A DNA stretch of 64,000 bases, taken from positions 62,001 through 126,000 of the forward strand of contig VEPM01000006.1 in NCBI GenBank assembly GCA_012026795.1, read 5' to 3'. Origin of the DNA: Candidatus Methanoperedens sp. (GTDB lineage Archaea > Halobacteriota > Methanosarcinia > Methanosarcinales > Methanoperedenaceae). The notes beneath the pieces are model-generated. The model ran no database searches, was not told the origin of the DNA, and saw nothing but the letters and a program-made list of their open reading frames with translations. Both the position numbers and the translations under genes were made by a program. Positions 1-64,000 of this stretch are shown here, piece by piece; within the stretch, counting starts at the first letter, position 1, and the number at the start of each line of letters is the position of its first letter.

Positions 1-27
1 ATTAAAAGGTGAATATTCGATTTAATT

Positions 28-417
28 TCACTTTTTGAAATTCACATATTCCTTTTTTGTGCATTTATCCATTACAACTTCAATCCCTGCTTTTTGCGCT
101 TTTGCCGCAGCTTCCTCATTAATTATCCCTTCTTGCATCCAGACAACTTTTGCTTTTATTGCAATTGCTTCATCCACGATCGGAGGAATGGCTTCAGAGC
201 GCCTGAAAATATCCACAATATCCACTTTTTCAGGTACAGACAGGAGGTCAGGATAACATTTTTCTCCTTCCCACTCCGTAAGTTTGGGATTAACAGGGAT
301 TACTTTGTAGCCATGCTCCTTGAGAAAACGTGCGACACAATTACTCGGGCGCTCAGGGTCATCGGATATCCCCACGACTGCTATGGTTTTGTAATCCAGG
401 ATACTTTCAATGCTCAT
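28..417 (-). CDS. CoA-binding domain protein (YccU-like)
   Basis: Small Rossmann-fold protein of the CoA-binding family, 129 residues, the usual length of the stand-alone form. The N-terminal strand-loop-helix KTIAVVGISDDPERPSN (about residues 10-26) is the nucleotide/CoA-binding loop and VVWMQEGI (about 92-99) is the second family hallmark. No catalytic residues are evident; members are thought to bind CoA in the cytoplasm, but their role is unsettled. The gene starts with ATG and ends 28 bases from the window edge. It lies 31 bases downstream of the CcmD-like micro-gene on the same strand, so the two could share a transcript. The family call is firm, the function is not. Confidence 0.85.
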   Translation of the reverse strand: MSIESILDYKTIAVVGISDDPERPSNCVARFLKEHGYKVIPVNPKLTEWEGEKCYPDLLSVPEKVDIVDIFRRSEAIPPIVDEAIAIKAKVVWMQEGIINEEAAAKAQKAGIEVVMDKCTKKEYVNFKK

Positions 418-448
418 GTCATTTTACTATTGAGATAATATTATATTA

Positions 449-577
449 TTATTTTAAACCTTCAAGCGTTTTAATCTCGCTTTCAAGAGACCTTCGCTGC
501 CAGACCAGGCTTAAAATATAAACTGTGAACACGATCCATACTATACCAAAAGCTATATTTAAGTAACTCAAATCCAT
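449..577 (-). CDS. CcmD-like single-pass membrane peptide, 42 aa
   Basis: A 42-residue reading frame with one N-terminal hydrophobic helix (about residues 4-26, NIAFGIVWIVFTVYILSL) followed by a short basic segment (WQRRSLESEIKTLEG). This layout, a tyrosine/tryptophan-rich helix then an R/E-rich cytoplasmic tail, matches the CcmD family, small subunits of the haem exporter (CcmABCD) used in cytochrome c maturation. The stop is TAA. No strong Shine-Dalgarno is visible. It lies head to head with ahbD (start 641), the last enzyme of the archaeal haem pathway, which suits a haem-handling role. No other ccm gene is in the window. Short length limits certainty. Confidence 0.6.
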   Translation of the reverse strand: MDLSYLNIAFGIVWIVFTVYILSLVWQRRSLESEIKTLEGLK

Positions 578-640
578 ACCAGTAATATTTCTTCGCTTAT
601 TACATAAAGATTAAGGTAACAAACGATAATGCGATAATAC

Positions 641-1723
641 GTGATTTTATTGATAGAACAAAAAGTTGAAACTAAAGTTCAAGTTAAACCCCCAAGACTT
701 ATCGCATGGGAACTGACCAATGCCTGCAACCTTGCCTGCATCCACTGCAGGGCATCAGCAATAAAAGAGCCGCAGCCCGGTGAATTATCTACAGCCGAAG
801 CAAAGCATTTCATAGACGAACTGGTAGAGTACAGGCCCATAATCATCCTCACCGGAGGAGAGCCACTGCTTCGCTCTGATGTATATGAGATCGCGCAATA
901 CATAAAAGGGAAGGGAATGCGTGCTGTGCTTGCCACAAATGGTACGCTTCTTACTCCAGAAATTGCCAGAAAATTGATAGATGTGGGAATCCAGCGGGTA
1001 AGTATTAGTATTGATGGGGCGACCAGGGAAATGCATGATGTTTTCAGGGGAGAGCCAGGTGCATTTGAAGCTTCTCTTCGTGCAATTGAAATCCTGAAAA
1101 AAGAAGGTCTGGGTTTCCAGATAAATACCACGATCACACAGAGAAATCTTAAAGAGATCCCGCAAATCTATGATCTTGCTATAGAACTTAAAGCATCTGC
1201 CCTGCATATTTTCCTTCTTGTCCCGACAGGAAGGGGCGAAGAAATAGAATCCGAAGAGATCCCGCCTGAAGAATATGAGCGGGTGCTTAACTGGTTCTAT
1301 GACAGGAGCAAGGATAAAAGAATACAGTTAAAAGCTACATGTGCACCTCATTATTTCAGGATAATGAGACAGCGTGCAAAGGCAGAAGGGATACGGATCA
1401 CACCTGAAACCCATGGCCTTGAAGCCATGACCAAAGGATGCCTTGGAGGATCAGCCTTCTGTTTTGTCTCAAGTAAAGGCGATGTCTATCCATGCGGATA
1501 TTTACCAGCTCTTGCCGGGAATATCAGGCAGAAACCTTTTAAGATGATATGGGAGAAATCAAAGGTTTTTTGCGACCTTCGCGACCCGGGACTGCTGAAA
1601 GGCAAATGCGGCATATGCGAGTATAAAAATGTATGCAGCGGCTGCCGGGCCAGGGCTTATGCAGGTACGGGAGATTATCTGGAAGAAGAGCCTTATTGCA
1701 TATATGCACCAGGAAGGAAGTGA
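641..1723 (+). CDS. ahbD: AhbD-type radical SAM haem b synthase
   Basis: Radical SAM enzyme of 360 residues assigned to AhbD, which oxidatively decarboxylates the two propionates of Fe-coproporphyrin III to give haem b in the siroheme-dependent (archaeal) pathway. The radical SAM cluster motif is [10 protein letters not shown] with C29, C33 and C36; ILTGGEPLL is the SAM-binding GGE motif. A C-terminal auxiliary cluster region carries [18 protein letters not shown] (about residues 323-340). The N-terminus [10 protein letters not shown] fits AhbD; the paralogue AhbC (didecarboxysiroheme deacetylase) usually starts with an MIGISKLYCG-like segment, absent here. The start is GTG at 641 with only a weak upstream AAGGTAA. 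The siroheme decarboxylase gene follows after four bases. Substrate choice between AhbC and AhbD is inferred from sequence. Confidence 0.85.
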
Positions 1724-1727
1724 TTTT

Positions 1728-2195
1728 TTGGTTATATCTAAAATTCCGATGGATGATGTTGATAAAAAGATATTGAACGCAATCCAATTAGACTTTCCCC
1801 TTGTCCGCAAACCTTTCGAGGAGCTGGGGAAAAACCTGGGACTGAAAGAAGATGATGTAATAAGACGAATCCAGCGGCTCCAGAAAGAAGGCGCTATAAG
1901 GCGCATAGGTCCCATAATAAGCACAAAGAAAAGTGGTGGAATAGGTACGCTTGTTGCAATGAAAGTACCGCCTGAAAGAGTGGATGAAGTTGCAGGTATT
2001 ATCAATGAATATGAAGAAGTATCGCATAATTATCTGCGACCATCTAATTTTAACGTCTGGTTCACAGTTTCAGCCCGGAGCGAAAAGAGATTAAATGAAA
2101 TTCTGGAGGAATTTAAAGAGAAGACCGGATGTGAACTCAGGAATTTGCCTACGAAGAGATTGTTCAAAATCGGGGTAAAGTTCAATATAAAGTAG
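1728..2195 (+). CDS. Siroheme decarboxylase subunit (AhbA/AhbB, Lrp-like)
   Basis: Lrp/AsnC-fold protein of about 155 residues belonging to the AhbA/AhbB (NirD/L/G/H) family, which decarboxylates siroheme to 12,18-didecarboxysiroheme. It shows the N-terminal winged helix (MDDVDKKILNAIQ, then EDDVIRRIQRLQKEGAIRRIG) and the following alpha-beta domain with the HNYLRPSNFNVWFTV segment; the family's catalytic histidine lies in this region. A longer open frame reaches back into ahbD, but the TTG at 1728 has an AGGAAGGAAG ribosome site just upstream (1711-1720), so I start there; the ATG at 1749 is the alternative. Co-transcription with ahbD is almost certain. The enzyme is normally an AhbA-AhbB heterodimer; the second subunit is not in this window and I cannot say which one this is. 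Confidence 0.82.
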   Translation: MVISKIPMDDVDKKILNAIQLDFPLVRKPFEELGKNLGLKEDDVIRRIQRLQKEGAIRRIGPIISTKKSGGIGTLVAMKVPPERVDEVAGIINEYEEVSHNYLRPSNFNVWFTVSARSEKRLNEILEEFKEKTGCELRNLPTKRLFKIGVKFNIK

Positions 2196-2228
2196 TTACG
2201 ATATTATGGTTTATCCGGGTATTTTGTA

Positions 2229-2933
2229 TCAGAACTCACCAAAAATCTCTGCCCCGATATGAACAACAATCCCATCTTTTGTGATCTCATAAGGTTTGAT
2301 GGCATCAGAATGTTCAGTCATCCGCATTTTTGATATTTCTATCACCCGGGCAACTGATTTCATCTCAGTTCCCCGAAGATACCTGAGTGTTATTACCCCA
2401 TCTGCTATATATTCTATCAACCCGAATCGTGACACGTATGGTGACTCCTTACCTGATTCGGATACAATTATAGATGTAGTTCCGCTGTCTTTTATCATTT
2501 CAATAAGCTTAAATAATTGTTCTCTTCTTTCCCCTTCGTTATCAAAAATCATTTCATACAACGTGATAGGATCAACAACGAGCCTCTTCGGAGCAAATGT
2601 TTTTATAAGTTCTGGCAATTCGCTTTCAATTTTTGCAATTGTGGTTTTCAGGAAAGTTGGGCTCAACCGTATGATTTTAAAGGTTCCATGCTCTATATAT
2701 GGTTTGAAATCCCACCCGAATAAAGCTGAGCTTTTAATAAGATCTTCTTCTTTTTGTTCTATACTTATATAAAGACATTTTTCGCCCTTAACAAGGCCGG
2801 AATGAACGAATTTTAAGGCAAGTGTGGATTTTCCAGTACCGAATCCTCCTATGATAGTAGTAACGCAGCCCTGCGGGATTCCTCCACTTAGCATTTCATC
2901 AAGATCTTCAATCCCGGTTTTAACCCGTTCCAT
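2229..2933 (-). CDS. KaiC/RecA-superfamily ATPase
   Basis: Single-domain RecA/KaiC-like ATPase of 234 residues. It begins with the KaiC hallmark TGIEDLDEMLSGGIPQG, followed by an intact Walker A, GGFGTGKST (about residues 30-38), and a Walker B-like strand KRLVVDPITLYEM. KaiC-like singletons in archaea are usually regulatory ATPases; ArlH of the archaellum is a related case. ATG 2933 is chosen because GAGGTG lies about 10 bases upstream; a GTG at 2951 would add six residues. It is transcribed leftwards, immediately after a second KaiC-like gene whose Walker A is broken, and divergent from pilus motor genes, so a role in controlling that machine is plausible but unproven. Confidence 0.82.
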   Translation of the reverse strand: MERVKTGIEDLDEMLSGGIPQGCVTTIIGGFGTGKSTLALKFVHSGLVKGEKCLYISIEQKEEDLIKSSALFGWDFKPYIEHGTFKIIRLSPTFLKTTIAKIESELPELIKTFAPKRLVVDPITLYEMIFDNEGERREQLFKLIEMIKDSGTTSIIVSESGKESPYVSRFGLIEYIADGVITLRYLRGTEMKSVARVIEISKMRMTEHSDAIKPYEITKDGIVVHIGAEIFGEF

Positions 2934-2968
2934 ATTATGAAGACACCTCACGATCCATGCTATTCGAT

Positions 2969-3823
2969 CTACCTGCCAAAAGATACTATCTGCTTTACGT
3001 TAGTCACTTGAAAACCCGTAGCTGGCATTATTTTTATTTCAAAATTCGCAATATTATCTTTTTCCAGGGTTGGAAGAAGTCCCCCGAACTTTTTGATATA
3101 CATGATTTGCTGTCTCTGTGCAACCCCGGTTTCCATCCAATCAAAAACCAGCACCCCATCGGCGCAATCTATGATTGATTCTTCTTTACGCCTCTCGAAA
3201 ACACTCTTGCTCAATACTGCATACACAATCCCATTCCATAGTTTAGCGGCCTTTTGCAGCGCCCGCAGGAAAAATAAAAGTTCATTCCATTTCATGTATT
3301 CTTCACAATACTGGGCAAGCTGTGTCAAAGAATCAACAATAACCAGGCTATCCGATGCGTTCCTCTCAAGAAAATCTACAAGATCCGCCAGAAGATTTGC
3401 GTCTGCTACAGGTTCACAGAGCTTCTCAAACGATATTTTTTCTGATATCCATCTGGAAGGAACAGAAGATTTTAAAAAAAATTGCTTTGAAAAACCCTGG
3501 AAATTTATCACATCTCTCAGGGCTGTACTATATTCCCTGGAGAATCCAAATGCTATTTCATTCAGGATATCTTCTTTTGATCTCGTTATTGAAACATAAC
3601 ATATCTTTTTTGGGTATTCATAGTTTAAGCCCGCTTCTGTTTTAGTTGGCGCAGCTTTGCTCTTTTTTTGTTCCAGCTGGGTCAAGATCATGGAACTGTA
3701 GGCAAATTCAATGTTGCCAGCCCCGATCTCACCCAGCAGGACTATGAATGAGCCTGCGGGAAAACCTCCTTTAATTATGGGATCTAATGACCTGATGCCA
3801 GTTGCTATCCTGCGTTGTTCCAT
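2969..3823 (-). CDS. KaiC-like protein with degenerate Walker A
   Basis: RecA/KaiC-like protein of about 284 residues. It keeps the KaiC entry motif (ATGIRSLDPIIKGGFPAG) and a Walker B-like strand (SLVIVDSLTQL), but the P-loop reads GEIGAGNIEF, so the invariant Lys-Ser/Thr of GxGxGK[ST] is gone and ATP hydrolysis is doubtful. It lies upstream of and in line with the intact KaiC-like gene, suggesting an active/inactive pair, and opposite an ATPase-TadC operon, recalling the ArlH-ArlI-ArlJ arrangement. A longer frame starts at 3853, but the TATA-like TTTATATATG on the minus strand (3851-3860) would place transcription start near 3830, favouring ATG 3823 on an almost leaderless mRNA. Confidence 0.75.
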   Translation of the reverse strand: MEQRRIATGIRSLDPIIKGGFPAGSFIVLLGEIGAGNIEFAYSSMILTQLEQKKSKAAPTKTEAGLNYEYPKKICYVSITRSKEDILNEIAFGFSREYSTALRDVINFQGFSKQFFLKSSVPSRWISEKISFEKLCEPVADANLLADLVDFLERNASDSLVIVDSLTQLAQYCEEYMKWNELLFFLRALQKAAKLWNGIVYAVLSKSVFERRKEESIIDCADGVLVFDWMETGVAQRQQIMYIKKFGGLLPTLEKDNIANFEIKIMPATGFQVTNVKQIVSFGR

Positions 3824-3850
3824 ATTCCAAAAAGGATATAAGTAACTAAA

Positions 3851-3868
3851 CATATATAAACATATTTA
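3851..3868. promoter_or_regulatory. Shared AT-rich promoter between KaiC-like and pilus genes
   Basis: The 81 bases between ATG 3823 (minus) and ATG 3905 (plus) contain CATATATAAACATATTTA. Read leftwards it gives TTTATATATG about 28 bases before the KaiC-like start; read rightwards TATATAAA sits about 50 bases before the pilus ATPase start. One AT-rich core may therefore serve both directions. Inference from motif and spacing only. Confidence 0.4.
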
Positions 3869-3904
3869 CATGATAGTGATTATAATAATAAATGATCAGG
3901 TAAC

Positions 3905-5476
3905 ATGATGAATCATATAAGAAACTTTCTAAGTTTTAAGAAGAAGAGCAAGCAGGGAATAGCCCCATATTCTCATTCAAAACATGGCGACCTGGTATTA
4001 TTTGAAATTCCGGAGGGCTTCTGTAAAGTTGAACAGTACTGGATAGATGAACCATATGTACATGTATACATATTAACTAATATCCGGACAAAAGAAGCAA
4101 TATATTATGTTGGAGAGCCTGCGCTGTCATCTTTTGAAAGAATGCTGCTTGAGAAAATAAATGTTAACCTGCAAGATATACTGACCGAGGAAGAAGCTCT
4201 TTACGAAGACAAACAAAAAAAAGAAAAGTTAGAGGAACATGCTATTGAGCTACTGTACCAGTATTCCGGTTCGCTTGAAGAACAAACAGTATATAAGATT
4301 TTATACTATTTGAACAGGAATTTCCTGGGATATGAGAAGATAAATGCCTTACTGGCTGATCCCATGATAGAGGATATATCATGTGATGGTGTTGATATAC
4401 CGATTTTTTTGTATCATAGAAAATACGGGAACATTAAGACGAATATTCAATTTGATGAAATCAATCTTAATTCATTTGTTATAAAATTATGCCAGAAAGG
4501 ACGCAAACATATCTCGTTCGGCTCGCCGCTTGTAAATGCTACACTGCCTGACGGATCGCGCATCCAGGCTACGCTCGGACATGATGTAACCACGCGGGGA
4601 AGTTCTTTCACGATAAGAAGGTTCAAAGAAGATCCTCTTACTCCTGTTGATCTTATAAATTTTAACACTGTATCTATTGAACAGATGGCATATCTGTGGC
4701 TTGCTGTTGAAAACAATAAAAGCCTGCTAATAGCAGGCGGGACAGCATCAGGTAAGACATCGACATTGAATTCCATCTCACTGTTTATTCCGCCCGCATC
4801 CAAGGTGGTGACTATAGAAGACACACGGGAACTCACTTTATACCATGATAACTGGATAGCGGGAGTCACAAGAGAACCTTTCGCAAAAGGCGAGAGTGAA
4901 ATCAATATGTTCGACCTGCTAATATCGGCATTGCGCCAGAGACCGGAATATATAATCGTGGGTGAAGTGAGAGGCAGCGAAGCGCGAACCCTTTTCCAGG
5001 CCATGAGTACGGGGCACACCACATATTCCACTATACATGCAGGAGATATCCAGGACGTAATAAACAGGCTGGAACATGAACCAATCAACGTTCCCCACGC
5101 CATGTTAAAGGCGCTTGATATAATTACCGTCCAGATACAAATTACAATAAAAGGAAAAAAAAGCAGGAGATGCCAGCAATTAGTAGAGATCACAGGCCTT
5201 GATCCGCGTACAGGCAATATCAGGATCAACGATATGTTCAAATGGAATCCGCAGGATGACTGTTTTGAGAAGGGTGGCGAATCTTATGTAATGAATAATA
5301 TCATGCATGAAAAGGGCTGGAGCATTGATCAGTTATTTGCTGAGATCGATAATAGAAAAGCTGTACTGCAATATATGGTAAAAAACAATATCCGTGACTA
5401 CAAGAGTTTCGCAAATATCATCCAGGCATATTATATCGATCCGAAAGAGGTAATGGCGAGCCTGAAAATTACCTGA
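3905..5476 (+). CDS. Type II/IV secretion ATPase (ArlI/TadA/PilB-like)
   Basis: Secretion/pilus assembly ATPase of 523 residues in the archaeal GspE/ArlI family, a cytoplasmic hexameric motor that works with a TadC-type membrane platform. Walker A is AGGTASGKTS (about residues 277-286), followed by the Asp box VTIEDTREL, the Walker B region YIIVGEVRGSEA (about 347) and the histidine box MSTGHTTYSTIHA. The N-terminal 130 residues are a variable domain typical of the family. The start ATG has ATCAGG a few bases upstream, and a second ATG follows directly. The platform gene begins 18 bases downstream. The family is firm; whether the machine builds a pilus, adhesin or secretion system is inferred from the pilin-like product of the third gene. 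Confidence 0.9.
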   Translation: MMNHIRNFLSFKKKSKQGIAPYSHSKHGDLVLFEIPEGFCKVEQYWIDEPYVHVYILTNIRTKEAIYYVGEPALSSFERMLLEKINVNLQDILTEEEALYEDKQKKEKLEEHAIELLYQYSGSLEEQTVYKILYYLNRNFLGYEKINALLADPMIEDISCDGVDIPIFLYHRKYGNIKTNIQFDEINLNSFVIKLCQKGRKHISFGSPLVNATLPDGSRIQATLGHDVTTRGSSFTIRRFKEDPLTPVDLINFNTVSIEQMAYLWLAVENNKSLLIAGGTASGKTSTLNSISLFIPPASKVVTIEDTRELTLYHDNWIAGVTREPFAKGESEINMFDLLISALRQRPEYIIVGEVRGSEARTLFQAMSTGHTTYSTIHAGDIQDVINRLEHEPINVPHAMLKALDIITVQIQITIKGKKSRRCQQLVEITGLDPRTGNIRINDMFKWNPQDDCFEKGGESYVMNNIMHEKGWSIDQLFAEIDNRKAVLQYMVKNNIRDYKSFANIIQAYYIDPKEVMASLKIT

Positions 5477-5494
5477 AAAAGAGCGTACAAAATT

Positions 5495-7387
5495 ATGATC
5501 AATTCAGAGGTCGGTAGCATCCTTTTCGGAAAATGGGTATATCAGGAAACCTATGATGTGCTAAGGGAAAATATAAGAAAAGCGCATATAGCGCGGAGTG
5601 TGCATGAATATGTGTGCAGTTCGTTATTATATTCGCTCATCGCAGGCTGGATATCACTTGTTTTCGGATATATTTTAGCCCGGAACCTGACACAAAACAG
5701 CTTTGTGATATTCCTGATAACTACAATTTTTGCAATGAGCGGCAGCTATGCTGTATACATTACATTGATCTCTTACCCGTCTTTTAAAGCGAAAAACCGG
5801 TCATATCGAATAGACCAGTCCATGCCTCATGCTTTAACCTACCTTTACGCATTGAGCCGGGGCGGGATGAATATTATTGATATGTTCAAGTCCCTGGGTT
5901 CATACATCCACATATACAGCGGCACAGCCGAAGAAGTAGCAATGATCGTCCGGGATATGGAATATTTCGGAATGGACATAGAGACCGCGCTTCATAATGC
6001 AAGCAGGAGGACACCTTCAAGGAAGTTCAAGGATTTTATCGATAATCTCATATCTGTAATAAACAGCGGCGGGGACTTGAGTCGCTTTTTTAAAAGCAGG
6101 TCTGAATATTACCAGGAGACTGCTGCCCGGGACCAGAAGTCATTCCTTGAGACTCTTAGTCTTTTCGGGGAGGTCTATGTCAGTACACTGGTCGCAGGAC
6201 CATTATTTCTTATTGTTATAATCGTCGTCCTGGGATTACTGAAAGGCGGGGTAGAATTGTTATTGTCGTTAATAATATATGTCGTAATTCCTGTTGGCAC
6301 CCTGCTCTTTTTAGTCCTGATCGATACTATCTCCGGGATTCGTGAAGAGATGCCAGTCGTTTATACCAGGGTTAAAAATCTGCTTGTTTTTAAAGACGTA
6401 CCACAACTACCCGCACAACAGCCAGGAGAATCGGGGAATATAATGAGACTGAAAAGGTATGAAAAATTATCTAATATAAAAAGCAGCCTGCTTCATCCCC
6501 TGAAAATATTCATTGAAAAACCTGGAAGGACATTTATTATTACAGTACCTATTTCCATGATCTATTTATTTCTCATCATAAGGGATCTTCCATCGGATAT
6601 TGATCTTAATAATATCTCCATGGGAAATTTCATTTCTACTGTTATATTCAAATTTTTAAAGGCAGTAGAAAACGATCTTTTGATAACGGTTCTTTTCATC
6701 ATAACCCCTTTTACTATTTTTTTTGAGCTGCGAAAACGAAAGATAAGGAAAATTGAAGATAGAATGCCTGATTTCCTGAAACGGCTTGCCGGTATGAATG
6801 AGGCCGGATTGACACTCACGCAGGCAATAGCGCACACGGCTGAGTCAAACATGGGAGTACTTACTTATGAGGTAAAAAAAATACACCGTGCTATCGAATG
6901 GGGCACTATAACTACAAGTGCTTTACAGAAATTTGAAAAGCGTATTGAATCAAGCGCTGTTTCGAGGATTATCACATTGATCATAAAGGCCAGCGAATCT
7001 ACAAGCGATATTCGAAATGTCCTGTCTATTGCAGCAAAAGATGCAGATATGGGGCAGCGGTTGAAACAGGAACGATTCGCTAACCTGTTAATATATATCG
7101 TGATAGTCTATCTGTCATTTTTTGTATTCCTGTTTATAATCGTTGTACTTCTTGTGTATTTCCTTGCAAAAATGCCCACTGGAGGGGCGGTTTCTATGTT
7201 CAAAACTTCCAGTCTTTCAAATATAAAAACACTTTTTTATCATGCCTCACTCATCCAGGGCTTTTTTTCAGGACTTGTGGCCGGACAGATGAGTGAAGGA
7301 GATCTGCGTGCAGGATTGAAACATTCTGTAGTTATGCTGGTCATTGTATATGCTGTATTTACATATTTCCTGCATGGAGTTGAGTGA
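5495..7387 (+). CDS. Double TadC/ArlJ-like membrane platform protein
   Basis: Integral membrane protein of 630 residues with two type II secretion F (T2SSF/TadC) domains in tandem, roughly residues 105-255 and 410-565, each followed by hydrophobic helices (LFLIVIIVVLGLL near 240 and LIYIVIVYLSFFVFLFIIVVLL near 545). The cytoplasmic helical motifs MPHALTYLYALSRGGMN and MPDFLKRLAGMNEAGLTL are the two copies of the conserved MPDxLxxLAxxxxxGxxL element. It would be the inner-membrane platform on which the upstream ATPase acts. The next gene's GTG overlaps its TGA by four bases, indicating translational coupling. Fused double-F platforms are common in euryarchaeal pilus loci. Confidence 0.88.
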   Translation: MINSEVGSILFGKWVYQETYDVLRENIRKAHIARSVHEYVCSSLLYSLIAGWISLVFGYILARNLTQNSFVIFLITTIFAMSGSYAVYITLISYPSFKAKNRSYRIDQSMPHALTYLYALSRGGMNIIDMFKSLGSYIHIYSGTAEEVAMIVRDMEYFGMDIETALHNASRRTPSRKFKDFIDNLISVINSGGDLSRFFKSRSEYYQETAARDQKSFLETLSLFGEVYVSTLVAGPLFLIVIIVVLGLLKGGVELLLSLIIYVVIPVGTLLFLVLIDTISGIREEMPVVYTRVKNLLVFKDVPQLPAQQPGESGNIMRLKRYEKLSNIKSSLLHPLKIFIEKPGRTFIITVPISMIYLFLIIRDLPSDIDLNNISMGNFISTVIFKFLKAVENDLLITVLFIITPFTIFFELRKRKIRKIEDRMPDFLKRLAGMNEAGLTLTQAIAHTAESNMGVLTYEVKKIHRAIEWGTITTSALQKFEKRIESSAVSRIITLIIKASESTSDIRNVLSIAAKDADMGQRLKQERFANLLIYIVIVYLSFFVFLFIIVVLLVYFLAKMPTGGAVSMFKTSSLSNIKTLFYHASLIQGFFSGLVAGQMSEGDLRAGLKHSVVMLVIVYAVFTYFLHGVE

Positions 7388-9639
7388 TTCTGGCCCGAAA
7401 AAACATTAGCATTTTTTTAAACTGCGAATCAGGATTAAGCGAGATAATTGCCGCTATTATGCTTCTGGCAATTGCGGTCACTATGATCGCAATAATTCAG
7501 ACTCAGTCCGTACCCGAATGGAATAAGGCGGTGGAAATGGATCATTTCAATGTTGTATATGATGATTTCCTGAAAATAAGATCCGATCTGAATGATGTTG
7601 CGCTGTTCCAGTTCCCGAAATCAAGTGTGGTCCATATGGGCGCCCACTACCCTGTCAGGTTGATATTTACCAATCCTCCTGACACATCAGGTACCCTGAC
7701 TTCAACAAATGATACATGGATAAATGTGAGTTATACGCCTTTTAACCAGACTCCGACATATTTCAATAATTCATCAACGAGCATAAAATTTGTGCCGAAT
7801 TATAATTATTATTCCAATTCTCCATCGCTTGTATATGAGCACGGGCTGATAATCAAAGATTTCGCAATTGACAATTACCTTTATACCGATACCAACCAGG
7901 CTATTTTCGACAATAATATAATTAATATCTTTATACTCTCTTATCCTCAGGAAACAGTGTCTTTTTCAGGAATAAATGCCCTGAATTATAATCTCCAATC
8001 AAAGATCAGCACATATAATAATACCAATGTAACTGTGACTTTTTATACCAATTACCCCCGGCTCTGGTATGCGCTTTTAAGAAAATATAATCTAAATCCG
8101 AATGTGTCTGGTAACATTGTAATAGTTGATTATCCGGGCAATATTACGATAAACACTTATATTTTCAACGGGTCAATTGCTTATGGGACAGGGGTATCTG
8201 CAAATACAACAATCCCGATACCCACACCTACCCCCACACCCACTCCAACTGAATACAATTATGTCTTTGACTTCCTGAACATCACAGGCATTGTGACTGA
8301 TTTCGAGAACGCCCGGAGCGCCAGCGATGAAGGGGCATTGGCTGCCTTCAATGAGAATGGTACCATTTCCATACCAGATTCGAATAATTATACATATGTA
8401 TCTAATAATACGATAACAAATGGCTCTATAATTAACTGGATAAATATGCAGAGTAACAATAGTGCATATGCCACGCTTACAGAGGGGGCAAATACAGTTA
8501 ATACGACGTACTGGTGGGGATTTAATACAACCATTGAGTCCTGGACCCATACATGGACTGGAAGTGATGGAGATGGTAACATCGGATGGGTAGATGATGG
8601 CAATGCTGCAGGTGGCATTTTTTCCAAATTAACTTCAAACAGTGGTAGTCCTAAGACAAGAATTTCAACATGGAGATCCCCGCAATTTACATGGAATGGC
8701 GACATACCTTCGTCAGCAAGTCTTTATTTTGATTGGAGGGTCAGAACATACACCGGGGCCTCGCCTGGTAATTATTATGTTCAATTGGTCAAGCCAGATG
8801 CTTCCGTAGTCCAGATATATCCCACGACTCCTTTTAGTGCAACTGCATCATGGTCTTCTAAGTCAGCATCGCTGTCAGTAAGCGACTTTTCGCAGTCAGG
8901 AAACTATCAGCTTAAGTTGCTCGCTACGTTGAATACACAGGGTACAGATGGAACTCAGACTGTTGAGATCAGATGGGACAATCCAACTATTACTCTTGGC
9001 ACAACGACTTATAGCTTGAATATAACCACAGACACTGTCTCAGTTCCTGGTGCAGATATCCAATATCTTGAAATAAATTATTCAAAGACTGCTGATGATA
9101 ACTATGCAGTTTATGTATTCAATGGCTCTAACTGGAACAATAGGGGAACCCTTAATTCGGCAACGTGGACATTGTTCAATTATACTCTGACCGGCGATGA
9201 ATACAATAATGGTACTCCGAAGGTCAGGTATGTGGATGAGGATCCCTCTGGGTCCACACAGGGCAACCTGTATATCGATTACCAGCGCGTCCACGGCATT
9301 ACAACCGGTACTCCTTCTGTATATCATATGAATATCACGACAAACACATCAGACATACCCCAGACCAGCAATCACATCCTGCAGATAAGATACAACACTT
9401 CCGGAGATAATTTCACATTGCAGATCTGGAATGGAACATCATGGAACAACAGGACTGCGCTGAATGACACTTCTTTGTCTTATCGTAACGTTACTCTGCT
9501 TCCGGATGAGCTGATCCTTTATAGTAATACAGAAGGTATTAACAAATATTATACACTTGTCCGATATCTGGACATGGATACAAATACAACCCAGCAGGGC
9601 ACAATTTATCTTGATTATCAGAGAATTTATAATAATTAA
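7384..9639 (+). CDS. Giant pilin-like surface protein with class III signal peptide
   Basis: A 751-residue exported protein. The N-terminus has a polar leader followed by ESGLSEIIAAIMLLAIAV and more hydrophobic residues (about 18-40), the prepilin (class III) signal cut after Gly by the archaeal prepilin peptidase. After the helix comes a DUF7289-like beta-rich region (HFNVVYDDFLKIRSDL), then a PTPTPTPTPT linker near residues 278-290, then repeated beta-sandwich modules; the segment EINYSKTADDNYAVYVFNGS recurs in altered form as QIRYNTSGDNFTLQIWNGT. Asn-x-Ser/Thr sequons are very frequent, suggesting N-glycosylation. The GTG start overlaps the preceding stop. It is probably the substrate of the upstream ATPase/platform. 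Far longer than an ordinary pilin, so adhesin or minor tip protein is more likely than major pilin. Confidence 0.75.
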   Translation: MILARKNISIFLNCESGLSEIIAAIMLLAIAVTMIAIIQTQSVPEWNKAVEMDHFNVVYDDFLKIRSDLNDVALFQFPKSSVVHMGAHYPVRLIFTNPPDTSGTLTSTNDTWINVSYTPFNQTPTYFNNSSTSIKFVPNYNYYSNSPSLVYEHGLIIKDFAIDNYLYTDTNQAIFDNNIINIFILSYPQETVSFSGINALNYNLQSKISTYNNTNVTVTFYTNYPRLWYALLRKYNLNPNVSGNIVIVDYPGNITINTYIFNGSIAYGTGVSANTTIPIPTPTPTPTPTEYNYVFDFLNITGIVTDFENARSASDEGALAAFNENGTISIPDSNNYTYVSNNTITNGSIINWINMQSNNSAYATLTEGANTVNTTYWWGFNTTIESWTHTWTGSDGDGNIGWVDDGNAAGGIFSKLTSNSGSPKTRISTWRSPQFTWNGDIPSSASLYFDWRVRTYTGASPGNYYVQLVKPDASVVQIYPTTPFSATASWSSKSASLSVSDFSQSGNYQLKLLATLNTQGTDGTQTVEIRWDNPTITLGTTTYSLNITTDTVSVPGADIQYLEINYSKTADDNYAVYVFNGSNWNNRGTLNSATWTLFNYTLTGDEYNNGTPKVRYVDEDPSGSTQGNLYIDYQRVHGITTGTPSVYHMNITTNTSDIPQTSNHILQIRYNTSGDNFTLQIWNGTSWNNRTALNDTSLSYRNVTLLPDELILYSNTEGINKYYTLVRYLDMDTNTTQQGTIYLDYQRIYNN

Positions 9640-9757
9640 TTAATTGAATTAAAATTTCTCATTGAAATCTCTAAAATATACGGATTTGCTGATAAAACAT
9701 TGAAAAAATAACAATTTTTTAATAAAAACAAAATCGAGATGCGTTGCTGCGATAAGG

Positions 9758-9773
9758 TATATAAGCTATAAAA
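9758..9773 (+). promoter_or_regulatory. TATA element of the gyrB operon
   Basis: TATATAAGCTATAAAA lies about 115 bases before the gyrB ATG and is the only strong TATA-like element in the 248-base gap after the pilin-like gene. The first seven bases match an archaeal TATA box; transcription would begin near 9785, leaving a leader of about 100 bases. The same 16 bases occur upstream of the sugar nucleotidyltransferase gene (40539-40554). Confidence 0.5.
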
Positions 9774-9779
9774 ACAATT

Positions 9780-9808
9780 AAACACCGAAGGAATTCAAAC
9801 ACCGAAGG
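9780..9808 (+). repeat. Two 12-bp direct repeats in the gyrB leader
   Basis: AAACACCGAAGG occurs at 9780-9791 and again at 9797-9808, a 17-base period, just downstream of the gyrB TATA element and over the predicted transcription start. Direct repeats here could bind a regulator or mark a small duplication; the sequence cannot separate these. Confidence 0.6.
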
Positions 9809-9851
9809 CATGAAATATAATTCAAGATCAGTTAAAGCGGGAAAATTTTAA

Positions 9852-13100
<3,249 letters not shown>

Positions 13101-13109
13101 ATTGAGTTT

Positions 13110-13826
13110 ATGAAATTCTCCGCACAAAGAAAAAATCTTGGCAAATGGATGACAGAAGGTCTTGCCTTTGTCAATCTGAAAAAATATAAAGAAGCAATAG
13201 AATTATTTGACCGGATACTGAAGCTTGAACCAAAAAGAGTTGATGCACTGTTCAATAAAGGACGTGCGCTTCATAATCTGAACCAATTTAGCAATGCAAT
13301 AACATATTATAACAGTGTTTTGCAGATCGATCCCGGACATTCAAAAGCATGGCGCTGGAAAGGATTTGCCCTGCGAAGCCTTGATAAATTCGAAGAAGCT
13401 GCAAAATGTTTTGAAAAAGAAATTGAACTCCAGCCAACTGATGCTTATTCATGGTTCATCTGGTTCAACAAGGGACTGATGTTCCATATCCAGGACAGGT
13501 TCGAGGATGCCATTAAATGTTATGAAACTGTCATCCAATTATATCCCGATCATGCCGATACATGGTACTGTAAAGGACTTGCTTTCTATTATCTGGAAAG
13601 ATATGATGAAACGATAAAATGCTGCGAAAAGGCGCTTGAGATAGACCCTGATTATTTCTATGCATGGTATGGAAAAGGGCTTGCCCTTCATAGCTTAAAT
13701 AGATATGAAGAGGCGATAAAGTGTTATGACAGGGTTATTGAAAATGATCCTGAACATATTGATGCCTGGTTCAACAGGAAGCTTGCAACTCACAGCATGG
13801 AAATCCTAAAAAAAATTAATATATAA
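13110..13826 (+). CDS. TPR-repeat protein
   Basis: A 238-residue soluble protein made almost wholly of about six 34-residue tetratricopeptide repeats, each with the form NKGLALHxLxRYEEAIKCYDRVIEIDPE (for example YGKGLALHSLNRYEEAIKCY near residues 190-209). No signal peptide, membrane segment or catalytic domain is visible. It begins nine bases after gyrB and ends eight bases before the MNT gene, so it is part of the gyrB operon. TPR arrays are protein-binding scaffolds; the partner cannot be read from the sequence. Similar TPR proteins are abundant in Methanosarcinales and often unlinked to neighbours by function. Confidence 0.85.
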   Translation: MKFSAQRKNLGKWMTEGLAFVNLKKYKEAIELFDRILKLEPKRVDALFNKGRALHNLNQFSNAITYYNSVLQIDPGHSKAWRWKGFALRSLDKFEEAAKCFEKEIELQPTDAYSWFIWFNKGLMFHIQDRFEDAIKCYETVIQLYPDHADTWYCKGLAFYYLERYDETIKCCEKALEIDPDYFYAWYGKGLALHSLNRYEEAIKCYDRVIENDPEHIDAWFNRKLATHSMEILKKINI

Positions 13827-13833
13827 AATTAAT

Positions 13834-14154
13834 ATGCAACCGATAACAGAAGAACTTATCCAGGAAATAAAAGAGCGCATCGTTGGCGCAGTCCATCCTG
13901 AGAAGATAATCATTTTTGGTTCATATGCTTATGGAAAGCCGACAAAAGACAGCGATCTGGATTTACTGGTGATAATGCCATCTGATGAACCGATGCATAA
14001 GAGAGTGCTTCCAATAAGGAAGTTGCTTCGTGATTTCAGAGTTCCTAAAGATGTCATTGTTTATACTCCACAAGAAGTGGAAAAATGGAAAAATGTCACA
14101 AATGCATTTATTACATCAATCATGAAAAAAGGAAAGGTCATATATGGATTATAA
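13834..14154 (+). CDS. MNT-type minimal nucleotidyltransferase (antitoxin)
   Basis: Minimal nucleotidyltransferase of 106 residues. The active-site signature GSYAYGKPTKDSDLDLLVIM (about residues 30-49) has the GS...G...SDLDLL pattern with the two metal-binding aspartates. In MNT-HEPN (type VII) toxin-antitoxin pairs this enzyme AMPylates and silences the HEPN ribonuclease. The HEPN gene starts inside its 3' end (11-base overlap), the standard arrangement. It sits inside the gyrase operon between gyrB and gyrA, an unusual place. The family is certain; antitoxin function is from the family. Confidence 0.9.
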   Translation: MQPITEELIQEIKERIVGAVHPEKIIIFGSYAYGKPTKDSDLDLLVIMPSDEPMHKRVLPIRKLLRDFRVPKDVIVYTPQEVEKWKNVTNAFITSIMKKGKVIYGL

Positions 14155-14539
14155 AGATCTGGCAAAAAAATGGTTCGATAAAGGAAATAATGACCTTACT
14201 GCAGGAAAATATCTTCTTTCCATGCCAAAGCCACCTGCAGATACTATATGTTTTCATGGTCAACAAGCAGTTGAAAAATTCCTTAAGAGTTTCCTTGCAT
14301 TACATAGAAGAGAAATTCCAAGAATACATGATCTTGAAGAGGTAATCTCTCTATGTGAAGCAATTGATTCAGAATTTTTCGAATTATATGATATTTCCTC
14401 CGAATTATCAAGTTATGCGGTAGAGGTCAGATATCCAACGGAAGGAGATTATGATGTATCGAATGAAGATGCACATAGAGCTATAGAAATTGCCGAAAAG
14501 ATTAAAAAATTCATTTTAAACAAATTAAAATCGAGCTGA
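14144..14539 (+). CDS. HEPN-domain protein (toxin partner of MNT)
   Basis: HEPN-domain protein of 131 residues, all-alpha, starting inside the MNT gene. Family features are [18 protein letters not shown] near the N-terminus, [18 protein letters not shown] (about residues 43-60) and [14 protein letters not shown] with an R-x4/5-H pattern, the usual HEPN ribonuclease motif; [11 protein letters not shown] (about 99-109) carries the tyrosine-rich region AMPylated in studied pairs. HEPN partners of MNT cleave RNA or are inactive dimers; the motif here looks intact. gyrA starts five bases after the stop, so toxin and gyrase are probably on one mRNA. Confidence 0.88.
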
Positions 14540-14544
14540 TACCC

Positions 14545-17076
14545 ATGCCAGAAAAAGAATCCACAGAACAAGAACCTGAACAGCAAATCCTTGTACCAGA
14601 AAAGATCACCCTGGTAAACATCGAAGAGGAAATGAAACGCTCATACATCGATTATGCAATGAGCGTCATCGTGGGGCGCGCCCTTCCTGATGTCAGGGAC
14701 GGCCTGAAGCCTGTACACAGGCGCATCCTTTATGCGATGAACGAGCAGGGGATGACTCACGACAAGCCCTACAAGAAATCAGCAAGGATAGTAGGAGATG
14801 TTCTTGGTAAATATCACCCGCACGGCGATATCGCTGTTTACGATTCTCTTGTAAGGATGGTGCAGGAGTTCTCTTTACGATATCCTTTGATAGATGGGCA
14901 GGGAAATTTCGGTAGCATTGATGGAGATTCAGCTGCTGCGATGCGATACACCGAAGTCCGCCTCGGAAAGATCGCGGACGAGATACTCGGTGACATCGAT
15001 AAAGAAACCGTGGATTTCGTTCCGAACTACGATGATTCATTAAAAGAGCCTTCAGTCCTTCCATGCAAGCTCCCTAACCTTCTCATCAATGGTTCCACAG
15101 GCATCGCCGTGGGCATGGCGACCAATATGCCTCCCCACAATCTTGGGGAAGTGATCGATGGCATAACAATGGTCATCGACAAGCCCGATGTTGATACACA
15201 GGAGCTAAATACTGTCATCAAAGGACCTGATTTCCCAACGGCAGGTTTTATTTATGGCCGGCAGGGAATAATCGATGCATACACTACAGGCCGCGGATCG
15301 ATAAAGATGCGCGCCCGCGCAATAATCGAGGAAGTGAGAAACAAGGAAACGATCATCATTAATGAGCTTCCCTACCAGGTTAACAAGGCAAAAATGATCG
15401 AAGATATTGCAGGCCTTGTCCGGGATAAGAAGATCGCGGGTATAACCGACCTGCGTGACGAATCAGATAAGGAAGGTATCCGTGTCGTTATTGAAATATC
15501 ACGACAGGCGCAGGCCAACATCATTTTGAACCAGCTTTACTCGCACACACAGCTTGAGACAACTTTTGGCGTTATCAACCTCGCTCTTGTGGATGGGCGC
15601 CCGATGGTCCTGCCATTAAAAGAATTAATCATACAGTTTATTTCACACAGGAAGCAGGTCATAACACGAAGAAGCCAGTTCGAGCTAAAAAAAGCGCAGG
15701 CAAGAGCCCATATACTCGAAGGTTTGATAATCGCGCTTGATCATATCGATGAGGTTATCAAGCTCATAAGGGCATCACAGACACCTGATGAGGCACGCGA
15801 TGGTCTTATGACAAAGTTTGGCCTGAGCATTGAGCAGGCAAAGGCTATCCTTGACATGAGGCTCCAGAGGCTCACGGGTCTTGAGCGCGAGAAGATCGAT
15901 GCTGAGTACGGGGAGCTCCAGAAGACTATTGCATGGCTCAAGGAACTTCTGGGGAGTGAAATAAAAATACTTGCGCTTATAAAAGAAGAACTTGCAGATA
16001 TCAAAGCCCGCTTTGCTAATAAGAGGCGGACAGAGATAATTGAAAGCACAGGAGACCGTGTGACAGAGGACTTAATTCCTAAAGAAGACGATGTTATCAC
16101 AATAACCAATAGCGGTTACATCAAACGTATAGCAGTGGACTCATACAAACAGCAGCGCCGCGGAGGTAAGGGTGTTATGGGTATGGAAACCAAGGAAGAG
16201 GATTTCGTAAGCGACCTCTTTATCGGCAATACTCATGATTATCTCCTTTTCTTTACTGACAAAGGAAAAGTCTACTGGCTGAAAGTATATGGTATTCCCG
16301 AAGCAGGAAGGCAGGCGCGGGGTACTGCAATCGTCAACCTGCTGCAGCTTGAGCAGGGTGAAAAGATCACCGCATACATACCGATCAGCAAATTTGACGA
16401 GAAACATTATCTTTTGATGGTCACAAAGAAAGGTACGGCCAAGAAGACGCAGCTTACCGATTTTGCAAATGTCAGGAAAACTGGCATTATCGCCATCTCT
16501 CTTGAAGAAGGGGATAAACTTGTATCGGTGAAGCTCACTGATGGGACAAAGGAAATGGTGATCGGCACAAAGCACGGGAAAGCCATCAGGTTCAACGAGA
16601 ATGACGTCAGGGACATGGGACGAAGCGCATACGGCGTCAGGGGTGTGAAGCTTGTAGGCGAGGATGAAGTCGTCAGCATGGCAGTCGTGGAGGAAGGCGC
16701 AACCCTGCTTACTGTGACCGAGAACGGTTTCGGGAAGCGCACCGTGTTTGATGAATACCGCACAAGCAACCGCGGCGGCCAGGGCGTTATCACCATCGAT
16801 GTCAATATCAGGAACGGGAATGTCGTGGATATCAGGACCGTCCGCGAAGATGATGAGATTATGATCACGACCTCAAACGGCATCATTATCCGTGTGCCTG
16901 CAAGCGGGATACGCGTGCAGGGCAGGAATACGCAGGGTGTGAGGATAATGAATGTAGGGGAAAAGGACAGGGTCGTGGGCGTGGCGACACTTGCGAAGGA
17001 GGAGGAGACGGGGGAGGGGGAGCAGAAGAAACTGGAAGAGGGAGTTATTGAGGCTAAGAATGAACAGATAACTTAG
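14545..17076 (+). CDS. gyrA: DNA gyrase subunit A
   Basis: Breakage-reunion subunit of DNA gyrase, 843 residues. The N-terminus ([20 protein letters not shown], then [13 protein letters not shown]) is the winged-helix domain; the catalytic tyrosine lies in [11 protein letters not shown] (Tyr about 135). The GyrA box [11 protein letters not shown] (about residues 537-547) at the start of the C-terminal beta-pinwheel marks true gyrase, able to wrap DNA, rather than topoisomerase IV. The last 25 residues are a low-complexity acidic tail ([15 protein letters not shown]). It is co-directional with gyrB, separated from it by the TPR and MNT-HEPN genes. Confidence 0.97.
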
Positions 17077-17092
17077 CTAAGAGTTAAAATAT

Positions 17093-18931
17093 ATGTTTGA
17101 GGAGAAAATAATTAAAGCGACCCCTACTAAATATCCGAAGACTAGCACCGCTGAAGCTGAGGTTATAGCATCTTTTGAACATATTATTTGTCATAAGAAT
17201 GTTAAGCCTTATCTAAATAAGATGGATAAAATTCCAAATTATGATGGTTATTTAGAGATCACAGAAGATGATCAAACTCCTATCGGAGAGATTGGAGTTC
17301 AGTTAAAAAAATTGCCAGATGATGAATTAGATGCACCCAAATATCAGTGCCAGTTGGGATTTTTATCTTACTGTGAAAATTCTTTACGCCCCTTTTTTTT
17401 GATTGTTGTGGATACCAAAAATGAGATTGCATATTGGATTTTAGTAAACAGAGATTTATTATTGGCATTAAAACCAAAAAGTGGAGCAGAATCGGTATCA
17501 GTACAAATCCCAAAAGAGAATTTTATTACAAAGGATAAATTCGATTATTTATTAAAATGGAAGCAAATTATACAGGAATATCAAACAAAATTATTTGGAT
17601 ACGACAAATTAAAAAAAGAAAATGAGAAAATTAAAGAATCTTTTTCTATTTTATTGGAAAAGTCAGAATCAACCCTAGGTTTAGAGACACAAGAATTTGT
17701 CGAAATACACAAATTTTTAGATTTTCTGAACTATGAATTGGATATCAATTTCAAAGTAATTAAGGACTTTTATTTTCAATCCGCTTGGAAAATAGGTTTT
17801 GCATATCTTGAGTATAAAGCTGATGAAATATGTTATGTTCTTTATCCAATCCCTTATAACAAAAATGATGTGCACATTAAAAAAATGTCAAAACCTCTTA
17901 GTAAGGAATTAAAGCAAAAAGGGTTAACATTTACAGCATATTATAAAGAAAATCCAATAAAACTTAAACCAGAAATTTATGCCTTAAAAATAATCCACAA
18001 TAAATTAAAAAGACTTCTCGAAGCAAAATTATTACCAATAAAAAATATCACTCTTGCTCGTGAGTTTATATTTTCATTTGTCGATAGATTTAATATTCCT
18101 TTAGGATTAAAAGTAAAAGACGAATATAGTGTTGATGAAATAAAAAATGCTTTCCTATACTATCTCCCGATATGGATTGTTGAAGCCTTAAAAATCAAGA
18201 AGATTTTATTAGGTAATCAAGGTTTTATCGATCCCGACCTAATTCTTTCACAATTGCTGGATAGTCAAAGAAAAGAAATTAGTGGAAAGGTCGAAGAGAG
18301 ATTATCGAAGAAGGATTATAATAAAGAAATTATCCCAGTAGGTAACAATAAATATTCATTTGGGTTATTGATTGATGTATTAGATTATTTAAAAACGATA
18401 GATTCTCACGAAATAAAAAGATTATATATACCAAAGAATTATGATCGGCTTAACGGAAAGTCATTCTTTACTTGGTCACTGCTGGCTCCAACAGATGTAA
18501 AGAAAAATATTGAGATATTCTATAATGAATTGCCCATCATATATGATAATATCATTGAAGAATATTTTTCAAACCTTAAATCACAGTTTCATTTTTTCAA
18601 AGATTTTGATCGATTAATTATTGTTATCGATGCCAAAGAGGAATATCAAGATTGGAATGATGCTCCCTCAATAGAAAAATATTATTTAAAAAACAAAGAA
18701 CATACAGAAAGAACTATTGATGTTTATATGAAATCAGATAAAAGTATTCCTATCGACCGTCACGCAGAAATTAATAAAGATATACAGATTGATGGTAAAA
18801 TTTATCGAATACATTCAATGAGTTGCAGGATATTGGATTTTGTTTATGATGATATGCCTATGATAGATTATAGTTATAAACTACTAAATGAAAGATTTGA
18901 TGTTTATTTTAAAGAAAAAACAGTGTCTTGA
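17093..18931 (+). CDS. DUF4365-domain protein, putative PD-(D/E)XK nuclease
   Basis: A 612-residue protein whose N-terminal 150 residues match DUF4365: STAEAEVIASFEHI, then NYDGYLEITEDD, then GEIGVQLKKLP and FFLIVVDTKNEIAYWILVNR. The spaced Asp and Gln-x-Lys are consistent with the PD-(D/E)XK nuclease fold to which this domain is related. The remaining 450 residues are not recognised; they contain helical, Lys-rich stretches and no membrane segments. DUF4365 proteins are frequent in defence-like islands. The gene is far more AT-rich than gyrA, only 16 bases upstream, and uses A/T-ending codons heavily, so recent acquisition is likely. Broken toxin-antitoxin genes follow. Function is inferred. 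Confidence 0.65.
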   Translation: MFEEKIIKATPTKYPKTSTAEAEVIASFEHIICHKNVKPYLNKMDKIPNYDGYLEITEDDQTPIGEIGVQLKKLPDDELDAPKYQCQLGFLSYCENSLRPFFLIVVDTKNEIAYWILVNRDLLLALKPKSGAESVSVQIPKENFITKDKFDYLLKWKQIIQEYQTKLFGYDKLKKENEKIKESFSILLEKSESTLGLETQEFVEIHKFLDFLNYELDINFKVIKDFYFQSAWKIGFAYLEYKADEICYVLYPIPYNKNDVHIKKMSKPLSKELKQKGLTFTAYYKENPIKLKPEIYALKIIHNKLKRLLEAKLLPIKNITLAREFIFSFVDRFNIPLGLKVKDEYSVDEIKNAFLYYLPIWIVEALKIKKILLGNQGFIDPDLILSQLLDSQRKEISGKVEERLSKKDYNKEIIPVGNNKYSFGLLIDVLDYLKTIDSHEIKRLYIPKNYDRLNGKSFFTWSLLAPTDVKKNIEIFYNELPIIYDNIIEEYFSNLKSQFHFFKDFDRLIIVIDAKEEYQDWNDAPSIEKYYLKNKEHTERTIDVYMKSDKSIPIDRHAEINKDIQIDGKIYRIHSMSCRILDFVYDDMPMIDYSYKLLNERFDVYFKEKTVS

Positions 18932-19164
18932 TCTTAAAGATTTTTCCTCTTCCCTGATAATTAATCCTCAAAAATCCCACTACTTGCGCCACACTCACTC
19001 ATATCAGCGCGCCCCTCCGGCTCTATGACAGGGCGGCGCCGCAGAACAACCTAAGATAAATTTGAGTCGTATCGAATTTGTCCAAGTTCGCTGCTAACAG
19101 CAGCAATCTCGACTCCGAAAGAATTTATAACTGTGTAAAACAGATAATAACATAAAATTCATCC

Positions 19165-19493
19165 ATGATCTCAAAAGAAACAATCACAGACATTGCCAGA
19201 AAGATAGCGAGCGTTTCAATCCTGAGAAGATAATACTTTTTGGCTCCTATGCATGGGGAAAACCAGACAGGGACAGCGACCTTGACCTTTTTGTTGTGAT
19301 GGAATCGAAAGAAAGACCAATAAAAAGAGCTGCATCACTCAGGTGCATGTTGAAAGATAGGTATGTCCCTATGGATATTCTGGTTCGTACACCTGAGGAA
19401 CTTAAACAAAGGCTGGACATCGGAGACCCGTTTATCATGAAAATATTGAGGGATGGGCAGGTGATATATGCGCGAGATAGTACACGGGGTTAA
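19165..19493 (+). pseudogene. Frameshifted MNT nucleotidyltransferase
   Basis: Remnant of a second minimal nucleotidyltransferase. ATG 19165 opens MISKETITDIARKIA and then runs to a stop; the frame one step over continues ERFNPEKIILFGSYAWGKPD with the complete GS...SDLDLF signature and ends at 19493. The two halves join if one base is restored near 19206-19210. No start codon is available in the second frame upstream of the motif, so the gene is broken unless frameshifting rescues it. No credible HEPN gene follows: the 29-codon frame at 19468-19557 (MREIVHGVKSK) shows no HEPN signature, though its position matches a truncated partner. Confidence 0.75.
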
Positions 19494-19553
19494 ATCAAAG
19501 AGAACACAATCTTTTAAGTCATCAAATGGCATTAAAATATCTCAGGAAAATTT

Positions 19554-19796
19554 ATGAAGTCTGTTAATTATACTGCAAAAATTTTATCCGACGGGCATCT
19601 ATCAATACCCCAGGAGATCAGGCAAGAATTAGATCTATCAGTCAATACTCTGGTAAAAGTCACTTTGAAGATCGATACGCGTAGAGAAAAAGCAATAAAG
19701 GCATTTGGGGCATGGTCGGATAGAACTGATATAAAAAATGGAATTGAATATACAGAGAAGATACGATCGGAATGGGATGAGAGAAAAGAGGATTAA
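19554..19796 (+). CDS. AbrB/MazE-type antitoxin (VapB-like)
   Basis: An 80-residue protein with an N-terminal swapped-hairpin AbrB/SpoVT domain: YTAKILSDGHLSIPQEIRQE (about residues 6-25), a DNA-binding antitoxin fold. The C-terminal half (AFGAWSDRTDIKNGIEYTEKIR) resembles the toxin-binding tail of VapB antitoxins. A VapC-like reading frame starts two bases after its stop but is gutted, leaving this antitoxin without a working toxin. It would normally repress its own operon. Family call reasonable; whether it is still expressed is unknown. Confidence 0.75.
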   Translation: MKSVNYTAKILSDGHLSIPQEIRQELDLSVNTLVKVTLKIDTRREKAIKAFGAWSDRTDIKNGIEYTEKIRSEWDERKED

Positions 19797-19798
19797 TA

Positions 19799-20015
19799 AT
19801 GAAAAAAAATCGGTATCTTGTTGATACAGATGTCATTATTAACTACTTGAAAGGTAAGGATGCTAAGAAGAAAATATTCTAAATATAACACAAAAATTCC
19901 TGATGCCTTGATTGCGGCAACAGCAGCTGTAAAAGGATTAATATTGGCAACAGCAAATGAAAAACATTTCAAGATATTTGCTGAAATCGAGATGGAATTT
20001 ATACATGAAATTTGA
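19799..20015 (+). pseudogene. VapC PIN-domain toxin, internally deleted
   Basis: The first 27 codons, MKKNRYLVDTDVIINYLKG, are the N-terminus of a PIN-domain ribonuclease with its first catalytic Asp (VDTDVI). After a stop at 19880, the next frame reads KYNTKIPDALIAATA and ILATANEKHFKIF and ends at 20015, the C-terminal PIN motif with the late aspartates. About 60 central residues expected of VapC are missing and the frames do not match, so the toxin is dead. It pairs with the AbrB-like antitoxin just upstream. Confidence 0.8.
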
Positions 20016-20163
20016 TCAATATACACCATTGCAGTTATTTTTAATGGTAATTGGGATAGTTATCAGATATTACTCTCAAAAGAAAATAGGAGGATAAAGA
20101 ATATCTATACCATTGTATAATTAAAAAAGGACTCACAGTCTTGAATATCAATCAGGAGGGTTT

Positions 20164-20814
20164 ATGAAAATATATTGTGCATCAGACTTGCATATAGGCT
20201 ATGAGAATGCAAACTATCCAAAGATAGAAGAATTCTTTGATATTGTAAAAGAGGAGAAATCTAATGAACTTATCTTATGCGGCGATGTTTTTGATTTATG
20301 GCGCTGTCCTTTTGAGATTATTAAAAAAGAAAGAAAGAGCACTTATAAGGCATTACTATCTGTGTCAAAACAAGTCCCTACTACAATTATCTGGGGGAAT
20401 CATGATTATAAGCTCTGGAAAAAGGTACATCTTCCAATAAGGGTAACTGATGATTTTGTATGGAACAACATTTTATTTTGTCATGGCTGGCGGTTCGATA
20501 TGGAGCAACAGCTTGGTCGTTTTCTATATGGATGGCTTTTGAATGATAATCCTTATGTGTATCAAAGCATTTTCAGGAAGCCATCAGAAATAAAAAAGAA
20601 TGAGATAAAATATACTGCACAAAGCAAAAAAGTTCATGAGCATGCAAAAAATCTGATCCAAAAACTAAAATTAAATTATGTTGTGATGGGCCACACTCAT
20701 GACCCTGTGGAAGATGGCAGGTTATTTGATTGCGGGGATATGGTAGATAGTCTTTCATATATTGTAATCGATGATCAAAATGTATCACCGAGGCTTGAGA
20801 GAATGCAGCACTAG
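20164..20814 (+). CDS. Calcineurin-like metallophosphoesterase (LpxH/UDP-sugar-hydrolase-like)
   Basis: Metallophosphoesterase of 216 residues with all metal-binding motifs in order: DLHIG (about residue 8), GDVFDLW (39), WGNHDYKLW (78), FCHGWRFD (110) and MGHTHDPV (176). The overall pattern, including a GDxxDLW box, resembles LpxH-type diphosphatases, but archaea lack lipid A, so the substrate is unknown. A strong ribosome site (CAGGAGGG) lies seven bases before the ATG. It stands alone between the toxin-antitoxin remnants and a convergent aminotransferase. Confidence 0.85.
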   Translation: MKIYCASDLHIGYENANYPKIEEFFDIVKEEKSNELILCGDVFDLWRCPFEIIKKERKSTYKALLSVSKQVPTTIIWGNHDYKLWKKVHLPIRVTDDFVWNNILFCHGWRFDMEQQLGRFLYGWLLNDNPYVYQSIFRKPSEIKKNEIKYTAQSKKVHEHAKNLIQKLKLNYVVMGHTHDPVEDGRLFDCGDMVDSLSYIVIDDQNVSPRLERMQH

Positions 20815-20833
20815 ATAATTAATCCGAAAATAC

Positions 20834-21976
20834 TCAAGCCCGAAGATACCTCTCAATCCTGTCCATTCCTTCCCTGATATTCTCAATACTATTAGCATAA
20901 GAAAACCGGATATACCCTTTTGCGCCATCCCCGAAATCGATCCCAGGTGTTACTGCCACCCCTGCTTCTTCAAGGATCCTGCGGCTTAAATCCAGAGAAT
21001 CTTTACTGAATTCCTTTGCATTGGCAAGGACATAGTAAGCCCCCTCAGGTTCATAGTTTATCCCGAACCCGATCTCTTTTAGCCTCCTGATCATGAATTT
21101 GCGGCGCATGTTATATGTAGCCACCATTTCCCTGACATGATCATGTGGACCAGTTAGCGCTGCAACGCCTGCATGCTGGACAAAGCTGTTGGCGCAGATG
21201 AAAAAGTTTTGCTGGAGCTTCTGCAGAGGCCTGATATATTCCTGCGGCGCGATGATGTACCCGAGCCGCCATCCTGTCATTGCATACAGTTTGGAAAAAC
21301 CGTTCAATACGAACGCATTGGAAGTATATTCAAGTATGGAATGGTCTTTTCCTTTGTAGATGATACCCTGGTATATTTCATCTGAAATAACAGGGATTTT
21401 CCCGGCGACCTCTGATATGCTCCTCAAATTTCCCGGTGACATCACATGGCCTGTGGGATTGCATGGGGAATTTATCAATATTGCTTTTGTTTTTGATGTT
21501 ATTGCAGCGGCTACATCTTCAGGCTCCATCCTGAATCCGCAGGATTCCCGGGTGTGCACAAAGACAGGTTTCCCATCAAGATATTCCACAAAATTAGGAT
21601 AACATGCATAATACGGGTTGGACATTATCACCTCATCTCCCCGTCCCAGGAGACTCATGAATACAAGAAGAAGAGCAGGACTGGTCCCTGAGGTTACGAT
21701 TATTTGCTGGGGTCCCAGTTCCAGTTTGAACTTTTCATTGTAATAACTGGCTATCGCTTCCCGAAGTGTTAGAAGTCCCAGGCTGTGAGTATATTTTGTC
21801 TCGCCCGACCAGAGAGCCAAGGACGCAGCCTGGCATATATGCGGCGCGGTTGGAAAATCAGGCTCACCTATTTCAAGATTTATTATGTTTTTTCCAAGAC
21901 TTTCAAGTTCCTGCGCCCTTTCGAGGACCTCCATTACATGAAACGGGGGGAGCTTTTTTACTTTATCTGAAATCAT
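20834..21976 (-). CDS. Class I/II aminotransferase (AspC/AlaT-like)
   Basis: PLP-dependent aminotransferase of 380 residues, fold type I. Visible features are the N-terminal LEIGEPDFPTAPHI, the cofactor Asn in NSPCNPTGHVMSP, the Asp-x-x-Tyr ISDEIYQGIIYKG and the Schiff-base lysine in LNGFSKLYAMTGWRLGY, plus a C-terminal Arg (YIRFSYANS) that binds the substrate carboxylate. This subgroup includes aspartate, alanine and kynurenine/glutamine transaminases; the amino acid used cannot be read. Its ATG overlaps the stop of the upstream membrane-protein gene by four bases, so three leftward genes (AI-2E-like, membrane protein, aminotransferase) form one unit. Confidence 0.9.
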   Translation of the reverse strand: MISDKVKKLPPFHVMEVLERAQELESLGKNIINLEIGEPDFPTAPHICQAASLALWSGETKYTHSLGLLTLREAIASYYNEKFKLELGPQQIIVTSGTSPALLLVFMSLLGRGDEVIMSNPYYACYPNFVEYLDGKPVFVHTRESCGFRMEPEDVAAAITSKTKAILINSPCNPTGHVMSPGNLRSISEVAGKIPVISDEIYQGIIYKGKDHSILEYTSNAFVLNGFSKLYAMTGWRLGYIIAPQEYIRPLQKLQQNFFICANSFVQHAGVAALTGPHDHVREMVATYNMRRKFMIRRLKEIGFGINYEPEGAYYVLANAKEFSKDSLDLSRRILEEAGVAVTPGIDFGDGAKGYIRFSYANSIENIREGMDRIERYLRA

Positions 21977-22374
21977 AAATAAAACCGTACATATATATGC
22001 AATCCAATTATGAAAGCTAATGTCCAGAGGATATACGCTGACCTCATAATTAATTTAAAATTATCCGGCCATCCGATGATTCCTGAATATACAAGATTTA
22101 TGTATATCCACAATCCGATCAATACTATTCCTAGCGTGTGATGAAATAGTATCTCAAGATCGGATAATATGCCGTTTGTTACAAAACCCAGCATCGAAGG
22201 CAGCATAAAAAATAATATTGCTGCTATCTGAACAATGACTGCAATCCTGTTAATACTGCAATGCTTTCGTAAATCCTTCTTTCTCACAACAAATGAAGCA
22301 TAAGAAAGGAGTATCATAAGCAATATCTGGACAGTGAGATTCATAGTTACAAGGGTTTTCACATCAAAGACCAT
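21973..22374 (-). CDS. Four-helix membrane protein (DUF420-like)
   Basis: A 133-residue integral membrane protein with four hydrophobic helices (LTVQILLMILLSYASFVV, AVIVQIAAILFFMLPSMLG, TLGIVLIGLWIYINLVYSG and YILWTLAFIIGLHIYV). Conserved-looking His residues in helices 3 and 4 (LFHHTLG and IGLHIY) recall the DUF420 family, small membrane proteins often met near cytochrome or oxidase genes, but the match is only by eye. It lies 19 bases after the AI-2E-like gene and overlaps the aminotransferase start by four bases. Confidence 0.6.
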   Translation of the reverse strand: MVFDVKTLVTMNLTVQILLMILLSYASFVVRKKDLRKHCSINRIAVIVQIAAILFFMLPSMLGFVTNGILSDLEILFHHTLGIVLIGLWIYINLVYSGIIGWPDNFKLIMRSAYILWTLAFIIGLHIYVRFYL

Positions 22375-22393
22375 TTTCCATCACCAGCAGAAG

Positions 22394-23455
22394 CTACTCT
22401 TCATAATAAACCATAGGATTTTTCTCAATCTCTGTCCTGAATTTAATATATTCATGGATAATTGTCTGGACGACAACAAATATTATCGGGCCCAGAAGCA
22501 ACCCTTTTGTTCCGAAAATAATAGGCCCCGAAAAAAAACCAATGAATATTGCAAGCGGATTCACATCAGCTTGTTTGGATCCAAAATATGGCTGCAGGAC
22601 CATAGGGATAAAAACACTCAGTACAACCACACCAAATACAAGGATTCCTCCTGCTGCAAATGTATTTCCGATATAATACATATATGCTGCGGCAGGTCCG
22701 TAAACCATCCATGTTCCGAAAACAGGGAGAAAACCGAATAATCCCGTAAGAATTGCAAGGAGAAATGCATGTGGCACTCCGAATATATAATATCCGATAA
22801 AAGAAACTGCTGCTGTTATTACGGCCATTGTCAGATACGATAGAATAAGTACATCAAAGCTTTTTTTCAGGCCTTTTATAATACTTGATATAAATTTCTC
22901 ATCTTCTTGCGGAAGAGTTAACGCATAGTCTTTAACAGCGCGTATGATTTCATTGCCATTTCGCATGAAATAATAAGTTGCGTACAGGAATACTACAATG
23001 TCGAGGAACATAAGCGGTATAGATGTGACAAAGCCAGAAATAATGCCAATCGTAATCGATGAAAGTTTAGCAGTAATCTCCTTTGCCCCAAGAGGTAAAT
23101 CAATATAAGTTCCCAATCCCGTTGACGAAATAGTATCTGAAAACACAGAAATGAAGTATGTGATCTTGCCGCTTAGTCCGGTGATATCCCCGAATATCTG
23201 GCCAATATTTGTCGTTAAGTATGAGATAGACAATATGAGCGGAATTCCTATAATAATTATCAGGAGTGTAAGCGCTGTATGAGAAAGTAGCTTATGTGAC
23301 TCCATCTTTTTGATTATCGGGCTAAACATATATGTTGTTATTGCAGCAAGGATCAACGGGGTTATGAACGGATATATCATTATTGCAGCTATTCCTATTG
23401 CAACCAGGAAAATAGCCGGATGCGACCTTGAATGGAGCCTGGAGGATAAAACCAT
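22394..23455 (-). CDS. AI-2E family (PerM/TqsA-like) transporter
   Basis: Polytopic membrane protein of 353 residues with eight predicted helices in the AI-2E/UPF0118 arrangement: three at the N-terminus (IAAIMIYPFITPLILAAITT; LTLLIIIIGIPLILSISYL), a long extracytoplasmic stretch, then VVFLYATYYFMR, the conserved loop region GLFGFLPVFGTWMVYGPAA and a C-terminal pair with KQADVNPLAIFIGFFSGP. Members export or exchange small solutes (autoinducer-2, Na+/H+ exchange in some); the substrate here is unknown. First gene of a three-gene leftward unit. Confidence 0.88.
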   Translation of the reverse strand: MVLSSRLHSRSHPAIFLVAIGIAAIMIYPFITPLILAAITTYMFSPIIKKMESHKLLSHTALTLLIIIIGIPLILSISYLTTNIGQIFGDITGLSGKITYFISVFSDTISSTGLGTYIDLPLGAKEITAKLSSITIGIISGFVTSIPLMFLDIVVFLYATYYFMRNGNEIIRAVKDYALTLPQEDEKFISSIIKGLKKSFDVLILSYLTMAVITAAVSFIGYYIFGVPHAFLLAILTGLFGFLPVFGTWMVYGPAAAYMYYIGNTFAAGGILVFGVVVLSVFIPMVLQPYFGSKQADVNPLAIFIGFFSGPIIFGTKGLLLGPIIFVVVQTIIHEYIKFRTEIEKNPMVYYEE

Positions 23456-23598
23456 AATACCACAGCACTATTTTGTTTATTTAATATATATAAGTGCCTG
23501 TAGAAATAATGAGACTTTCAGAGACTTTTTATTGTGCATAACTTTATATTCGATTAAGTTATGTATGGTATTGACAAAACCATAAGTAATTGATAATT

Positions 23599-26500
23599 AT
23601 GAACCCCAAAAACCTTGCATATCTTGAAGAAAAATTCAAAAACCGTATGACCTTTGACCCTGTAGAACGAATGCTGTATGGCCATGATATTGCCGCCATT
23701 CCCGCACTTGTGAAGCCTTTAATTGGAAATACAACTCCTGACGCAGTAGTGCAGCCTCAAAATGAGGACGAACTTATTGAGCTTGTAAAATGGGCAGTAT
23801 CAAACAATGTGCCGCTTACACCAAGAGGTAAAGCTACTTCGGGATATGGGGGAGCGATACCAGTCAATCAGGGCGTGGTTGTGGATTTCTACAGGATGAA
23901 AAAAGTTCTTGCCATCGATGCAAATAACCTGACAGTCACAGTCCAGCCCGGCATCACCTGGGAGAAGCTTGATGCAGAACTAAATAAACAAAATCTTACT
24001 ATCAGGTTATATCCCACAAGCTATCCCTCATCAACTGTCGGGGGCTGGCTGGCGCAGGGAGGCGCAGGTATCGGAAGCTTTGAATATGGATATTTCCGTG
24101 AAAATGTGGTCATGGCTAAAGTTGTATTACCAACCGGAGATGTCAGGAATTTTGCCGGTGATGAACTTGATTTGATCGCTGATGCGGAAGGCATAACAGG
24201 ATTAATTACAGAAGTGACGCTGCGTATACAGCCTTGCGAAGATATTGAAGTTGCAGGGCTTGCCTGCCCGGATGCAAATCGCCTGCAGGAACTTGTGAAA
24301 TCTATAATCGGATCAAAGCTGCCAATATGGTCAATGGTATTTATCAATCCGCAGATGGCTGAAATGAAAAACTGCGCTCCTGTTATGGAACATGGCGGAC
24401 ATGCAGCACAAGAGCGCATAATGCTTCCTGCCAGATATATCCTTACACTTGCTTTCCGTAAAAAAGACAGTACAACTATCAAGGCAGCACTTCCCGGTCT
24501 TGCAAGTTCATCAGGGGCAGAGATCATAAGTGACAAAATCGCAGAGCATGAATGGGAAAACCGCTTCAGGCTCATGGTCGTAAAGCGGCTTGGTCCTTCA
24601 CTTGTACCTGCTGAGATAATAATTCCGCTCTCAAGCCTTGGAGACGTGATGGGTGAGATCGGGAACAGGGTTTCCCAGCCAGTAGTTAAGGAAGGCGTGA
24701 TCATCCGTAATGGGATCAAAGGTGAACCTGAAGTTGTCATCCTGGGTTTTATTCCCGGCGACCAGAGAAAATTCAGTTATAATTTCGTATTCGGTCTTGT
24801 GCTGTCGATTATGAAGATCGCTGAAGAACATGGCGGGAGACCTTATTCAACCGGCCTGTATTTCTCCAAAAAGGCTGATTACATATTGGGAAAAGAAAGA
24901 GTACAACGATTGCGCGCTTTCAAATATGAGTTCGATCCGAAAAATATATTGAACCCTGGAAAGGTCACAGGCAGCAGCCTTATGGGAATTGCCCTGGGTA
25001 TGGCCTGCACTTTTGAGCCGTTTATCCGTCCGCTTGGAAATTCCGTTACTACGACTGTTGGTGAGAGGCCGCAAAAACAGGTCAGGGATATCCCGGCAGA
25101 TGTGGCATGGTATGCTTACAGCTGCTCTCAGTGCGGATACTGCATTGATGAATGCGACCAGTTCTACGGGCGCGGCTGGGAAAGCCAGAGCCCCAGGGGT
25201 AAATGGTACTGGCTGCGGGAGTACATGGAAGGACGCGTTGAATGGGACCAGAAGATGGTTGACACGATCATTTCATGCACGACCTGCGAGCTTTGCAACT
25301 TGCGCTGCTCGGCAGCTTTGCCTGTTGAGCCTTCATGGATGAAACTTCGCGGTAAACTGATAAATGAAGATAAGAAGATGACCTTCCCGCCGTTTGAAAT
25401 GATGACAGAAGCCCTTAATTCCCAGGGAAATATCTGGGCATGCTACAGGAAAGACCGCTCGAAATGGTTCCCTGAGGAACTTAAGGAAAAGCACGGGCCT
25501 ATGCATAAAGCAAAGAATGTTTATTTTGCGGGCTGCACAGCAAGTTTTGTTGAAAAAGACATAGGCATGGCAAGTGTACGCCTGCTTGATGCGGCAAATG
25601 TTGATTTTACGTATCTTGGCGAGAAAGAGAACTGCTGCGCTACTCCGATGCTTGTGGCAGGCAAATGGGATGCCTTTGCCAGAACCATGAAAAAGAATAT
25701 CAGCGCAGTAAAAGCAGCCGGGGCTGATACCGTAATTACCTCATGCCCGGCATGTGATATGATGTGGCGGCAGGTATATCCTGAATGGTCAGAAAAACTC
25801 GGTATTGATTATAAGATAAAGACAAAGCATTATAGTGAGATCGTATCAGACAAAATCAAATCCGGTGAGTTCAAGTTCAAAAAAGGTATGGAAAAACCCA
25901 TTACGGTGACGTGGCATGACTCCTGCCATATCGGACGCGCATCAGGTGTGTACGAGCCGCCGCGTGATGTTATAAAGGCAATTCCTGGTGTCAGGTTCGT
26001 TGAGATGAGCTCAAACAGGGATAAGGCTCACTGCTGCGGCTCGGTGCTGACGCTCCTGAAGGAGCCAGAAACGGCAGCAGATATTGGAAAGATACGTCTT
26101 GATGAAGCCGTTGAAGCAGGCGCACAGAAGGTTCTTGCTCTTTGTCCATGCTGCCAGTTCCAGCTAAGGGTAAGCGCAGACGCAAGAAAAATCCCGGTCG
26201 AAGTGGTTGACCTTGCGACTTTTGCTTCATCAGCTATCGGGTATGATTTCCCGGATCCAAAACCAGAAGTACAGGCACAGTGGGCGGTCTTTGAGAAGAT
26301 GATAACCCTTATGACACCGAGGGGATTTGCAGGTCTTATGGGAACAATGTGGCCTGAGCTTATTGATGCAATGCCTTATGGAATGGGGCCGATGATGCGG
26401 GCGATGGGTAAAGTCCCTGGCGCTCTTTCGCTTATGAAGCCATTGTTCCCTGTGCTATTCCCGATCCTTCTTCCTAAGATGATGCCAGAGGTAATGCCTG

Positions 26501-26667
26501 TGATGCTTGAAAAAATTGGAAAGATAATTCCAATGCCTGCATATATGGCAGAGCAGATGCCTGAACTTTTACCAAAAGTCATGGATAACCTGATGCCGCA
26601 TATGATCGATGATGTGGTGCCGCTTGTTACCCGGCCGATGATCGATTATCTGACGGGGAGGAAGTGA
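23599..26667 (+). CDS. FAD/Fe-S D-lactate dehydrogenase-like protein (GlcD-GlpC fusion)
   Basis: A 1022-residue fusion. Residues about 30-210 are an FAD-binding type 4 (VAO/GlcD) domain (TPRGKATSGYGGAIPVNQG, GGWLAQGGAGIGSFEYGYF) and about 230-460 the FAD-linked oxidase C-terminal domain ending DPKNILNPGKV. Two 4Fe-4S motifs follow (CSQCGYCIDECDQ and CTTCELCNLRCSAA), then two CCG domains (CCATPML, CCGSVLTL, CPCCQFQ) as in GlpC/HdrD. Such fusions oxidise D-lactate or other 2-hydroxy acids and pass electrons to quinones or thiols. The last 120 residues are an odd Met/Pro-rich tail. ATG 23599 is chosen over TTG 23590; there is no clear ribosome site and TTTATATTC near 23542 may be the TATA box. 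Confidence 0.85.
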   Translation: MNPKNLAYLEEKFKNRMTFDPVERMLYGHDIAAIPALVKPLIGNTTPDAVVQPQNEDELIELVKWAVSNNVPLTPRGKATSGYGGAIPVNQGVVVDFYRMKKVLAIDANNLTVTVQPGITWEKLDAELNKQNLTIRLYPTSYPSSTVGGWLAQGGAGIGSFEYGYFRENVVMAKVVLPTGDVRNFAGDELDLIADAEGITGLITEVTLRIQPCEDIEVAGLACPDANRLQELVKSIIGSKLPIWSMVFINPQMAEMKNCAPVMEHGGHAAQERIMLPARYILTLAFRKKDSTTIKAALPGLASSSGAEIISDKIAEHEWENRFRLMVVKRLGPSLVPAEIIIPLSSLGDVMGEIGNRVSQPVVKEGVIIRNGIKGEPEVVILGFIPGDQRKFSYNFVFGLVLSIMKIAEEHGGRPYSTGLYFSKKADYILGKERVQRLRAFKYEFDPKNILNPGKVTGSSLMGIALGMACTFEPFIRPLGNSVTTTVGERPQKQVRDIPADVAWYAYSCSQCGYCIDECDQFYGRGWESQSPRGKWYWLREYMEGRVEWDQKMVDTIISCTTCELCNLRCSAALPVEPSWMKLRGKLINEDKKMTFPPFEMMTEALNSQGNIWACYRKDRSKWFPEELKEKHGPMHKAKNVYFAGCTASFVEKDIGMASVRLLDAANVDFTYLGEKENCCATPMLVAGKWDAFARTMKKNISAVKAAGADTVITSCPACDMMWRQVYPEWSEKLGIDYKIKTKHYSEIVSDKIKSGEFKFKKGMEKPITVTWHDSCHIGRASGVYEPPRDVIKAIPGVRFVEMSSNRDKAHCCGSVLTLLKEPETAADIGKIRLDEAVEAGAQKVLALCPCCQFQLRVSADARKIPVEVVDLATFASSAIGYDFPDPKPEVQAQWAVFEKMITLMTPRGFAGLMGTMWPELIDAMPYGMGPMMRAMGKVPGALSLMKPLFPVLFPILLPKMMPEVMPVMLEKIGKIIPMPAYMAEQMPELLPKVMDNLMPHMIDDVVPLVTRPMIDYLTGRK

Positions 26668-26711
26668 TATGGAATGAACATATCCTCTCCATCTTTTTCC
26701 CTTATCAAAAA

Positions 26712-26730
26712 TATCATTTTTTTCTTTTAA
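26712..26730 (+). terminator. Oligo-T terminator after the D-lactate-dehydrogenase-like gene
   Basis: Between the convergent stops at 26667 and 26735 the plus strand reads ATATCATTTTTTTCTTTTAA, a T-rich run of the kind archaeal RNA polymerase terminates on. No hairpin is needed or seen. Confidence 0.45.
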
Positions 26731-26734
26731 TAAG

Positions 26735-27505
26735 TCAACAATCATACTTCTTGCATTCTCGCAGCATTTCCTCAAAAGTATAATGTTCGGGAATGACATC
26801 CACATTTATCCCAAACCCGATCAATGTATCACAAGTAGGTTTGCCAATAGCTGCTACAATCTTTTGATTCATAATCCTGATGATCTCATCTTTTTCTCCC
26901 ATCTCCCGGGCAAGCGCCATGAAATTCCTGACCATCATAGTGCTTGTGAATGCAAAAATATCTACATTACCTTGAAGCACCTGTTTAAAAAGCGCAGCAT
27001 GTCGCTCATCTTTAGGGCTGATTATCTGATACACTTGCGTTTCATGCACAACTGCTCCTTTTTCAAGAAGACCTCTCACAAGTTCAGGAGCACCATGGCT
27101 GCTTCTTGCGATCTCGATAACCGCACCTTCAATTCCCGAAAGTTCTTTAACAAGACCTGAAGAACTGTAAGAACCGGGCATCATAGTGACATGGATCCCG
27201 TTTTTCAAAAGTGCATCTCTTGTCTTAGGGCCGATTGCTATAACTCTGGTTTCATTGAGCCTTTCAATAAATTCCTCAGGGTATTTCATTTTCAATAAAG
27301 TGAACTCGACCCCGTTAGCGCTTGTGAAAATAACGTAATCCGCCTCTCCCCCCATTACACGGTCCAGGAACCCTTTAAAATTTGAATCGGTCTTATCCAT
27401 TACATCGATCATGGGCGCGGTTATTGTGGAAAAGCCCATTGAAGATGCAAGTTTGACAGACTCTTCCAGGTAACCCGCAGGTCTCATAATGGCTATTACT
27501 TTCAT
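26735..27505 (-). CDS. hemD: Uroporphyrinogen-III synthase
   Basis: HemD, 256 residues, closes and inverts ring D of hydroxymethylbilane to give uroporphyrinogen III, the branch point to siroheme, cobamides and F430. The family is poorly conserved, but two alternating alpha-beta domains are visible, with ADYVIFTSANGVEFTL (about residue 55), RVIAIGPKTRDAL, FAFTSTMMVRNFM and a C-terminal VAAIGKPTCDTLIGFGINV. The neighbours make the call firm: it follows cobA by nine bases as last gene of hemL-hemC-cobA-hemD. Confidence 0.92.
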   Translation of the reverse strand: MKVIAIMRPAGYLEESVKLASSMGFSTITAPMIDVMDKTDSNFKGFLDRVMGGEADYVIFTSANGVEFTLLKMKYPEEFIERLNETRVIAIGPKTRDALLKNGIHVTMMPGSYSSSGLVKELSGIEGAVIEIARSSHGAPELVRGLLEKGAVVHETQVYQIISPKDERHAALFKQVLQGNVDIFAFTSTMMVRNFMALAREMGEKDEIIRIMNQKIVAAIGKPTCDTLIGFGINVDVIPEHYTFEEMLRECKKYDC

Positions 27506-27514
27506 TTCGATCTT

Positions 27515-28252
27515 TCAGGGAGCAAGTTCGTGATGCAATTTTACAACATCACCTATTACGGTTATTGCCGGAGCTTTCACCTTTCGCTGCTTACAAAGAC
27601 CAACAATATCAGCGAGCGTTCCAATAGTGACCCGCTGATCGGGACGTGTTCCTCTTTCGATGACAGCTACAGGAGTATCTACAGATTTACCGTGTTTCAC
27701 TAATTCTTTCACATTACGCTCCAGCATGCTGACGCCCATCAGGATGACAAGTGTTCCTTCAAATTTTGCAAGAAGTTCCCAGTCAAGAGCTGTTTCTTCC
27801 TTTTCAGGGTCTTCATGTCCTGTTATGAATGTGACCATGGATGCATAATCACGATGTGTAATTGGAATTCCGGCATAAGCAGGAACTGCAATCGCTGAAG
27901 TGATCCCTGGTACTACCTCGACCTTGATACCTTCTGCGGAAAGTGTCTGGGCTTCCTCGCCTCCGCGACCGAAAAGATACGGGTCTCCGCCTTTTAAGCG
28001 CAGGACGATTTTTCCTTCTTTTGCCCTTTTGACAAGAAGTTCATTTATCTGCCACTGAGAAAGTTTGTGATTCCCTGCATATTTACCAACATCGATTTTC
28101 TCTGCCGATTCCGGCAGCATATCAAGTATCGCTTTACCGGGAAGCTGGTCATAAAGAATGACCTCGGCGCTCTCTATTAGTCTTTTTGCTTTGATAGTCA
28201 GAAGCTCCGGGTCACCTGGACCTGAGCCTACAAGATAAACTTTCCCTTTCAT
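27515..28252 (-). CDS. cobA: Uroporphyrinogen-III C-methyltransferase (SUMT)
   Basis: SAM-dependent methyltransferase, 245 residues, that methylates uroporphyrinogen III at C2 and C7 to form precorrin-2. It has the N-terminal VYLVGSGPGDPELLTIKA signature, LKGGDPYLFGRGGEEA, VVPGITSAIAVPAYAGIPITHRD split over the same region, and VILMGVSML, all classic SUMT motifs. There is no fused CysG dehydrogenase/ferrochelatase part. Precorrin-2 feeds siroheme and hence the Ahb haem route at the left end of the window. Two bases after hemC, nine before hemD. Confidence 0.95.
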   Translation of the reverse strand: MKGKVYLVGSGPGDPELLTIKAKRLIESAEVILYDQLPGKAILDMLPESAEKIDVGKYAGNHKLSQWQINELLVKRAKEGKIVLRLKGGDPYLFGRGGEEAQTLSAEGIKVEVVPGITSAIAVPAYAGIPITHRDYASMVTFITGHEDPEKEETALDWELLAKFEGTLVILMGVSMLERNVKELVKHGKSVDTPVAVIERGTRPDQRVTIGTLADIVGLCKQRKVKAPAITVIGDVVKLHHELAP

Positions 28253-28254
28253 TA

Positions 28255-29196
28255 TTATCCTCTTTTGGCTGCAAACATCTTTACCGCTTCATCAACAAGT
28301 TTGCCGCCGCCTTTTTTATTCAACTCATTACCGATTCGCTCGGCTTCCTTTTCATACTCGGCGGGGTTTATAAATTCATCTATTTTTACGCAGCGCTTCC
28401 CATCCACCGAAAGAACTTCAGCACGGACGTGTATTTCATTTCCCTCGGTTTGTGCAAAAGCCCCGATGGGAACAAGGCATCCGCCTCCAAGGATTCCGAT
28501 TATTATGCGTTCGCTCCTTGTTTCAAGCCGCGTCTGTTCGTCATTTAAAACAAGAACCGCATTTTGCGCATCAGTTCCTTTCCTGGTAACTATGACCACC
28601 GTCCCCTGGTTAGCAGACGGGACAAAATCGTCAGGATCGAGGCGTTCTCCGGGCAGGTCCCATTTCAGTCTCTCAAGTCCGGCTTGCGCAAGGAAAATAC
28701 CATCATATTGCCCTTCCTTAAGTTTGCGAAGACGTGTGTCGATATTACCGCGTAACTCCTTTATGATAAAACCTGGTCTGTACCTGGATAGCTGGGCGCG
28801 TCGCCTCAGGCTTGTAGTTCCGATGATCGAACCATCGGGAAGATCTTTTAATTTCGTATTGTTGAGTGTAAGCAGGAAATCATATGGCGAGTCGCGTTTC
28901 ATTACCGCAGCTATTGTTAGTTCAGGAGGACGTTCGGTAGGAACATCTTTCATGCTGTGGACAGCGATATCTATCTCACCTGCAAGCATCATATCGTCGA
29001 TCTCACGCACAAAGACCCCGAAACCCTGCACTTCATGCAGCGGCCTGTCTGTGAATGTATCGCCTGATGTTTTGATTATTTTGATTTCCGTTTCTATTCC
29101 GTTTTTTGAAAGTAGATCTTTCACGAGATTTGCCTGCGCAAGAGCCAGTTTGCTGCCCCTCGTTCCTATACGCAATGGTTTTTGGGGATTTTTCAT
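28255..29196 (-). CDS. hemC: Porphobilinogen deaminase (hydroxymethylbilane synthase)
   Basis: HemC, 313 residues, polymerises four porphobilinogens to hydroxymethylbilane. Visible motifs are [17 protein letters not shown] at the N-terminus, [13 protein letters not shown] (catalytic Asp region), [13 protein letters not shown] and [15 protein letters not shown], and [14 protein letters not shown], whose cysteine carries the dipyrromethane cofactor. The ATG overlaps the end of hemL (ATGA, four bases) and cobA starts two bases after the stop, so the four genes are translationally coupled. Confidence 0.97.
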
Positions 29197-30458
29197 TTCA
29201 GGTTCCGTTGGTAAGCTTTTAAGGTTTTTTCTATGTCATCTTTTGAATGGGCGAGAGACAGGAAGTTTGTCTCAAACTGGGACGGGGGCAGGAAGATGCC
29301 GTCATTTAGCATTTTCTTGAAAAATACATTGAATTTGGCTGTATCGCATTTCAGGGCTTCCTGGTAATTAGAAGGCATATCCCCGAAGAATACCTTGAAC
29401 ATGCTCCCCACGCCGCTCACATTGTAATCAAGCCCGATATCGGTTATAATATCAGATAACCCTGACCTTAATGAATCTCCTGCGCTATTCACTTTGTCAT
29501 GTACTTTCTCTTTTTTAAGTGTTCTTATCATGGCAAGCCCTGCTGTCATTGAAACCGGGCTGCCATTGAATGTCCCTGCCTGGTAAACAGGACCAGCCGG
29601 TGAAATTTTCTCCATTATTTCACGCTTCCCTCCGATCACACCGATATGGAAACCGCCGCCAAGTATCTTTCCAAGAGTTGTCATGTCTGGCGTAATACCA
29701 TAATACTCCTGAGCACCACCCATGGCAAGCCTGAATCCTGTGATCACTTCATCTAAGATCAATACCACATCATTCTCTTTTGTTACTGCGCGGACATCTT
29801 CCAGGTACCCTTTTTTGGGTAATATCGGCCCGATATTTCCAAGTACGGGCTCCATAATTACTGCCGCAACATCATCTTTATACGCTTCAATCGCTTCTGT
29901 CATGGCCTCTATATCGTTATATGGCACCTGGAGCGTGTTCTTCGTAAAATCTTTCGGGACTCCGGCAGAATCGGGCGTGCCGAGGGTTGTTGCGCCTGAT
30001 CCCGCTTTTACAAGGGCAGCGTCGTGAGCGCCATGAAAGCCCCCTTCTATCTTGATGAACTTGTTTTTCCCTGTGAAACCCCTTGCTGCGCGCAGAGCTC
30101 CCATTGTAGCTTCTGTTCCTGTTGAGACAAATCGCACCATGTCGATGCTCCTGTATAGTTTGATAATTTCATTCGCAAGAGACACTTCAAGTTCGGTCGG
30201 GGTTCCGTAAAGCCAGCCATCATCAAGCTGCTTGGTCACAGCTTCCTTTATTGCAGGATGGTTATGGCCCAAAAGTAAAGGCCCGTAACCCATTACGTAA
30301 TCGATATATTCATTACCATCAATATCGGTTAACTTTGAGCCGTTCGCTCTTTTAGTATAGAACGGAAATGGTTTTATTGCCCTGACAGGGCTGCTTACGC
30401 CCCCGGGAAGTATCTTCTTCGCTTCATCGAATAATTTTCTTGATTTCTCTGTTCCCAT
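29193..30458 (-). CDS. hemL: Glutamate-1-semialdehyde 2,1-aminomutase
   Basis: HemL, 421 residues, PLP enzyme converting glutamate-1-semialdehyde to 5-aminolaevulinate in the C5 pathway. It shows [29 protein letters not shown]-like [38 protein letters not shown] (Asp for PLP) and the lysine in [14 protein letters not shown]. First gene of the leftward haem operon; the usual partners hemA and hemB are not in this window. A 130-base gap separates its start from the peroxidase gene upstream on the same strand. Confidence 0.97.
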
Positions 30459-30588
30459 GGATTACTCAAATTAGGGGATAAACTAATATAATTTGTGTTT
30501 ACTCTTGAATTCAGGTATTTTTTGTTAATCCGTTATCTGTGGCATACTTCATTAACTCGTACCAATCATTGGTAATCACTATTTCAGA

Positions 30589-32088
30589 CTAAAGCGTTCT
30601 CAAGAATGCCACAAGATCCTTTTTCTCATCCATAGTGAGCTGCAGCTCCTGGATCATGTTGAAGAATTCCACTGTGTCGTCCAGAGTCAGCAGCCTCCCG
30701 TCGTGGAAGTAAGGAGGAGTATCCTTGATGCCACGCAGGGGGAAAGTCTTGATCGGGCCGTCGGCGCTTGCCATCATCCCGTTGATCATACGGGGGTTGT
30801 AGAAGCGCTCCGTCTTCAGGTTATGCATGGTGAGATCTGTATAGTAGGGAGCAGGATGGCATTCAACGCATTTTGCCTTGCCAAAGAACAGTTCTTGTCC
30901 GCGCATTTCAGGCTCAGAAGACATATTCGGATCCAGCTTGCCATAAATATTAAGCTTTGGGGCGGGCGGGAAATCCAGAAGTTCCTGGAACTCAGCCATG
31001 AAATGAACCTGGCTGCTGCGTTCAAGCGGGTTGACGCCCTTCTTTGTTGCTATTACAGGATCACCATCAAAATAAGCCCCTCGCTGCTCGAACTCCGTGA
31101 AATCCTCTACAGTCTTCAGTGCACGCTGTGAGCCGAAAAGGCGCTGGATATTTAAGCCGCGCAGGGTCGGTGTATCAAGGCGATGGCGGAACTCCTGCGG
31201 CCGGATATCGCCCACCAGATGAGTGGCACCGTTTGTATTGCCATTTGCGTGGCAATCAAAACAGGCAACTCCGAGACTTGGGTGTTCAGAACGCCGGTCC
31301 TCGAGCAGATTGAATTGTTGCTGCGGGAATGGAGTCAAAAGCAACCGCAGGCCCTCAAGCTGTTTCGGATTTAATATTCCGTTAAACAGTTCAAAGTAGT
31401 TCCGGTTGGTCACCAGTTTGCCCCTGGAAACATCACCCAGGTCAGGCCGCGTAGTTAAATAGATAGGCGCGGGGAACTCGGGCAAAAAGCGATCCATCAA
31501 GTCGAAATCCAGGTCAAATCGTGTGAGGTCGCGCCCTTCTTGTTTCTTAATCTCATCGATTTCGAAACCGGGGAAGAGCTGGCCACCTTCAGAATGGTTT
31601 GGATGCGGCAACGGCAGGAAACCTTTGGGGAAGAGATCCTTCTGTCGAATTTCTTCCGGGCTCATCACAGCCAGTTTGTCCCAGGTCATGCCATCAGGAA
31701 GTTTAACCCTTACGCCTTCCTGAATGGGCTTTCCACGGGACATCGTTACATCTTTAGCCGGATGGTCGCTCAGATCGTAACGTTCATTGAGCAGATCCAA
31801 CTGGCGCTTCATCGTCTCAGACTTCGAAGCCTTATATCGAGCCATGATCGTATCGAAGTCCTCATTGATAACCACCGGTAGATAGCTTGAACGATTTATT
31901 AAAACATCAGTCGCTATATCAGGATTCTCATTTGTATCAGCATTTGAGTTTGCATTATCTATCCCGGTATCATTTGAATAATTCGAACTATCCATTCCCG
32001 ATTCCCCGGCATAGACAACTCCAAGCAATGCGAGTACTACAGCCAAAAACACCAGTGCCCATAGGTGTTTTGATATTCTTTGTCTCAT
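30589..32088 (-). CDS. Di-haem cytochrome c peroxidase-like protein
   Basis: Secreted or membrane-anchored c-type cytochrome of 499 residues with an N-terminal signal (HLWALVFLAVVLALLGVVYA). Two CxxCH haem sites are present: CFDCH (about residue 277) and CVECH (about 409), the spacing expected of the MauG/cytochrome c peroxidase family; KDTPPYFHDGRLLTLDD near the C-terminus is a further family motif. Function may be peroxide reduction with cytochrome electrons or a MauG-like oxidation. The first 120 residues, Asn/Ser/Asp-rich after the signal, are not typical. The gene sits just upstream of the haem operon on the same strand, fitting a cytochrome-rich organism. Confidence 0.88.
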   Translation of the reverse strand: MRQRISKHLWALVFLAVVLALLGVVYAGESGMDSSNYSNDTGIDNANSNADTNENPDIATDVLINRSSYLPVVINEDFDTIMARYKASKSETMKRQLDLLNERYDLSDHPAKDVTMSRGKPIQEGVRVKLPDGMTWDKLAVMSPEEIRQKDLFPKGFLPLPHPNHSEGGQLFPGFEIDEIKKQEGRDLTRFDLDFDLMDRFLPEFPAPIYLTTRPDLGDVSRGKLVTNRNYFELFNGILNPKQLEGLRLLLTPFPQQQFNLLEDRRSEHPSLGVACFDCHANGNTNGATHLVGDIRPQEFRHRLDTPTLRGLNIQRLFGSQRALKTVEDFTEFEQRGAYFDGDPVIATKKGVNPLERSSQVHFMAEFQELLDFPPAPKLNIYGKLDPNMSSEPEMRGQELFFGKAKCVECHPAPYYTDLTMHNLKTERFYNPRMINGMMASADGPIKTFPLRGIKDTPPYFHDGRLLTLDDTVEFFNMIQELQLTMDEKKDLVAFLRTL

Positions 32089-32374
32089 AATATTACCTCC
32101 CCTAAATTTTGACGAAATAAACCCGCATGTTGCAGCACCCCCATTTATGGAATTATATCTGCGATGCGGTATCTTTTTTTTGAATTGCGGAATAAAGAGC
32201 AGTGCTTGTAATTAAACTATTTACCGTCTCTTGATGCCCACACCCTTCAAACAATTTTTCGAGACGTTTTATCGTATTTGACAATTTATTGTTAATATTG
32301 GTATATATAACTACAGGGTGGTTATGGTGTAGCCCGACAAGCAGGCAACCAGTAAAAAAAACACGTAAGAATTC
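32089..32374. other. Intergenic: promoter region of the peroxidase gene
   Basis: 286 bases between the start of the peroxidase gene and the end of rqcH (both leftward). GGGAGGTAAT (minus strand, about 32093-32102) gives the peroxidase a good ribosome site. A TATA-like element (GTATATATAACTA, about 32300-32312, plus-strand reading) is present, but no gene is found in front of it. Nothing else identifiable. Confidence 0.5.
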
Positions 32375-34336
32375 TCACTCTTTTATCCTTGAGCTTCCCG
32401 GAGGCAAAAACATCGCTATCCTGTCAGGCGAAGCTATCGTCTTTATGAGCTTTTTATCTTCGAACTTTTCATTCAGCAAACGGTATATCTTCTTTGAAAT
32501 GTCGTTCTGGTTGAACTCACCAGGTTCAACCTCGATGACGAATTGCGCTGTTTTCTTTACGGCGCTCAAAGGTCCTCCGGTCAGCCTTTTTTCCTCGCCA
32601 AGTTCAAGACCAAGTGCTGCTCCCAGCATTACATCTTTGAAATAATTTCGCTTTCCCCTTATCACAAAAGCGCCTTTTGCCACATACTCGCCGGATTCAG
32701 GGGTTTTTGAGACCTGCTCAGGTAACACCCAGTAGGCATCCCCGCTTACCTGCCCTGATTTCCAGATGCCTGAATATGAAACAGTGAACTGCGCAGCTTC
32801 AAGAAGTGTGGTTTCAGGCACATCTTTTCCTTCTGTTTTGATTACAACAGCAGGAGAACCTGATACATGGGCATGGAAGAAAATATCCTTTTTCTGGAGG
32901 TATTTTTTCACGATATCCTCGTTGCTCTGGGCATCCCTTCCCCCGATAACAAGGAACCCATCTGATGAGAAAAACCACCTGAACTGCTCAAACCACTTTT
33001 GTTTTGGTTTCTGGATATTCTTACTGGTTTTGGGAGCTTCTTTTTTTCCTGCCAATTTCTTTGTATCTTCTATCGCGGCAAGAGCGCCTTTTATCTTACC
33101 CGATAATTTTTTTGATTTATCGTAATAAACCTGGGAATTCTGTGTTACAGTGAGACGTACATCGAGTTCTACTTCCTCATTATCCAGCAGCACATTGATC
33201 AGGCCTTTTCCCGGGTTAATGGATTTGATCACTTTTGCTTCAGGAATATCCGATTTTTTTAATATGTTCTTTATATCATCCCATGAATACCCTTTCTCCC
33301 TGGCATTATTGATGACCTTCAGGATCCCATCGCAGGTCTGGTAATGCGCATAAATCAATTCTCCTTTATGAACAAGCTTTTGCTCATCTTCCCTGAATTT
33401 TGCGAGCGCAAGTATCTGTTTCTGGAGTCGGTATTCGTATGAACTAGTTTTTTCTTCCTTTGCTGCTTTTACAACTTTAATGGCTTCGTTTTTCTTTTTT
33501 GCCTCGCTGCTGAAATATTCATCAAGTGCCTCATTAAAAGTACTAAAAGATATTTTCTCGTTTTTCTCGTAAACGGAAATAGGGAAAGGAAGCACGTCTA
33601 TTTTTACCCCATCTTTCAGGATTATCTGCGGTTTAAGCTCTGTGTTTAGCGGTTTGAAAACATCCTGTAACGCATTTTGTAATGAAGACAGGTCTTTTAT
33701 GTCCTTCGCCGGGGTATTTTTTGAGATGCCGGCGCGGATGCAAAGCTCTTCTGCGTACTGGCCTCCGATGTTCATTTTTGTTGCCACTGTACGAACGATG
33801 TCTGCATCGGAATGTGCGAACATCTCTTTTAGCTGGTCTTCTGTTGCAGTAATTGGACTGATCTGTGCCTGCGGCAGCTCATAAGGTTCGCCACCCCGGA
33901 CTTTCCTGTCCCTGAAGCTTATGGATTTTAATGGCAGTATTATCTGCTTTTCAGAATTTAATAAAACGATATTTCCTCTGGAAAATAGTTCTATTATGAG
34001 GATGGTCTTATCCTCGCCGCGCTGGATATGCATCTCAATTATCCTGTCAAAATCATACTGCGAAACATCTGTAATCCTGCCCCCGGTCAGGTGTTTCCGG
34101 AGAAGCATCGGGAATGACTGCGGGAACTTAGGAGCAATTTCGGGATATTTCGTTAGATGAAAGCGTTTTCCTGCTTCAATGACAAGATTTGTTCTCCCTT
34201 CTTTGAAAATATGTAGCCCGATCCTGATCTCATCCGGTGAATGCTGGTATATTTTTGTGATCTTGGCATCAAGAAGGCGGGGATGCAATTCCCTTACCAG
34301 TGCTGCAACGTCCACACTTGACATTTCCTGTTTCAT
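32375..34336 (-). CDS. rqcH: RqcH/NEMF (NFACT) ribosome quality-control protein
   Basis: NFACT-family protein of 653 residues, archaeal Rqc2/NEMF/RqcH homologue. It binds 60S/50S-peptidyl-tRNA complexes from stalled ribosomes and recruits tRNA for C-terminal tailing. The N-terminal NFACT-N domain is visible (VDVAALVRELHPRLLDAKIT; FHLTKYP), followed by a central coiled-coil stretch (ALDEYFSSEAKKKNEAIKV) and the C-terminal NFACT-R domain (WFFSSDGFLVIGGRDAQSN, KKDIFFHAHVSGSPAVVIK). Length and order are normal for archaea. It lies downstream of the TPR/ATPase pair, separated by a hairpin at 34377-34402. Confidence 0.93.
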   Translation of the reverse strand: MKQEMSSVDVAALVRELHPRLLDAKITKIYQHSPDEIRIGLHIFKEGRTNLVIEAGKRFHLTKYPEIAPKFPQSFPMLLRKHLTGGRITDVSQYDFDRIIEMHIQRGEDKTILIIELFSRGNIVLLNSEKQIILPLKSISFRDRKVRGGEPYELPQAQISPITATEDQLKEMFAHSDADIVRTVATKMNIGGQYAEELCIRAGISKNTPAKDIKDLSSLQNALQDVFKPLNTELKPQIILKDGVKIDVLPFPISVYEKNEKISFSTFNEALDEYFSSEAKKKNEAIKVVKAAKEEKTSSYEYRLQKQILALAKFREDEQKLVHKGELIYAHYQTCDGILKVINNAREKGYSWDDIKNILKKSDIPEAKVIKSINPGKGLINVLLDNEEVELDVRLTVTQNSQVYYDKSKKLSGKIKGALAAIEDTKKLAGKKEAPKTSKNIQKPKQKWFEQFRWFFSSDGFLVIGGRDAQSNEDIVKKYLQKKDIFFHAHVSGSPAVVIKTEGKDVPETTLLEAAQFTVSYSGIWKSGQVSGDAYWVLPEQVSKTPESGEYVAKGAFVIRGKRNYFKDVMLGAALGLELGEEKRLTGGPLSAVKKTAQFVIEVEPGEFNQNDISKKIYRLLNEKFEDKKLIKTIASPDRIAMFLPPGSSRIKE

Positions 34337-34376
34337 GTAAGGGGGCTATATGAAGGGGATGTTAATTTAAGCTTGT

Positions 34377-34402
34377 CATCAAAAATCTGCGGATTTTTGA
34401 TG
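34377..34402. terminator. Perfect 11-bp hairpin between TPR gene and rqcH
   Basis: CATCAAAAATC, loop TGCG, GATTTTTGATG: an 11-bp perfect stem with a four-base loop in the 82 bases between the stop of the TPR gene and the start of rqcH, both leftward. No T-run follows it on the minus strand, so it may end or stabilise the upstream transcript, or attenuate entry into rqcH. Confidence 0.5.
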
Positions 34403-34418
34403 TTTGTTGGGGCAATGA

Positions 34419-35909
34419 CTACAGGTGCATTTTCTTTATCTGATCTTTTGCTTTTCGGGCTTCATTTTCAAGTCCGATTTTCTCAAATATTTCGAGAGCT
34501 TTTTGTGTTGATTCAATTGCTTCTTCTTTTTTGCCCATCTGTGAATAAAGCAAACCCATCTGCGCAAAGGTATAGGCTAAACCGTGCAGGTCGCCGATTT
34601 TTTTATATACCTCTGTCGACTGGTTGTATTTCTCAAAAGCTTCATTGTATTCACCTTTATCTTGGTGAATCATTGCAATCATGTGGAGTGTTTGCGCTAT
34701 ACCTCGCTGGTCGCCGAGTTTTTTATCAATCTCCATAGACTGTTTGTACTCCTCAAGCGCCTCATCGTATTCACCTTTAATCTTGTGAATCGTTGCGATG
34801 TTGTGGAGTGTTTGGGCTATGCCCCGCTGATTGCCGAGTTTTTTATTAATCTCCATTGACTGTCTGTATTTCTCAAGCGCCTCATCATACTCCCCTTTTT
34901 TCTGGTGAATTACTGCAATGTTGTGGAGTGTTTGGGCTATCCCCCGCTGATCGCCGAGTTTTTTATCAATCTCCATAGACTGGTTGTATTTCTCAAGCGC
35001 CTCATTGTATTCACCTTTAGTCTGGTGAATCAATGCGATGTTGTTGAGTGCCAGCGCTAAACCTTCATGGTCACCGAATTTTTCGATTATCTCCATTAAC
35101 TGTTTGTACGTCTCAAGCGCTTCATCGTACTCACATTTATTCGCAAGAATTACTGCGATGTTGTTGAGATTAGCCGCTATGCCTTGTTGGTCGCCGAGTT
35201 TTTCATCAATCTCCAAAGACTGCTTGTACTTCTCAAGGGCCTCATCATATTCTCCCCTCAAATAATGAATCATACCTAATTTCAAATACCAATCTGCAAA
35301 TTTATAATCATCAACGATATTTTTATTTTTGTATTCTTCCAGTAGCTCTGAGTACTGCTTATATCGCTCATTTAATTCATCAACTGTCAGGTTTTCAAGC
35401 TCACTTTCAACAATCCTTTCTGTTTTTTCAAAAGGTTGAGTTGCTTTCTCCATCCTGAACTCAAAAACGGTAGTTCGCCAGCTCCAGAAATCCGGCGCCT
35501 CTATAGCGATTTTGCTTAATGTTGCTTCATTTGACCATATGATAACAGGCTGGTTAATGTTGGAAAATTCCTCCCTCATTATATTCAGTTTTGTTAAAAA
35601 TGCAGATTTACCGGATGAAGTAACAGCTTTTGAAGATTTTTCAATGCCATAAACAAAAATTGTAGCTTTGTTTTTCGTTGATGAAACTTTTTCCCTGATT
35701 TCATTTACTAAATCGCTGGAATTTTCGTCTAATTGAATGTTGATTATTTTTGTATTAAGGATTTCAAGCCTTTTTTCCAATTCATTGTATAATTCTGTCC
35801 TTAAAACCGGCTCATTGCAAAGTACAAATGCAATAGCTCCATCTTTTGAAAGAGTTATTAAGGTAACCAGTTCATCCAATTTGCTTAGTTGTTCTTGATT
35901 AAGTTCCAT
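34419..35909 (-). CDS. TPR protein with STAND-type accessory N-terminus
   Basis: A 496-residue protein in two parts. Residues 1-160 form an alpha-beta domain resembling an NTPase fold without a P-loop, ending APDFWSWRTTVFEF, a motif I associate with TPR/STAND proteins in archaea and cyanobacteria. Residues about 175-490 are six or more kinesin-light-chain-like TPR repeats of 40 residues (LHNIAVIHQKKGEYDEALEK, then SMEINKKLGNQRGIAQT), nearly identical, so a 120-base periodicity is obvious in the DNA. It starts one base after the stop of a P-loop ATPase gene, so the two products probably work together, ATPase plus TPR sensor. Function unknown. Confidence 0.75.
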   Translation of the reverse strand: MELNQEQLSKLDELVTLITLSKDGAIAFVLCNEPVLRTELYNELEKRLEILNTKIINIQLDENSSDLVNEIREKVSSTKNKATIFVYGIEKSSKAVTSSGKSAFLTKLNIMREEFSNINQPVIIWSNEATLSKIAIEAPDFWSWRTTVFEFRMEKATQPFEKTERIVESELENLTVDELNERYKQYSELLEEYKNKNIVDDYKFADWYLKLGMIHYLRGEYDEALEKYKQSLEIDEKLGDQQGIAANLNNIAVILANKCEYDEALETYKQLMEIIEKFGDHEGLALALNNIALIHQTKGEYNEALEKYNQSMEIDKKLGDQRGIAQTLHNIAVIHQKKGEYDEALEKYRQSMEINKKLGNQRGIAQTLHNIATIHKIKGEYDEALEEYKQSMEIDKKLGDQRGIAQTLHMIAMIHQDKGEYNEAFEKYNQSTEVYKKIGDLHGLAYTFAQMGLLYSQMGKKEEAIESTQKALEIFEKIGLENEARKAKDQIKKMHL

Positions 35910-35910
35910 T

Positions 35911-37164
35911 TTAGTCGCTGATTAATCCCTTTTCAGTTAACAATGATTTTACGATTGGATTTACATCGCACCAATCAGTATCATTCCTGTATTCCAGAAC
36001 ACTTAGATTGTGCAACAACCTGACAAGCCCCTGGTCCCTCTTTAATTCTTTGGAAGTATAAATGTCCTTCAATATTGTGTAATCTTCCTCGCTAATCTGT
36101 CCCCTGTACAGGTTCCTTATATCATTTACTACAGTAATTGCAATTTCTTTGTCTATCTTATTTTTCCCTCTGGTGATCGCCCTGATAGAAGAATCACGTA
36201 TTATTCTGATCAATTCCCTTACCAATCCACCGCTCATCCTGATAATATACTCCATTGCATCTTTTTCAATAAGTTCTAAAGGTGCTCTTCTACTTACAAC
36301 ATCTATCAAAATTTTTTCACCTTTCTTATATGTACTCCCATCCTTGTTCATGATTTTTACATTGGGATGCATACTGACTTTATCGAAATTTATAACTATC
36401 TGGCTGAACTTTTCATCATTTTTTAGTGCTATCGGGAATGTATAAATTATTTTTCCAAGCGGTTGGACCAATTGGGTTCCATGCTTATAAAAAATATCAA
36501 TAGCCTTAACCGGATCGGTTTTTTCAAGGTTATCAATAACTATCAATACCTGTTTATCCGTTGTTCTTTCGATTTCAGTAATTACATCATTAATTATGTT
36601 TATAAGTTCTGAAACTTTAGGTTCGATTTTATTACGGATCACTGTTTTTGAGCTTGTTTCAGTTTTGATTTTTTTCATTAAAGTCAGGAAAAGTATAGAT
36701 ATTTTCGCTGAAATTCCACCGCTGTCTGTCTCTTTATCAACTTCAATTTTCTCAATAGTGCTACCCCAGGTCATTATGCGATTTGAGAGCACCTCATTTA
36801 AATTAAGACCTTCATTATCTATTTTTTCCAGCATTTTTGATAACATTGAGAGAAGCACATCTGTGTAGGATATATCATTTATATCCATAATATCAAACGC
36901 TGAGTAATGAACGATAAAAAACCCATCACTTAATTTTGAGATTAACCTGTGGAGTGCCGTGGTTTTTCCAGAACCCCTATGCCCCGTAAATAATATTTTT
37001 ATCGGTTCTCTGGTTTTTAAACTTAACTCTAACCTTGTTTTTAATTCATTGATGTTTGATTCACTGTGTTCAATTTCAACATAGTATTTTTGAAAAAATT
37101 CTCTACTGAAAGTAGTTTTAGGATCAAATAAATAATAAACATCCTCCAGTGAAGTTCCAGGCAA
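35911..37164 (-). CDS. P-loop ATPase (STAND/AAA-like) paired with TPR protein
   Basis: A 417-residue ATPase. Walker A is FTGHRGSGKTTALHRL (about residues 58-73) and Walker B VLIVIDNLEKTDP (about 205-217); the C-terminal part (MSGGLVRELIRIIRDSSIRA, then a winged-helix-like tail) is typical of AAA/STAND ATPases such as ORC/Cdc6-like or KAP/NACHT relatives. There is no transmembrane helix. The sensor-type repeats normally fused to STAND ATPases are in the next gene, one base downstream. Both genes are AT-rich compared with rqcH. A regulatory or defence role is a guess from architecture. Confidence 0.72.
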   Translation of the reverse strand: MPGTSLEDVYYLFDPKTTFSREFFQKYYVEIEHSESNINELKTRLELSLKTREPIKILFTGHRGSGKTTALHRLISKLSDGFFIVHYSAFDIMDINDISYTDVLLSMLSKMLEKIDNEGLNLNEVLSNRIMTWGSTIEKIEVDKETDSGGISAKISILFLTLMKKIKTETSSKTVIRNKIEPKVSELINIINDVITEIERTTDKQVLIVIDNLEKTDPVKAIDIFYKHGTQLVQPLGKIIYTFPIALKNDEKFSQIVINFDKVSMHPNVKIMNKDGSTYKKGEKILIDVVSRRAPLELIEKDAMEYIIRMSGGLVRELIRIIRDSSIRAITRGKNKIDKEIAITVVNDIRNLYRGQISEEDYTILKDIYTSKELKRDQGLVRLLHNLSVLEYRNDTDWCDVNPIVKSLLTEKGLISD

Positions 37165-37242
37165 TTAAATCATCTCAACCTTAAAATAGTTAATTCAGTG
37201 TATTAATCTTTTGTAAAATTCTAATAATTAAACCGTTTCAAG

Positions 37243-37295
37243 AAATCGGTAATTTCAAATAACACTACTTAACATATCTCCATATATCAAGATCA
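37243..37295 (+). repeat. 53-bp dispersed repeat, copy 1
   Basis: This segment and 39121-39173 agree at 49 of 53 positions, sharing the core CTTAACATATCTCCATATAT. Copy 2 lies directly before the sulfite-oxidase-like gene and looks like its promoter; copy 1 lies in the gap right of ftsZ and points rightwards to a short unknown frame ending in a terminator. Confidence 0.8.
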
Positions 37296-37320
37296 GAGTA
37301 ATATCGCAATTGATCTTTTG

Positions 37321-37395
37321 ATGTTCTCGATTGGAGGAAGCGCCCATCTTGGCTCATATACAATAATTGACCGTCAAGATTGGAAGGTCCAATAG
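37321..37395 (+). CDS. Possible 24-aa micro-ORF
   Basis: ATG 37321 opens MFSIGGSAHLGSYTIIDRQD and stops at 37395. It follows a TATA-like CATATATCAA inside repeat copy 1 at a distance allowing a short leader and is followed by a terminator hairpin, so it may be the translated or residual part of a small transcript. I recognise no family. It may equally be the remnant of a longer gene. Confidence 0.25.
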   Translation: MFSIGGSAHLGSYTIIDRQDWKVQ

Positions 37396-37412
37396 AAATC
37401 TTGATTTTTTAT
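37374..37412 (+). terminator. Hairpin plus T-run on the plus strand
   Basis: TCAAGATT (37374-37381) pairs with AATCTTGA (37397-37404), with inner complement TTGGA/TCCAA, followed by TTTTTT (37405-37410). It reads as a rightward terminator and lies five bases from the ftsZ stop, so it would close a short plus-strand transcript from repeat copy 1. Confidence 0.6.
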
Positions 37413-37415
37413 TTA

Positions 37416-38465
37416 TCATACTGGAATGATTAGAGGATGGTAACGATCTGTTATTTCATTCTCACCTGCTTTCAATGTGGGGCTTTTGATCCCTGTGAGA
37501 ACCGCCATGATCCGCACTCTGCCAGTAAGAGAGCTGTCCACCCTGGCACCCCATAAAACTCGTTTGGTAGGCACTTTATCCAGGATACGCTCGCCCGCAA
37601 CTGCAACCTCTTCAAGTGTCATATCTTCACCGCCCGCGATATGGATCAATACACCATAAGTTGCTGAAATATCCGAGATATCTAGCAGGGGAACTGCCAG
37701 AGCATGACTGACTGCTTTAGTAATACGGTTTTCACCGTCGCCCTCACCTATACCTATAGCACCTATTCCTCCCTGCTCTGTCACGGTTCTCAGATCGGCA
37801 AAGTTGAGATTGACAATGCTTGGCTGAGTAATGGTTTCGGTAATATTCCTGACAAAATCCCCAACAAGGGCATTGGCAACTGACAGAGCATCGTTTAGAG
37901 GTAGGTCCCCGGCGATCTCACTGAGTTTGATGTTATCGATTACTATGGTAGAATCGCAACATTCTGTGAGAGCTTTTATCGCCTCCCTTGCCTTTTCCCT
38001 TCGCGCCGTCTCTAGCTTGAAAGGGATTGTTACACATGCGATGGTTAGTATTCCAAGTTCCCTTGCAACTCCCGCAACTACAGGTATTGCGCCTGAGCCA
38101 GTGCCTCCTCCCATTCCAGCTACCAGGAATAACAGGTTTACATCCTGAAGAACTGCCTTTATTTCAGGCAGATTTTCCTTGGTTGCCTCTGCTCCCATCT
38201 CAGGGGAGCCCCCGCATCCATACCCTTTGCATAATTTTTTTCCAAGCAAAATAAGCTTATCCGCCTTTCTTATCGTGGCAAGATGATTAATATCAGTATT
38301 AGCTGCTATGATTCTGCCACCTGCCATTCCCTTCTGTGAGATCCTCGTTATTATATTGCAGCCGGCACCCCCAAGACCTATTACCGCTATTGAGGGTTTT
38401 GCGGCTTTTACCATTTTACTTAAGTCAGCTGTCAAATTTGGTGCCTCTCTTTGTGCAATTAGCAA
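37416..38465 (-). CDS. ftsZ: FtsZ-family tubulin-like GTPase
   Basis: Tubulin/FtsZ GTPase of 349 residues. GTP-binding motifs are intact: IAVIGLGGAGCNII near the N-terminus, the tubulin signature GMGGGTGSGAIPVVAGVA and TIPFKLETARREKA. The T7 synergy loop reads VNLNFADLRTV, with Asn in place of the first of the two Asp residues (NxDxxD) that drive hydrolysis in canonical FtsZ. The protein ends soon after the core, without a long tail or obvious C-terminal binding peptide. The frame starts at TTG 38465; ATG 38414 (MVKAAKPS) is the conservative start and is close to the GTPase core. It would act at the division ring or in a regulatory or shape role as a paralogue. Confidence 0.88.
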   Translation of the reverse strand: MLIAQREAPNLTADLSKMVKAAKPSIAVIGLGGAGCNIITRISQKGMAGGRIIAANTDINHLATIRKADKLILLGKKLCKGYGCGGSPEMGAEATKENLPEIKAVLQDVNLLFLVAGMGGGTGSGAIPVVAGVARELGILTIACVTIPFKLETARREKAREAIKALTECCDSTIVIDNIKLSEIAGDLPLNDALSVANALVGDFVRNITETITQPSIVNLNFADLRTVTEQGGIGAIGIGEGDGENRITKAVSHALAVPLLDISDISATYGVLIHIAGGEDMTLEEVAVAGERILDKVPTKRVLWGARVDSSLTGRVRIMAVLTGIKSPTLKAGENEITDRYHPLIIPV

Positions 38466-38686
38466 AAAACGTTGCTACTCCCATATTGTCACCAATTCGT
38501 AACATGAAGCATCCAGTACTAAAACTTTGTTATGCGATTCTTTTTCGCTCTTGTTATGGGATTTAAGCAGTTTAGAGGGTTGGGGATTGATATGGTCTAC
38601 CCCTTGGCAAGCCATTTAAAACTTCTCTGCCCCAAACCTCAACCTGTTATTTTTTCACTACGATTGCACAGGTTTACATATTTCTC

Positions 38687-38842
38687 TCAATCGTATTGAG
38701 CACCACTTGGCTGTTCTGCCTTGCGTGCTCTCAGTTTTGCATAGAACTCTTTCTGTCTCTCTCGTTCGGCATCGGTGACTTCAGGTTTCTTCACTTTTTT
38801 AGCACCTTCTGCCAGGTCCATTGCGCTTTCCAGTCCGACCAT
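38687..38842 (-). CDS. Small charged protein, 51 aa, strong ribosome site
   Basis: A 51-residue frame starting MVGLESAMDLAEGAKKVKKP and ending QPSGAQYD, rich in Lys, Glu, Arg and Ala and predicted mainly helical. The reading frame is preceded by the best Shine-Dalgarno in this part of the window, GGAGGTG (38851-38857 on the minus strand), eight bases before ATG, so it is very likely translated. No cysteines, membrane helix or known domain. It precedes the ftsZ-family gene on the same strand with a 221-base gap, so they may or may not be co-transcribed. Function unknown. Confidence 0.75.
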   Translation of the reverse strand: MVGLESAMDLAEGAKKVKKPEVTDAERERQKEFYAKLRARKAEQPSGAQYD

Positions 38843-39120
38843 TGTTTTTCACCTCCTTTTTATTTAATTCATCATATTTATTCTACTATTTTCAACATGA
38901 TTTTTTCATTTGAAACTCCTCGTCGGGGGGTATTACAATAACCCTCCCTTTTCCCTTTTCCCTTTAACAATGACTTCCGATGGATTATAATTCTCTTGTA
39001 GTATAAATACCTGTTGCATTACTGAAATTATATTAAAAAGTAATTGTTTTCACAAATTAAATTTGACTTTGACGTTCAACGAATGGTATGCAGGACAGCG
39101 AAGATTCTTTCCGAATGAAA
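38843..39120. other. Intergenic region between 51-aa gene and SUOX-like gene
   Basis: Divergent promoter region. Minus strand: GGAGGTG ribosome site and AT-rich DNA before the 51-aa gene. CTCGTCGGGGGGTATT and the pyrimidine tract CCTCCCTTTTCCCTTTTCCC (38942-38961) stand out. AGTATAAATACC (about 39001-39012) is a good TATA-like box with no obvious gene directly behind it. No coding frame seen. Confidence 0.45.
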
Positions 39121-39173
39121 AAATCGGAAATTTCAAATAACATCACTTAACATATCTCCATATATCAAAATCA
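39121..39173 (+). repeat. 53-bp dispersed repeat, copy 2 (promoter of SUOX-like gene)
   Basis: Second copy of the repeat at 37243-37295, ending 15 bases before ATG 39189. It contains CCATATATCAAAATC, a TATA-like sequence about 30 bases before the start codon, so this copy probably drives a nearly leaderless mRNA. Confidence 0.75.
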
Positions 39174-39188
39174 TCCGGAGTCAAATCT

Positions 39189-39746
39189 ATGCCCCGTCTT
39201 CCCCCAAACCAGCGCCTGACAACAAATTTCCCTGTCCTTCATTTCGGAAAAGTACCGGAATTCGATAGCAAAACATGGGATTTCCATGTTGAAGGGCTTG
39301 TTGAAAATCCAGTAAAGCTGACATACGATGAGTTGCTCGCGCTTGAAAAAACAGTGGATGTCAGCGACTTTCATTGTGTGACAGGATGGAGTCGGTTTGA
39401 TAATAAATGGGAGGGCATTCGATTCAGTGACCTGGCAAAACTCGTAAGACCAAAAAGCAATGCGCGGTTCGCTACGATTGAGGCTGAGGGTGGATATACA
39501 ACCAGCCTTGCACTTTCTGAACTCATGCAGCCTGATGTCATTCTTGCATACAATTTTGATGGAAAGCCGCTTGAAGCATTGCACGGCGGGCCGCTTCGGC
39601 TTGTCGTCCCGAAAAAATACGCATACAAGTGCGCCAAATGGGTGAGGAAAATTGTGTTTACGGAAGAAAAGGACTTGGGTTTCTGGGAGCAAAGGGGTTA
39701 CAGCGACAGCGCAGACCCGTGGAAAGAGGAGAGGTATTCGTATTAG
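39189..39746 (+). CDS. Sulfite-oxidase-family molybdopterin protein
   Basis: Oxidoreductase molybdopterin-binding (SUOX-fold) protein of 185 residues. It shows WDFHVEGLVENPVKLTYDEL, the cofactor cysteine in FHCVTGWSRFDNKWEGI, and a C-terminal LHGGPLRLVVPKKYAYKCAK, all hallmarks of the MsrP/YedY-SUOX family. There is no Tat signal or dimerisation domain, so it is a minimal cytoplasmic form, as commonly seen in archaea; the substrate is unknown (methionine sulfoxide or sulfite are guesses). A CCGGAG ribosome site precedes the ATG. A single gene, bounded by a repeat-borne promoter and an intron-like region. Confidence 0.9.
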   Translation: MPRLPPNQRLTTNFPVLHFGKVPEFDSKTWDFHVEGLVENPVKLTYDELLALEKTVDVSDFHCVTGWSRFDNKWEGIRFSDLAKLVRPKSNARFATIEAEGGYTTSLALSELMQPDVILAYNFDGKPLEALHGGPLRLVVPKKYAYKCAKWVRKIVFTEEKDLGFWEQRGYSDSADPWKEERYSY

Positions 39747-39799
39747 TGCCAATCCGAAAAATCAATAAATAGTATATCTCCGAATGAATCACAGAGTGT

Positions 39800-40119
39800 T
39801 GATGGATATTCAGGCTTTACTTGCCTGTAAGGTTGATGTGGTTACAGAAAGGGGCTTACGACCCCGGAAGTGAGTCCAACGGGGTCTAAGACCGCAGCAT
39901 GATACCAAACGGGGACTATGGGAACCCGGGACCCGGTATGCTTTCCCGCAAGGAATATGCTATATCAAGCCTATGAACGGTAAGATACTGCAGATAGCAT
40001 ACTGGGAGTCGGATCAGTTCGTAGTACTGCTGAAGCAGGGTAATGCCTGTGGAGGGAAGGGACTGACAGAAGCACGATTGACATCAGGGGCACATCTGCC
40101 GCACTAGAGGTGGGAATAG
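39800..40119 (+). mobile_element. Group II intron-like RNA segment, truncated
   Basis: About 320 bases with no credible long ORF, GC-rich and full of short complementary blocks (GGGGCTTACGACCCC; GGGAACCCGGGACCCGG; GGTAATGCCTGTGGAGGG). GGAGTCGGATCAGTTCGTAG followed by TACTG, and GAGGTGGGAATAG just before an ATG, resemble the region upstream of the maturase gene in archaeal group II introns. No domain V hairpin or full reverse transcriptase is seen downstream, so this would be a 5' fragment. Recognition is from memory of such introns, not an alignment. An unrelated structured RNA is the alternative. Confidence 0.4.
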
Positions 40120-40467
40120 ATGACAACAGAACTGGTGTCTAAGACTCTACAAACTATACTTTGCGATAAAACCCGAAAAGGCAAATTCAAGCTTGGGCAT
40201 TACCAGTATTATGGAATGCGCGCGGATCGGATTATCCGTGTAAATGTTAAATTTCAAGTTCAGTACGGTCAACGAATAAGGGGTTTAGCTGCCTATTTGC
40301 ATGATTATCAGCTTATTCCCTATGATCGATGTTGTCAGTTATTAATGGATGTTTGTGGTTTTGAAAATGAAGCCAAAAAGTTATTGAGTCAATCTCCAGT
40401 TATCCATTTTGACCAATTTTTTAGGATGAACGGAATATGTTATGGGACAATTTGGGGGTCTGAATAG
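40120..40467 (+). pseudogene. Chimeric remnant: maturase-like start fused to IS66 transposase piece
   Basis: A 115-residue frame. The start MTTELVSKTLQTILCDKTRK, right behind the intron-like RNA, could be the first residues of a maturase. From about residue 45 the segment VQYGQRIRGLAAYLHDYQLI, continuing PYDRCCQLLMDVCG, closely resembles the middle of IS66-family transposases (VQYGPRIKALAVYL...). None of the transposase catalytic domain follows; after about 25 further residues the frame stops. Probably a decayed junction of two mobile elements; a real small protein is unlikely. Confidence 0.5.
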
Positions 40468-40538
40468 TCACATTTTTTTAATCTTATGATTTTTTTAATC
40501 CCAACATAATAAAAAGGTTCTGTTTTCATTTCGTTATA

Positions 40539-40554
40539 TATATAAGCTATAAAA
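40539..40554 (+). promoter_or_regulatory. TATA element of the sugar nucleotidyltransferase gene
   Basis: TATATAAGCTATAAAA, identical over 16 bases to the gyrB element at 9758-9773, lies 24-39 bases before ATG 40578, so the transcript has a very short leader. AGGGTGCC just before the ATG may serve as a ribosome site. Confidence 0.55.
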
Positions 40555-40577
40555 CCAATTCAAAGCAGGGTGCCTTA

Positions 40578-41753
40578 ATGAAAACATGTATAATGTGTGG
40601 TGGCGAGGGAACAAGGCTTCGTCCGCTTACTTTTGACCGGCCAAAGCCGATGATTCCGCTATTGAACAAACCATCTTTAGTTCATCTTGTGGAACATCTG
40701 GCTATTGAGGGTTTCAACGATATCGTGCTTACACTGGGTTATCTGGGTGGGGAAATTGAAGCCGCATTGGGAGATGGGAGTATGTACGGCGTGCATGTCG
40801 AATACGTCCATGAGCAGGAAAAACTGGGGACAGCAGGAGGAGTAAAGAACGCTGAAAAGCTGTTTGAAGGTGAGCCATTCATGGTAGTTGGAGGCGACCA
40901 CGTAATGGATCTTGAACTTCGCGAATTTGTCCGTTTCCATGAAAAAAACGATTCACCTGTTACAATAGGCCTTATTCCGATCGATGATCCGCGCGATTAT
41001 GGTATAGCGGATCTTGATGTTAATAACAGGATCAACAGGTTTTTTGAAAAACCGGGGCCTGGAGAGATATTTAGCAATCTTGCAAGTACCGGTATTTACG
41101 TTTGTGACCCGGAGATAATGAAATGGATCCCTCAAAAGAAATACGATTTTGCAAAAGACCTTTTCCCGGATATTATGAAAAAAGGTGAGAACATCAATGG
41201 TTTCCTTGTGCACGGCAAGTGGACGGATATCGGGAACCCGCAGGCTTACAGGGAAGCATGCAGATGGATGCTGGAACAGATGCCGGGCACAAAAATTTCA
41301 GGAAGACTGAATATCAAAGATGCAAGAGTAACAGGGCCAATTGAAATAGGGCATGATGTGTCGCTCGGTTCAAATTCCTCCATTGTAGGCCCTATAGTGA
41401 TCGGGGAAAACACAATTATCGGGGATAATGTCCTGATAGGCCCCTACACATCGATAGGCTCAAACTGCAAAATCGGAAATAATTCAAGGATACTCTCTTC
41501 ATATATATTTAATGGTGTTGAGATCGGCGCAAATACTGCGGTTTCCAGCGCTATTATTGATAATTCTACCAGGATAAAAGATTCGTGTATACTCGAAACA
41601 GGTACTGTTATCGGCCCCAGAGTTATTATCGGGGAAGAAGTGACGGTAAATTCAATGGTCAGGGTATGGCCTGAAGTCAGGGTAAAAAATGGAACTAAAG
41701 TAGACGAGAACCTCGGGAATGAGGATTTTGGAAATAATATTAAGGGTTCCTAA
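40578..41753 (+). CDS. Nucleotide-sugar pyrophosphorylase (NTP-transferase + hexapeptide repeats)
   Basis: Sugar-1-phosphate nucleotidyltransferase of 391 residues. The N-terminal catalytic domain begins with [20 protein letters not shown] (NTP-binding G-x-G-T-R-x-x-P-x-T...K) and includes [12 protein letters not shown] with the metal-binding Asp; [20 protein letters not shown] is the sugar-binding end. Residues about 250-370 form a left-handed beta-helix of hexapeptide repeats ([20 protein letters not shown]). Archaeal members make GDP-mannose, UDP-GlcNAc or dTDP-glucose; I cannot tell which. Useful for surface glycans. It converges on rpiA, overlapping its stop by four bases. Confidence 0.9.
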
Positions 41754-42430
41754 GTCTCTATTATTTTCACAGTCCCGTCTTTTTTCCCGATATATACTAC
41801 ATCTACATTTGTGAATATACCATGTTCCACAATTCCTGTGCAATACGAAAGCTCTTTATTTAATGATACAGGGTCATTGATTTTCCCGAAATCCGCATCC
41901 ATTATGAAATTCCCGTTATCCGAGATGACCGGGCCATCCTTATTGACGCCCATACGTACCTGCGTTTTTCCATCGAGTTTTGCCACATTCTTTTCAACGA
42001 GTTTGCGCGCCGCTGGTATGACTTCAAGTGGAACCGGATGACTCAGCACATCAGCCATTTTTGATTCATCAACGATTACAACGAACTTTTTTGCGGATTC
42101 AGCAACAATTTTTTCACGTGTATGCGCTGCTCCGCCGCCTTTAATCGCTATGAAATTTGCGACCTGGTCCGCGCCATCAATATCAATATCAAGAACAGGA
42201 TGCTCATCAAGCGTAGTGAGCTGGATACCGTTCTCAGTTGCCAGAAATGCCGACTGGTATGACGTGGGGACACCAAGGATATCCAGGCCATCGGCAACGC
42301 GTCTTCCCAGTTCTTTTATCGCATAGGCAGTTGTGGAGCCTGTACCAAGCCCCACTATCATATTGTTTTTTACAAGCCGGGCTGCATGTTCTCCGACGGC
42401 CTGCTTGGGATTTTGAGTGCAATTTTTCAT
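41750..42430 (-). CDS. rpiA: Ribose-5-phosphate isomerase A
   Basis: RpiA, 226 residues, interconverts ribose-5-phosphate and ribulose-5-phosphate. Motifs are [16 protein letters not shown] (phosphate binding), DIDGADQV and [12 protein letters not shown] (catalytic Asp/Glu/Lys region). ATG 42430 ([10 protein letters not shown]) is chosen; the open frame runs back to 42487 but these extra residues ([12 protein letters not shown]) overlap the upstream promoter of tsr3 and do not look like the family. Divergent from tsr3, convergent with the nucleotidyltransferase gene. Confidence 0.95.
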
Positions 42431-42553
42431 GATGGGGACTTTAATAGGTTCAAATTTATTTAAGGTTTGGCATAGACCAGGTATCAATTTGTTTTATTAA
42501 ACACCATGATTTGCATAAATGATAATAACAAGCTGCTACATCAATTAACTATT

Positions 42554-43057
42554 ATGATTCCGCTTCACTGTTATCATGCCAACCAGTGCGACCCCAGGAA
42601 ATGCACCGGCAGAAAGCTTGCAAGGTTTGACTTTGCAAAGCTCCACAAAAACCCAGGAACACTTCCCAGGCAAGCGATATTCCTCGACCCCTTTGCCGAG
42701 CAGGCGCTGTCACCTGCCGACAATACAAAGAATGGGATCGTAGTTCTTGATTGCTCATGGGTGGAAGTGGAACGCGTGTTCCCGATCCTCCAGAAACTTA
42801 TGATGATACACCGTGCCCTTCCGTTCCTGCTTGCGGCAAATGCAGTGAATTTCGGGAAGCCTTTTAAATTAAGCACTGTGGAAGCTTTTGCTGCCGCGCT
42901 TTATATACTCGGCGAAAAGGAACAGGCTGCGCTCATTCTTAATAAATTCAAATGGGGCCCCATATTCATTGAATTGAACCTCGAACCTCTTGAGAGATAC
43001 TCACAAGCAAGGGATAGCACAGAGGTTGTAAAAATCCAGAGTGATTATTTAGGTTAA
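42554..43057 (+). CDS. Tsr3-type rRNA aminocarboxypropyltransferase (DUF367)
   Basis: Archaeal Tsr3 homologue of 167 residues, which transfers the aminocarboxypropyl group of SAM to a hypermodified uridine in 16S/18S rRNA. Typical features are [20 protein letters not shown] at the start, [24 protein letters not shown] and [20 protein letters not shown] with [13 protein letters not shown] use ATG 42554 because the preceding frame ([13 protein letters not shown]) is not family-like. Cytoplasmic, ribosome biogenesis. Single gene between rpiA (divergent) and the surface protein (convergent). Confidence 0.9.
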
Positions 43058-43101
43058 TGACTTATTATTGGCAAATAAGAAGAAAGAGGAGATGATTTAA
43101 A

Positions 43102-44998
43102 TTATCTTCTCAATCCATTGTTCTTTAACAGGGCAACAAGCATTGTTATTGCAAAGACTGCAATTATTGCCTCAAATCCCGGTGTTTCTTTTGGTACCGG
43201 AGTTGAGGAGGGCTTTACCGGTGCTAAGTCTGCTGTGGTTTTCTCAACTACTTCCGTTGGCACAACCTCAGCTTTCATTGTAGTTATTGCGAAGCTTCCG
43301 AAGCTATCTGTGTTTGCCTCATAGAAGGTATACATATCATCCTCCTTTATTTCTGAGGTCACAAGATCGATCCATTTGCTGCCATCCCATCTAACCATTC
43401 TCAAATCGTTACCTGCATTCGCGATCCAGGTGTTCTCAACTCTGAATCTTATCTGTCCCTCTTCGATATTCTTACTGCTGGCCCAGACGTTCAAATTCTT
43501 ATATACGGTTCCCGATAAGGCTGTTATTCCAGGGTTCTTTGTTGGACCTTTAAGAGCCTCAACTTTCAAAGCCATATTCTTTTCAGTCTCTTTGCCAGTA
43601 ACAGCGATTTCGTATATACTGAGTTCAGGGATTTTAAACGTAAATAATACTGGGGTGTTTAATATAAGGTACTTTTCATTCATATCTGAGCGATCTATAT
43701 TGTCATATGGCTCTGCTGATACTACCCCACCACCTATACCTCCATCACTGCTGCTGCTGCTTTGAGTTTCAGTAGTTGTTATGATGGCTGCATTTACTGT
43801 TACGGATATAATTTCAATATCAATTCCACCGTAAATATCGCTTGAACTGAATTCCCATATGTAAGTTCCAACATCACTGCTATTGGTTGACCAGGTAAAT
43901 TCACCTGTCAGTGGGTCGATTGAACCTTTTGTTGCATTTGTTCCATATGTTATTGTGTCGCCATCAGCATCCGCAGCACTGACCGTGAAATTAAGCAAGT
44001 TACCGGCAGTTACGGTTTTATCCGATATTCCTGCCTGGACAGGTATATTGTTACTAATTTGTATTGCACTGGTTAAAGGAACTGGATTTAATGATCCTGT
44101 GCCCGAACTGTTGAATGCATAAACCGAAATGTTGCTCCAGCCGTGCGGGCCAGGTGTTGAATTGTAATAAGTGACAGCACTTCCGTTGTTCCATAAACCA
44201 TTGACAATGACATTATAGCTGTCTGTTACATTACCAGGTCCTGAAGACCAGGTATAATTGATCCAGAAGTTGCCCTGTGAACTGGATATACTTACTGGTG
44301 ATGGTGGCAGGTAGGTTTCTGCTGCGTTTACTGTTACGGTTATTATTTCAGTATCAATTCCACCGTAAATATCGCCTGAACTGAATTCCCATATGTAAGT
44401 TCCAACGTCACTGCTATTGGTTGACCAGGTAAATTCACCTGTCAATGGGTCGATTGAACCTTTTGTTGCGTTTGTTGCATATGTTATTGTATCGCCGTCA
44501 GCGTCCGTAGCACTGACCGTGAAATTGAGCCAATTACCTGCAGTTACGGTTTTATCTGATATTCCTGCCTGGACAGGTATATTGTTCTGTATGCTTGCAT
44601 TGAACCATACTTTTATGCTATCCACATTACCGGATGTATCCACTGTCTGGGCTGAAAGATTCTGGGTATAATGTGGGGGATAAGTAATATTCATGAAATT
44701 AGTGGTATTACTAACATTCATATACACACTATCATTTGCGAACTTGAACATGGTATGATTAAAGTCCACAAAACCTGGATTGACCCATGTGTTATTTATC
44801 CAGAAATTACCTGTTGCCGTTTGTGGATCTGTTATGCTTGACATCGTATCAGAACGATTTGCCCTGAAATAGTCATAAATAAAAGCTCTCCCAGAAGAAG
44901 ATCCGGCACCAGAAATAAATAAACCAGCCTGATTGACAACAGTGTTGAAAGTTAAACTATTTACCTGAATCCATGATCCGCCTTCACTTGTACTAAAA
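43102..44998 (-). CDS. PGF-CTERM surface protein, C-terminal part (frameshifted from upstream part)
   Basis: The main frame starts at ATG 44844 (580 residues), but open coding continues upstream in this frame to about 44998, where it meets the frame of the 174-residue N-terminal fragment. Two near-identical Ig/cadherin-like (He_PIG) modules (SDKTVTAGNWLNFTVSATDA; LTGEFTWSTNSSDVGTYIWE) lie either side of a fibronectin-like spacer. Then comes a PGF-pre-PGF domain (DRSDMNEKYLILNTPVLFTF, FRVENTWI) and the C-terminal PGF-CTERM sorting signal, a Pro/Thr linker then TPGFEAIIAVFAITMLVALL and basic residues, processed by archaeosortase A and lipid-anchored. Many N-x-S/T sequons. It ends at TAA; converges with tsr3. 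Confidence 0.85.
43787..44052 (-). repeat. 266-bp direct repeat, copy A (Ig-like module)
   Basis: This copy and 44321-44586 have equal length and read the same with scattered differences (for example ATCGCTTGAACTG against ATCGCCTGAACTG). They encode the two He_PIG modules. High DNA identity suggests recent duplication or gene conversion. Confidence 0.85.
44321..44586 (-). repeat. 266-bp direct repeat, copy B (Ig-like module)
   Basis: Partner of copy A, 534 bases apart start to start. Copy B encodes the module with VTAGNWLNFTVSATDADG, copy A the one with VTAGNLLNFTVSAADADG. Confidence 0.85.
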
Positions 44999-45517
44999 TG
45001 CAGTATAAGAAGTGCCGGTTTTATTAAGCATTAAATAAATTGGATATGATGTAATTTTGACAGGGGTATTATATGCAGGAATATTATTTTCTTCTTTTTT
45101 CAAAATAAGATATTTAAAGCCGTTAGCAGTATAATATTCAAAATCCACAAAATTATTATCATCACTGTAAAATATAAGTCCTCCACCTTCGTAGTTTGTT
45201 GTGGGTATAGCGGATAGTTTAGTAATGATTGATAAGTTGTTATCTGTTATATCCTGAAGAAGTAACGGGGCGGTAGCATCATCTATATTTGTACCATTTG
45301 TAACATTCATTTGGAAGGATGTCCCGGTCATACTCCAATTTGAGGGACTTTCTCGTATCCAGTGCCACCTCATGGTATCTAACATACCAGTATTAAATTC
45401 ATCATTATATTTTGTATCATATGATGCCAGCGCAACCTGAGTTGTCAGCATCATTAAAAATACAGATACTACCGATATCTTTCTAAGTTTTTTACCCGCT
45501 TTAATTGATTTTAACAT
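44993..45517 (-). CDS. Surface protein N-terminal part (signal peptide + LamG-like domain)
   Basis: A 174-residue frame with a signal peptide (basic MLKSIKAGKKLRK then VVSVFLMMLTTQVALAS) and a beta-sandwich domain (YNDEFNTGMLDTMRWHWIRE, GGGLIFYSDDNNFVDFEYY) like the DUF1349/LamG-type modules. It stops with TYTAF-like SYTAF at a run of four T (44995-44998); removing one T continues AFSTSEGGSWIQVN into the downstream PGF-CTERM frame. So this is the front half of one protein of about 800 residues. A good ribosome site, GGAGGA, precedes the ATG (minus strand about 45524-45529). Either a true frameshift mutation, a phase-variable homopolymer or a sequencing error. Confidence 0.8.
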   Translation of the reverse strand: MLKSIKAGKKLRKISVVSVFLMMLTTQVALASYDTKYNDEFNTGMLDTMRWHWIRESPSNWSMTGTSFQMNVTNGTNIDDATAPLLLQDITDNNLSIITKLSAIPTTNYEGGGLIFYSDDNNFVDFEYYTANGFKYLILKKEENNIPAYNTPVKITSYPIYLMLNKTGTSYTAF

Positions 45518-45698
45518 ACTTATCCTCCGGTTGTATTTTAAACACCTCTTTTAATCTTGAGAAATTTTTGAACAATACATCCGTTTATCCAGCAATGAAA
45601 AAGGTATTTTGAAGTATATATAGATAATTTAATATTTTTATGCTCAGTATAATTGCAATTATAATGATAAGATTATTCATGTATGACTGACGTAATCT

Positions 45699-45986
45699 TT
45701 AAGATTCGTAATCAACTGATATTGAAAATTCTTTTACGGAATTTATATATTTTGCAACTCCCTGATGGACCGGATGAACCTGGTATGCCTGCAAATCTTC
45801 TATTGAATCAAACTTCGTAATAAGTGCGATGTCATAAGAACGCTCGGAATGGAGAACATCGATACCGACCTCCAGATAGCGCAATACAGGTATCTTACCC
45901 TTCAAATCCAGCAGTACATCCCTTGCTTTTTCAACGCTCTGGATACTTCTATCTTTCAATTTAAAAAGAACTACGTGCGTGATCAT
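45699..45986 (-). CDS. Dabb (stress-responsive alpha/beta barrel) protein
   Basis: Ferredoxin-like dimeric alpha/beta barrel protein of 95 residues. It starts MITHVVLFKLKDRS, the signature first strand of the Dabb family, and continues PVLRYLEVGIDVLHSERSYD (two pieces of strand 2) and a C-terminal YINSVKEFSISVDYES. These small proteins bind diverse ligands, and their role in archaea is unknown. Last gene of the leftward set tyrS-EFR1-Dabb, nine bases after the ferrodoxin gene. Confidence 0.88.
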   Translation of the reverse strand: MITHVVLFKLKDRSIQSVEKARDVLLDLKGKIPVLRYLEVGIDVLHSERSYDIALITKFDSIEDLQAYQVHPVHQGVAKYINSVKEFSISVDYES

Positions 45987-45995
45987 GATACTCCA

Positions 45996-46778
45996 TCAGG
46001 CTTTCAACTTCTCCTTTAACTGATTAATAGGTTTTGGATAATGACCTGCTCCCCTGTACTTTGAAGCGTAGATTGCTTTTTCAGGGCAGTGATTGTAACA
46101 TATCCAGCATGCATAGCAGTTATTCATATCAAAAACCGGTTTTGGTGAACATCTAATCGCTTTATACGGACATAATTTCTCGCACACTCCGCATTCTATG
46201 CAAAGCGCCTCATCGACGAATTTTTCTCCCATATCCTTGCGTGCTTTCGTAACAGAAAACGCTGGCACCAGGCGGTTCAATAAACCCGGCCATATATTTT
46301 TTCGCTTAAGTTCCCTGCCAGCTATAAGCCGATCTAATTCATAGATAAATTTGTTAAACCTGCGCATTTCTTTTTCATTCGGAGCCTTCTCATTACCCAT
46401 GCCCCTCACTATCATGGGGGGATAGCTCTCAGGCGTATGAAGGGAATGCCCTGCGATGACCAGAAAGCCCTTTTCAGTGACAAGTTTATCAAGGATCAAA
46501 AGCGTCTTTCCGCTCATGAAACCATAGGTATTGAAAACAAACGAAGGCCTGTCATCCTGCCGGGGCAGTTTTCCTATGAAACTCTGGAAAATATGCTGAA
46601 CTCCCCCGTAATTTGTGAAAGTTGCAAACCCTACAACATCATATTTCTCTAAATCAGGAATGCCTCCTTCTATGATATCAAATAGATCAAACTCGATGTT
46701 TTTCATCTTGCCTGCAATGTACCGACATGCTAATTGTGTATTACCTGACCCTGAAAAGTAACAAATGATGCCTTTCAT
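45996..46778 (-). CDS. EFR1-family ferrodoxin (flavodoxin + 2 x 4Fe-4S)
   Basis: A 260-residue electron-transfer protein. The N-terminal half is a flavodoxin-like fold with CYFSGSGNTQLACRYIAGKM (FMN phosphate loop); the C-terminal third holds two 4Fe-4S motifs, CIECGVCEKLCPYKAI and CYACWICYNHCPEKAI. This is the 'ferrodoxin' architecture (EFR1) common in anaerobes and methanogens. The partner enzyme is not evident. Two bases after tyrS on the same strand. Confidence 0.9.
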   Translation of the reverse strand: MKGIICYFSGSGNTQLACRYIAGKMKNIEFDLFDIIEGGIPDLEKYDVVGFATFTNYGGVQHIFQSFIGKLPRQDDRPSFVFNTYGFMSGKTLLILDKLVTEKGFLVIAGHSLHTPESYPPMIVRGMGNEKAPNEKEMRRFNKFIYELDRLIAGRELKRKNIWPGLLNRLVPAFSVTKARKDMGEKFVDEALCIECGVCEKLCPYKAIRCSPKPVFDMNNCYACWICYNHCPEKAIYASKYRGAGHYPKPINQLKEKLKA

Positions 46779-46780
46779 AG

Positions 46781-47740
46781 TTACTTCTCAACCATCAGCT
46801 TCCTTACAGGCTCAAGTATCTCATTCATATACTCAGCCGCCGCTGCTTTTAAATCCATGGGGTGTAGCGCCTTTGCAGCAAAATCAGCCTCAAGCGCATC
46901 ATAACTGCTATATTGCAGGTTACCGCCGAATTTTTCGGGGCGCTTTATCACGATATCGGGATAACGCGGCGTAATGTGGTACTTAAAAAGCGCAAGCACG
47001 GGATTATCCTTTACCTCACCCTCCACGCAGAACGCGCCTTTCATTTTCTTCTTCATATCCTCGACAGAATCATCAACCGAAATGTAATTCCCTTTGCTCG
47101 ATGACATCTTCCTGCCGTCAAGACCAGGAAGAATAGGGGTGTGGATGCAAACAGGCGCCTTGTAGCCGAGTTCAGGCAAACCTTCACGCGCCAGCATGTG
47201 GATCTTACGCTGGTCGATGCCCCCCACTGCAACGTCAACGCCAAGATGAGCAATATCAAGAGCCTGCATAATGGGGTATATCATCTGGGAGACCTTGGGA
47301 TCTTCGGAATTCCTGCTCACTTCATCCATGCTTCGGCGCGCCCGGTTAAGTGTGGTGCTGCGGGCAAGTTTCAGTACATCAAGCATATATTCCGAACTCA
47401 GCTGGTATGAGGAGCCCAGAACAAAGTTCGTGTTCTTTTCATCAAGACCAAGTGCTATGAAGCATCTCTTGTTGTAATCAGCGATTTTTCTGACTTCTTC
47501 CATGGTCCCTTTCTCATTAAGATAAGCATGCACGTCAGCAAGAAGTACTGTAATCTTAAAACCTGCCTGCTGGAGGTCAAGAAGCTTATTGACAGTAAGC
47601 ACATGTCCCATATGTATTTTCCCGCTGGGCTCATAGCCTACATATGCAGTTGGTTGTTTTTCTGAATTGATCAGTGCTTCAAGTTCTTCTTTTGTTACAA
47701 TCTCTTCCGTGTTCCTTGTGATTATCGCTAATTTATCCAT
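46781..47740 (-). CDS. tyrS: Tyrosyl-tRNA synthetase (archaeal type)
   Basis: Class Ic aminoacyl-tRNA synthetase of 319 residues, the short archaeal/eukaryotic form. The HIGH-like motif is PSGKIHMGHVLT and the KMSKS-like motif GRKMSSSKGNYISV; VGGIDQRKIHMLAREGLPEL is the tyrosine-pocket region. It lacks the bacterial S4 domain. It heads tyrS-EFR1-Dabb and lies 15 bases after hicA. Confidence 0.97.
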   Translation of the reverse strand: MDKLAIITRNTEEIVTKEELEALINSEKQPTAYVGYEPSGKIHMGHVLTVNKLLDLQQAGFKITVLLADVHAYLNEKGTMEEVRKIADYNKRCFIALGLDEKNTNFVLGSSYQLSSEYMLDVLKLARSTTLNRARRSMDEVSRNSEDPKVSQMIYPIMQALDIAHLGVDVAVGGIDQRKIHMLAREGLPELGYKAPVCIHTPILPGLDGRKMSSSKGNYISVDDSVEDMKKKMKGAFCVEGEVKDNPVLALFKYHITPRYPDIVIKRPEKFGGNLQYSSYDALEADFAAKALHPMDLKAAAAEYMNEILEPVRKLMVEK

Positions 47741-47755
47741 GGTTGCAGATTCCTG

Positions 47756-47962
47756 TTACCTCAAAACCTGCGGTTCTATGTCAGGCAAGCACATAAACTC
47801 TACGACTATAAAAACCATTCTTTGCCAATTGGCGTTCTCTGATATGGATTTTGGAATATAGAAATGTCGTCCGCCGGGTTCAGGCATATTGAAACCCAGT
47901 TTTACGAGTTTTTTAATAAAAACCCTGCGTTTGCATGGATTCCATTTAGGCATGAGCCTCAA
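47756..47962 (-). CDS. HicA-like mRNA interferase toxin
   Basis: A 68-residue protein with the HicA double-stranded RNA-binding fold start: PCKRRVFIKKLVKLGF, then PEPGGRHFYI, whose His is the HicA active-site residue (GGxH). The last 30 residues (SENANWQRMVFIVVEFMCLP) do not resemble the usual strand-helix C-terminus, so the gene may be altered at its 3' end. The hicB-like gene upstream overlaps it by 17 bases, a normal toxin-antitoxin layout. It would cleave mRNA unless held by HicB. Confidence 0.7.
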   Translation of the reverse strand: MRLMPKWNPCKRRVFIKKLVKLGFNMPEPGGRHFYIPKSISENANWQRMVFIVVEFMCLPDIEPQVLR

Positions 47963-48215
47963 TGCCTTGTGGGATACCTATATTGATATCCAGATGATCT
48001 ATCACAGGCAAAATATCGCCGTGCCGTATTTTGACGATAAGCCAGCCTTCAAGGACTGATTCAAGTTCTTTCTGGCACTCAAAAAGCGTATTCCCGAAAG
48101 CCATAACACCCGGACATTCCGGTATTCTTCCGGAAAAGCTGCCATCTTCAAGCTTATCGTATTGAGCTTTGCTCATCGCTTTGTTAATATATTCTATAAG
48201 TATCAGGATCACCAA
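47946..48215 (-). CDS. HicB-like antitoxin
   Basis: An 89-residue protein matching the HicB RNase-H-like antitoxin domain: SKAQYDKLEDGSFSGRIPEC, then PGVMAFGNTLFECQKELES and a hydrophobic end VLEGWLIVKIRHGD. The start is uncertain: the frame begins at TTG/GTG 48215/48212, and ATG 48176 (MSKAQY) is possible, but the preceding LIEYINKA belongs to the family, favouring the longer form. No separate DNA-binding domain. The order HicB then HicA is the frequent reversed arrangement. Confidence 0.78.
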   Translation of the reverse strand: MVILILIEYINKAMSKAQYDKLEDGSFSGRIPECPGVMAFGNTLFECQKELESVLEGWLIVKIRHGDILPVIDHLDINIGIPQGIEAHA

Positions 48216-48340
48216 TTTTGCATTCTGTATTTTAACTTATCATCCAGATATACTTTTTTATGTTCCTATCCCTACAGGAGTTCGTAACAGTTCGTATTAG
48301 TTCGTTGTTTTTTTCCATGTTCATTTGTCCACGAGAAACT

Positions 48341-48562
48341 TCATGCAGTCACCGGAATCGTTTTTTCAGTGGTAGCCCACGAAGCGAAAATTAATGCCTG
48401 TCTAATATCTTCTTCTTCTAAATCCGGATAATCCTTTAAAATCTGTGAATTGGTTTTACCGCTTGCAAGTAATCTTAAGATAAAGGGAACAGGTATTCTT
48501 AAACCCCTTATACATGGCTGGCCAGACATGACTTCAGGATCTATGGTGATTCTATTAAGCAT
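48341..48562 (-). CDS. DUF433 protein (antitoxin-like)
   Basis: A 73-residue DUF433 protein: ITIDPEVMSGQPCIRGLRIP at the start (IxxDPxxxxGxPxIxGTRI signature) and a helix-turn-helix-like end, SQILKDYPDLEEEDIRQALI. DUF433 proteins are often antitoxins to DUF5615/PIN-like toxins (VapB45-like), but no such toxin gene is adjacent; HicBA lies 125 bases downstream. Stand-alone copies are common in archaea and their function is unsure. Confidence 0.85.
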   Translation of the reverse strand: MLNRITIDPEVMSGQPCIRGLRIPVPFILRLLASGKTNSQILKDYPDLEEEDIRQALIFASWATTEKTIPVTA

Positions 48563-48910
48563 ATATTTGTATAATTTTACTACACATGATATGATAATAG
48601 TTTCTATTCTGCAAAATAAATCTTCGATGATTCACGATATGTTCTCCACACCTGTCCGGCCTGCGCGCATCCCGCACGCGCCGGGGTCTGACAGCGGGGA
48701 GGAGAAAACAAAGAGAGGGCTGTGTTAAATGCCGTACTTCATAGATTGTATAAAAACATTGAGTTAGGCATTTTCAATCATTCACAGACATAAAAAGACA
48801 AAATTCAAGTCAATTATGTGCTCACTCGTAAACGGGAATACAGCGATCTAAGAACTTATTTCTCACCATACAAGGCTATATATAAAAATATGTATAAATA
48901 TGAGATACGT
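48563..48910. other. Intergenic region with GC-rich block
   Basis: 348 bases between two divergent starts. Most is AT-rich, but 48651-48711 is a sharply GC-rich block (GTCCGGCCTGCGCGCATCC, then GCCGGGGTCTGACAGCGGGG), unlike anything around it. GCTATATATAAAAAT (about 48874-48888) is the likely TATA box of the HNH gene. No coding frame is apparent. Confidence 0.5.
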
Positions 48911-49681
48911 ATGTCGAGAGAAAATTGGAATCGGGAAGAACTGATTGTTGCATTCAATCTATACTGCAAAATCCCTTTTGGAAAAATCACATCAAGAAAT
49001 CCTGAAATAATTAACTTAGCTAAAATTATTGGAAGAACTCCATCTGCTGTTGCTCTTAAATTAGTAAACTTTGCTCGTCTTGACCCTGAACTTCAACAAA
49101 GAAAGATTGCAGGAATGAGTCATGGGAGCAAAAGTGAAGAACAAATTTGGACTGAATTTCATAATAACTGGAATGAATTGGCTTTTGAAAGTGAGATATT
49201 ATTAGCCCAATTTAAAGGTGAAGCTATCGAAAATTCTGCTAAAATAAATCCGGAGATATTGCCTAAAGAGGGAAAAGAAAGAGAAGTTATAATAAAAACA
49301 AGAGTAAACCAAAATTTTTTTAGATCAGCTATTCTGGCATCTTATGATAATAAATGCTGTGTAACTGGGATTTCGATACCCGAATTATTAGTATCAAGCC
49401 ATATTGTTCCTTGGTCGAAAGATGAACAAAATCGATTAAATCCACATAACGGACTGTGTCTTAACTTACTTCATGATAAAGCGTTTGATAGAGGATTAAT
49501 GACAATTACTGAAGACTACAAAATCAAATTATCAAGAATGATAACAAGAAATGACCATGATGAGGCGATTGAGAAGTTTTTTCTGCCTTATGATGACCAG
49601 CCTATATTATTACCCAATAAATTCTTGCCAGACAAGGATTTCTTACTATATCACTACGAAAATATATTCATAAAAATTTAA
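48911..49681 (+). CDS. HNH endonuclease (HNH_2-type)
   Basis: A 256-residue protein. Residues about 1-60 (WNREELIVAFNLYCKIPFGK, GRTPSAVALKL) form a helix-turn-helix-like N-terminal domain; residues about 165-230 are an HNH nuclease with KCCVTGISIPELLVSSHIVP, NPHNGLCLNLLHDKAFDRGL giving the H, N and H/D residues. This type is widespread as a predicted restriction-like nuclease. ATG 48911 fits the TATA box about 30 bases upstream; the open frame continues to 48818 without family likeness. The gene is AT-rich. No methyltransferase partner nearby. Confidence 0.85.
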   Translation: MSRENWNREELIVAFNLYCKIPFGKITSRNPEIINLAKIIGRTPSAVALKLVNFARLDPELQQRKIAGMSHGSKSEEQIWTEFHNNWNELAFESEILLAQFKGEAIENSAKINPEILPKEGKEREVIIKTRVNQNFFRSAILASYDNKCCVTGISIPELLVSSHIVPWSKDEQNRLNPHNGLCLNLLHDKAFDRGLMTITEDYKIKLSRMITRNDHDEAIEKFFLPYDDQPILLPNKFLPDKDFLLYHYENIFIKI

Positions 49682-49691
49682 TATACAGCTT

Positions 49692-49711
49692 TATATATAT
49701 ATATATATATA
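49692..49711. repeat. (TA)n dinucleotide run
   Basis: Ten TA units directly after the HNH gene and before the helicase gene, in a 100-base gap. May act as a TATA region for the helicase gene; slippage could change its length. Confidence 0.8.
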
Positions 49712-49781
49712 GGTGCTATTTTTTTGTTCTCCTTACGCCCTCATCCTTAATATCCCCCACCCCCCATTCAGTATCTAAATA

Positions 49782-52226
49782 ATGCTCTCCATCATCATCC
49801 ACCCCCAGAAATCAAAGCTCATCGTCCTCCCCATAAAAGATAACTCAAAAGAGCCCAATTTCTACGGCACCCTGATACTGAAGCAAACCCCCAAAGGCGC
49901 ACGCGTAGGCAAATTCAGGATAAAGCACGGTGAAAAGGAAGACTTCAGGGCACCCGGGGAACTCATAGAACTTTTGCGCCTTGCTGACAAGATACTTATC
50001 GCAGAAGGGAATGAAGCGTCCGAGGCTGGTTTTAAAGAACTTCTCACGGCATACCAGCTTGATTACGGATATACGACAACATGCCGCCTCTGTCTTCTTG
50101 CAGGTAAATTTACAACGGATAGCCCGATACTGTTCCACAACGAATCGGTATGTGAGGATTGTGCGAAAAAAGAGCTTATAAAGGAAGCAAAAGCCATCAA
50201 ACTGGGGGCTCACGGCCAGGAACGCCTCATCCAGATCCTGCTTAAAACAAAAAATCTTGACAGCGTCCTTGCAATGCTAAGCCCCGGGAAACTGGATTCT
50301 GGACTGACACGGTTTGACACAATGGCAGCGTGTAAAGTTGATAAAATGATAAAAGTGAAGGACTTGCCGCTGCACGATGATCTTAAAAAGCTCCTGCTAA
50401 AACAGATGGAAGAACTTATGCCGGTCCAGGCGCTTTCTATTGAAGCAGGTCTTCTTGAAAGAAAGAGCCAGCTGATCATTTCAGCTACCGCTACCGGAAA
50501 AACACTTATAGGCGAGCTTGCCGGCCTTTCGAACATTTTGAACAGGAAAGGCAGGATGTTGTTCCTTGTCCCTCTTGTTGCTCTTGCAAACCAGAAATAT
50601 GAACAATTCACGCAGAGGTATTCTTCCATCACAACAACATCATTGCGCGTGGGCACAAGCCGCATAACCAAAGGAACCAGAGGCATCCGCACTACCCTTT
50701 CCTCGGACATCATCGTAGGCACTTATGAAGGGATTGATTTCATCATTCGGGCAGGAAATGCGCATATGCTTGGCAATATCGGAACAGTCGTTATTGATGA
50801 GGTGCACACGCTTGAGGATACAGAAAGGGGGCACAGGCTTGACGGTCTTATTGCACGCCTGAAATTCATTGCTCCCGCTGCCCAGTACGTTTATCTTTCT
50901 GCAACAGTTGGCAACCCCGGCTGGCTTTCGGAAAAACTGAACGCAGGATTAATAGAGTTCGAAGAACGACCTGTCCCGATAGAGCGGCACCTGATCTTTG
51001 CACCGGAATACGAAAAAAAGCGAATGATCGAACGGCTTGCAAGTCAGGAATATGATAAGAGATCCTCTAAGGGTTTCAGGGGACAGACTATCGTATTTAC
51101 AAACTCCCGCCGTAACTGCCACATACTGGCGGAAGGGCTTTCGATAAAAGCGCTTCCGTACCATGCGGGCCTATCTTATCCAGAACGAAAAAAAGTGGAA
51201 AGGCAATTCGGGGAAGGAGGGCTGCCTGTGGTCGTTACAACAGCGGCGCTTGCGGCAGGTGTGGATTTTCCCGCGTCACAGGTCATATTTGAGTCACTTG
51301 CTATGGGTATTGAATGGCTGACCGTACGTGAGTTCCAGCAGATGCTTGGGCGCGCAGGAAGACCGGATTATCATGACCTTGGCATCGCTGTGCTTCTTGC
51401 TGACCCGGAAAGAAGGTTCGGGAAGGGAGATTCTGAGGATGAAGTCGCTTTCAGGTTGCTTCATGGTGTACTTGAGCATTTTGGCGTGGATTACGGGGAT
51501 GATGAGCAGCTTGAAGAGACTCTTTCCAATATCGTGCTGGCGCATTCTCTTTCTGACATCACCAGGTTAAATGAAATGCTGCTTGGAAAAGGAGACCTGG
51601 AGTTCCTACTGGATAAACTGAAGGAATATGGTTTTATCGAAAAAAAAGATGGTGAATACCGTCCCACAAAACTTGGATATATTGTCGCGTCACATTTCCT
51701 GAGCGTGGAACAGACATTCCTGATAAAGAATGCAATTTTTAAAGGAATTAAGCCAATAGATGTTGTTACCAGCCTTGAAACCCTGGATTCTGTATATTTC
51801 AGGTATGCATCGCAATTATCGGATGCCCTGGGGACAGATATTCCGACAAGAGTTTTCGGGGCAGGGCTTGATATCATTTTTTCGGCAGACGGTTTTTCAA
51901 AGCTCAAAGAAAACCTGCGCCGCACCATGCTCGATTTTGCCAGGGAATTCATGTCATGCACCTGTAAGGATTCACCCTACTGCGGCTGTGCCGAGCGAAA
52001 ATTCTCAAGCCAGGTAATAGAATTATGCGCCGAAGGCCGCGCCCCTGATGGGGTGATTAAGGAGCTGGAGAAGCAGTATGGGGTTTATGCATATACAGGC
52101 GATGTCCTCAATTATCTTGACCAGGCTGCAAGGAATCTTGAGGCTGTGGAATTGATTGCAGGGATTTTCGGGAAGAAGGAGATTAGCAGGATGGCGAAGG
52201 AATTGAGGAAAAGGATGGAAGCATGA
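49782..52226 (+). CDS. DEAD/DEAH helicase, DUF5814 family (Hel308-like)
   Basis: Superfamily 2 helicase of 814 residues. An N-terminal domain of about 200 residues (the DUF5814 type) includes a zinc-binding CRLCLLAG...CEDCAKK. Helicase motifs follow: SATATGKTLIGELA (I), DEVHTLED (II), YLSATVGNP (III), IVFTNSRRNCHILA (IV), VVTTAALAAGVDFPASQVIF (V) and QMLGRAGRPDYHDLG (VI). A winged-helix part and a Cys cluster (CTCKDSPYCGC) lie near the C-terminus. Relatives are archaeal and resemble Hel308/HELQ enzymes that act on stalled forks, but the exact role of this family is unknown. Its TGA overlaps a possible ATG of the flavodoxin gene. Confidence 0.9.
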   Translation: MLSIIIHPQKSKLIVLPIKDNSKEPNFYGTLILKQTPKGARVGKFRIKHGEKEDFRAPGELIELLRLADKILIAEGNEASEAGFKELLTAYQLDYGYTTTCRLCLLAGKFTTDSPILFHNESVCEDCAKKELIKEAKAIKLGAHGQERLIQILLKTKNLDSVLAMLSPGKLDSGLTRFDTMAACKVDKMIKVKDLPLHDDLKKLLLKQMEELMPVQALSIEAGLLERKSQLIISATATGKTLIGELAGLSNILNRKGRMLFLVPLVALANQKYEQFTQRYSSITTTSLRVGTSRITKGTRGIRTTLSSDIIVGTYEGIDFIIRAGNAHMLGNIGTVVIDEVHTLEDTERGHRLDGLIARLKFIAPAAQYVYLSATVGNPGWLSEKLNAGLIEFEERPVPIERHLIFAPEYEKKRMIERLASQEYDKRSSKGFRGQTIVFTNSRRNCHILAEGLSIKALPYHAGLSYPERKKVERQFGEGGLPVVVTTAALAAGVDFPASQVIFESLAMGIEWLTVREFQQMLGRAGRPDYHDLGIAVLLADPERRFGKGDSEDEVAFRLLHGVLEHFGVDYGDDEQLEETLSNIVLAHSLSDITRLNEMLLGKGDLEFLLDKLKEYGFIEKKDGEYRPTKLGYIVASHFLSVEQTFLIKNAIFKGIKPIDVVTSLETLDSVYFRYASQLSDALGTDIPTRVFGAGLDIIFSADGFSKLKENLRRTMLDFAREFMSCTCKDSPYCGCAERKFSSQVIELCAEGRAPDGVIKELEKQYGVYAYTGDVLNYLDQAARNLEAVELIAGIFGKKEISRMAKELRKRMEA

Positions 52227-52291
52227 TACGAAAAAGCGTTTATAGTTCCTGCAATATAACACAGGACAAAATCATAACAAGAGATGATAGT

Positions 52292-52768
52292 GTGGCTGAC
52301 AAAAAAATTCTAATAACGTATGCATCTTCAACAGGGAGTACTGAAAAACTTGCACAGGTAATCGCGGAAGGAATTAAAAAAGTGGAAGGCGTATCATTTG
52401 AGATGAAGAGGGCAAAAGACATCAAACCGGATGATGTGGCTTCAGCTAACGGTTATGCGTTTGGCTCACATTCTGCTTCTGAGTATATGGAAGGAGAAAT
52501 TAAAAATCTCTTTGAGGGGCTCTATCCTGTAAAAGAGAAAATGATCGGCAAACCCGTATTACTTTTTACAACAGGACAGGGTAAACAGGCCGCTGCGCTT
52601 GCATCAATAGAAAAATTAGCGAGTGTATTCAACCCCGAATGGATCAAACCAGGCCTGGCAGTTAAAGGTATGCCGGGAGAATCTGATAAAGCAAATGCTC
52701 TTAAGATGGGAGAAGAACTCGCAGGTGCGGTGAAAAAAACACAAAAATCCACATATATTGTTGCGTAA
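52292..52768 (+). CDS. Flavodoxin-like protein
   Basis: Flavodoxin-fold protein of about 158 residues. It has the FMN loop ITYASSTGSTEKLAQVIAEG near the N-terminus, GYAFGSHSASEYMEGEI and VLLFTTGQGKQAAAL, then a C-terminal KMGEELAGAVK helix. GTG 52292 (VADKKILITY) places the first strand normally and is preceded by AGAGATGATA; an in-frame ATG at 52223 overlaps the helicase stop and would add 23 residues without flavodoxin likeness. Electron carrier or NAD(P)H:quinone-type role possible. Convergent with hisD. Confidence 0.8.
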   Translation: MADKKILITYASSTGSTEKLAQVIAEGIKKVEGVSFEMKRAKDIKPDDVASANGYAFGSHSASEYMEGEIKNLFEGLYPVKEKMIGKPVLLFTTGQGKQAAALASIEKLASVFNPEWIKPGLAVKGMPGESDKANALKMGEELAGAVKKTQKSTYIVA

Positions 52769-52794
52769 CAGGAATGGAAAAAAAAATTCTTCCC

Positions 52795-54054
52795 TTAACT
52801 CTTCCGTATCCTCACCGCATTTGCATGAGCAAAAAGCCCTTCAGCTTCAGCAAGTCCAATAATTGTATCACTTAATCCATCAAGGCCTTTCTTATCAATG
52901 ATCTGCACGCTTGATTTTGTCACGAAATGGTCAATGTTCAAACCTGAGAACATCCTTGCATATCCAGCCGTTGGAAGGACATGGTTTGTTCCGGATGCAT
53001 AATCACCCGCAGATACAGGCGCGTAAGAACCAACGAAAATCGAACCTGCATGCCTGATCCTGCCAAGAATGTCTTCCCTGGTCATTATTTCAAGATGCTC
53101 AGGCGCAAACTTATTTGAAAAATCAATACATTCATCAAGTGTTCCGGTGAGTATGGCTGCATTCTCAAGCGAGGTCTTGATAATTTCTGCACGTGCCACA
53201 TTTTTTATCCGGATGTCTATCTCCTGCATTACCTTTTTTGCCAGGTCCTGTGATGGGGTTACAAGAACAGAAACAGCATTCGGGTCATGCTCTGCCTGGG
53301 CTATCATATCAGAAGCTATGAAATCAGCTCTTGCCGATTCATCTGCAATTATCAGCACTTCACTTGGGCCTGCAGGAAAATCAATAGCAGTTCCGCAGGC
53401 CATTTTGGCAGCTGTGACATATACATTGCCAGGCCCGACTATTTTATCTACTTTCGGAATGGTCTTTGTCCCGTAAGCCATAGCAGCAATTGCCTGTACG
53501 CCTCCTGCGCGGAAAACACGGTCTGCGCCTGCGATATGTGCGGCTGCCAGTGTCAGCGGGTTCACTGTTCCATCCGTGTTCGGGGGCGTGCATATAATAA
53601 CCTGCCTTACGCCTGCGACTTTTGCAGGGATAACTGTCATAAGCGCAGTACTTGGGTAAGATGCCCTTCCTCCCGGGACATAAGCGCCTACTGACCCAAG
53701 AGGTGAAATACGTTGTCCCAGCCTGATCCCCGGTGCAAATTCCTTTATCCAATCCTTTGTGACCTGGGCCTCATGGAATGCACGGATGTTTGATGCAGCC
53801 TTTTTAAGATGTATCAGGAGCTTTTTGTCAAGTGAATAAACTGCTTCATGTATTTCCTTATGGGAAACTTCGATATTTTTTAAGGCTGCTTTATCAAATT
53901 GCACCGTATATTTTAACAGGGCAGGATCACCGTTCACTTTTATATCGTTCAGAATGGATGTTACAGAAGGCATTACTTCCTGTAACTCGCCCTGGCGCTT
54001 TAGAAGTCTCTCAATTTCGATGCCTGTGAGCATACTAATGGAATTTAGTAACAT
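52795..54054 (-). CDS. hisD: Histidinol dehydrogenase
   Basis: HisD, 419 residues, last step of histidine synthesis: L-histidinol to L-histidine with two NAD+. Typical motifs are [71 protein letters not shown] (catalytic and zinc-binding His) and [10 protein letters not shown]. The gene stands alone, without other his genes. A minus-strand TATA-like TATAAAAAGTT (54155-54165) overlaps an inverted repeat at 54161-54184. Confidence 0.97.
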
Positions 54055-54160
54055 TTCATACTGATTTCAGGGTGTGGAGAGATAAATGTTTGTGTGAAGT
54101 CATCAGGTAGCAATATATTCAGTCTGTTTTCTGAACGTACTTGAACAGCGATAACTTTTT

Positions 54161-54184
54161 ATATCATCATGCTCATTATGATAT
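54161..54184. promoter_or_regulatory. Inverted repeat over the hisD promoter
   Basis: ATATCAT (54161-54167), a 10-base spacer, and ATGATAT (54178-54184) form a 7-bp perfect inverted repeat on the upstream side of the presumed hisD TATA box. It could be an operator; AT-rich, so chance is possible. Confidence 0.3.
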
Positions 54185-54305
54185 TCCTGTTATTTTCCTG
54201 CAATTGAAAAACGGGAAGCAATTACAGGTTGATACCATATTATTAATGTGGCACTATGTCACGTTATCGCAGAATTATGAATAAAACAATGAGATGTGAG
54301 TAGTT

Positions 54306-54458
54306 ATGATCGATAAACAATATGTATGCCCTAATTGTAAACAGTCAATACCGTTAACTAGCGCAGATTTCATTCAGGGAATTGCGATGGTTTCATGTAT
54401 GGACTGTGGCAGGGGTGCTTTTACTGTTGAAGATAATCTTTTGGGGTTGGAAATTTAA
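54306..54458 (+). CDS. Zinc-ribbon micro-protein, 50 aa
   Basis: A 50-residue frame with four cysteines as two pairs, YVCPNCKQSI and VSCMDCGRG, the CxxC...CxxC spacing of a zinc ribbon, and a short acidic end (TVEDNLLGLEI). The ATG has GTGAG upstream and the frame ends one base before the ATG of a 29-residue acidic frame, suggesting translational coupling. Zinc-ribbon micro-proteins are abundant in archaea and mostly uncharacterised. No family name is assigned. Confidence 0.7.
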   Translation: MIDKQYVCPNCKQSIPLTSADFIQGIAMVSCMDCGRGAFTVEDNLLGLEI

Positions 54459-54459
54459 A

Positions 54460-54549
54460 ATGGATGAAGAAGAAACATACAACTATCAGGAAAATGACGA
54501 TGAAGAAGATCTCCTGAGATTTATTCGCGGCGGATTCGGGGCGAAATAA
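54460..54549 (+). CDS. Acidic 29-aa peptide coupled to zinc-ribbon gene
   Basis: ATG 54460 follows the zinc-ribbon stop by one base. The first 18 residues (MDEEETYNYQENDDEEDL) are strongly acidic, then LRFIRGGFGAK is basic. GGGGTTGGA (54443-54451) is a fair ribosome site inside the zinc-ribbon gene. Too short for family assignment; tight coupling is the best evidence for expression. Confidence 0.45.
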   Translation: MDEEETYNYQENDDEEDLLRFIRGGFGAK

Positions 54550-54635
54550 TTTCAAGTATTCAACACAGCAATTTAACCATTATTTTTATATAGTCAACCT
54601 GCATATATTGACATGTGTTTCTACCTTTAAACGTC

Positions 54636-55880
54636 ATGGAAATGATAAGAAAAGCAACGGGCTGGTGCCCCTGTGCAGCATCATTAAACAGTAATGAGGA
54701 GACAGATATGGTATCGTATGAAGGAAAGCTCATAGATAAAATAAAAGGCATGGGATTAAGGGAAGCTCTCAGTTTTGTGCATCTTGTGTTTGGAGCATGG
54801 CTGGTAATAACCGCGCTCAGCGTCCTGGCAAAACCAATGATTTTCCCGTGGTGGTTCATGGAAATAAACACAATTTCATCCGGGATACTACTAATAATAG
54901 GCGTGTCATCCCTGATGATCTTTTTTAATTTCATAAAATCTGCCAATATTCACAGGATACTGGCGCTTGTGAATATTACCCTGTTAATTGGTTTTTCCCT
55001 GTACCTGAGCCAGTCCCTGGTTTCAATTGAATATACATATTCTGTATTCGATAAGCCATATATGGGCTATGCTTTTGGGTTTGTGACACTCATACTTTTT
55101 ACACTTATCATCGGAACACCAAGTATCCTGACTTTACTTAACAAACCCGCAGAGGAAAAAAATCCAGGATTCCTCAAAGCAACTTCATTGATTCTTATTA
55201 TCATATTTGCATCTCTTGGCGTATATTATCTTTATCTGGGTAAACAAAAAGATGCCATGCTGGCAGAAGATTTCGGGGAAAATGGGGCATATAAGCTATA
55301 CAGGGTCCAGGAGGGTTCAGCATCATATTATGATGCGCAACATCCTTATTTCCTTGATTCGGTCGGGGATACTACAGGACATCATATCTCAGAGGATACT
55401 TATAAAGCGATCCAATTTTTACAGAATAAAGAAACCGGTAAGGTTCTTGCATGGTGGGATTATGGACTGGAGATCAAAGCTGCGGGAAAAGAGCCTGTCA
55501 TCAGTTACGCATCAGAGGCTATAAGGACTACAATAGCAAGGCCTGCGTCCTTATATGACAAATTTGAGCAGGATGAGAAAGTAGCGGATGTCTCTAGGTT
55601 TTTCGCCACTGATTCTGAGGAGGTTGCGAAGGGAATTGCCGGGAAATATGGTGCAAATATAGTGTATATATCCAGACAAAGTATGAATTACTTGATACCG
55701 GTGATGATGCTTGGAGCTAATATCACTCCCATGACCCGGGATGTCAATCTTAATACCCCTGAGTACCCTGAAACAGTCGTAAAATCTACGATGGGATATA
55801 AATTCAATTCAAGTGCACGACTAAATTATTTTGATAAGATATTCGAAAACAAGGATGTCATAATTTATCAATTAAAATAA
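54636..55880 (+). CDS. DUF1673-like membrane protein with AglB-type WWDYG domain
   Basis: A 414-residue membrane protein in two parts. The start MEMIRKATGWCPCAASL carries the IRKxxGWCP motif of DUF1673, a Methanosarcinales family, and is followed by four to five helices up to about residue 205 (FGAWLVITALSVLAKPMIF; FGFVTLILFTLIIGTPSIL; SLILIIIFASLGVYYLYLG). The soluble part has GKVLAWWDYGLEIKAAGKEP, the WWDYG signature of the oligosaccharyltransferase AglB/Stt3, then VADVSRFFATDSEEVAKGIA and GANIVYISRQS, which match the region after WWDYG in AglB. It lacks the 13-helix transferase core and thus the catalytic DxD loops, so it cannot be a complete AglB. ATG 54636 is preferred over GTG 54615. 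Function unknown. Confidence 0.7.
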   Translation: MEMIRKATGWCPCAASLNSNEETDMVSYEGKLIDKIKGMGLREALSFVHLVFGAWLVITALSVLAKPMIFPWWFMEINTISSGILLIIGVSSLMIFFNFIKSANIHRILALVNITLLIGFSLYLSQSLVSIEYTYSVFDKPYMGYAFGFVTLILFTLIIGTPSILTLLNKPAEEKNPGFLKATSLILIIIFASLGVYYLYLGKQKDAMLAEDFGENGAYKLYRVQEGSASYYDAQHPYFLDSVGDTTGHHISEDTYKAIQFLQNKETGKVLAWWDYGLEIKAAGKEPVISYASEAIRTTIARPASLYDKFEQDEKVADVSRFFATDSEEVAKGIAGKYGANIVYISRQSMNYLIPVMMLGANITPMTRDVNLNTPEYPETVVKSTMGYKFNSSARLNYFDKIFENKDVIIYQLK

Positions 55881-55908
55881 ATTTTTAAACATCTCTGAAA
55901 AATATGAA

Positions 55909-56154
55909 ATGGATGCAATTATCATGAAAGACAGGGAGATTTTCTTTGGAACAGGCATTTTAACAATTATGGTAGGATTCTTTTTGCTGGTCTTTGTGCA
56001 ATCAATCACAATGGACCTCGGCGGCGGTAATTTCATCCAGGTATCAACTATATTTGACGGGGGGTTCCTCATATTGATGGGAATAGCGATCGTATTATGC
56101 TGTTTAAAGGAATGGGATTCAGAGAAAGGAAAAAAACCTGTCATGAAAAAATAA
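55909..56154 (+). CDS. Two-helix membrane protein, 81 aa
   Basis: A small membrane protein with two hydrophobic helices (FFGTGILTIMVGFFLLVFV and GGFLILMGIAIVLCCL) and a Lys-rich C-terminus (SEKGKKPVMKK). The ATG at 55909 is used; ATG 55924 (MKDREIFFG) is an alternative. It starts 28 bases after the WWDYG protein on the same strand and could be co-transcribed. No family is recognised. Confidence 0.6.
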   Translation: MDAIIMKDREIFFGTGILTIMVGFFLLVFVQSITMDLGGGNFIQVSTIFDGGFLILMGIAIVLCCLKEWDSEKGKKPVMKK

Positions 56155-56211
56155 TTTTTACGGAGATATCCTTAAACTGTTAGTGAAGTTCAAAAATAAC
56201 CGCAAATCATA

Positions 56212-57009
56212 TCACAATACCTCATCCATGCTTCCGCTCCTGAAACACATGAGATCAAGCGTAACATAAGAAAATCCAAGCCTTTTAAACTCAATAGAAA
56301 CCGCATCGCGCATTTCCACCAGGCGCGCCATCTCCTCCGGCGCGATCTCGACGCGGGCTAATCCGGCATGGTCGCGCACACGTACCACATTGAATCCGCG
56401 GTCACGAAGATAATTTTCGGCAGCTCCTACGCGCCTTAAAGCATCAGCCGTGATCATCTGTCCATAGGGGAAGCGGGAAGAAAGGCATGCCATCGAAGGC
56501 TTATCTGCCACAGATAAACCAAGTTTCCGGGCAATCTCCCTGATCTCTTCCTTTGTGACCTTAAATTCCACAAAAGGATTACAGATCTCCTCTTCAATGA
56601 CAGCCCTGTGGCCTGGCCTGTGGTTTTTCAGGTCAGAAATATTTGTTCCTTCTATAATAGTTTTTATATCATGCTCTGCTGCTATTTTTTTTAGCTCCCT
56701 TATAAGTCCCTTTTTGCAGTGATAACATCTATCCACGGGATTTTCTGCAAATCCGGGCTCGCCAAGTTCATCGTAGCATATAATCTTATGTGAAATCCCG
56801 ATCTCTCTTGCTACTGCTTTTGCGTGATCAAGCTCACCTGGGGCAAGTGTCTGTGAATCTGCTGTGACAGCAATTGCTTTTTCTCCAAGTGCCCTGAATG
56901 CCAGTGCTGCAAGGACGGAGCTATCCACGCCGCCTGAAAATGCAATAAGAACGCTGCCTTTTTCTGCAATATCCGCCAGAATAGACTGTACTTTTTCATC
57001 AATTGACAT
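56212..57009 (-). CDS. larE: LarE-family ATP-dependent sacrificial sulfur transferase
   Basis: PP-loop enzyme of 265 residues. The N-terminal ATP loop is AFSGGVDSSVLAAL (residues 23-36) and MACLSSRFPYG contains Cys175, aligned with the cysteine that LarE gives up as sulfur donor when making the nickel-pincer cofactor of lactate racemase. NPVDRCYHCKKGL and LKNHRPGHRAVIEE are further family motifs. LarB, LarC and LarA are not in the window; LarE-like proteins also occur without them. Possible link to the D-lactate-dehydrogenase-like protein (23599). Separated by a 318-base gap from purM. Confidence 0.9.
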   Translation of the reverse strand: MSIDEKVQSILADIAEKGSVLIAFSGGVDSSVLAALAFRALGEKAIAVTADSQTLAPGELDHAKAVAREIGISHKIICYDELGEPGFAENPVDRCYHCKKGLIRELKKIAAEHDIKTIIEGTNISDLKNHRPGHRAVIEEEICNPFVEFKVTKEEIREIARKLGLSVADKPSMACLSSRFPYGQMITADALRRVGAAENYLRDRGFNVVRVRDHAGLARVEIAPEEMARLVEMRDAVSIEFKRLGFSYVTLDLMCFRSGSMDEVL

Positions 57010-57327
57010 TGTGATAACAACAATCCGAAAAGATGTAAGCGTTTCTATGAAACTATTGAAAATATGTAACTACTGATTAGAATGTTTTCCATATGAAATG
57101 CAGGTAAAACAGTAAACATATTTCGAAAGAATGACATTAATGTGCTACTATCAATATCTATCATTCATGTTAGATTCTGAATCGATAGTGAGTGGCTAAT
57201 TTCATGCACAATTTTTCCATCATAATAATGTTTATCATTATTTAATTTTCCATGAGAAATAAAGGGGTTAAAATAATAATAAAAATGAAAAATGATTATA
57301 TGACGGTCACGAAATATGATTGACATT
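57010..57327. other. Intergenic 318 bases between purM and larE
   Basis: AT-rich. An inverted repeat AATAATG, spacer TTTAT, CATTATT (57224-57242) is the only structure seen; it may end the purM transcript or be part of the larE promoter. No reading frame with support. Confidence 0.4.
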
Positions 57328-58320
57328 TCATTTAATTTCCAACCCTTTCACATATATCCCTTCATCCACAATTTCCCCTACTACTTTTCCACCCGACATC
57401 TTTGCCACATTTTTTGCATCTTTTCCGGGAATTACAACAACAAAACCCATACCCATATTGAATGTTTTATACATTTCAAGGTCTTCCACTTCTCCTTCTT
57501 CCTGCAGGAACCTGAATATCGGCTGGGGTTCCAGTGGATCATTGATGTCAAATCCATATTTTGTGATGCGGTGAAGTTTCATAAGCCCGCTTCCGGTAAT
57601 ATGGGCAAGCCCATGAATATCGAACTTTTTTGCCGCATCCAGTATTTCCATATAGATCCTGGTAGGCACCAGTAATTCATCCCCTATGGTGTTCTCTTCA
57701 TTGTATGGAAACGGATCATGATATGAATGACCCGCATCTTTTATGATCCTTCGTACGAGGGAATATCCATTACTGTGAACACCATTTGATGGTATCCCGA
57801 CAATGGCATCACCTGTTTCGATCCTCTCTCCTGTGATCACTCTGTCTTTTTGGACCATCCCCAGGCATGTTCCTGCCAGGTCAAAGCCATTAATAATATC
57901 CGGCAGGGTCGCAGTTTCCCCTCCTACGATGGTCATCCTTGATATCTCGGCGCCTTTTGCAAGTCCTTCCCCGATTTGTCCCATGATTTCATTATTGGGC
58001 TCATGTATGGCGATATAGTCCACAAATGCAAGAGGCTCTATCCCCATGGCCAGGAGGTCGTTCACATTCATGGCGATGCAGTCAATCCCGATTGTGTTCC
58101 ATCTTTTCATTTCATTTGCGATCAGCACCTTTGAACCCACACCGTCTGTAGTCAGTGCAAGAGCATATTCCCCAAAATCAATAAGACCCGCATAATGGCC
58201 AACATCTGTTATCGGGGCGCCACGACCTTTGCGTTTATAAGTAAGATGTTTTGCAAGGGCAGCTATTGCCCGGTTTTCCGTATCGATATCAACGCCTGCT
58301 TTTGCATAAGTTAACGCCAT
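57328..58320 (-). CDS. purM: Phosphoribosylformylglycinamidine cyclo-ligase
   Basis: PurM (AIR synthase), 330 residues, ATP-dependent closure of the imidazole ring in purine synthesis. Motifs are TYAKAGVDIDTENRAI, LALTTDGVGSKVLIANEM, IGIDCIAMNVNDLLAMGIEP, MTIVGGETATLPDI and GIPSNGVHSNGYSLVRRII, then HGLAHITGSGLMKLHRI. Single gene. A minus-strand TATA box (TTTATATAG, about 58438-58446) and a 7-bp inverted repeat (58412-58432) lie upstream. Confidence 0.97.
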   Translation of the reverse strand: MALTYAKAGVDIDTENRAIAALAKHLTYKRKGRGAPITDVGHYAGLIDFGEYALALTTDGVGSKVLIANEMKRWNTIGIDCIAMNVNDLLAMGIEPLAFVDYIAIHEPNNEIMGQIGEGLAKGAEISRMTIVGGETATLPDIINGFDLAGTCLGMVQKDRVITGERIETGDAIVGIPSNGVHSNGYSLVRRIIKDAGHSYHDPFPYNEENTIGDELLVPTRIYMEILDAAKKFDIHGLAHITGSGLMKLHRITKYGFDINDPLEPQPIFRFLQEEGEVEDLEMYKTFNMGMGFVVVIPGKDAKNVAKMSGGKVVGEIVDEGIYVKGLEIK

Positions 58321-58411
58321 ACGGGCTTTAATAAGAGTGATTGCATAAAGATTTTATGATTGCGAGCAGGCGTTGGATAGGTGTGTGTGGGAGTGACATA
58401 AAAAATATGCC

Positions 58412-58432
58412 TGCTCATACTTATGATGAGCA
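58412..58432. promoter_or_regulatory. Operator-like inverted repeat upstream of purM
   Basis: TGCTCAT, seven-base spacer, ATGAGCA: a perfect 7-bp inverted repeat 92-112 bases before the purM start and just downstream of the presumed minus-strand TATA box, where the transcription start would fall. The position suits a repressor site. Confidence 0.45.
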
Positions 58433-58545
58433 CAATACTATATAAATATTTTGGTTGTTGTTAATTATTAATCCATAACTTAGCCTCAGTCCTACGACAT
58501 TATGGTTCATCTACGAACCTGTTCAGCTCAATTTATCGCAAAAAT

Positions 58546-59205
58546 CTACTGGAACCCCAGTGTATCTTCTATCCTGCTTATCTCAGGGCTGGTGGTTTCT
58601 TCGCCGACCACATAGCCTTTACAATTGGCAAGAATACCTGAACCAACCAGGGGAGAACCAAAATTAACCGTTCCTATATTGACTGGTAGTTTGAACAGTT
58701 CTTCAATTACCGATATTTCGGCAGGACTTGATTTAGGATGAACAAGTACACCTTTGTTTGTGGCTATACCTGCCATTCCAACGGTCTTTAAACCGCCAAG
58801 AGTGCCTCTCCGGACTTCAACCTCGAGAGTTCTCTGGATTATTTTGATGGACTTTTCAGAAAGGTCAGGATGAACAAGGGCAGCCGTATCATTGGCTAAA
58901 ATAAGGTTTCCTGCTGCGTTGTGTTCTTCGGTTAACCTTGCTGCTTTGATATGTTTCCTTATAGCCCTGATCTCTTTTTCCAGGACAAAACCTGCTACCA
59001 TCATCCCGCTATTGTTTCCCCGCATCAATGAACCTATGATGGAACTTCCGCTTACAGCAGTACGGCATGCTGTAACACCAAGTGATTCTTCCAGTTCCCC
59101 TATGATTTCATCAGATGCATCATAAGGTACAAAAACAAATTCATCCGTACACGTTGCAAAAACGCCCAGTACGGGGCTGCCTGAAATATTCAATTTACGT
59201 TTCAA
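58546..59205 (-). CDS. eif6: Translation initiation factor aIF6
   Basis: aIF6, 219 residues, the five-fold pseudo-symmetric ribosome anti-association factor that binds the large subunit. It shows the repeated VGTACRTAVSGSS-type motif (VTACRTAVSGSSIIGSLMRG), NSGMMVAGFVL, then IATNKGVLVHPKSSPAEI and VGSGILANCKGYVVG. Follows rpl31e by 18 bases in the order L39e-L31e-aIF6 shared by many euryarchaea. Confidence 0.96.
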   Translation of the reverse strand: MKRKLNISGSPVLGVFATCTDEFVFVPYDASDEIIGELEESLGVTACRTAVSGSSIIGSLMRGNNSGMMVAGFVLEKEIRAIRKHIKAARLTEEHNAAGNLILANDTAALVHPDLSEKSIKIIQRTLEVEVRRGTLGGLKTVGMAGIATNKGVLVHPKSSPAEISVIEELFKLPVNIGTVNFGSPLVGSGILANCKGYVVGEETTSPEISRIEDTLGFQ

Positions 59206-59223
59206 CTAGGCCCCAAAAAAAAT

Positions 59224-59487
59224 TTATTCCGGGGCGAGTTCAGCCTGAACGCCACCGGCTTCGAACTTGACCGCCCTTACTCTTAATTTCAATGGCGGTT
59301 TCATTGAGCCTCTCTCCCAGAGTTTCTCGTTGATGGTCTTGTCGATCTTGACCTCGTCAAGTTCTGTCTTCAGGTGTTTCCCAAGATATGCTCTTACTTT
59401 CCTGACTGCGCATTCTGCTCTTTTCCAGCGCGGAACTTTCCTTGCATCCGAAAGGGGAATAGTATAAATTCTTTCAATATCTGCCAT
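59224..59487 (-). CDS. rpl31e: Ribosomal protein L31e
   Basis: Archaeal/eukaryotic L31e, 87 residues: [40 protein letters not shown] and [20 protein letters not shown] are classic. ATG 59487 (MADIER) is used rather than the frame start three codons earlier. It lies between L39e (10 bases upstream) and aIF6. Part of the peptide exit-tunnel rim. Confidence 0.97.
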
Positions 59488-59497
59488 AATAATCACT

Positions 59498-59650
59498 TTA
59501 AACCTTAAGTGTGCTTCTTCTCCAGTTGCGTCTCTTCGGGTGGGTCATTACATTTCTCTTGGTCTTTACAATAACCCATGCCGGGAGGCGCTGGTTCTGA
59601 TTCTGGTGTTTTGCCAGTCTTTTCTTCTTTGCTTTTGTCCTTTGAGTCAT
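59498..59650 (-). CDS. rpl39e: Ribosomal protein L39e, 50 aa
   Basis: A 50-residue basic protein: [40 protein letters not shown] and ending [10 protein letters not shown], an unmistakable L39e with all its Arg/Lys-rich sequence and Trp residues. Stop TAA at 59500-59498, ten bases before rpl31e. Another frame over the same DNA (59505-59702) is a false call. First gene of the L39e-L31e-aIF6 operon; a TATA-like TATAAATAAG (59722-59731, minus strand) lies about 75 bases upstream. Confidence 0.97.
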
Positions 59651-59716
59651 AAGAATTCACCGGATAATCTGGAATTGGAATACCCTGTACGTCTTGATAC
59701 ATTGATAAAGCTTTTG

Positions 59717-59733
59717 GATACTTATTTATACCC
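59717..59733. promoter_or_regulatory. Bidirectional TATA region between rpl39e and HMGR
   Basis: In the 118 bases between the two divergent starts, GGATACTTATTTATACC reads TATAAATA on the minus strand and TATTTATA on the plus strand. It could be the TATA box for the ribosomal operon (leader about 50 bases) and for HMG-CoA reductase (leader about 15). No second clear box is seen. Confidence 0.4.
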
Positions 59734-59768
59734 TCCTGCCATCTAAAATCCTCTTGCGGGTAATATAA

Positions 59769-61043
59769 ATGGCAAAAACATCAAAGATATCAGGTTTTTA
59801 TAAGCAGAGCCCGGAAGAAAGGCTCAAAATAGTGTCCGAATTTTCAGGTCTCTCTGAAGAAGAAGCATCATGCATAGGCGCAACTGGCGCGCTTTCACTT
59901 GATGCCGCTGACCGGATGGTGGAAAACCTCATTGGGGTTATGGAAGTACCGATGGGTATTGCTGTGAATTTCCGGATTAATGGCAGGGATTATCTTATTC
60001 CTATGGCTATTGAAGAACCTTCAGTCATAGCCGCAGCGAGCAATGCGGCGAAGATGGCGCGGGAAGGCGGGGGATTCACAACGAGCAGCACAGGTCCTGT
60101 TATGATGGGGCAGATACAGGCTGTCGGGATAAAAGACCCGAACGGCGCAAGACTGAATATCCTTGAGAAAAAAGATGAAATAATCAGGCGCGCAAATGAT
60201 GTTGACCCGATACTTGTTAAATTCGGCGGAGGCGCAAAGGATGTGGAAGTCAGGGTGATTGACACGCCTTCCGGGAAAATGCTCATAACGCACCTTGTGG
60301 TGGATTGCAGGGATGCCATGGGTGCAAATGCCGTGAATACGATGGCCGAAACTGTGGCGCCTTATATTGAGGAACTCACGGGAGGGCGCGTGTACCTGAG
60401 GATTATTTCAAATTTTGCAGATAAACGTTTGATGAGGGCAAAAGCGGTTTTCCCGAAAGAGGCAATAGGTGGAGAAGAAGTTGTAGACGGTATCCTTGCA
60501 GCATATCATTTTGCTGCAGGCGACCCGTACAGGGCAGCGACCCATAACAAAGGTATCATGAACGGGGTCTCAGCAGCGGTGCTTGCTACAGGCAATGATA
60601 CAAGGGCAATAGAAGCCGGAGCGCATGTTTACGCATCGCGAAGCGGAGTTTACCGTCCTCTCTCGTGCTATGAGAAAAATGCAAATGGCGATCTTGTCGC
60701 AACAATAGAAATGCCAATGGCCGTAGGTCTTGTGGGCGGAGCAACAAAGACAAACCCGATAGCGCGCGCAGCTGTAAAGATCCTTGGAGTAAAGTCAGCT
60801 ACAGAAATGGGAGAGGTATTTGCGGCTCTCGGTCTTGCCCAGAATTTCGCAGCAATGCGTGCGCTTGCTACAGAAGGTATCCAGAGGGGTCATATGGGGC
60901 TTCACTCAAGGAATGTGGCGATCCAGGCAGGTGCAACCGGTGACCTGGTGGATCAAATAGCCGATATTATGGTCAGGGAAAAGAAGGTAAGGGCTGATAG
61001 GGCAAAGGAACTGCTGGATGAGATGATGGAAAAAAGGAAATAA
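59769..61043 (+). CDS. hmgA: Hydroxymethylglutaryl-CoA reductase, class II
   Basis: HMG-CoA reductase, 424 residues, making mevalonate for archaeal isoprenoid lipids. Motifs are [20 protein letters not shown] (active-site Glu), [73 protein letters not shown] and [10 protein letters not shown] with the catalytic His. Length and the [17 protein letters not shown] form place it in class II, the bacterial-type form that Archaeoglobus and some methanogens use. Convergent with the 46-residue frame and the lipoprotein gene. Confidence 0.93.
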
Positions 61044-61050
61044 TAGGCTT

Positions 61051-61191
61051 TTATCCACGCAATCTCTTCTGTACCTTCTCATTTGTTAATTCGGCAAGCG
61101 CATTAGATGCAACCCATTTAGCTGTCTTTGAATCTATTTTCAGTATCTCCTTTGCAGTTTCAATTGCACTCCAAATATCAGTTCCACCCAT
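61051..61191 (-). CDS. 46-aa frame, possible gene fragment
   Basis: A 46-residue frame reading MGGTDIWSAIETAKEILKID, then KTAKWVASNALAELTNEKVQ and ending KRLRG, overlapping the last 14 bases of the beta-propeller gene on the same strand. The helical WVASNALAELTNEKV is reminiscent of the last repeat of DNA alkylation repair/HEAT-like proteins, so it may be a C-terminal fragment of a lost gene, or a genuine micro-gene. No ribosome site stands out. Confidence 0.4.
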   Translation of the reverse strand: MGGTDIWSAIETAKEILKIDSKTAKWVASNALAELTNEKVQKRLRG

Positions 61192-63367
61192 ACTCATTGT
61201 ACAGGTTCTTCGAGAACGGCAGATCGATGCTGTTTATCCCGCTGATATCCTTAAGATCATTCATCATAACCTTTCTTGCGGATATCGTGTAGAGCACATC
61301 ATCCATGAATAATGACCTGCGAACTGCGCCTGGTGAATTCCAGTAATAATATTGCTCCTCGAAATCATCGAAGTGCGATATCTTGCCCTTGAGCTTGAAG
61401 CCGTTTGGGGTCAAATCGAATACATAAGCGCCCTGCCATACTTTTTCCCTGGAATAGCCATACCTGCTGTCAAATTGCCCTTTCTCCGTGACCTCCCTGA
61501 TTGGAATCACAAGCAGATTCTTCTTCTTATCAAAGAGGAATGCCTTATGGTCACGAAGTGCCTCGGAATCCGTTCCGGCTTTTCCGATTTCATAAGTATC
61601 TATCTGTTTTGGATTATTGACATCAGATACATCAAAGAGCGACACTTTCACACCTTTTATCGACACGCCGCCCCACTCATTCTCGGCGGTTTCTTTACCA
61701 ACCCCGATTATATGGTTTTCATCATACGGGTGCAGGTAATCTGAGAATCCTGGAATCTTGAGCTGGCCAAGCACTTGCGGTTTACCGGGGTCTTTGAGGT
61801 CTATCACGAACAACGGGTCCATTCTCTTGAATGTCACCATGTATAGCCTGTCCCCGATGAATCGTGTGGAGTATATTCTTTCATCCTGAGCTATTTTTTC
61901 AAGTTTCCCCGCAATTTTAAGATCGCTATCAAGGACATATACGTTATTGTACTGGGTGTTGCTGTTCTGTGTCCAGAACTGCGAAGTGGTGGCAACCCTG
62001 AAATAATCCCCGGATTCATCCATGGAGAACTGGTTCAGAAGGCTTCCCGGCACTTCGCCTTTAGTCTTATATTCGATAGCGCCATTTTCAATACCTATTT
62101 TCTGGATGACCGTCTTTTCCCTTTCCTGTGCGAGTTTTATTTCATATTCTTCAACTGCTTTCCGGACATCTTCCTGGTATTGTTGTTTTTCTTTTTCCGT
62201 CATCCTGTTGAAAGTATCTTCAAGAATGGATGATATTTTATCCCATTTCTCATGCTGGCCAAGGTTACTGTTCTTTATCTCATTTATCTTATTGCGGGCA
62301 TCCTGTGGAAGTAGCGGCAAAACCACCTCATAGAACCGTTCCTCACGCTGCGATTCGTAATACAATACGGGCATATTTTTCCTGTAAGTGATGTATATAT
62401 TATTCCGGGAAACATACAAATTGTCAGAATAACCCATCATGAATGTCTTCGCATTGATGCTGTCTGTTTTTTTAATATTGATAGAAGCGATCGTATGGAA
62501 AACGTAATTCTGTTCCGGATTATCAAAGTAATACACATCAGGGGCCATGATCCTGGCTGACCCTTTTCTTATGACAGGCATATCCACGAAATCATTGTAA
62601 TAATAAACCTGATCCTTTGCGATGAAATATACATTATCCCCTATCATCCTTGACTGGAAATAACTGCCACTGACACTGTAATTCGCCACTTCACCGGGAT
62701 TTTTCCTGTTTGAGATATCATATACCAGGGCTACTGTTTTCATAGTGTCTCTTGGCCTTGGCATATAATCATATTCCGGAATACCGTAGACAGTATCAGT
62801 ATCTTCTATGAAAATTAAGAGCCTGTCGCCATTCACGAATATATCCTTTGGCCTTCCCTCGATCAATGTGGAGGAAAGGATTTTTGATTCAGATGCAGGA
62901 AATGCATCCAGGATAACAAGCCTGTTCTGGGCAATAACATAGATATATTTTCCATCGTTCTTCACAAAATCAGCCTCATCCACGCCCTCAACCTGGATAT
63001 TTGTTTTTGAATAAGCCGTTGCTGTGTCCCCGGAAGGGGCTTGAATGCTCTTTGTTTCTCCGTTAGGAACAGCTGCCGCTGGCACGGCCGTTGCCCTTCC
63101 CATTCCTGATTCTGCAATTGCAAGATCCCTTCCCATCCAGAAACCACCGGATGCACCTGTACTTTGCGAACTTGCTTTCAGATATTCCCGCAATTCGTAT
63201 GCTGATGAGAATTTCTTCAATTCCTGAGTTGACCCGGGAATCGTGGAGATTGTAATGTTCCCGGTATTATTTTCCTCATCTATTGTTTTCATGTCCTGCC
63301 AGACGCACCCGCTAAAAATCGCAATGCTTGTCATTAATAATATCAGAATTACTACTTTTTTGTTCAT
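61178..63367 (-). CDS. Beta-propeller domain lipoprotein
   Basis: A 729-residue exported protein with a lipoprotein-type signal (MNKKVVILILLMTSIAIFSG with Cys21 as lipid site). The body matches the archaeal/bacterial 'beta-propeller domain-containing' family (PF09826-like): VEGVDEADFVKNDGKYIYVI, ILDAFPASESKIL, DRLYMVTFKRMDPLFVIDLK, HPYDENHIIGVGKETAENEW and LRDHKAFLFDKKKNLLVIPI. The linker after the signal is acidic and Ser/Thr-rich. A helical insertion (about residues 360-430, EKEKQQYQEDVRKAVEEYEI) interrupts the blades. Ends overlapping the 46-aa frame. Extracytoplasmic role unknown. Confidence 0.88.
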   Translation of the reverse strand: MNKKVVILILLMTSIAIFSGCVWQDMKTIDEENNTGNITISTIPGSTQELKKFSSAYELREYLKASSQSTGASGGFWMGRDLAIAESGMGRATAVPAAAVPNGETKSIQAPSGDTATAYSKTNIQVEGVDEADFVKNDGKYIYVIAQNRLVILDAFPASESKILSSTLIEGRPKDIFVNGDRLLIFIEDTDTVYGIPEYDYMPRPRDTMKTVALVYDISNRKNPGEVANYSVSGSYFQSRMIGDNVYFIAKDQVYYYNDFVDMPVIRKGSARIMAPDVYYFDNPEQNYVFHTIASINIKKTDSINAKTFMMGYSDNLYVSRNNIYITYRKNMPVLYYESQREERFYEVVLPLLPQDARNKINEIKNSNLGQHEKWDKISSILEDTFNRMTEKEKQQYQEDVRKAVEEYEIKLAQEREKTVIQKIGIENGAIEYKTKGEVPGSLLNQFSMDESGDYFRVATTSQFWTQNSNTQYNNVYVLDSDLKIAGKLEKIAQDERIYSTRFIGDRLYMVTFKRMDPLFVIDLKDPGKPQVLGQLKIPGFSDYLHPYDENHIIGVGKETAENEWGGVSIKGVKVSLFDVSDVNNPKQIDTYEIGKAGTDSEALRDHKAFLFDKKKNLLVIPIREVTEKGQFDSRYGYSREKVWQGAYVFDLTPNGFKLKGKISHFDDFEEQYYYWNSPGAVRRSLFMDDVLYTISARKVMMNDLKDISGINSIDLPFSKNLYNEYGWN

Positions 63368-63599
63368 TTGCTATCACCTGCTTGATAATATCATACCGCC
63401 TGATGATAAATATATCTTTGACTTCGAATTGAATTGGAGTTATAGATTTACTGATATTTTCCAGTGGAAATCATGGGGTATATGATAATAATCATTATAA
63501 TATGAGTTTCTTGCTATCTCTTAGGAGATGAATTGTCAGGTATATGCAGCAATTCATAGCACAGGTATTTTTTTGTATATCTTAAGAAATACAAGGAAT

Positions 63600-64000
63600 A
63601 TGCGTTTTGACCTGCATATCCATTCAAATCATTCCTCAGACAGCGGATTGACTATCGATGATATCCTGAGAAGGGCTGTGGAAAAGGATCTGGACGGGAT
63701 CGCAATATGCGACCACAATACTATAACCGGGAATTTTCTTGCCCGCAAGCGTGCAAAGGATTTGAATCTTCCATTGATGGTTATTCCTGGCATAGAAGTA
63801 TCAACCACGCAGGGTCATCTTATCGTACTGGGGGCAAGGGGGAGCATTCCCCCGGATCTTTCCCCTCAGGAGACGATCAGTATTGCAAGACAACTCGGAG
63901 GCGTTATAATAGCAGCGCATCCTTTTAAGACCAGGAGCCTGGGTAATGTGAAAGGGCTTGATGTTGATGCAATTGAGACATTCAATTCAAGATGCATATT
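63600..64000 (+). CDS. PHP-domain metal-dependent phosphoesterase, 5' part
   Basis: The first 133 codons of a PHP-domain protein that runs off the window. Visible motifs are FDLHIHSNHSSDSGLTI (two His for metal), IAICDHNTITG, VIPGIEVSTTQGH and GGVIIAAHPFK, in the right order for the PHP superfamily (polymerase/histidinol-phosphatase or 3',5'-nucleotide phosphatase type). Start ATG follows AAGGAAT, a fair ribosome site. Confidence 0.85.
   Translation, partial: MRFDLHIHSNHSSDSGLTIDDILRRAVEKDLDGIAICDHNTITGNFLARKRAKDLNLPLMVIPGIEVSTTQGHLIVLGARGSIPPDLSPQETISIARQLGGVIIAAHPFKTRSLGNVKGLDVDAIETFNSRCI

Follow-up and report, generated by a model that had tools for sequence, protein, structure and literature searches.

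A conserved ATPase-TPR gene pair in a Candidatus Methanoperedens genome that resembles a split STAND system

The stretch of DNA analysed here, referred to as the window, comprises 64,000 nucleotides of contig VEPM01000006.1 of Candidatus Methanoperedens sp. (assembly GCA_012026795.1). The host genome is archaeal, has 3.59 Mb in 68 contigs, and holds a single copy each of an ATPase gene and a TPR-protein gene. As had been predicted, the ORF list and the sequence place the two ORFs on the same strand, one base (35910) apart. The features of the locus, in window positions, are:

34419..35909, minus strand: TPR-protein gene, 496 aa (ORF; Pfam TPR_12, 5.2e-56; AF2 pLDDT 90.6)
34422..35315, minus strand: TPR array and C-terminal cap, residues 199-496, seven in-phase 40-residue units (repeat analysis and model)
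35448..35909, minus strand: N-terminal alpha/beta domain (N-domain) without a P-loop, residues 1-154 (alignment, and fold order in the model)
35910..35910, no strand: the single intergenic base between the ATPase and TPR ORFs
35911..37164, minus strand: ATPase gene, 417 aa, TTG start (ORF call), with a predicted AAA+/STAND-type core (approximately residues 30-275), a helical lid, then a C-terminal winged helix (AF2 model)
35932..36090, minus strand: predicted winged-helix region, ATPase residues ~359-411 (order of elements in the model)
36520..36549, minus strand: Walker B-like strand and the residues after it, 206-215, ending DNLEK (alignment and model)
36961..36984, minus strand: Walker A motif GHRGSGKT, residues 61-68 (sequence and alignment)
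37240..37295, plus strand: 56-base stretch upstream of the ATPase gene, 91% repeated at 39118-39173; the deletion junction in a close relative (G018) matches both copies

The pair had been described as AT-rich against its neighbours. This holds for the ATPase gene (33.5% GC) and for the N-domain and linker (33.8%), but not for the TPR part (41.0%; whole window, 41.7%). The low GC of the pair is not extreme within the window, because two of the 37 ORFs of at least 200 aa have lower GC than the ATPase gene, and five, the ATPase gene included, have lower GC than the TPR gene. Between positions 30000 and 42000 the neighbours, as read from their translations, include FtsZ-like, RqcH-like and heme genes. 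The FtsZ-like gene (37416-38465) adjoins the pair and seems to belong to a large family, with 4 to 11 matches per genome in 31 genomes of the genus and ten in that of the window. There were no Rfam matches in 34000-39500; a promoter scan was at chance (12 versus 11.0 expected), and a terminator scan gave five candidates versus 1.6 expected, all five on the opposite strand.

Judged by its AF2 model (pLDDT 92.4, pTM 0.90), the 417-aa protein is an AAA+ ATPase of the STAND/ORC type, with a confidently predicted fold. In an alignment of 63 sequences, G64 and G66 are invariant and K67 and T69 are present at 90% or more; D211, on the modelled beta strand 205-211, is invariant in 33 sequences. When the 1000 best Foldseek chains for the model were re-examined with VIA-align, matches spanned Z 13.4-17.2 and included TnsC (Z 17.2, 3.8 A, 290 residues aligned), Drosophila ORC (Z 16.8, 3.2 A, 247), archaeal Cdc6/Orc1 (Z 16.2, 4.5 A, 262), the archaeal ATPase 2qen (Z 15.4, 4.6 A, 299), CED-4 (Z 14.6, 4.7 A, 281) and the plant NLR RPP1 (Z 13.4, 4.5 A, 274), together with 2fna. 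The alignments extend to model residues 410-417 on CED-4, 2qen, 2fna and NLR chains. Residues ~359-411 are modelled in the order helix-helix-strand-strand-helix, and the sequence alignment keeps LLHNLS..EY.N..W.D.HP; from the order of elements and the Orc1, TnsC and CED-4 matches we read this region as a predicted winged helix. Sequence families match more weakly. The window ATPase has only weak Pfam matches (AAA_16, 3.8e-5; DAP3, 23.0 bits versus a cut-off of 23.1), KAP_NTPase is absent from those listed, and the NCBIfam model ATPase_Sll1717 reaches 32 bits against a cut-off of 75. Among relatives, KAP_NTPase matches 26 of 33 ATPases (best 1e-11) and ATPase_Sll1717 matches 34 of 63 (best 1e-12), and likeness to these two families consists of such weak matches over the P-loop half.

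Across one genome per species in 84,980 species, at least 376 relatives were confirmed, the best 80 of which were kept. Among the matches listed are Methanosarcinales, Methanophagales, Altiarchaeota, Chloroflexi, cyanobacteria, Acidobacteria, Proteobacteria, Desulfobacterales, Brocadiaceae, Clostridia and others. We found that a gene with the N-domain lies directly 3' of the ATPase, on the same strand, in 126 of the 138 ATPase ORFs of at least 300 aa at the scanned loci, which span archaea, cyanobacteria, Chloroflexi and other groups, and overlaps it in 86 of these 126; some contigs are present twice in this count, and distinct pairs number 112. The 12 exceptions are three cuts by contig ends, one fusion, three cases with 80-266 bases left, three in which inspection revealed an N-domain, and two without any on inspection, both from one Thermoflexus lineage. 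In 24 genomes picked for holding the ATPase, the partner lies downstream of 57 of 62 ATPases and upstream of none, a count that leaves out 18 ATPase rows with E between 1e-7 and 1e-3. Among 119 relatives, the window genome included, 34 have both genes, four the ATPase alone, five the partner alone and 76 neither (P = 5e-20 by Fisher's test, kinship ignored and four ATPase matches of E 3e-4 to 8e-4 left out).

The pairing of the two genes is thus real and conserved, and near-obligate for the ATPase. The partner can exist alone, as indicated by the five partner-only relatives (two of them with an internal stop) and by the 20 of 77 N-domain places that are unpaired in the 24 ATPase-holding genomes. 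The frames with internal stops (G105:C1 and G114:C24, loci L110 and L109), which lack an ATPase match, are probably remnants. In relatives from the same taxonomic order, a second N-domain gene lies either 5' of the ATPase gene or next to the existing N-domain gene (L063:4219-4953, L066:8667-9761). In one case, an archaeal relative from the same taxonomic order, the ATPase and partner form a single ORF of 860 aa (L098:659-3241, minus strand). Sensor repeats share the NTPase chain in L098 alone, and in the window they are on the neighbouring gene; the window ATPase carries the AAA+ core with Walker A and B and, in the predicted model, a C-terminal winged helix. The two proteins also diverge together: distance matrices correlate at r = 0.86 over 112 pairs, a value inflated by shared descent, and at r = 0.93 (P = 0.0008) over eight paralogous pairs of one Nostoc genome (Nostoc sp. 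FACHB-110). The latter cannot be explained by species history, as the paralogues lie inside a single genome; cyanobacterial genomes hold up to 10 paralogues.

In the AF2 model of the 496-aa partner, the alpha/beta domain is followed by TPR units. The array DNA has a period of 120 with 5.5 copies and 78% matches. Five units are 68-86% identical to one another and 49-53% identical to the last one; the repeats had been called near-identical in DNA, and are similar (49-86%) instead. Structural matches of the TPR half by VIA-align are of the LGN type, with Z up to 31.6, and also include kinesin light chain and the Rap/NprR sensors. Proteins of these kinds recognise peptides or protein partners. Three close orthologues of the TPR protein are 496, 456 and 416 aa long, in steps of one whole 40-residue unit, with seven units in the window, six in genome G011 and five in G009. 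DNA identity to the window in G011 and G009, respectively, is 89% and 85% for the N-domain, 86% and 81% for the partner tail, and 76% and 67% for the central TPR units, which within one species are 77-83% identical; for the ATPase it is 92% (partial gene) and 83%. The central units are closer within than between species, which indicates that the array gains, loses or homogenises repeats more quickly than the other parts change. The fast repeat change that had been proposed is therefore upheld, by the whole-unit length steps and the lower identity of units between species. Taken overall, the observation in the original prediction is confirmed in part.

The sensor-like tail itself is exchangeable. 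All 40 archaeal partners scanned, that of the window included, match TPR models, and TPR is the usual tail; elsewhere we found NB-ARC with TPR (L121, L149), NACHT/NPHP3-like with TPR (L229), WD40 (L228, L231, L233), CHAT (L166) and ParB_N with HTH_ParB (L160), all from partners picked for non-TPR or long regions, so that these cases give no estimate of frequency. The 897-aa partner of a GoM-Arc1 archaeon (L133:9720-10895, plus strand) has a tail of ~390 residues with no Pfam match at 0.05. No GT4 or HEPN domain was found among the 40 whole archaeal partners (in the 25 of 119 families listed), 10 selected segments and 10 selected tails, where TPR-rich output may mask others, and no effector or toxic domain was found in the window pair.

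The history of the locus includes loss. A pair of some subfamily is present in 10 of 31 genomes of the genus. In the nearest relatives by RqcH identity (G018, 96%; G021, 95%), what remains beside RqcH is just the 3'-terminal part of the TPR gene: the last ~32 codons, in the same place, in G018, and ~80 codons, adjoining a putative transposase gene (read from sequence), in G021. This indicates that the pair was formerly there and was then lost, and we reject the view that it was inserted here recently. Part of the stretch matching window positions 39118-39745 is present a second time nearby in G018 (L268, G018:C5, 9175-10909). G009 and G011 both carry the pair on one contig and the RqcH gene on another. 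Horizontal transfer of the window pair was also considered and is unproven, as ATPase identity to these two genomes (85 and 92%, in that order) is too near the values for the RqcH-like (78 and 77), TyrRS-like (88 and 88) and HemL-like (88 and 86) genes. In a tree of the ATPases, Archaea and Bacteria are intermixed, with six changes, at least four of them forced by starred branches, and the branches are long.

Our preferred reading, to which we give a probability of about 0.6, is that the ATPase and its partner are the two parts of a single STAND-like signalling switch. Residues 1-154 of the partner carry no P-loop, as had been predicted; the alignment shows conserved motifs LN..RE and APDFW..R..V..F, and there is no Pfam family common to the domain among 61 members. 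The models of the N-domain and of the ATPase core, compared by eye, have the same order, alphaN-b1-a1-b2-a2-b3-a3-b4-a4-b5, and hhalign pairs b3 of the N-domain with the Walker B strand and b4 with the strand that follows. The profile match itself falls short of significance (P = 0.0095, probability 4.3%; P = 0.099 after removal of the helical insert of the N-domain). In the rows listed, Foldseek and VIA searches gave TPR proteins alone and so barely probe the fold of the N-domain. The N-domain may be a dead NTPase core, a suggestion kept tentative by the non-significant profile comparison. The non-significant match, and the N-domain genes that occur alone, would also suit an unrelated adaptor whose gene merely shares an operon with the ATPase. 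We consider this quite unlikely given the identical order of helices and strands, the placement of b3 and b4, the natural fusion and the co-divergence inside one genome. As a description of build, the predicted split STAND system stands, with a STAND/ORC fold, a near-obligate downstream partner, a fusion, and NACHT, NB-ARC and WD40 partners; the P-loop-less domain may be a dead STAND module, the hhalign match being non-significant. The interpretation is partly supported.

What such a switch might serve can be considered from its surroundings. The original prediction was to fail if orthologues were mainly in housekeeping contexts or did not co-occur; co-occurrence is strong (34 of 119 with both), and contexts are mostly ordinary genes. 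Such contexts accord with a regulatory or chromosome-associated switch, in which an ORC/TnsC-like ATPase would act on DNA by its winged helix and the TPR partner would couple it to a cellular signal. The top structural matches are to the DNA-binding TnsC and Orc1/Cdc6, one partner ends in ParB_N and HTH_ParB, and operons of Chloroflexi put the pair beside a histidine kinase, a response regulator and an MraZ-like gene (names read from sequence). We nevertheless regard this reading as unlikely, as the KAP, NACHT and DAP3-like matches and the NACHT, WD40 and CHAT partners indicate STAND signalling, and patchy presence speaks against a core role. At four Chloroflexi loci (L160, L168, L177, L185) the operon-like run consists of the pair, a second N-domain gene, and putative histidine kinase, LuxR-type regulator and MraZ-like genes. 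MoxR-like and DUF58-like genes ~4 kb from one pair (L084:15730-17684) and a magnesium-chelatase-like gene just upstream of another (L069:7198-9252), both read from sequence, are inconstant associations. Defence against viruses, in which the array would recognise a viral protein and the ATPase would oligomerise to cause abortive infection through an effector elsewhere, by analogy with Avs and NLR proteins, is possible for the pair, although we would put it somewhat on the improbable side. It would fit the STAND fold, the patchy presence in the genus, loss through distinct events in its two closest relatives, rapid repeat turnover, the CHAT fusion and the many cyanobacterial paralogues (up to 10), and Hachiman HamA and HamB lie near one pair and an HmaA/DrmD-type SNF2 helicase near another. 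Against it, the pair has no toxic domain, no relative was found in IMG/VR viral contigs, and no strong system-specific match was found in PADLOC-DB 2.0.0 (best for the ATPase 3.9e-4, to mad8; none for the N-domain); the TPR protein matched TPR models (2.5e-32), then TmtA (1.6e-8) and PDC-S39 (2.5e-5), over the TPR part. Of the 202 non-redundant archaeal ORFs lying at most four genes from a pair, we scanned 145 (PADLOC, 1e-15). Matches fell in 79 families, with one member shown for each, and nearly all those listed were redundant models of few proteins; with 25 of the 79 families listed, the matched proteins are a lower bound. Ten neighbour ORFs scanned singly gave HamA, HamB, the SNF2 helicase and a cysteine desulfurase (a likely false positive), and six had no match; strong placed matches thus amount to two real loci and the desulfurase. 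One homing-endonuclease match was unplaced. A control set of 141 ORFs, drawn from relatives and the window genome in 20 arbitrary regions, matched three families. The proposed survey for defence islands therefore shows no clear excess near archaeal pairs (145 versus 141 control ORFs).

Returning to the STAND-like switch, we compared the pair with known systems. Single-chain STAND proteins (Avs, bacterial NACHT proteins, CED-4/APAF-1, MalT) have an AAA+ core, a winged helix and a TPR or WD40 sensor. The pair has the same parts, but here the switch and the sensor are encoded separately, and the gene for the sensor adds its own P-loop-less domain. The nearest described kind, going by its description, appears to be nSTAND2. 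As described (Kaur et al. 2021, eLife 10:e70394, PMC8195603), nSTAND2 is a predicted two-gene operon of an active STAND-type ATPase close to DAP3/RNA12 and a partner that lacks NTP-binding motifs and carries variable modules, most commonly GT4 and HEPN; both proteins are reported as STAND, with an arginine finger. The pair resembles this description in its STAND-type ATPase, in a partner with variable modules and no NTP-binding motifs, and in its conserved two-gene operon (126 of 138; 57 of 62). It differs from what is described there in its tails (TPR, WD40, NACHT/NB-ARC, CHAT or ParB), in a partner that shares the fold order by eye with a non-significant hhalign match, and in the prominence of archaea. 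The iSTAND and iSTAND2 MoxR-vWA ternary systems, as far as the available parts of their descriptions go (Kaur et al. 2020, 2021; PMC7159879, PMC8195603), likewise associate an inactive NTPase-like domain with sensor function next to an active AAA+ protein, but comprise three genes rather than two, and MoxR and vWA are absent beside the window pair (30000-42000, as read from the translations). Weak NCBIfam matches suggested DS-8, which we rejected as a metallophosphatase-NACHT single protein different from the pair, and also name DS-41, mentioned in the same source (PMC13092281, available portion). In the literature searched, which took in a minority of subscription journals and included the accessible parts of PMC10907252 and PMC12988326, we found no account of this pair.

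The likely mechanism is that the two proteins act as a physical complex. The 417-aa protein would be the nucleotide switch, by its AAA+/STAND core and winged helix, and the P-loop-less alpha/beta domain of the 496-aa protein would dock on it. The TPR array would bind a protein or peptide ligand, and this binding would alter the docked state, leading to nucleotide exchange and oligomerisation of the ATPase and to a signal passed onward. As the window pair has no effector domain, output would run either by way of the winged helix acting on DNA or by way of a further protein.

A broader reading, which we hold tentatively and at somewhat short of even odds, is that the family is a widespread, undescribed split STAND system, from methane-oxidising archaea to cyanobacteria, in which the ATPase and a pseudo-NTPase docking domain, both constant, would form a shared engine for plug-in sensors (TPR, WD40, NACHT) and sometimes for outputs (CHAT, ParB). 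STAND proteins govern cell death and immunity across life and have nearly always been studied as single chains. With switch and sensor as separate genes, ligand binding, docking and nucleotide exchange could each be assayed on purified components. Because cyanobacteria amenable to culture and mutation commonly carry the pair, its function could be tested despite the hard-to-handle archaeal host. Archaeal signalling of the STAND kind has so far been poorly described.

Follow-up and report, generated by a model that had tools for sequence, protein, structure and literature searches.

What is a domain of the archaeal oligosaccharyltransferase (OST) doing on a short membrane protein? We met this question in a window of 64,000 nucleotides (the whole stretch of DNA that was analysed) from Candidatus Methanoperedens sp., a member of the Methanosarcinales with a genome of 3.59 Mb, whose close matches include Candidatus Methanoperedens BLZ2 and isolate LFW-24. 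An initial annotation, made from the sequence alone, had described one gene of the window as encoding a short membrane protein of four to five helices, with a GWCP motif and an AglB-type domain carrying WWDYG, and this description was correct. The open reading frame runs where it had been placed, from ATG 54636 to the stop codon at 55880 on the + strand (414 aa), with GWCP at residues 9-12; hydropathy and the structural model both give five helices. The frame is also open upstream as far as GTG 54615. There is one copy only of this gene in its own genome. The features of the gene and its neighbour are the following:

54615..55880, + strand: MGWCP-tailed five-helix membrane protein with an OST central-core ectodomain; 421 aa from the GTG, 414 aa from ATG 54636.
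54636..54707, + strand: N-terminal MGWCP tail, predicted cytoplasmic; about 25 residues, to which the DUF1673 homology is confined.
54756..55259, + strand: five transmembrane helices, about residues 41-65, 72-98, 103-125, 149-167 and 177-208, from hydropathy and the model.
55260..55877, + strand: OST/AglB central-core-like domain, residues 209-414, predicted extracellular; profile, family-model and fold matches.
55452..55466, + strand: WWDYG, residues 273-277; WWD invariant in the family, YG variable.
55909..56154, + strand: small hydrophobic protein of 81 aa, a conserved neighbour, five more genomes (BLZ2, LFW-24, G016, G019 and G003) having a homologue beside the gene or beside the regulator.

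The protein is therefore a chimera of three parts: a tail that is portable, a body of five helices and an OST core. Its predicted topology is N-in/C-out, because the number of helices is odd and the outer domain is of the AglB type.

Regarding the C-terminal domain, it is homologous to the central core of archaeal AglB. Single-sequence searches with the window protein gave weak matches, whereas the profile-profile comparison with the AglB core regions reached P 98.6% and E 9.2e-16, and an orthologue (L078) matched the family models of the STT3-PglB core, PF21436 at 8e-4 and TIGR04154 at 1.3e-5. Structure prediction, the check that the initial annotation had proposed, found the AglB-like fold: the AlphaFold2 model (pLDDT 72) was matched by Foldseek to AfAglB-S2 (PDB 3vu0) with TMt 0.73, rmsd 3.7 and probability 1.00. 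The membrane part had no similarity to AglB in the profile-profile comparison (E 0.28), and its five helices do not amount to the GT-C domain, with acidic catalytic (DxD) motifs, of an OST. The protein therefore lacks the catalytic GT-C module and is not an OST enzyme. We also considered whether the core domain arose recently from the short AglB that adjoins the gene at some loci; this is unsupported, the identity being 21-23% to the short AglB and 20-25% to full AglBs.

The term DUF1673-like, which had also been applied to the protein, is right for the N-terminal tail and wrong for the body. DUF1673 proteins, mostly from Methanosarcina, align over the first 25 residues alone (P 96%, E 1.8e-9); when the tail was removed nothing aligned (body E 0.065), and the five helices have no detectable relation to the DUF1673 body. 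The MGWCP tail of DUF1673 (PF07895) is recognised over 25 columns, but the whole protein scores 9.2 bits against a gathering cut-off of 30.4 bits. Full membership in DUF1673 was rejected, because the homology is confined to the tail. We clustered 168 tail-bearing proteins on their bodies; whole-length clustering merges all of them through the tail. The bodies formed nine groups and one singleton without detectable mutual BLAST similarity at the threshold used, on which these groups rest, so that remote relations between some of them could still exist. They include DUF1673 proper (88 proteins), the OST-core protein (25) and groups of 21, 20 and 5, the last of which weakly resembles bacterial PH domains. 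The tail is the sole part that these diverse bodies have in common. One protein of 601 aa (G007, L072:3816-5618) carries the MGWCP tail twice, another tail-bearing membrane body being fused ahead of the OST-core protein.

The available parts of two papers report a lineage expansion with the MGWCP motif in Methanosarcina, of unknown function (PMC4158269, PMC4390880), and place DUF1673 among the abundant families of archaeal dark-matter islands (PMC4158269); these parts make no mention of a regulator.

A search of the genomes of the order for the same fusion and its neighbours, also suggested at the outset, showed that the fusion recurs. The target-gripping part of AglB occurs on an unrelated membrane protein in Methanoperedens and in related methane-cycling archaea: orthologues were found in other Methanoperedens genomes and in three further families of the order, with identities as low as 37%, and conservation at this distance means more than chance. 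The gene was present in 20 of the 60 relatives sampled, and it is therefore dispensable.

This search also revealed a linked regulator that the initial annotation had not seen. It is a protein of 148 residues, encoded upstream on the same strand in 22 of the 28 orthologue loci; the six others comprise two at contig edges (L061, L068), three of the window's clade and one in genome G058. The regulator (model pLDDT 89) contains a helix-turn-helix (HTH), weakly similar to that of Tfx-type factors, and a CxxCx5C motif that is invariant; with 17.4 bits against the cut-off of 60.25 bits of TIGR00721, it does not reach the level of the Tfx family. Its stop codon overlaps the next start codon as NTGA in 42 of 54 distinct copies, the Methanosarcina copies having no overlap. 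The order-wide search found a GWCP gene at most 1.2 kb after 26 of the 29 testable regulator copies, and counted 87 regulator-bearing genomes among the 186 of the order (97 among the 238 of the class). In Methanosarcina the same regulator heads arrays of DUF1673 genes.

Two kinds of loci deserve mention here. In a Methanosarcinaceae genome (G148:C1:5533711-5542167), one regulator is followed by eleven DUF1673 matches in a row on one strand. At L101:936-1944 (G009) and L121 (G184), the tail coding sequence is kept behind the regulator and the GWCP motif or the following body is lost or exchanged, which looks as if bodies had been swapped behind a fixed tail.

Upstream of the window gene there is no regulator; what we found are the following elements:

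54584..54592, + strand: TATA-like box TTTTATATA, conserved ahead of the operator in orthologous regulator promoters.
54593..54612, + strand: putative operator, inverted repeat GTCAACCTGCATATATTGAC, 0 mismatches; the same repeat stands at regulator starts in 51 loci.
54615..54632, + strand: remnant regulator start (GTG, VFLPLN), aligned with the MFLPLN starts and promoters of the regulator; common to BLZ2 and LFW-24.

The regulator starts examined (51 loci) have a TATA-like box and then, at -22 to -3, between this box and the start codon, an inverted repeat with the consensus GTMAAC-N8-GTTKAC. The exact form GTCAA-N10-TTGAC is present in 28 of the 51 and the rest are close variants, with for instance GTAAAC or GTTTAC arms. 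At the window gene, as well as in BLZ2 and LFW-24, the regulator's promoter, its operator and the codons for VFLPLN (the regulator's own MFLPLN) are joined straight to the tail. This arrangement points to an ancestor of the window's clade in which the regulator frame was lost by deletion, its promoter, operator and first six codons becoming fused to the gene. It also suggests that translation probably begins at GTG 54615, not at ATG 54636, and the gene is probably leaderless from this GTG. In G058 the operator is kept at the same place, with a degenerate regulator start that runs into a stop codon, and this loss is independent of that in the window's clade. Each of the four genomes (the window's, BLZ2, LFW-24 and G058) has another regulator copy elsewhere. 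That of the window's genome lies on contig C19, ahead of further tail-bearing genes; its promoter, with a two-mismatch operator, is the sole other site at a related gene there, since the genome-wide pattern search returned the window gene, the C19 promoter and one unrelated two-mismatch site (one match in the reversed control).

The absence of a catalytic part, together with a tail and a promoter that tie the protein to a DNA-binding regulator, makes it look like a sensor or helper and not like a glycosylation enzyme. Among the roles that the initial annotation had proposed, that of a regulator or sensor is the best supported, through the linked HTH regulator and the operator, both unseen by it. 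Specifically, we judge the chances evenly balanced that the protein works beside the regulator in the membrane, as its sensor or partner, tagged by the tail and exposing an OST acceptor-binding domain to the exterior of the cell. The small HTH regulator would repress promoters bearing the inverted repeat beside the start site, as the position of the operator between TATA box and start suggests. The MGWCP tail at the inner face would bind or titrate the regulator; this contact is proposed because all the bodies have nothing but the tail in common. The state of the outer domain, in which a sequon-like stretch of a surface protein, with its Ser/Thr, may perhaps sit, would change the binding between tail and regulator and hence the output. 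In the window's lineage the membrane gene took over the promoter and operator of the deleted local regulator, so that the C19 copy would act in trans. Counting for a sensor or partner are the AglB-homologous core with its invariant WWD, the missing GT-C module, the regulator upstream at most loci and its overlap with the next gene, the GWCP genes that follow it, the tail as the sole common part, the conserved operator and the purifying selection described below; moreover, the regulator was lost twice with the operator kept and another regulator copy present in trans. Counting against it, many orthologue loci are without an adjoining glycosylation gene, the DK/MI region described below is not conserved, the Tfx likeness of the regulator is weak and the gene is dispensable.

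In OST, the +2 Ser/Thr of the sequon sits in a pocket made of Trp-Trp-Asp and the second DK/MI residue, the DK or MI motif being defined on a kinked helix (PMC3703281). The WWDYG of the initial annotation persists in the orthologues as WWD, invariant in 20 of 20, and not as a whole, since 10 have retained the tyrosine and 4 the glycine. The DK/MI region is MxxL-like in most Methanoperedens copies and absent in other families; because this half of the Ser/Thr pocket is not conserved, peptide binding by the core domain may have been lost. It is thus conceivable, although we regard it as rather unlikely, that the OST-core fold has been co-opted as an ectodomain that binds another ligand or plays a structural role, with sequon binding gone and the link to the regulator still in place. 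The variable positions just described would agree with this, and so would an insertion of about 20 residues after WWD, specific to the OST-core family, and the other tail-bearing bodies, which are unrelated to glycosylation. However, WWD is invariant at 37-41% identity, where invariant columns make up 18% of the core domain (20 orthologues), which argues against such a reuse.

An accessory subunit of OST, whose core domain would recruit or present acceptor segments to a catalytic AglB while the regulator merely sets its amount, had also been suggested and retains some support. WWD is kept, two complete AglBs are encoded elsewhere in the window's genome, and a short AglB-like protein (STT3 6e-13) lies inside the regulator operon in four genomes (G003, G005, G009 and G019). 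Nevertheless, most orthologue loci have no AglB beside them, the short AglB is missing from most genomes sampled, it is present in G009 without the OST-core gene, and the MGWCP tail is also found on proteins unrelated to glycosylation; we consider an accessory subunit unlikely.

Regarding the wider glycosylation context, sequon-rich surface proteins had been announced in the window and two such frames, candidate surface glycoproteins, were found more than 9 kb from the gene, at 7384-9636 (34 N-X-S/T) and 43105-45030 (21 N-X-S/T). On contig C33 of G003 (METP1; L086:2639-5823), the regulator, a short AglB-like gene and an internally broken OST-core gene copy adjoin. In six Methanoperedens genomes (L060:301-3573, also L061, L062, L065, L070 and L072) the locus has moaD/moeA-like genes at its flank, together with an Agl23-like gene of the GT-C type (TIGR03663, 1.7e-94 in L060); this last gene lies past the moaD/moeA-like genes, and therefore its association is probably one of neighbourhood only.

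A conflict or defence-type locus, in which variable membrane proteins under a repressor would be toxic effectors or immunity parts, is very improbable: arrays of fast-changing membrane proteins behind one regulator and the dark-matter island abundance of DUF1673 (PMC4158269) would fit it, but the core domain is conserved under purifying selection. A phage or defence origin was rejected, since searches of PADLOC, PHROGs and phage records gave no match. A functionless, decaying or truncated copy of AglB, which the broken copy in G003 might recall, is scarcely credible and was rejected, as the frames are open in most orthologues, the helices are not AglB-derived and dN/dS is 0.20-0.30 overall within the window clade, constraint on the core domain being no looser than on the helices, so that purifying selection acts on both halves of the gene.

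Returning to the sensor or partner of the regulator, we also put forward, as a doubtful extension, that in Methanosarcinales the OST acceptor-recognition domain senses, outside the cell, Ser/Thr (sequon) segments left unglycosylated, and would signal through the MGWCP tail, which is portable, to an HTH regulator that is dedicated to it and autoregulated, so giving feedback control of surface glycosylation; more generally, the tail would let many different membrane sensors plug into one regulator. If true, the presence of an OST core without catalysis on a membrane protein of the signalling type would give a near-universal glycosylation domain a new function, and could help to explain how archaea monitor their surface glycosylation. 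One regulator, one operator and a portable tail also give the DUF1673/MGWCP family a testable hypothesis. What is new here is the link of OST-core/MGWCP proteins to the regulator and its conserved operator context; our literature search found no paper that combines an STT3 fusion with a regulator.

Finally, the window protein can be compared with four known systems. With the central-core (CC) domain of STT3/AglB/PglB (AfAglB-S2, 3vu0; PF21436) it shares the fold, WWD, the C-terminal strand pair and the place after the last helix; it differs by having no GT-C catalytic helices, and its family by the variable YG and DK/MI and by the extra segment of about 20 residues following WWD. With the DUF1673/MGWCP proteins (PF07895, arCOG06827) the N-terminal MGWCP tail, the regulator and the type of operon are common, whereas the body is not detectably related, carries an extra outer domain and scores far under the Pfam cut-off. 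We define here a regulator-linked MGWCP-tailed group, with the tail and either the regulator or its operator ahead, to which the window gene belongs through the operator. The regulator resembles Tfx-type archaeal transcription factors (TIGR00721; PDB 8hno/8hnp) in its HTH region, by a weak sequence and fold match, and differs in a C-terminal part that bears CxxCx5C and in a score far under the cut-off. Membrane anti-regulator/sensor pairs of the transmembrane anti-sigma type are an analogy only, without homology: in both a regulator is co-transcribed with a partner that has an inner tail and an outer domain, and the promoter is putatively autoregulated, the interaction between tail and regulator being putative here.
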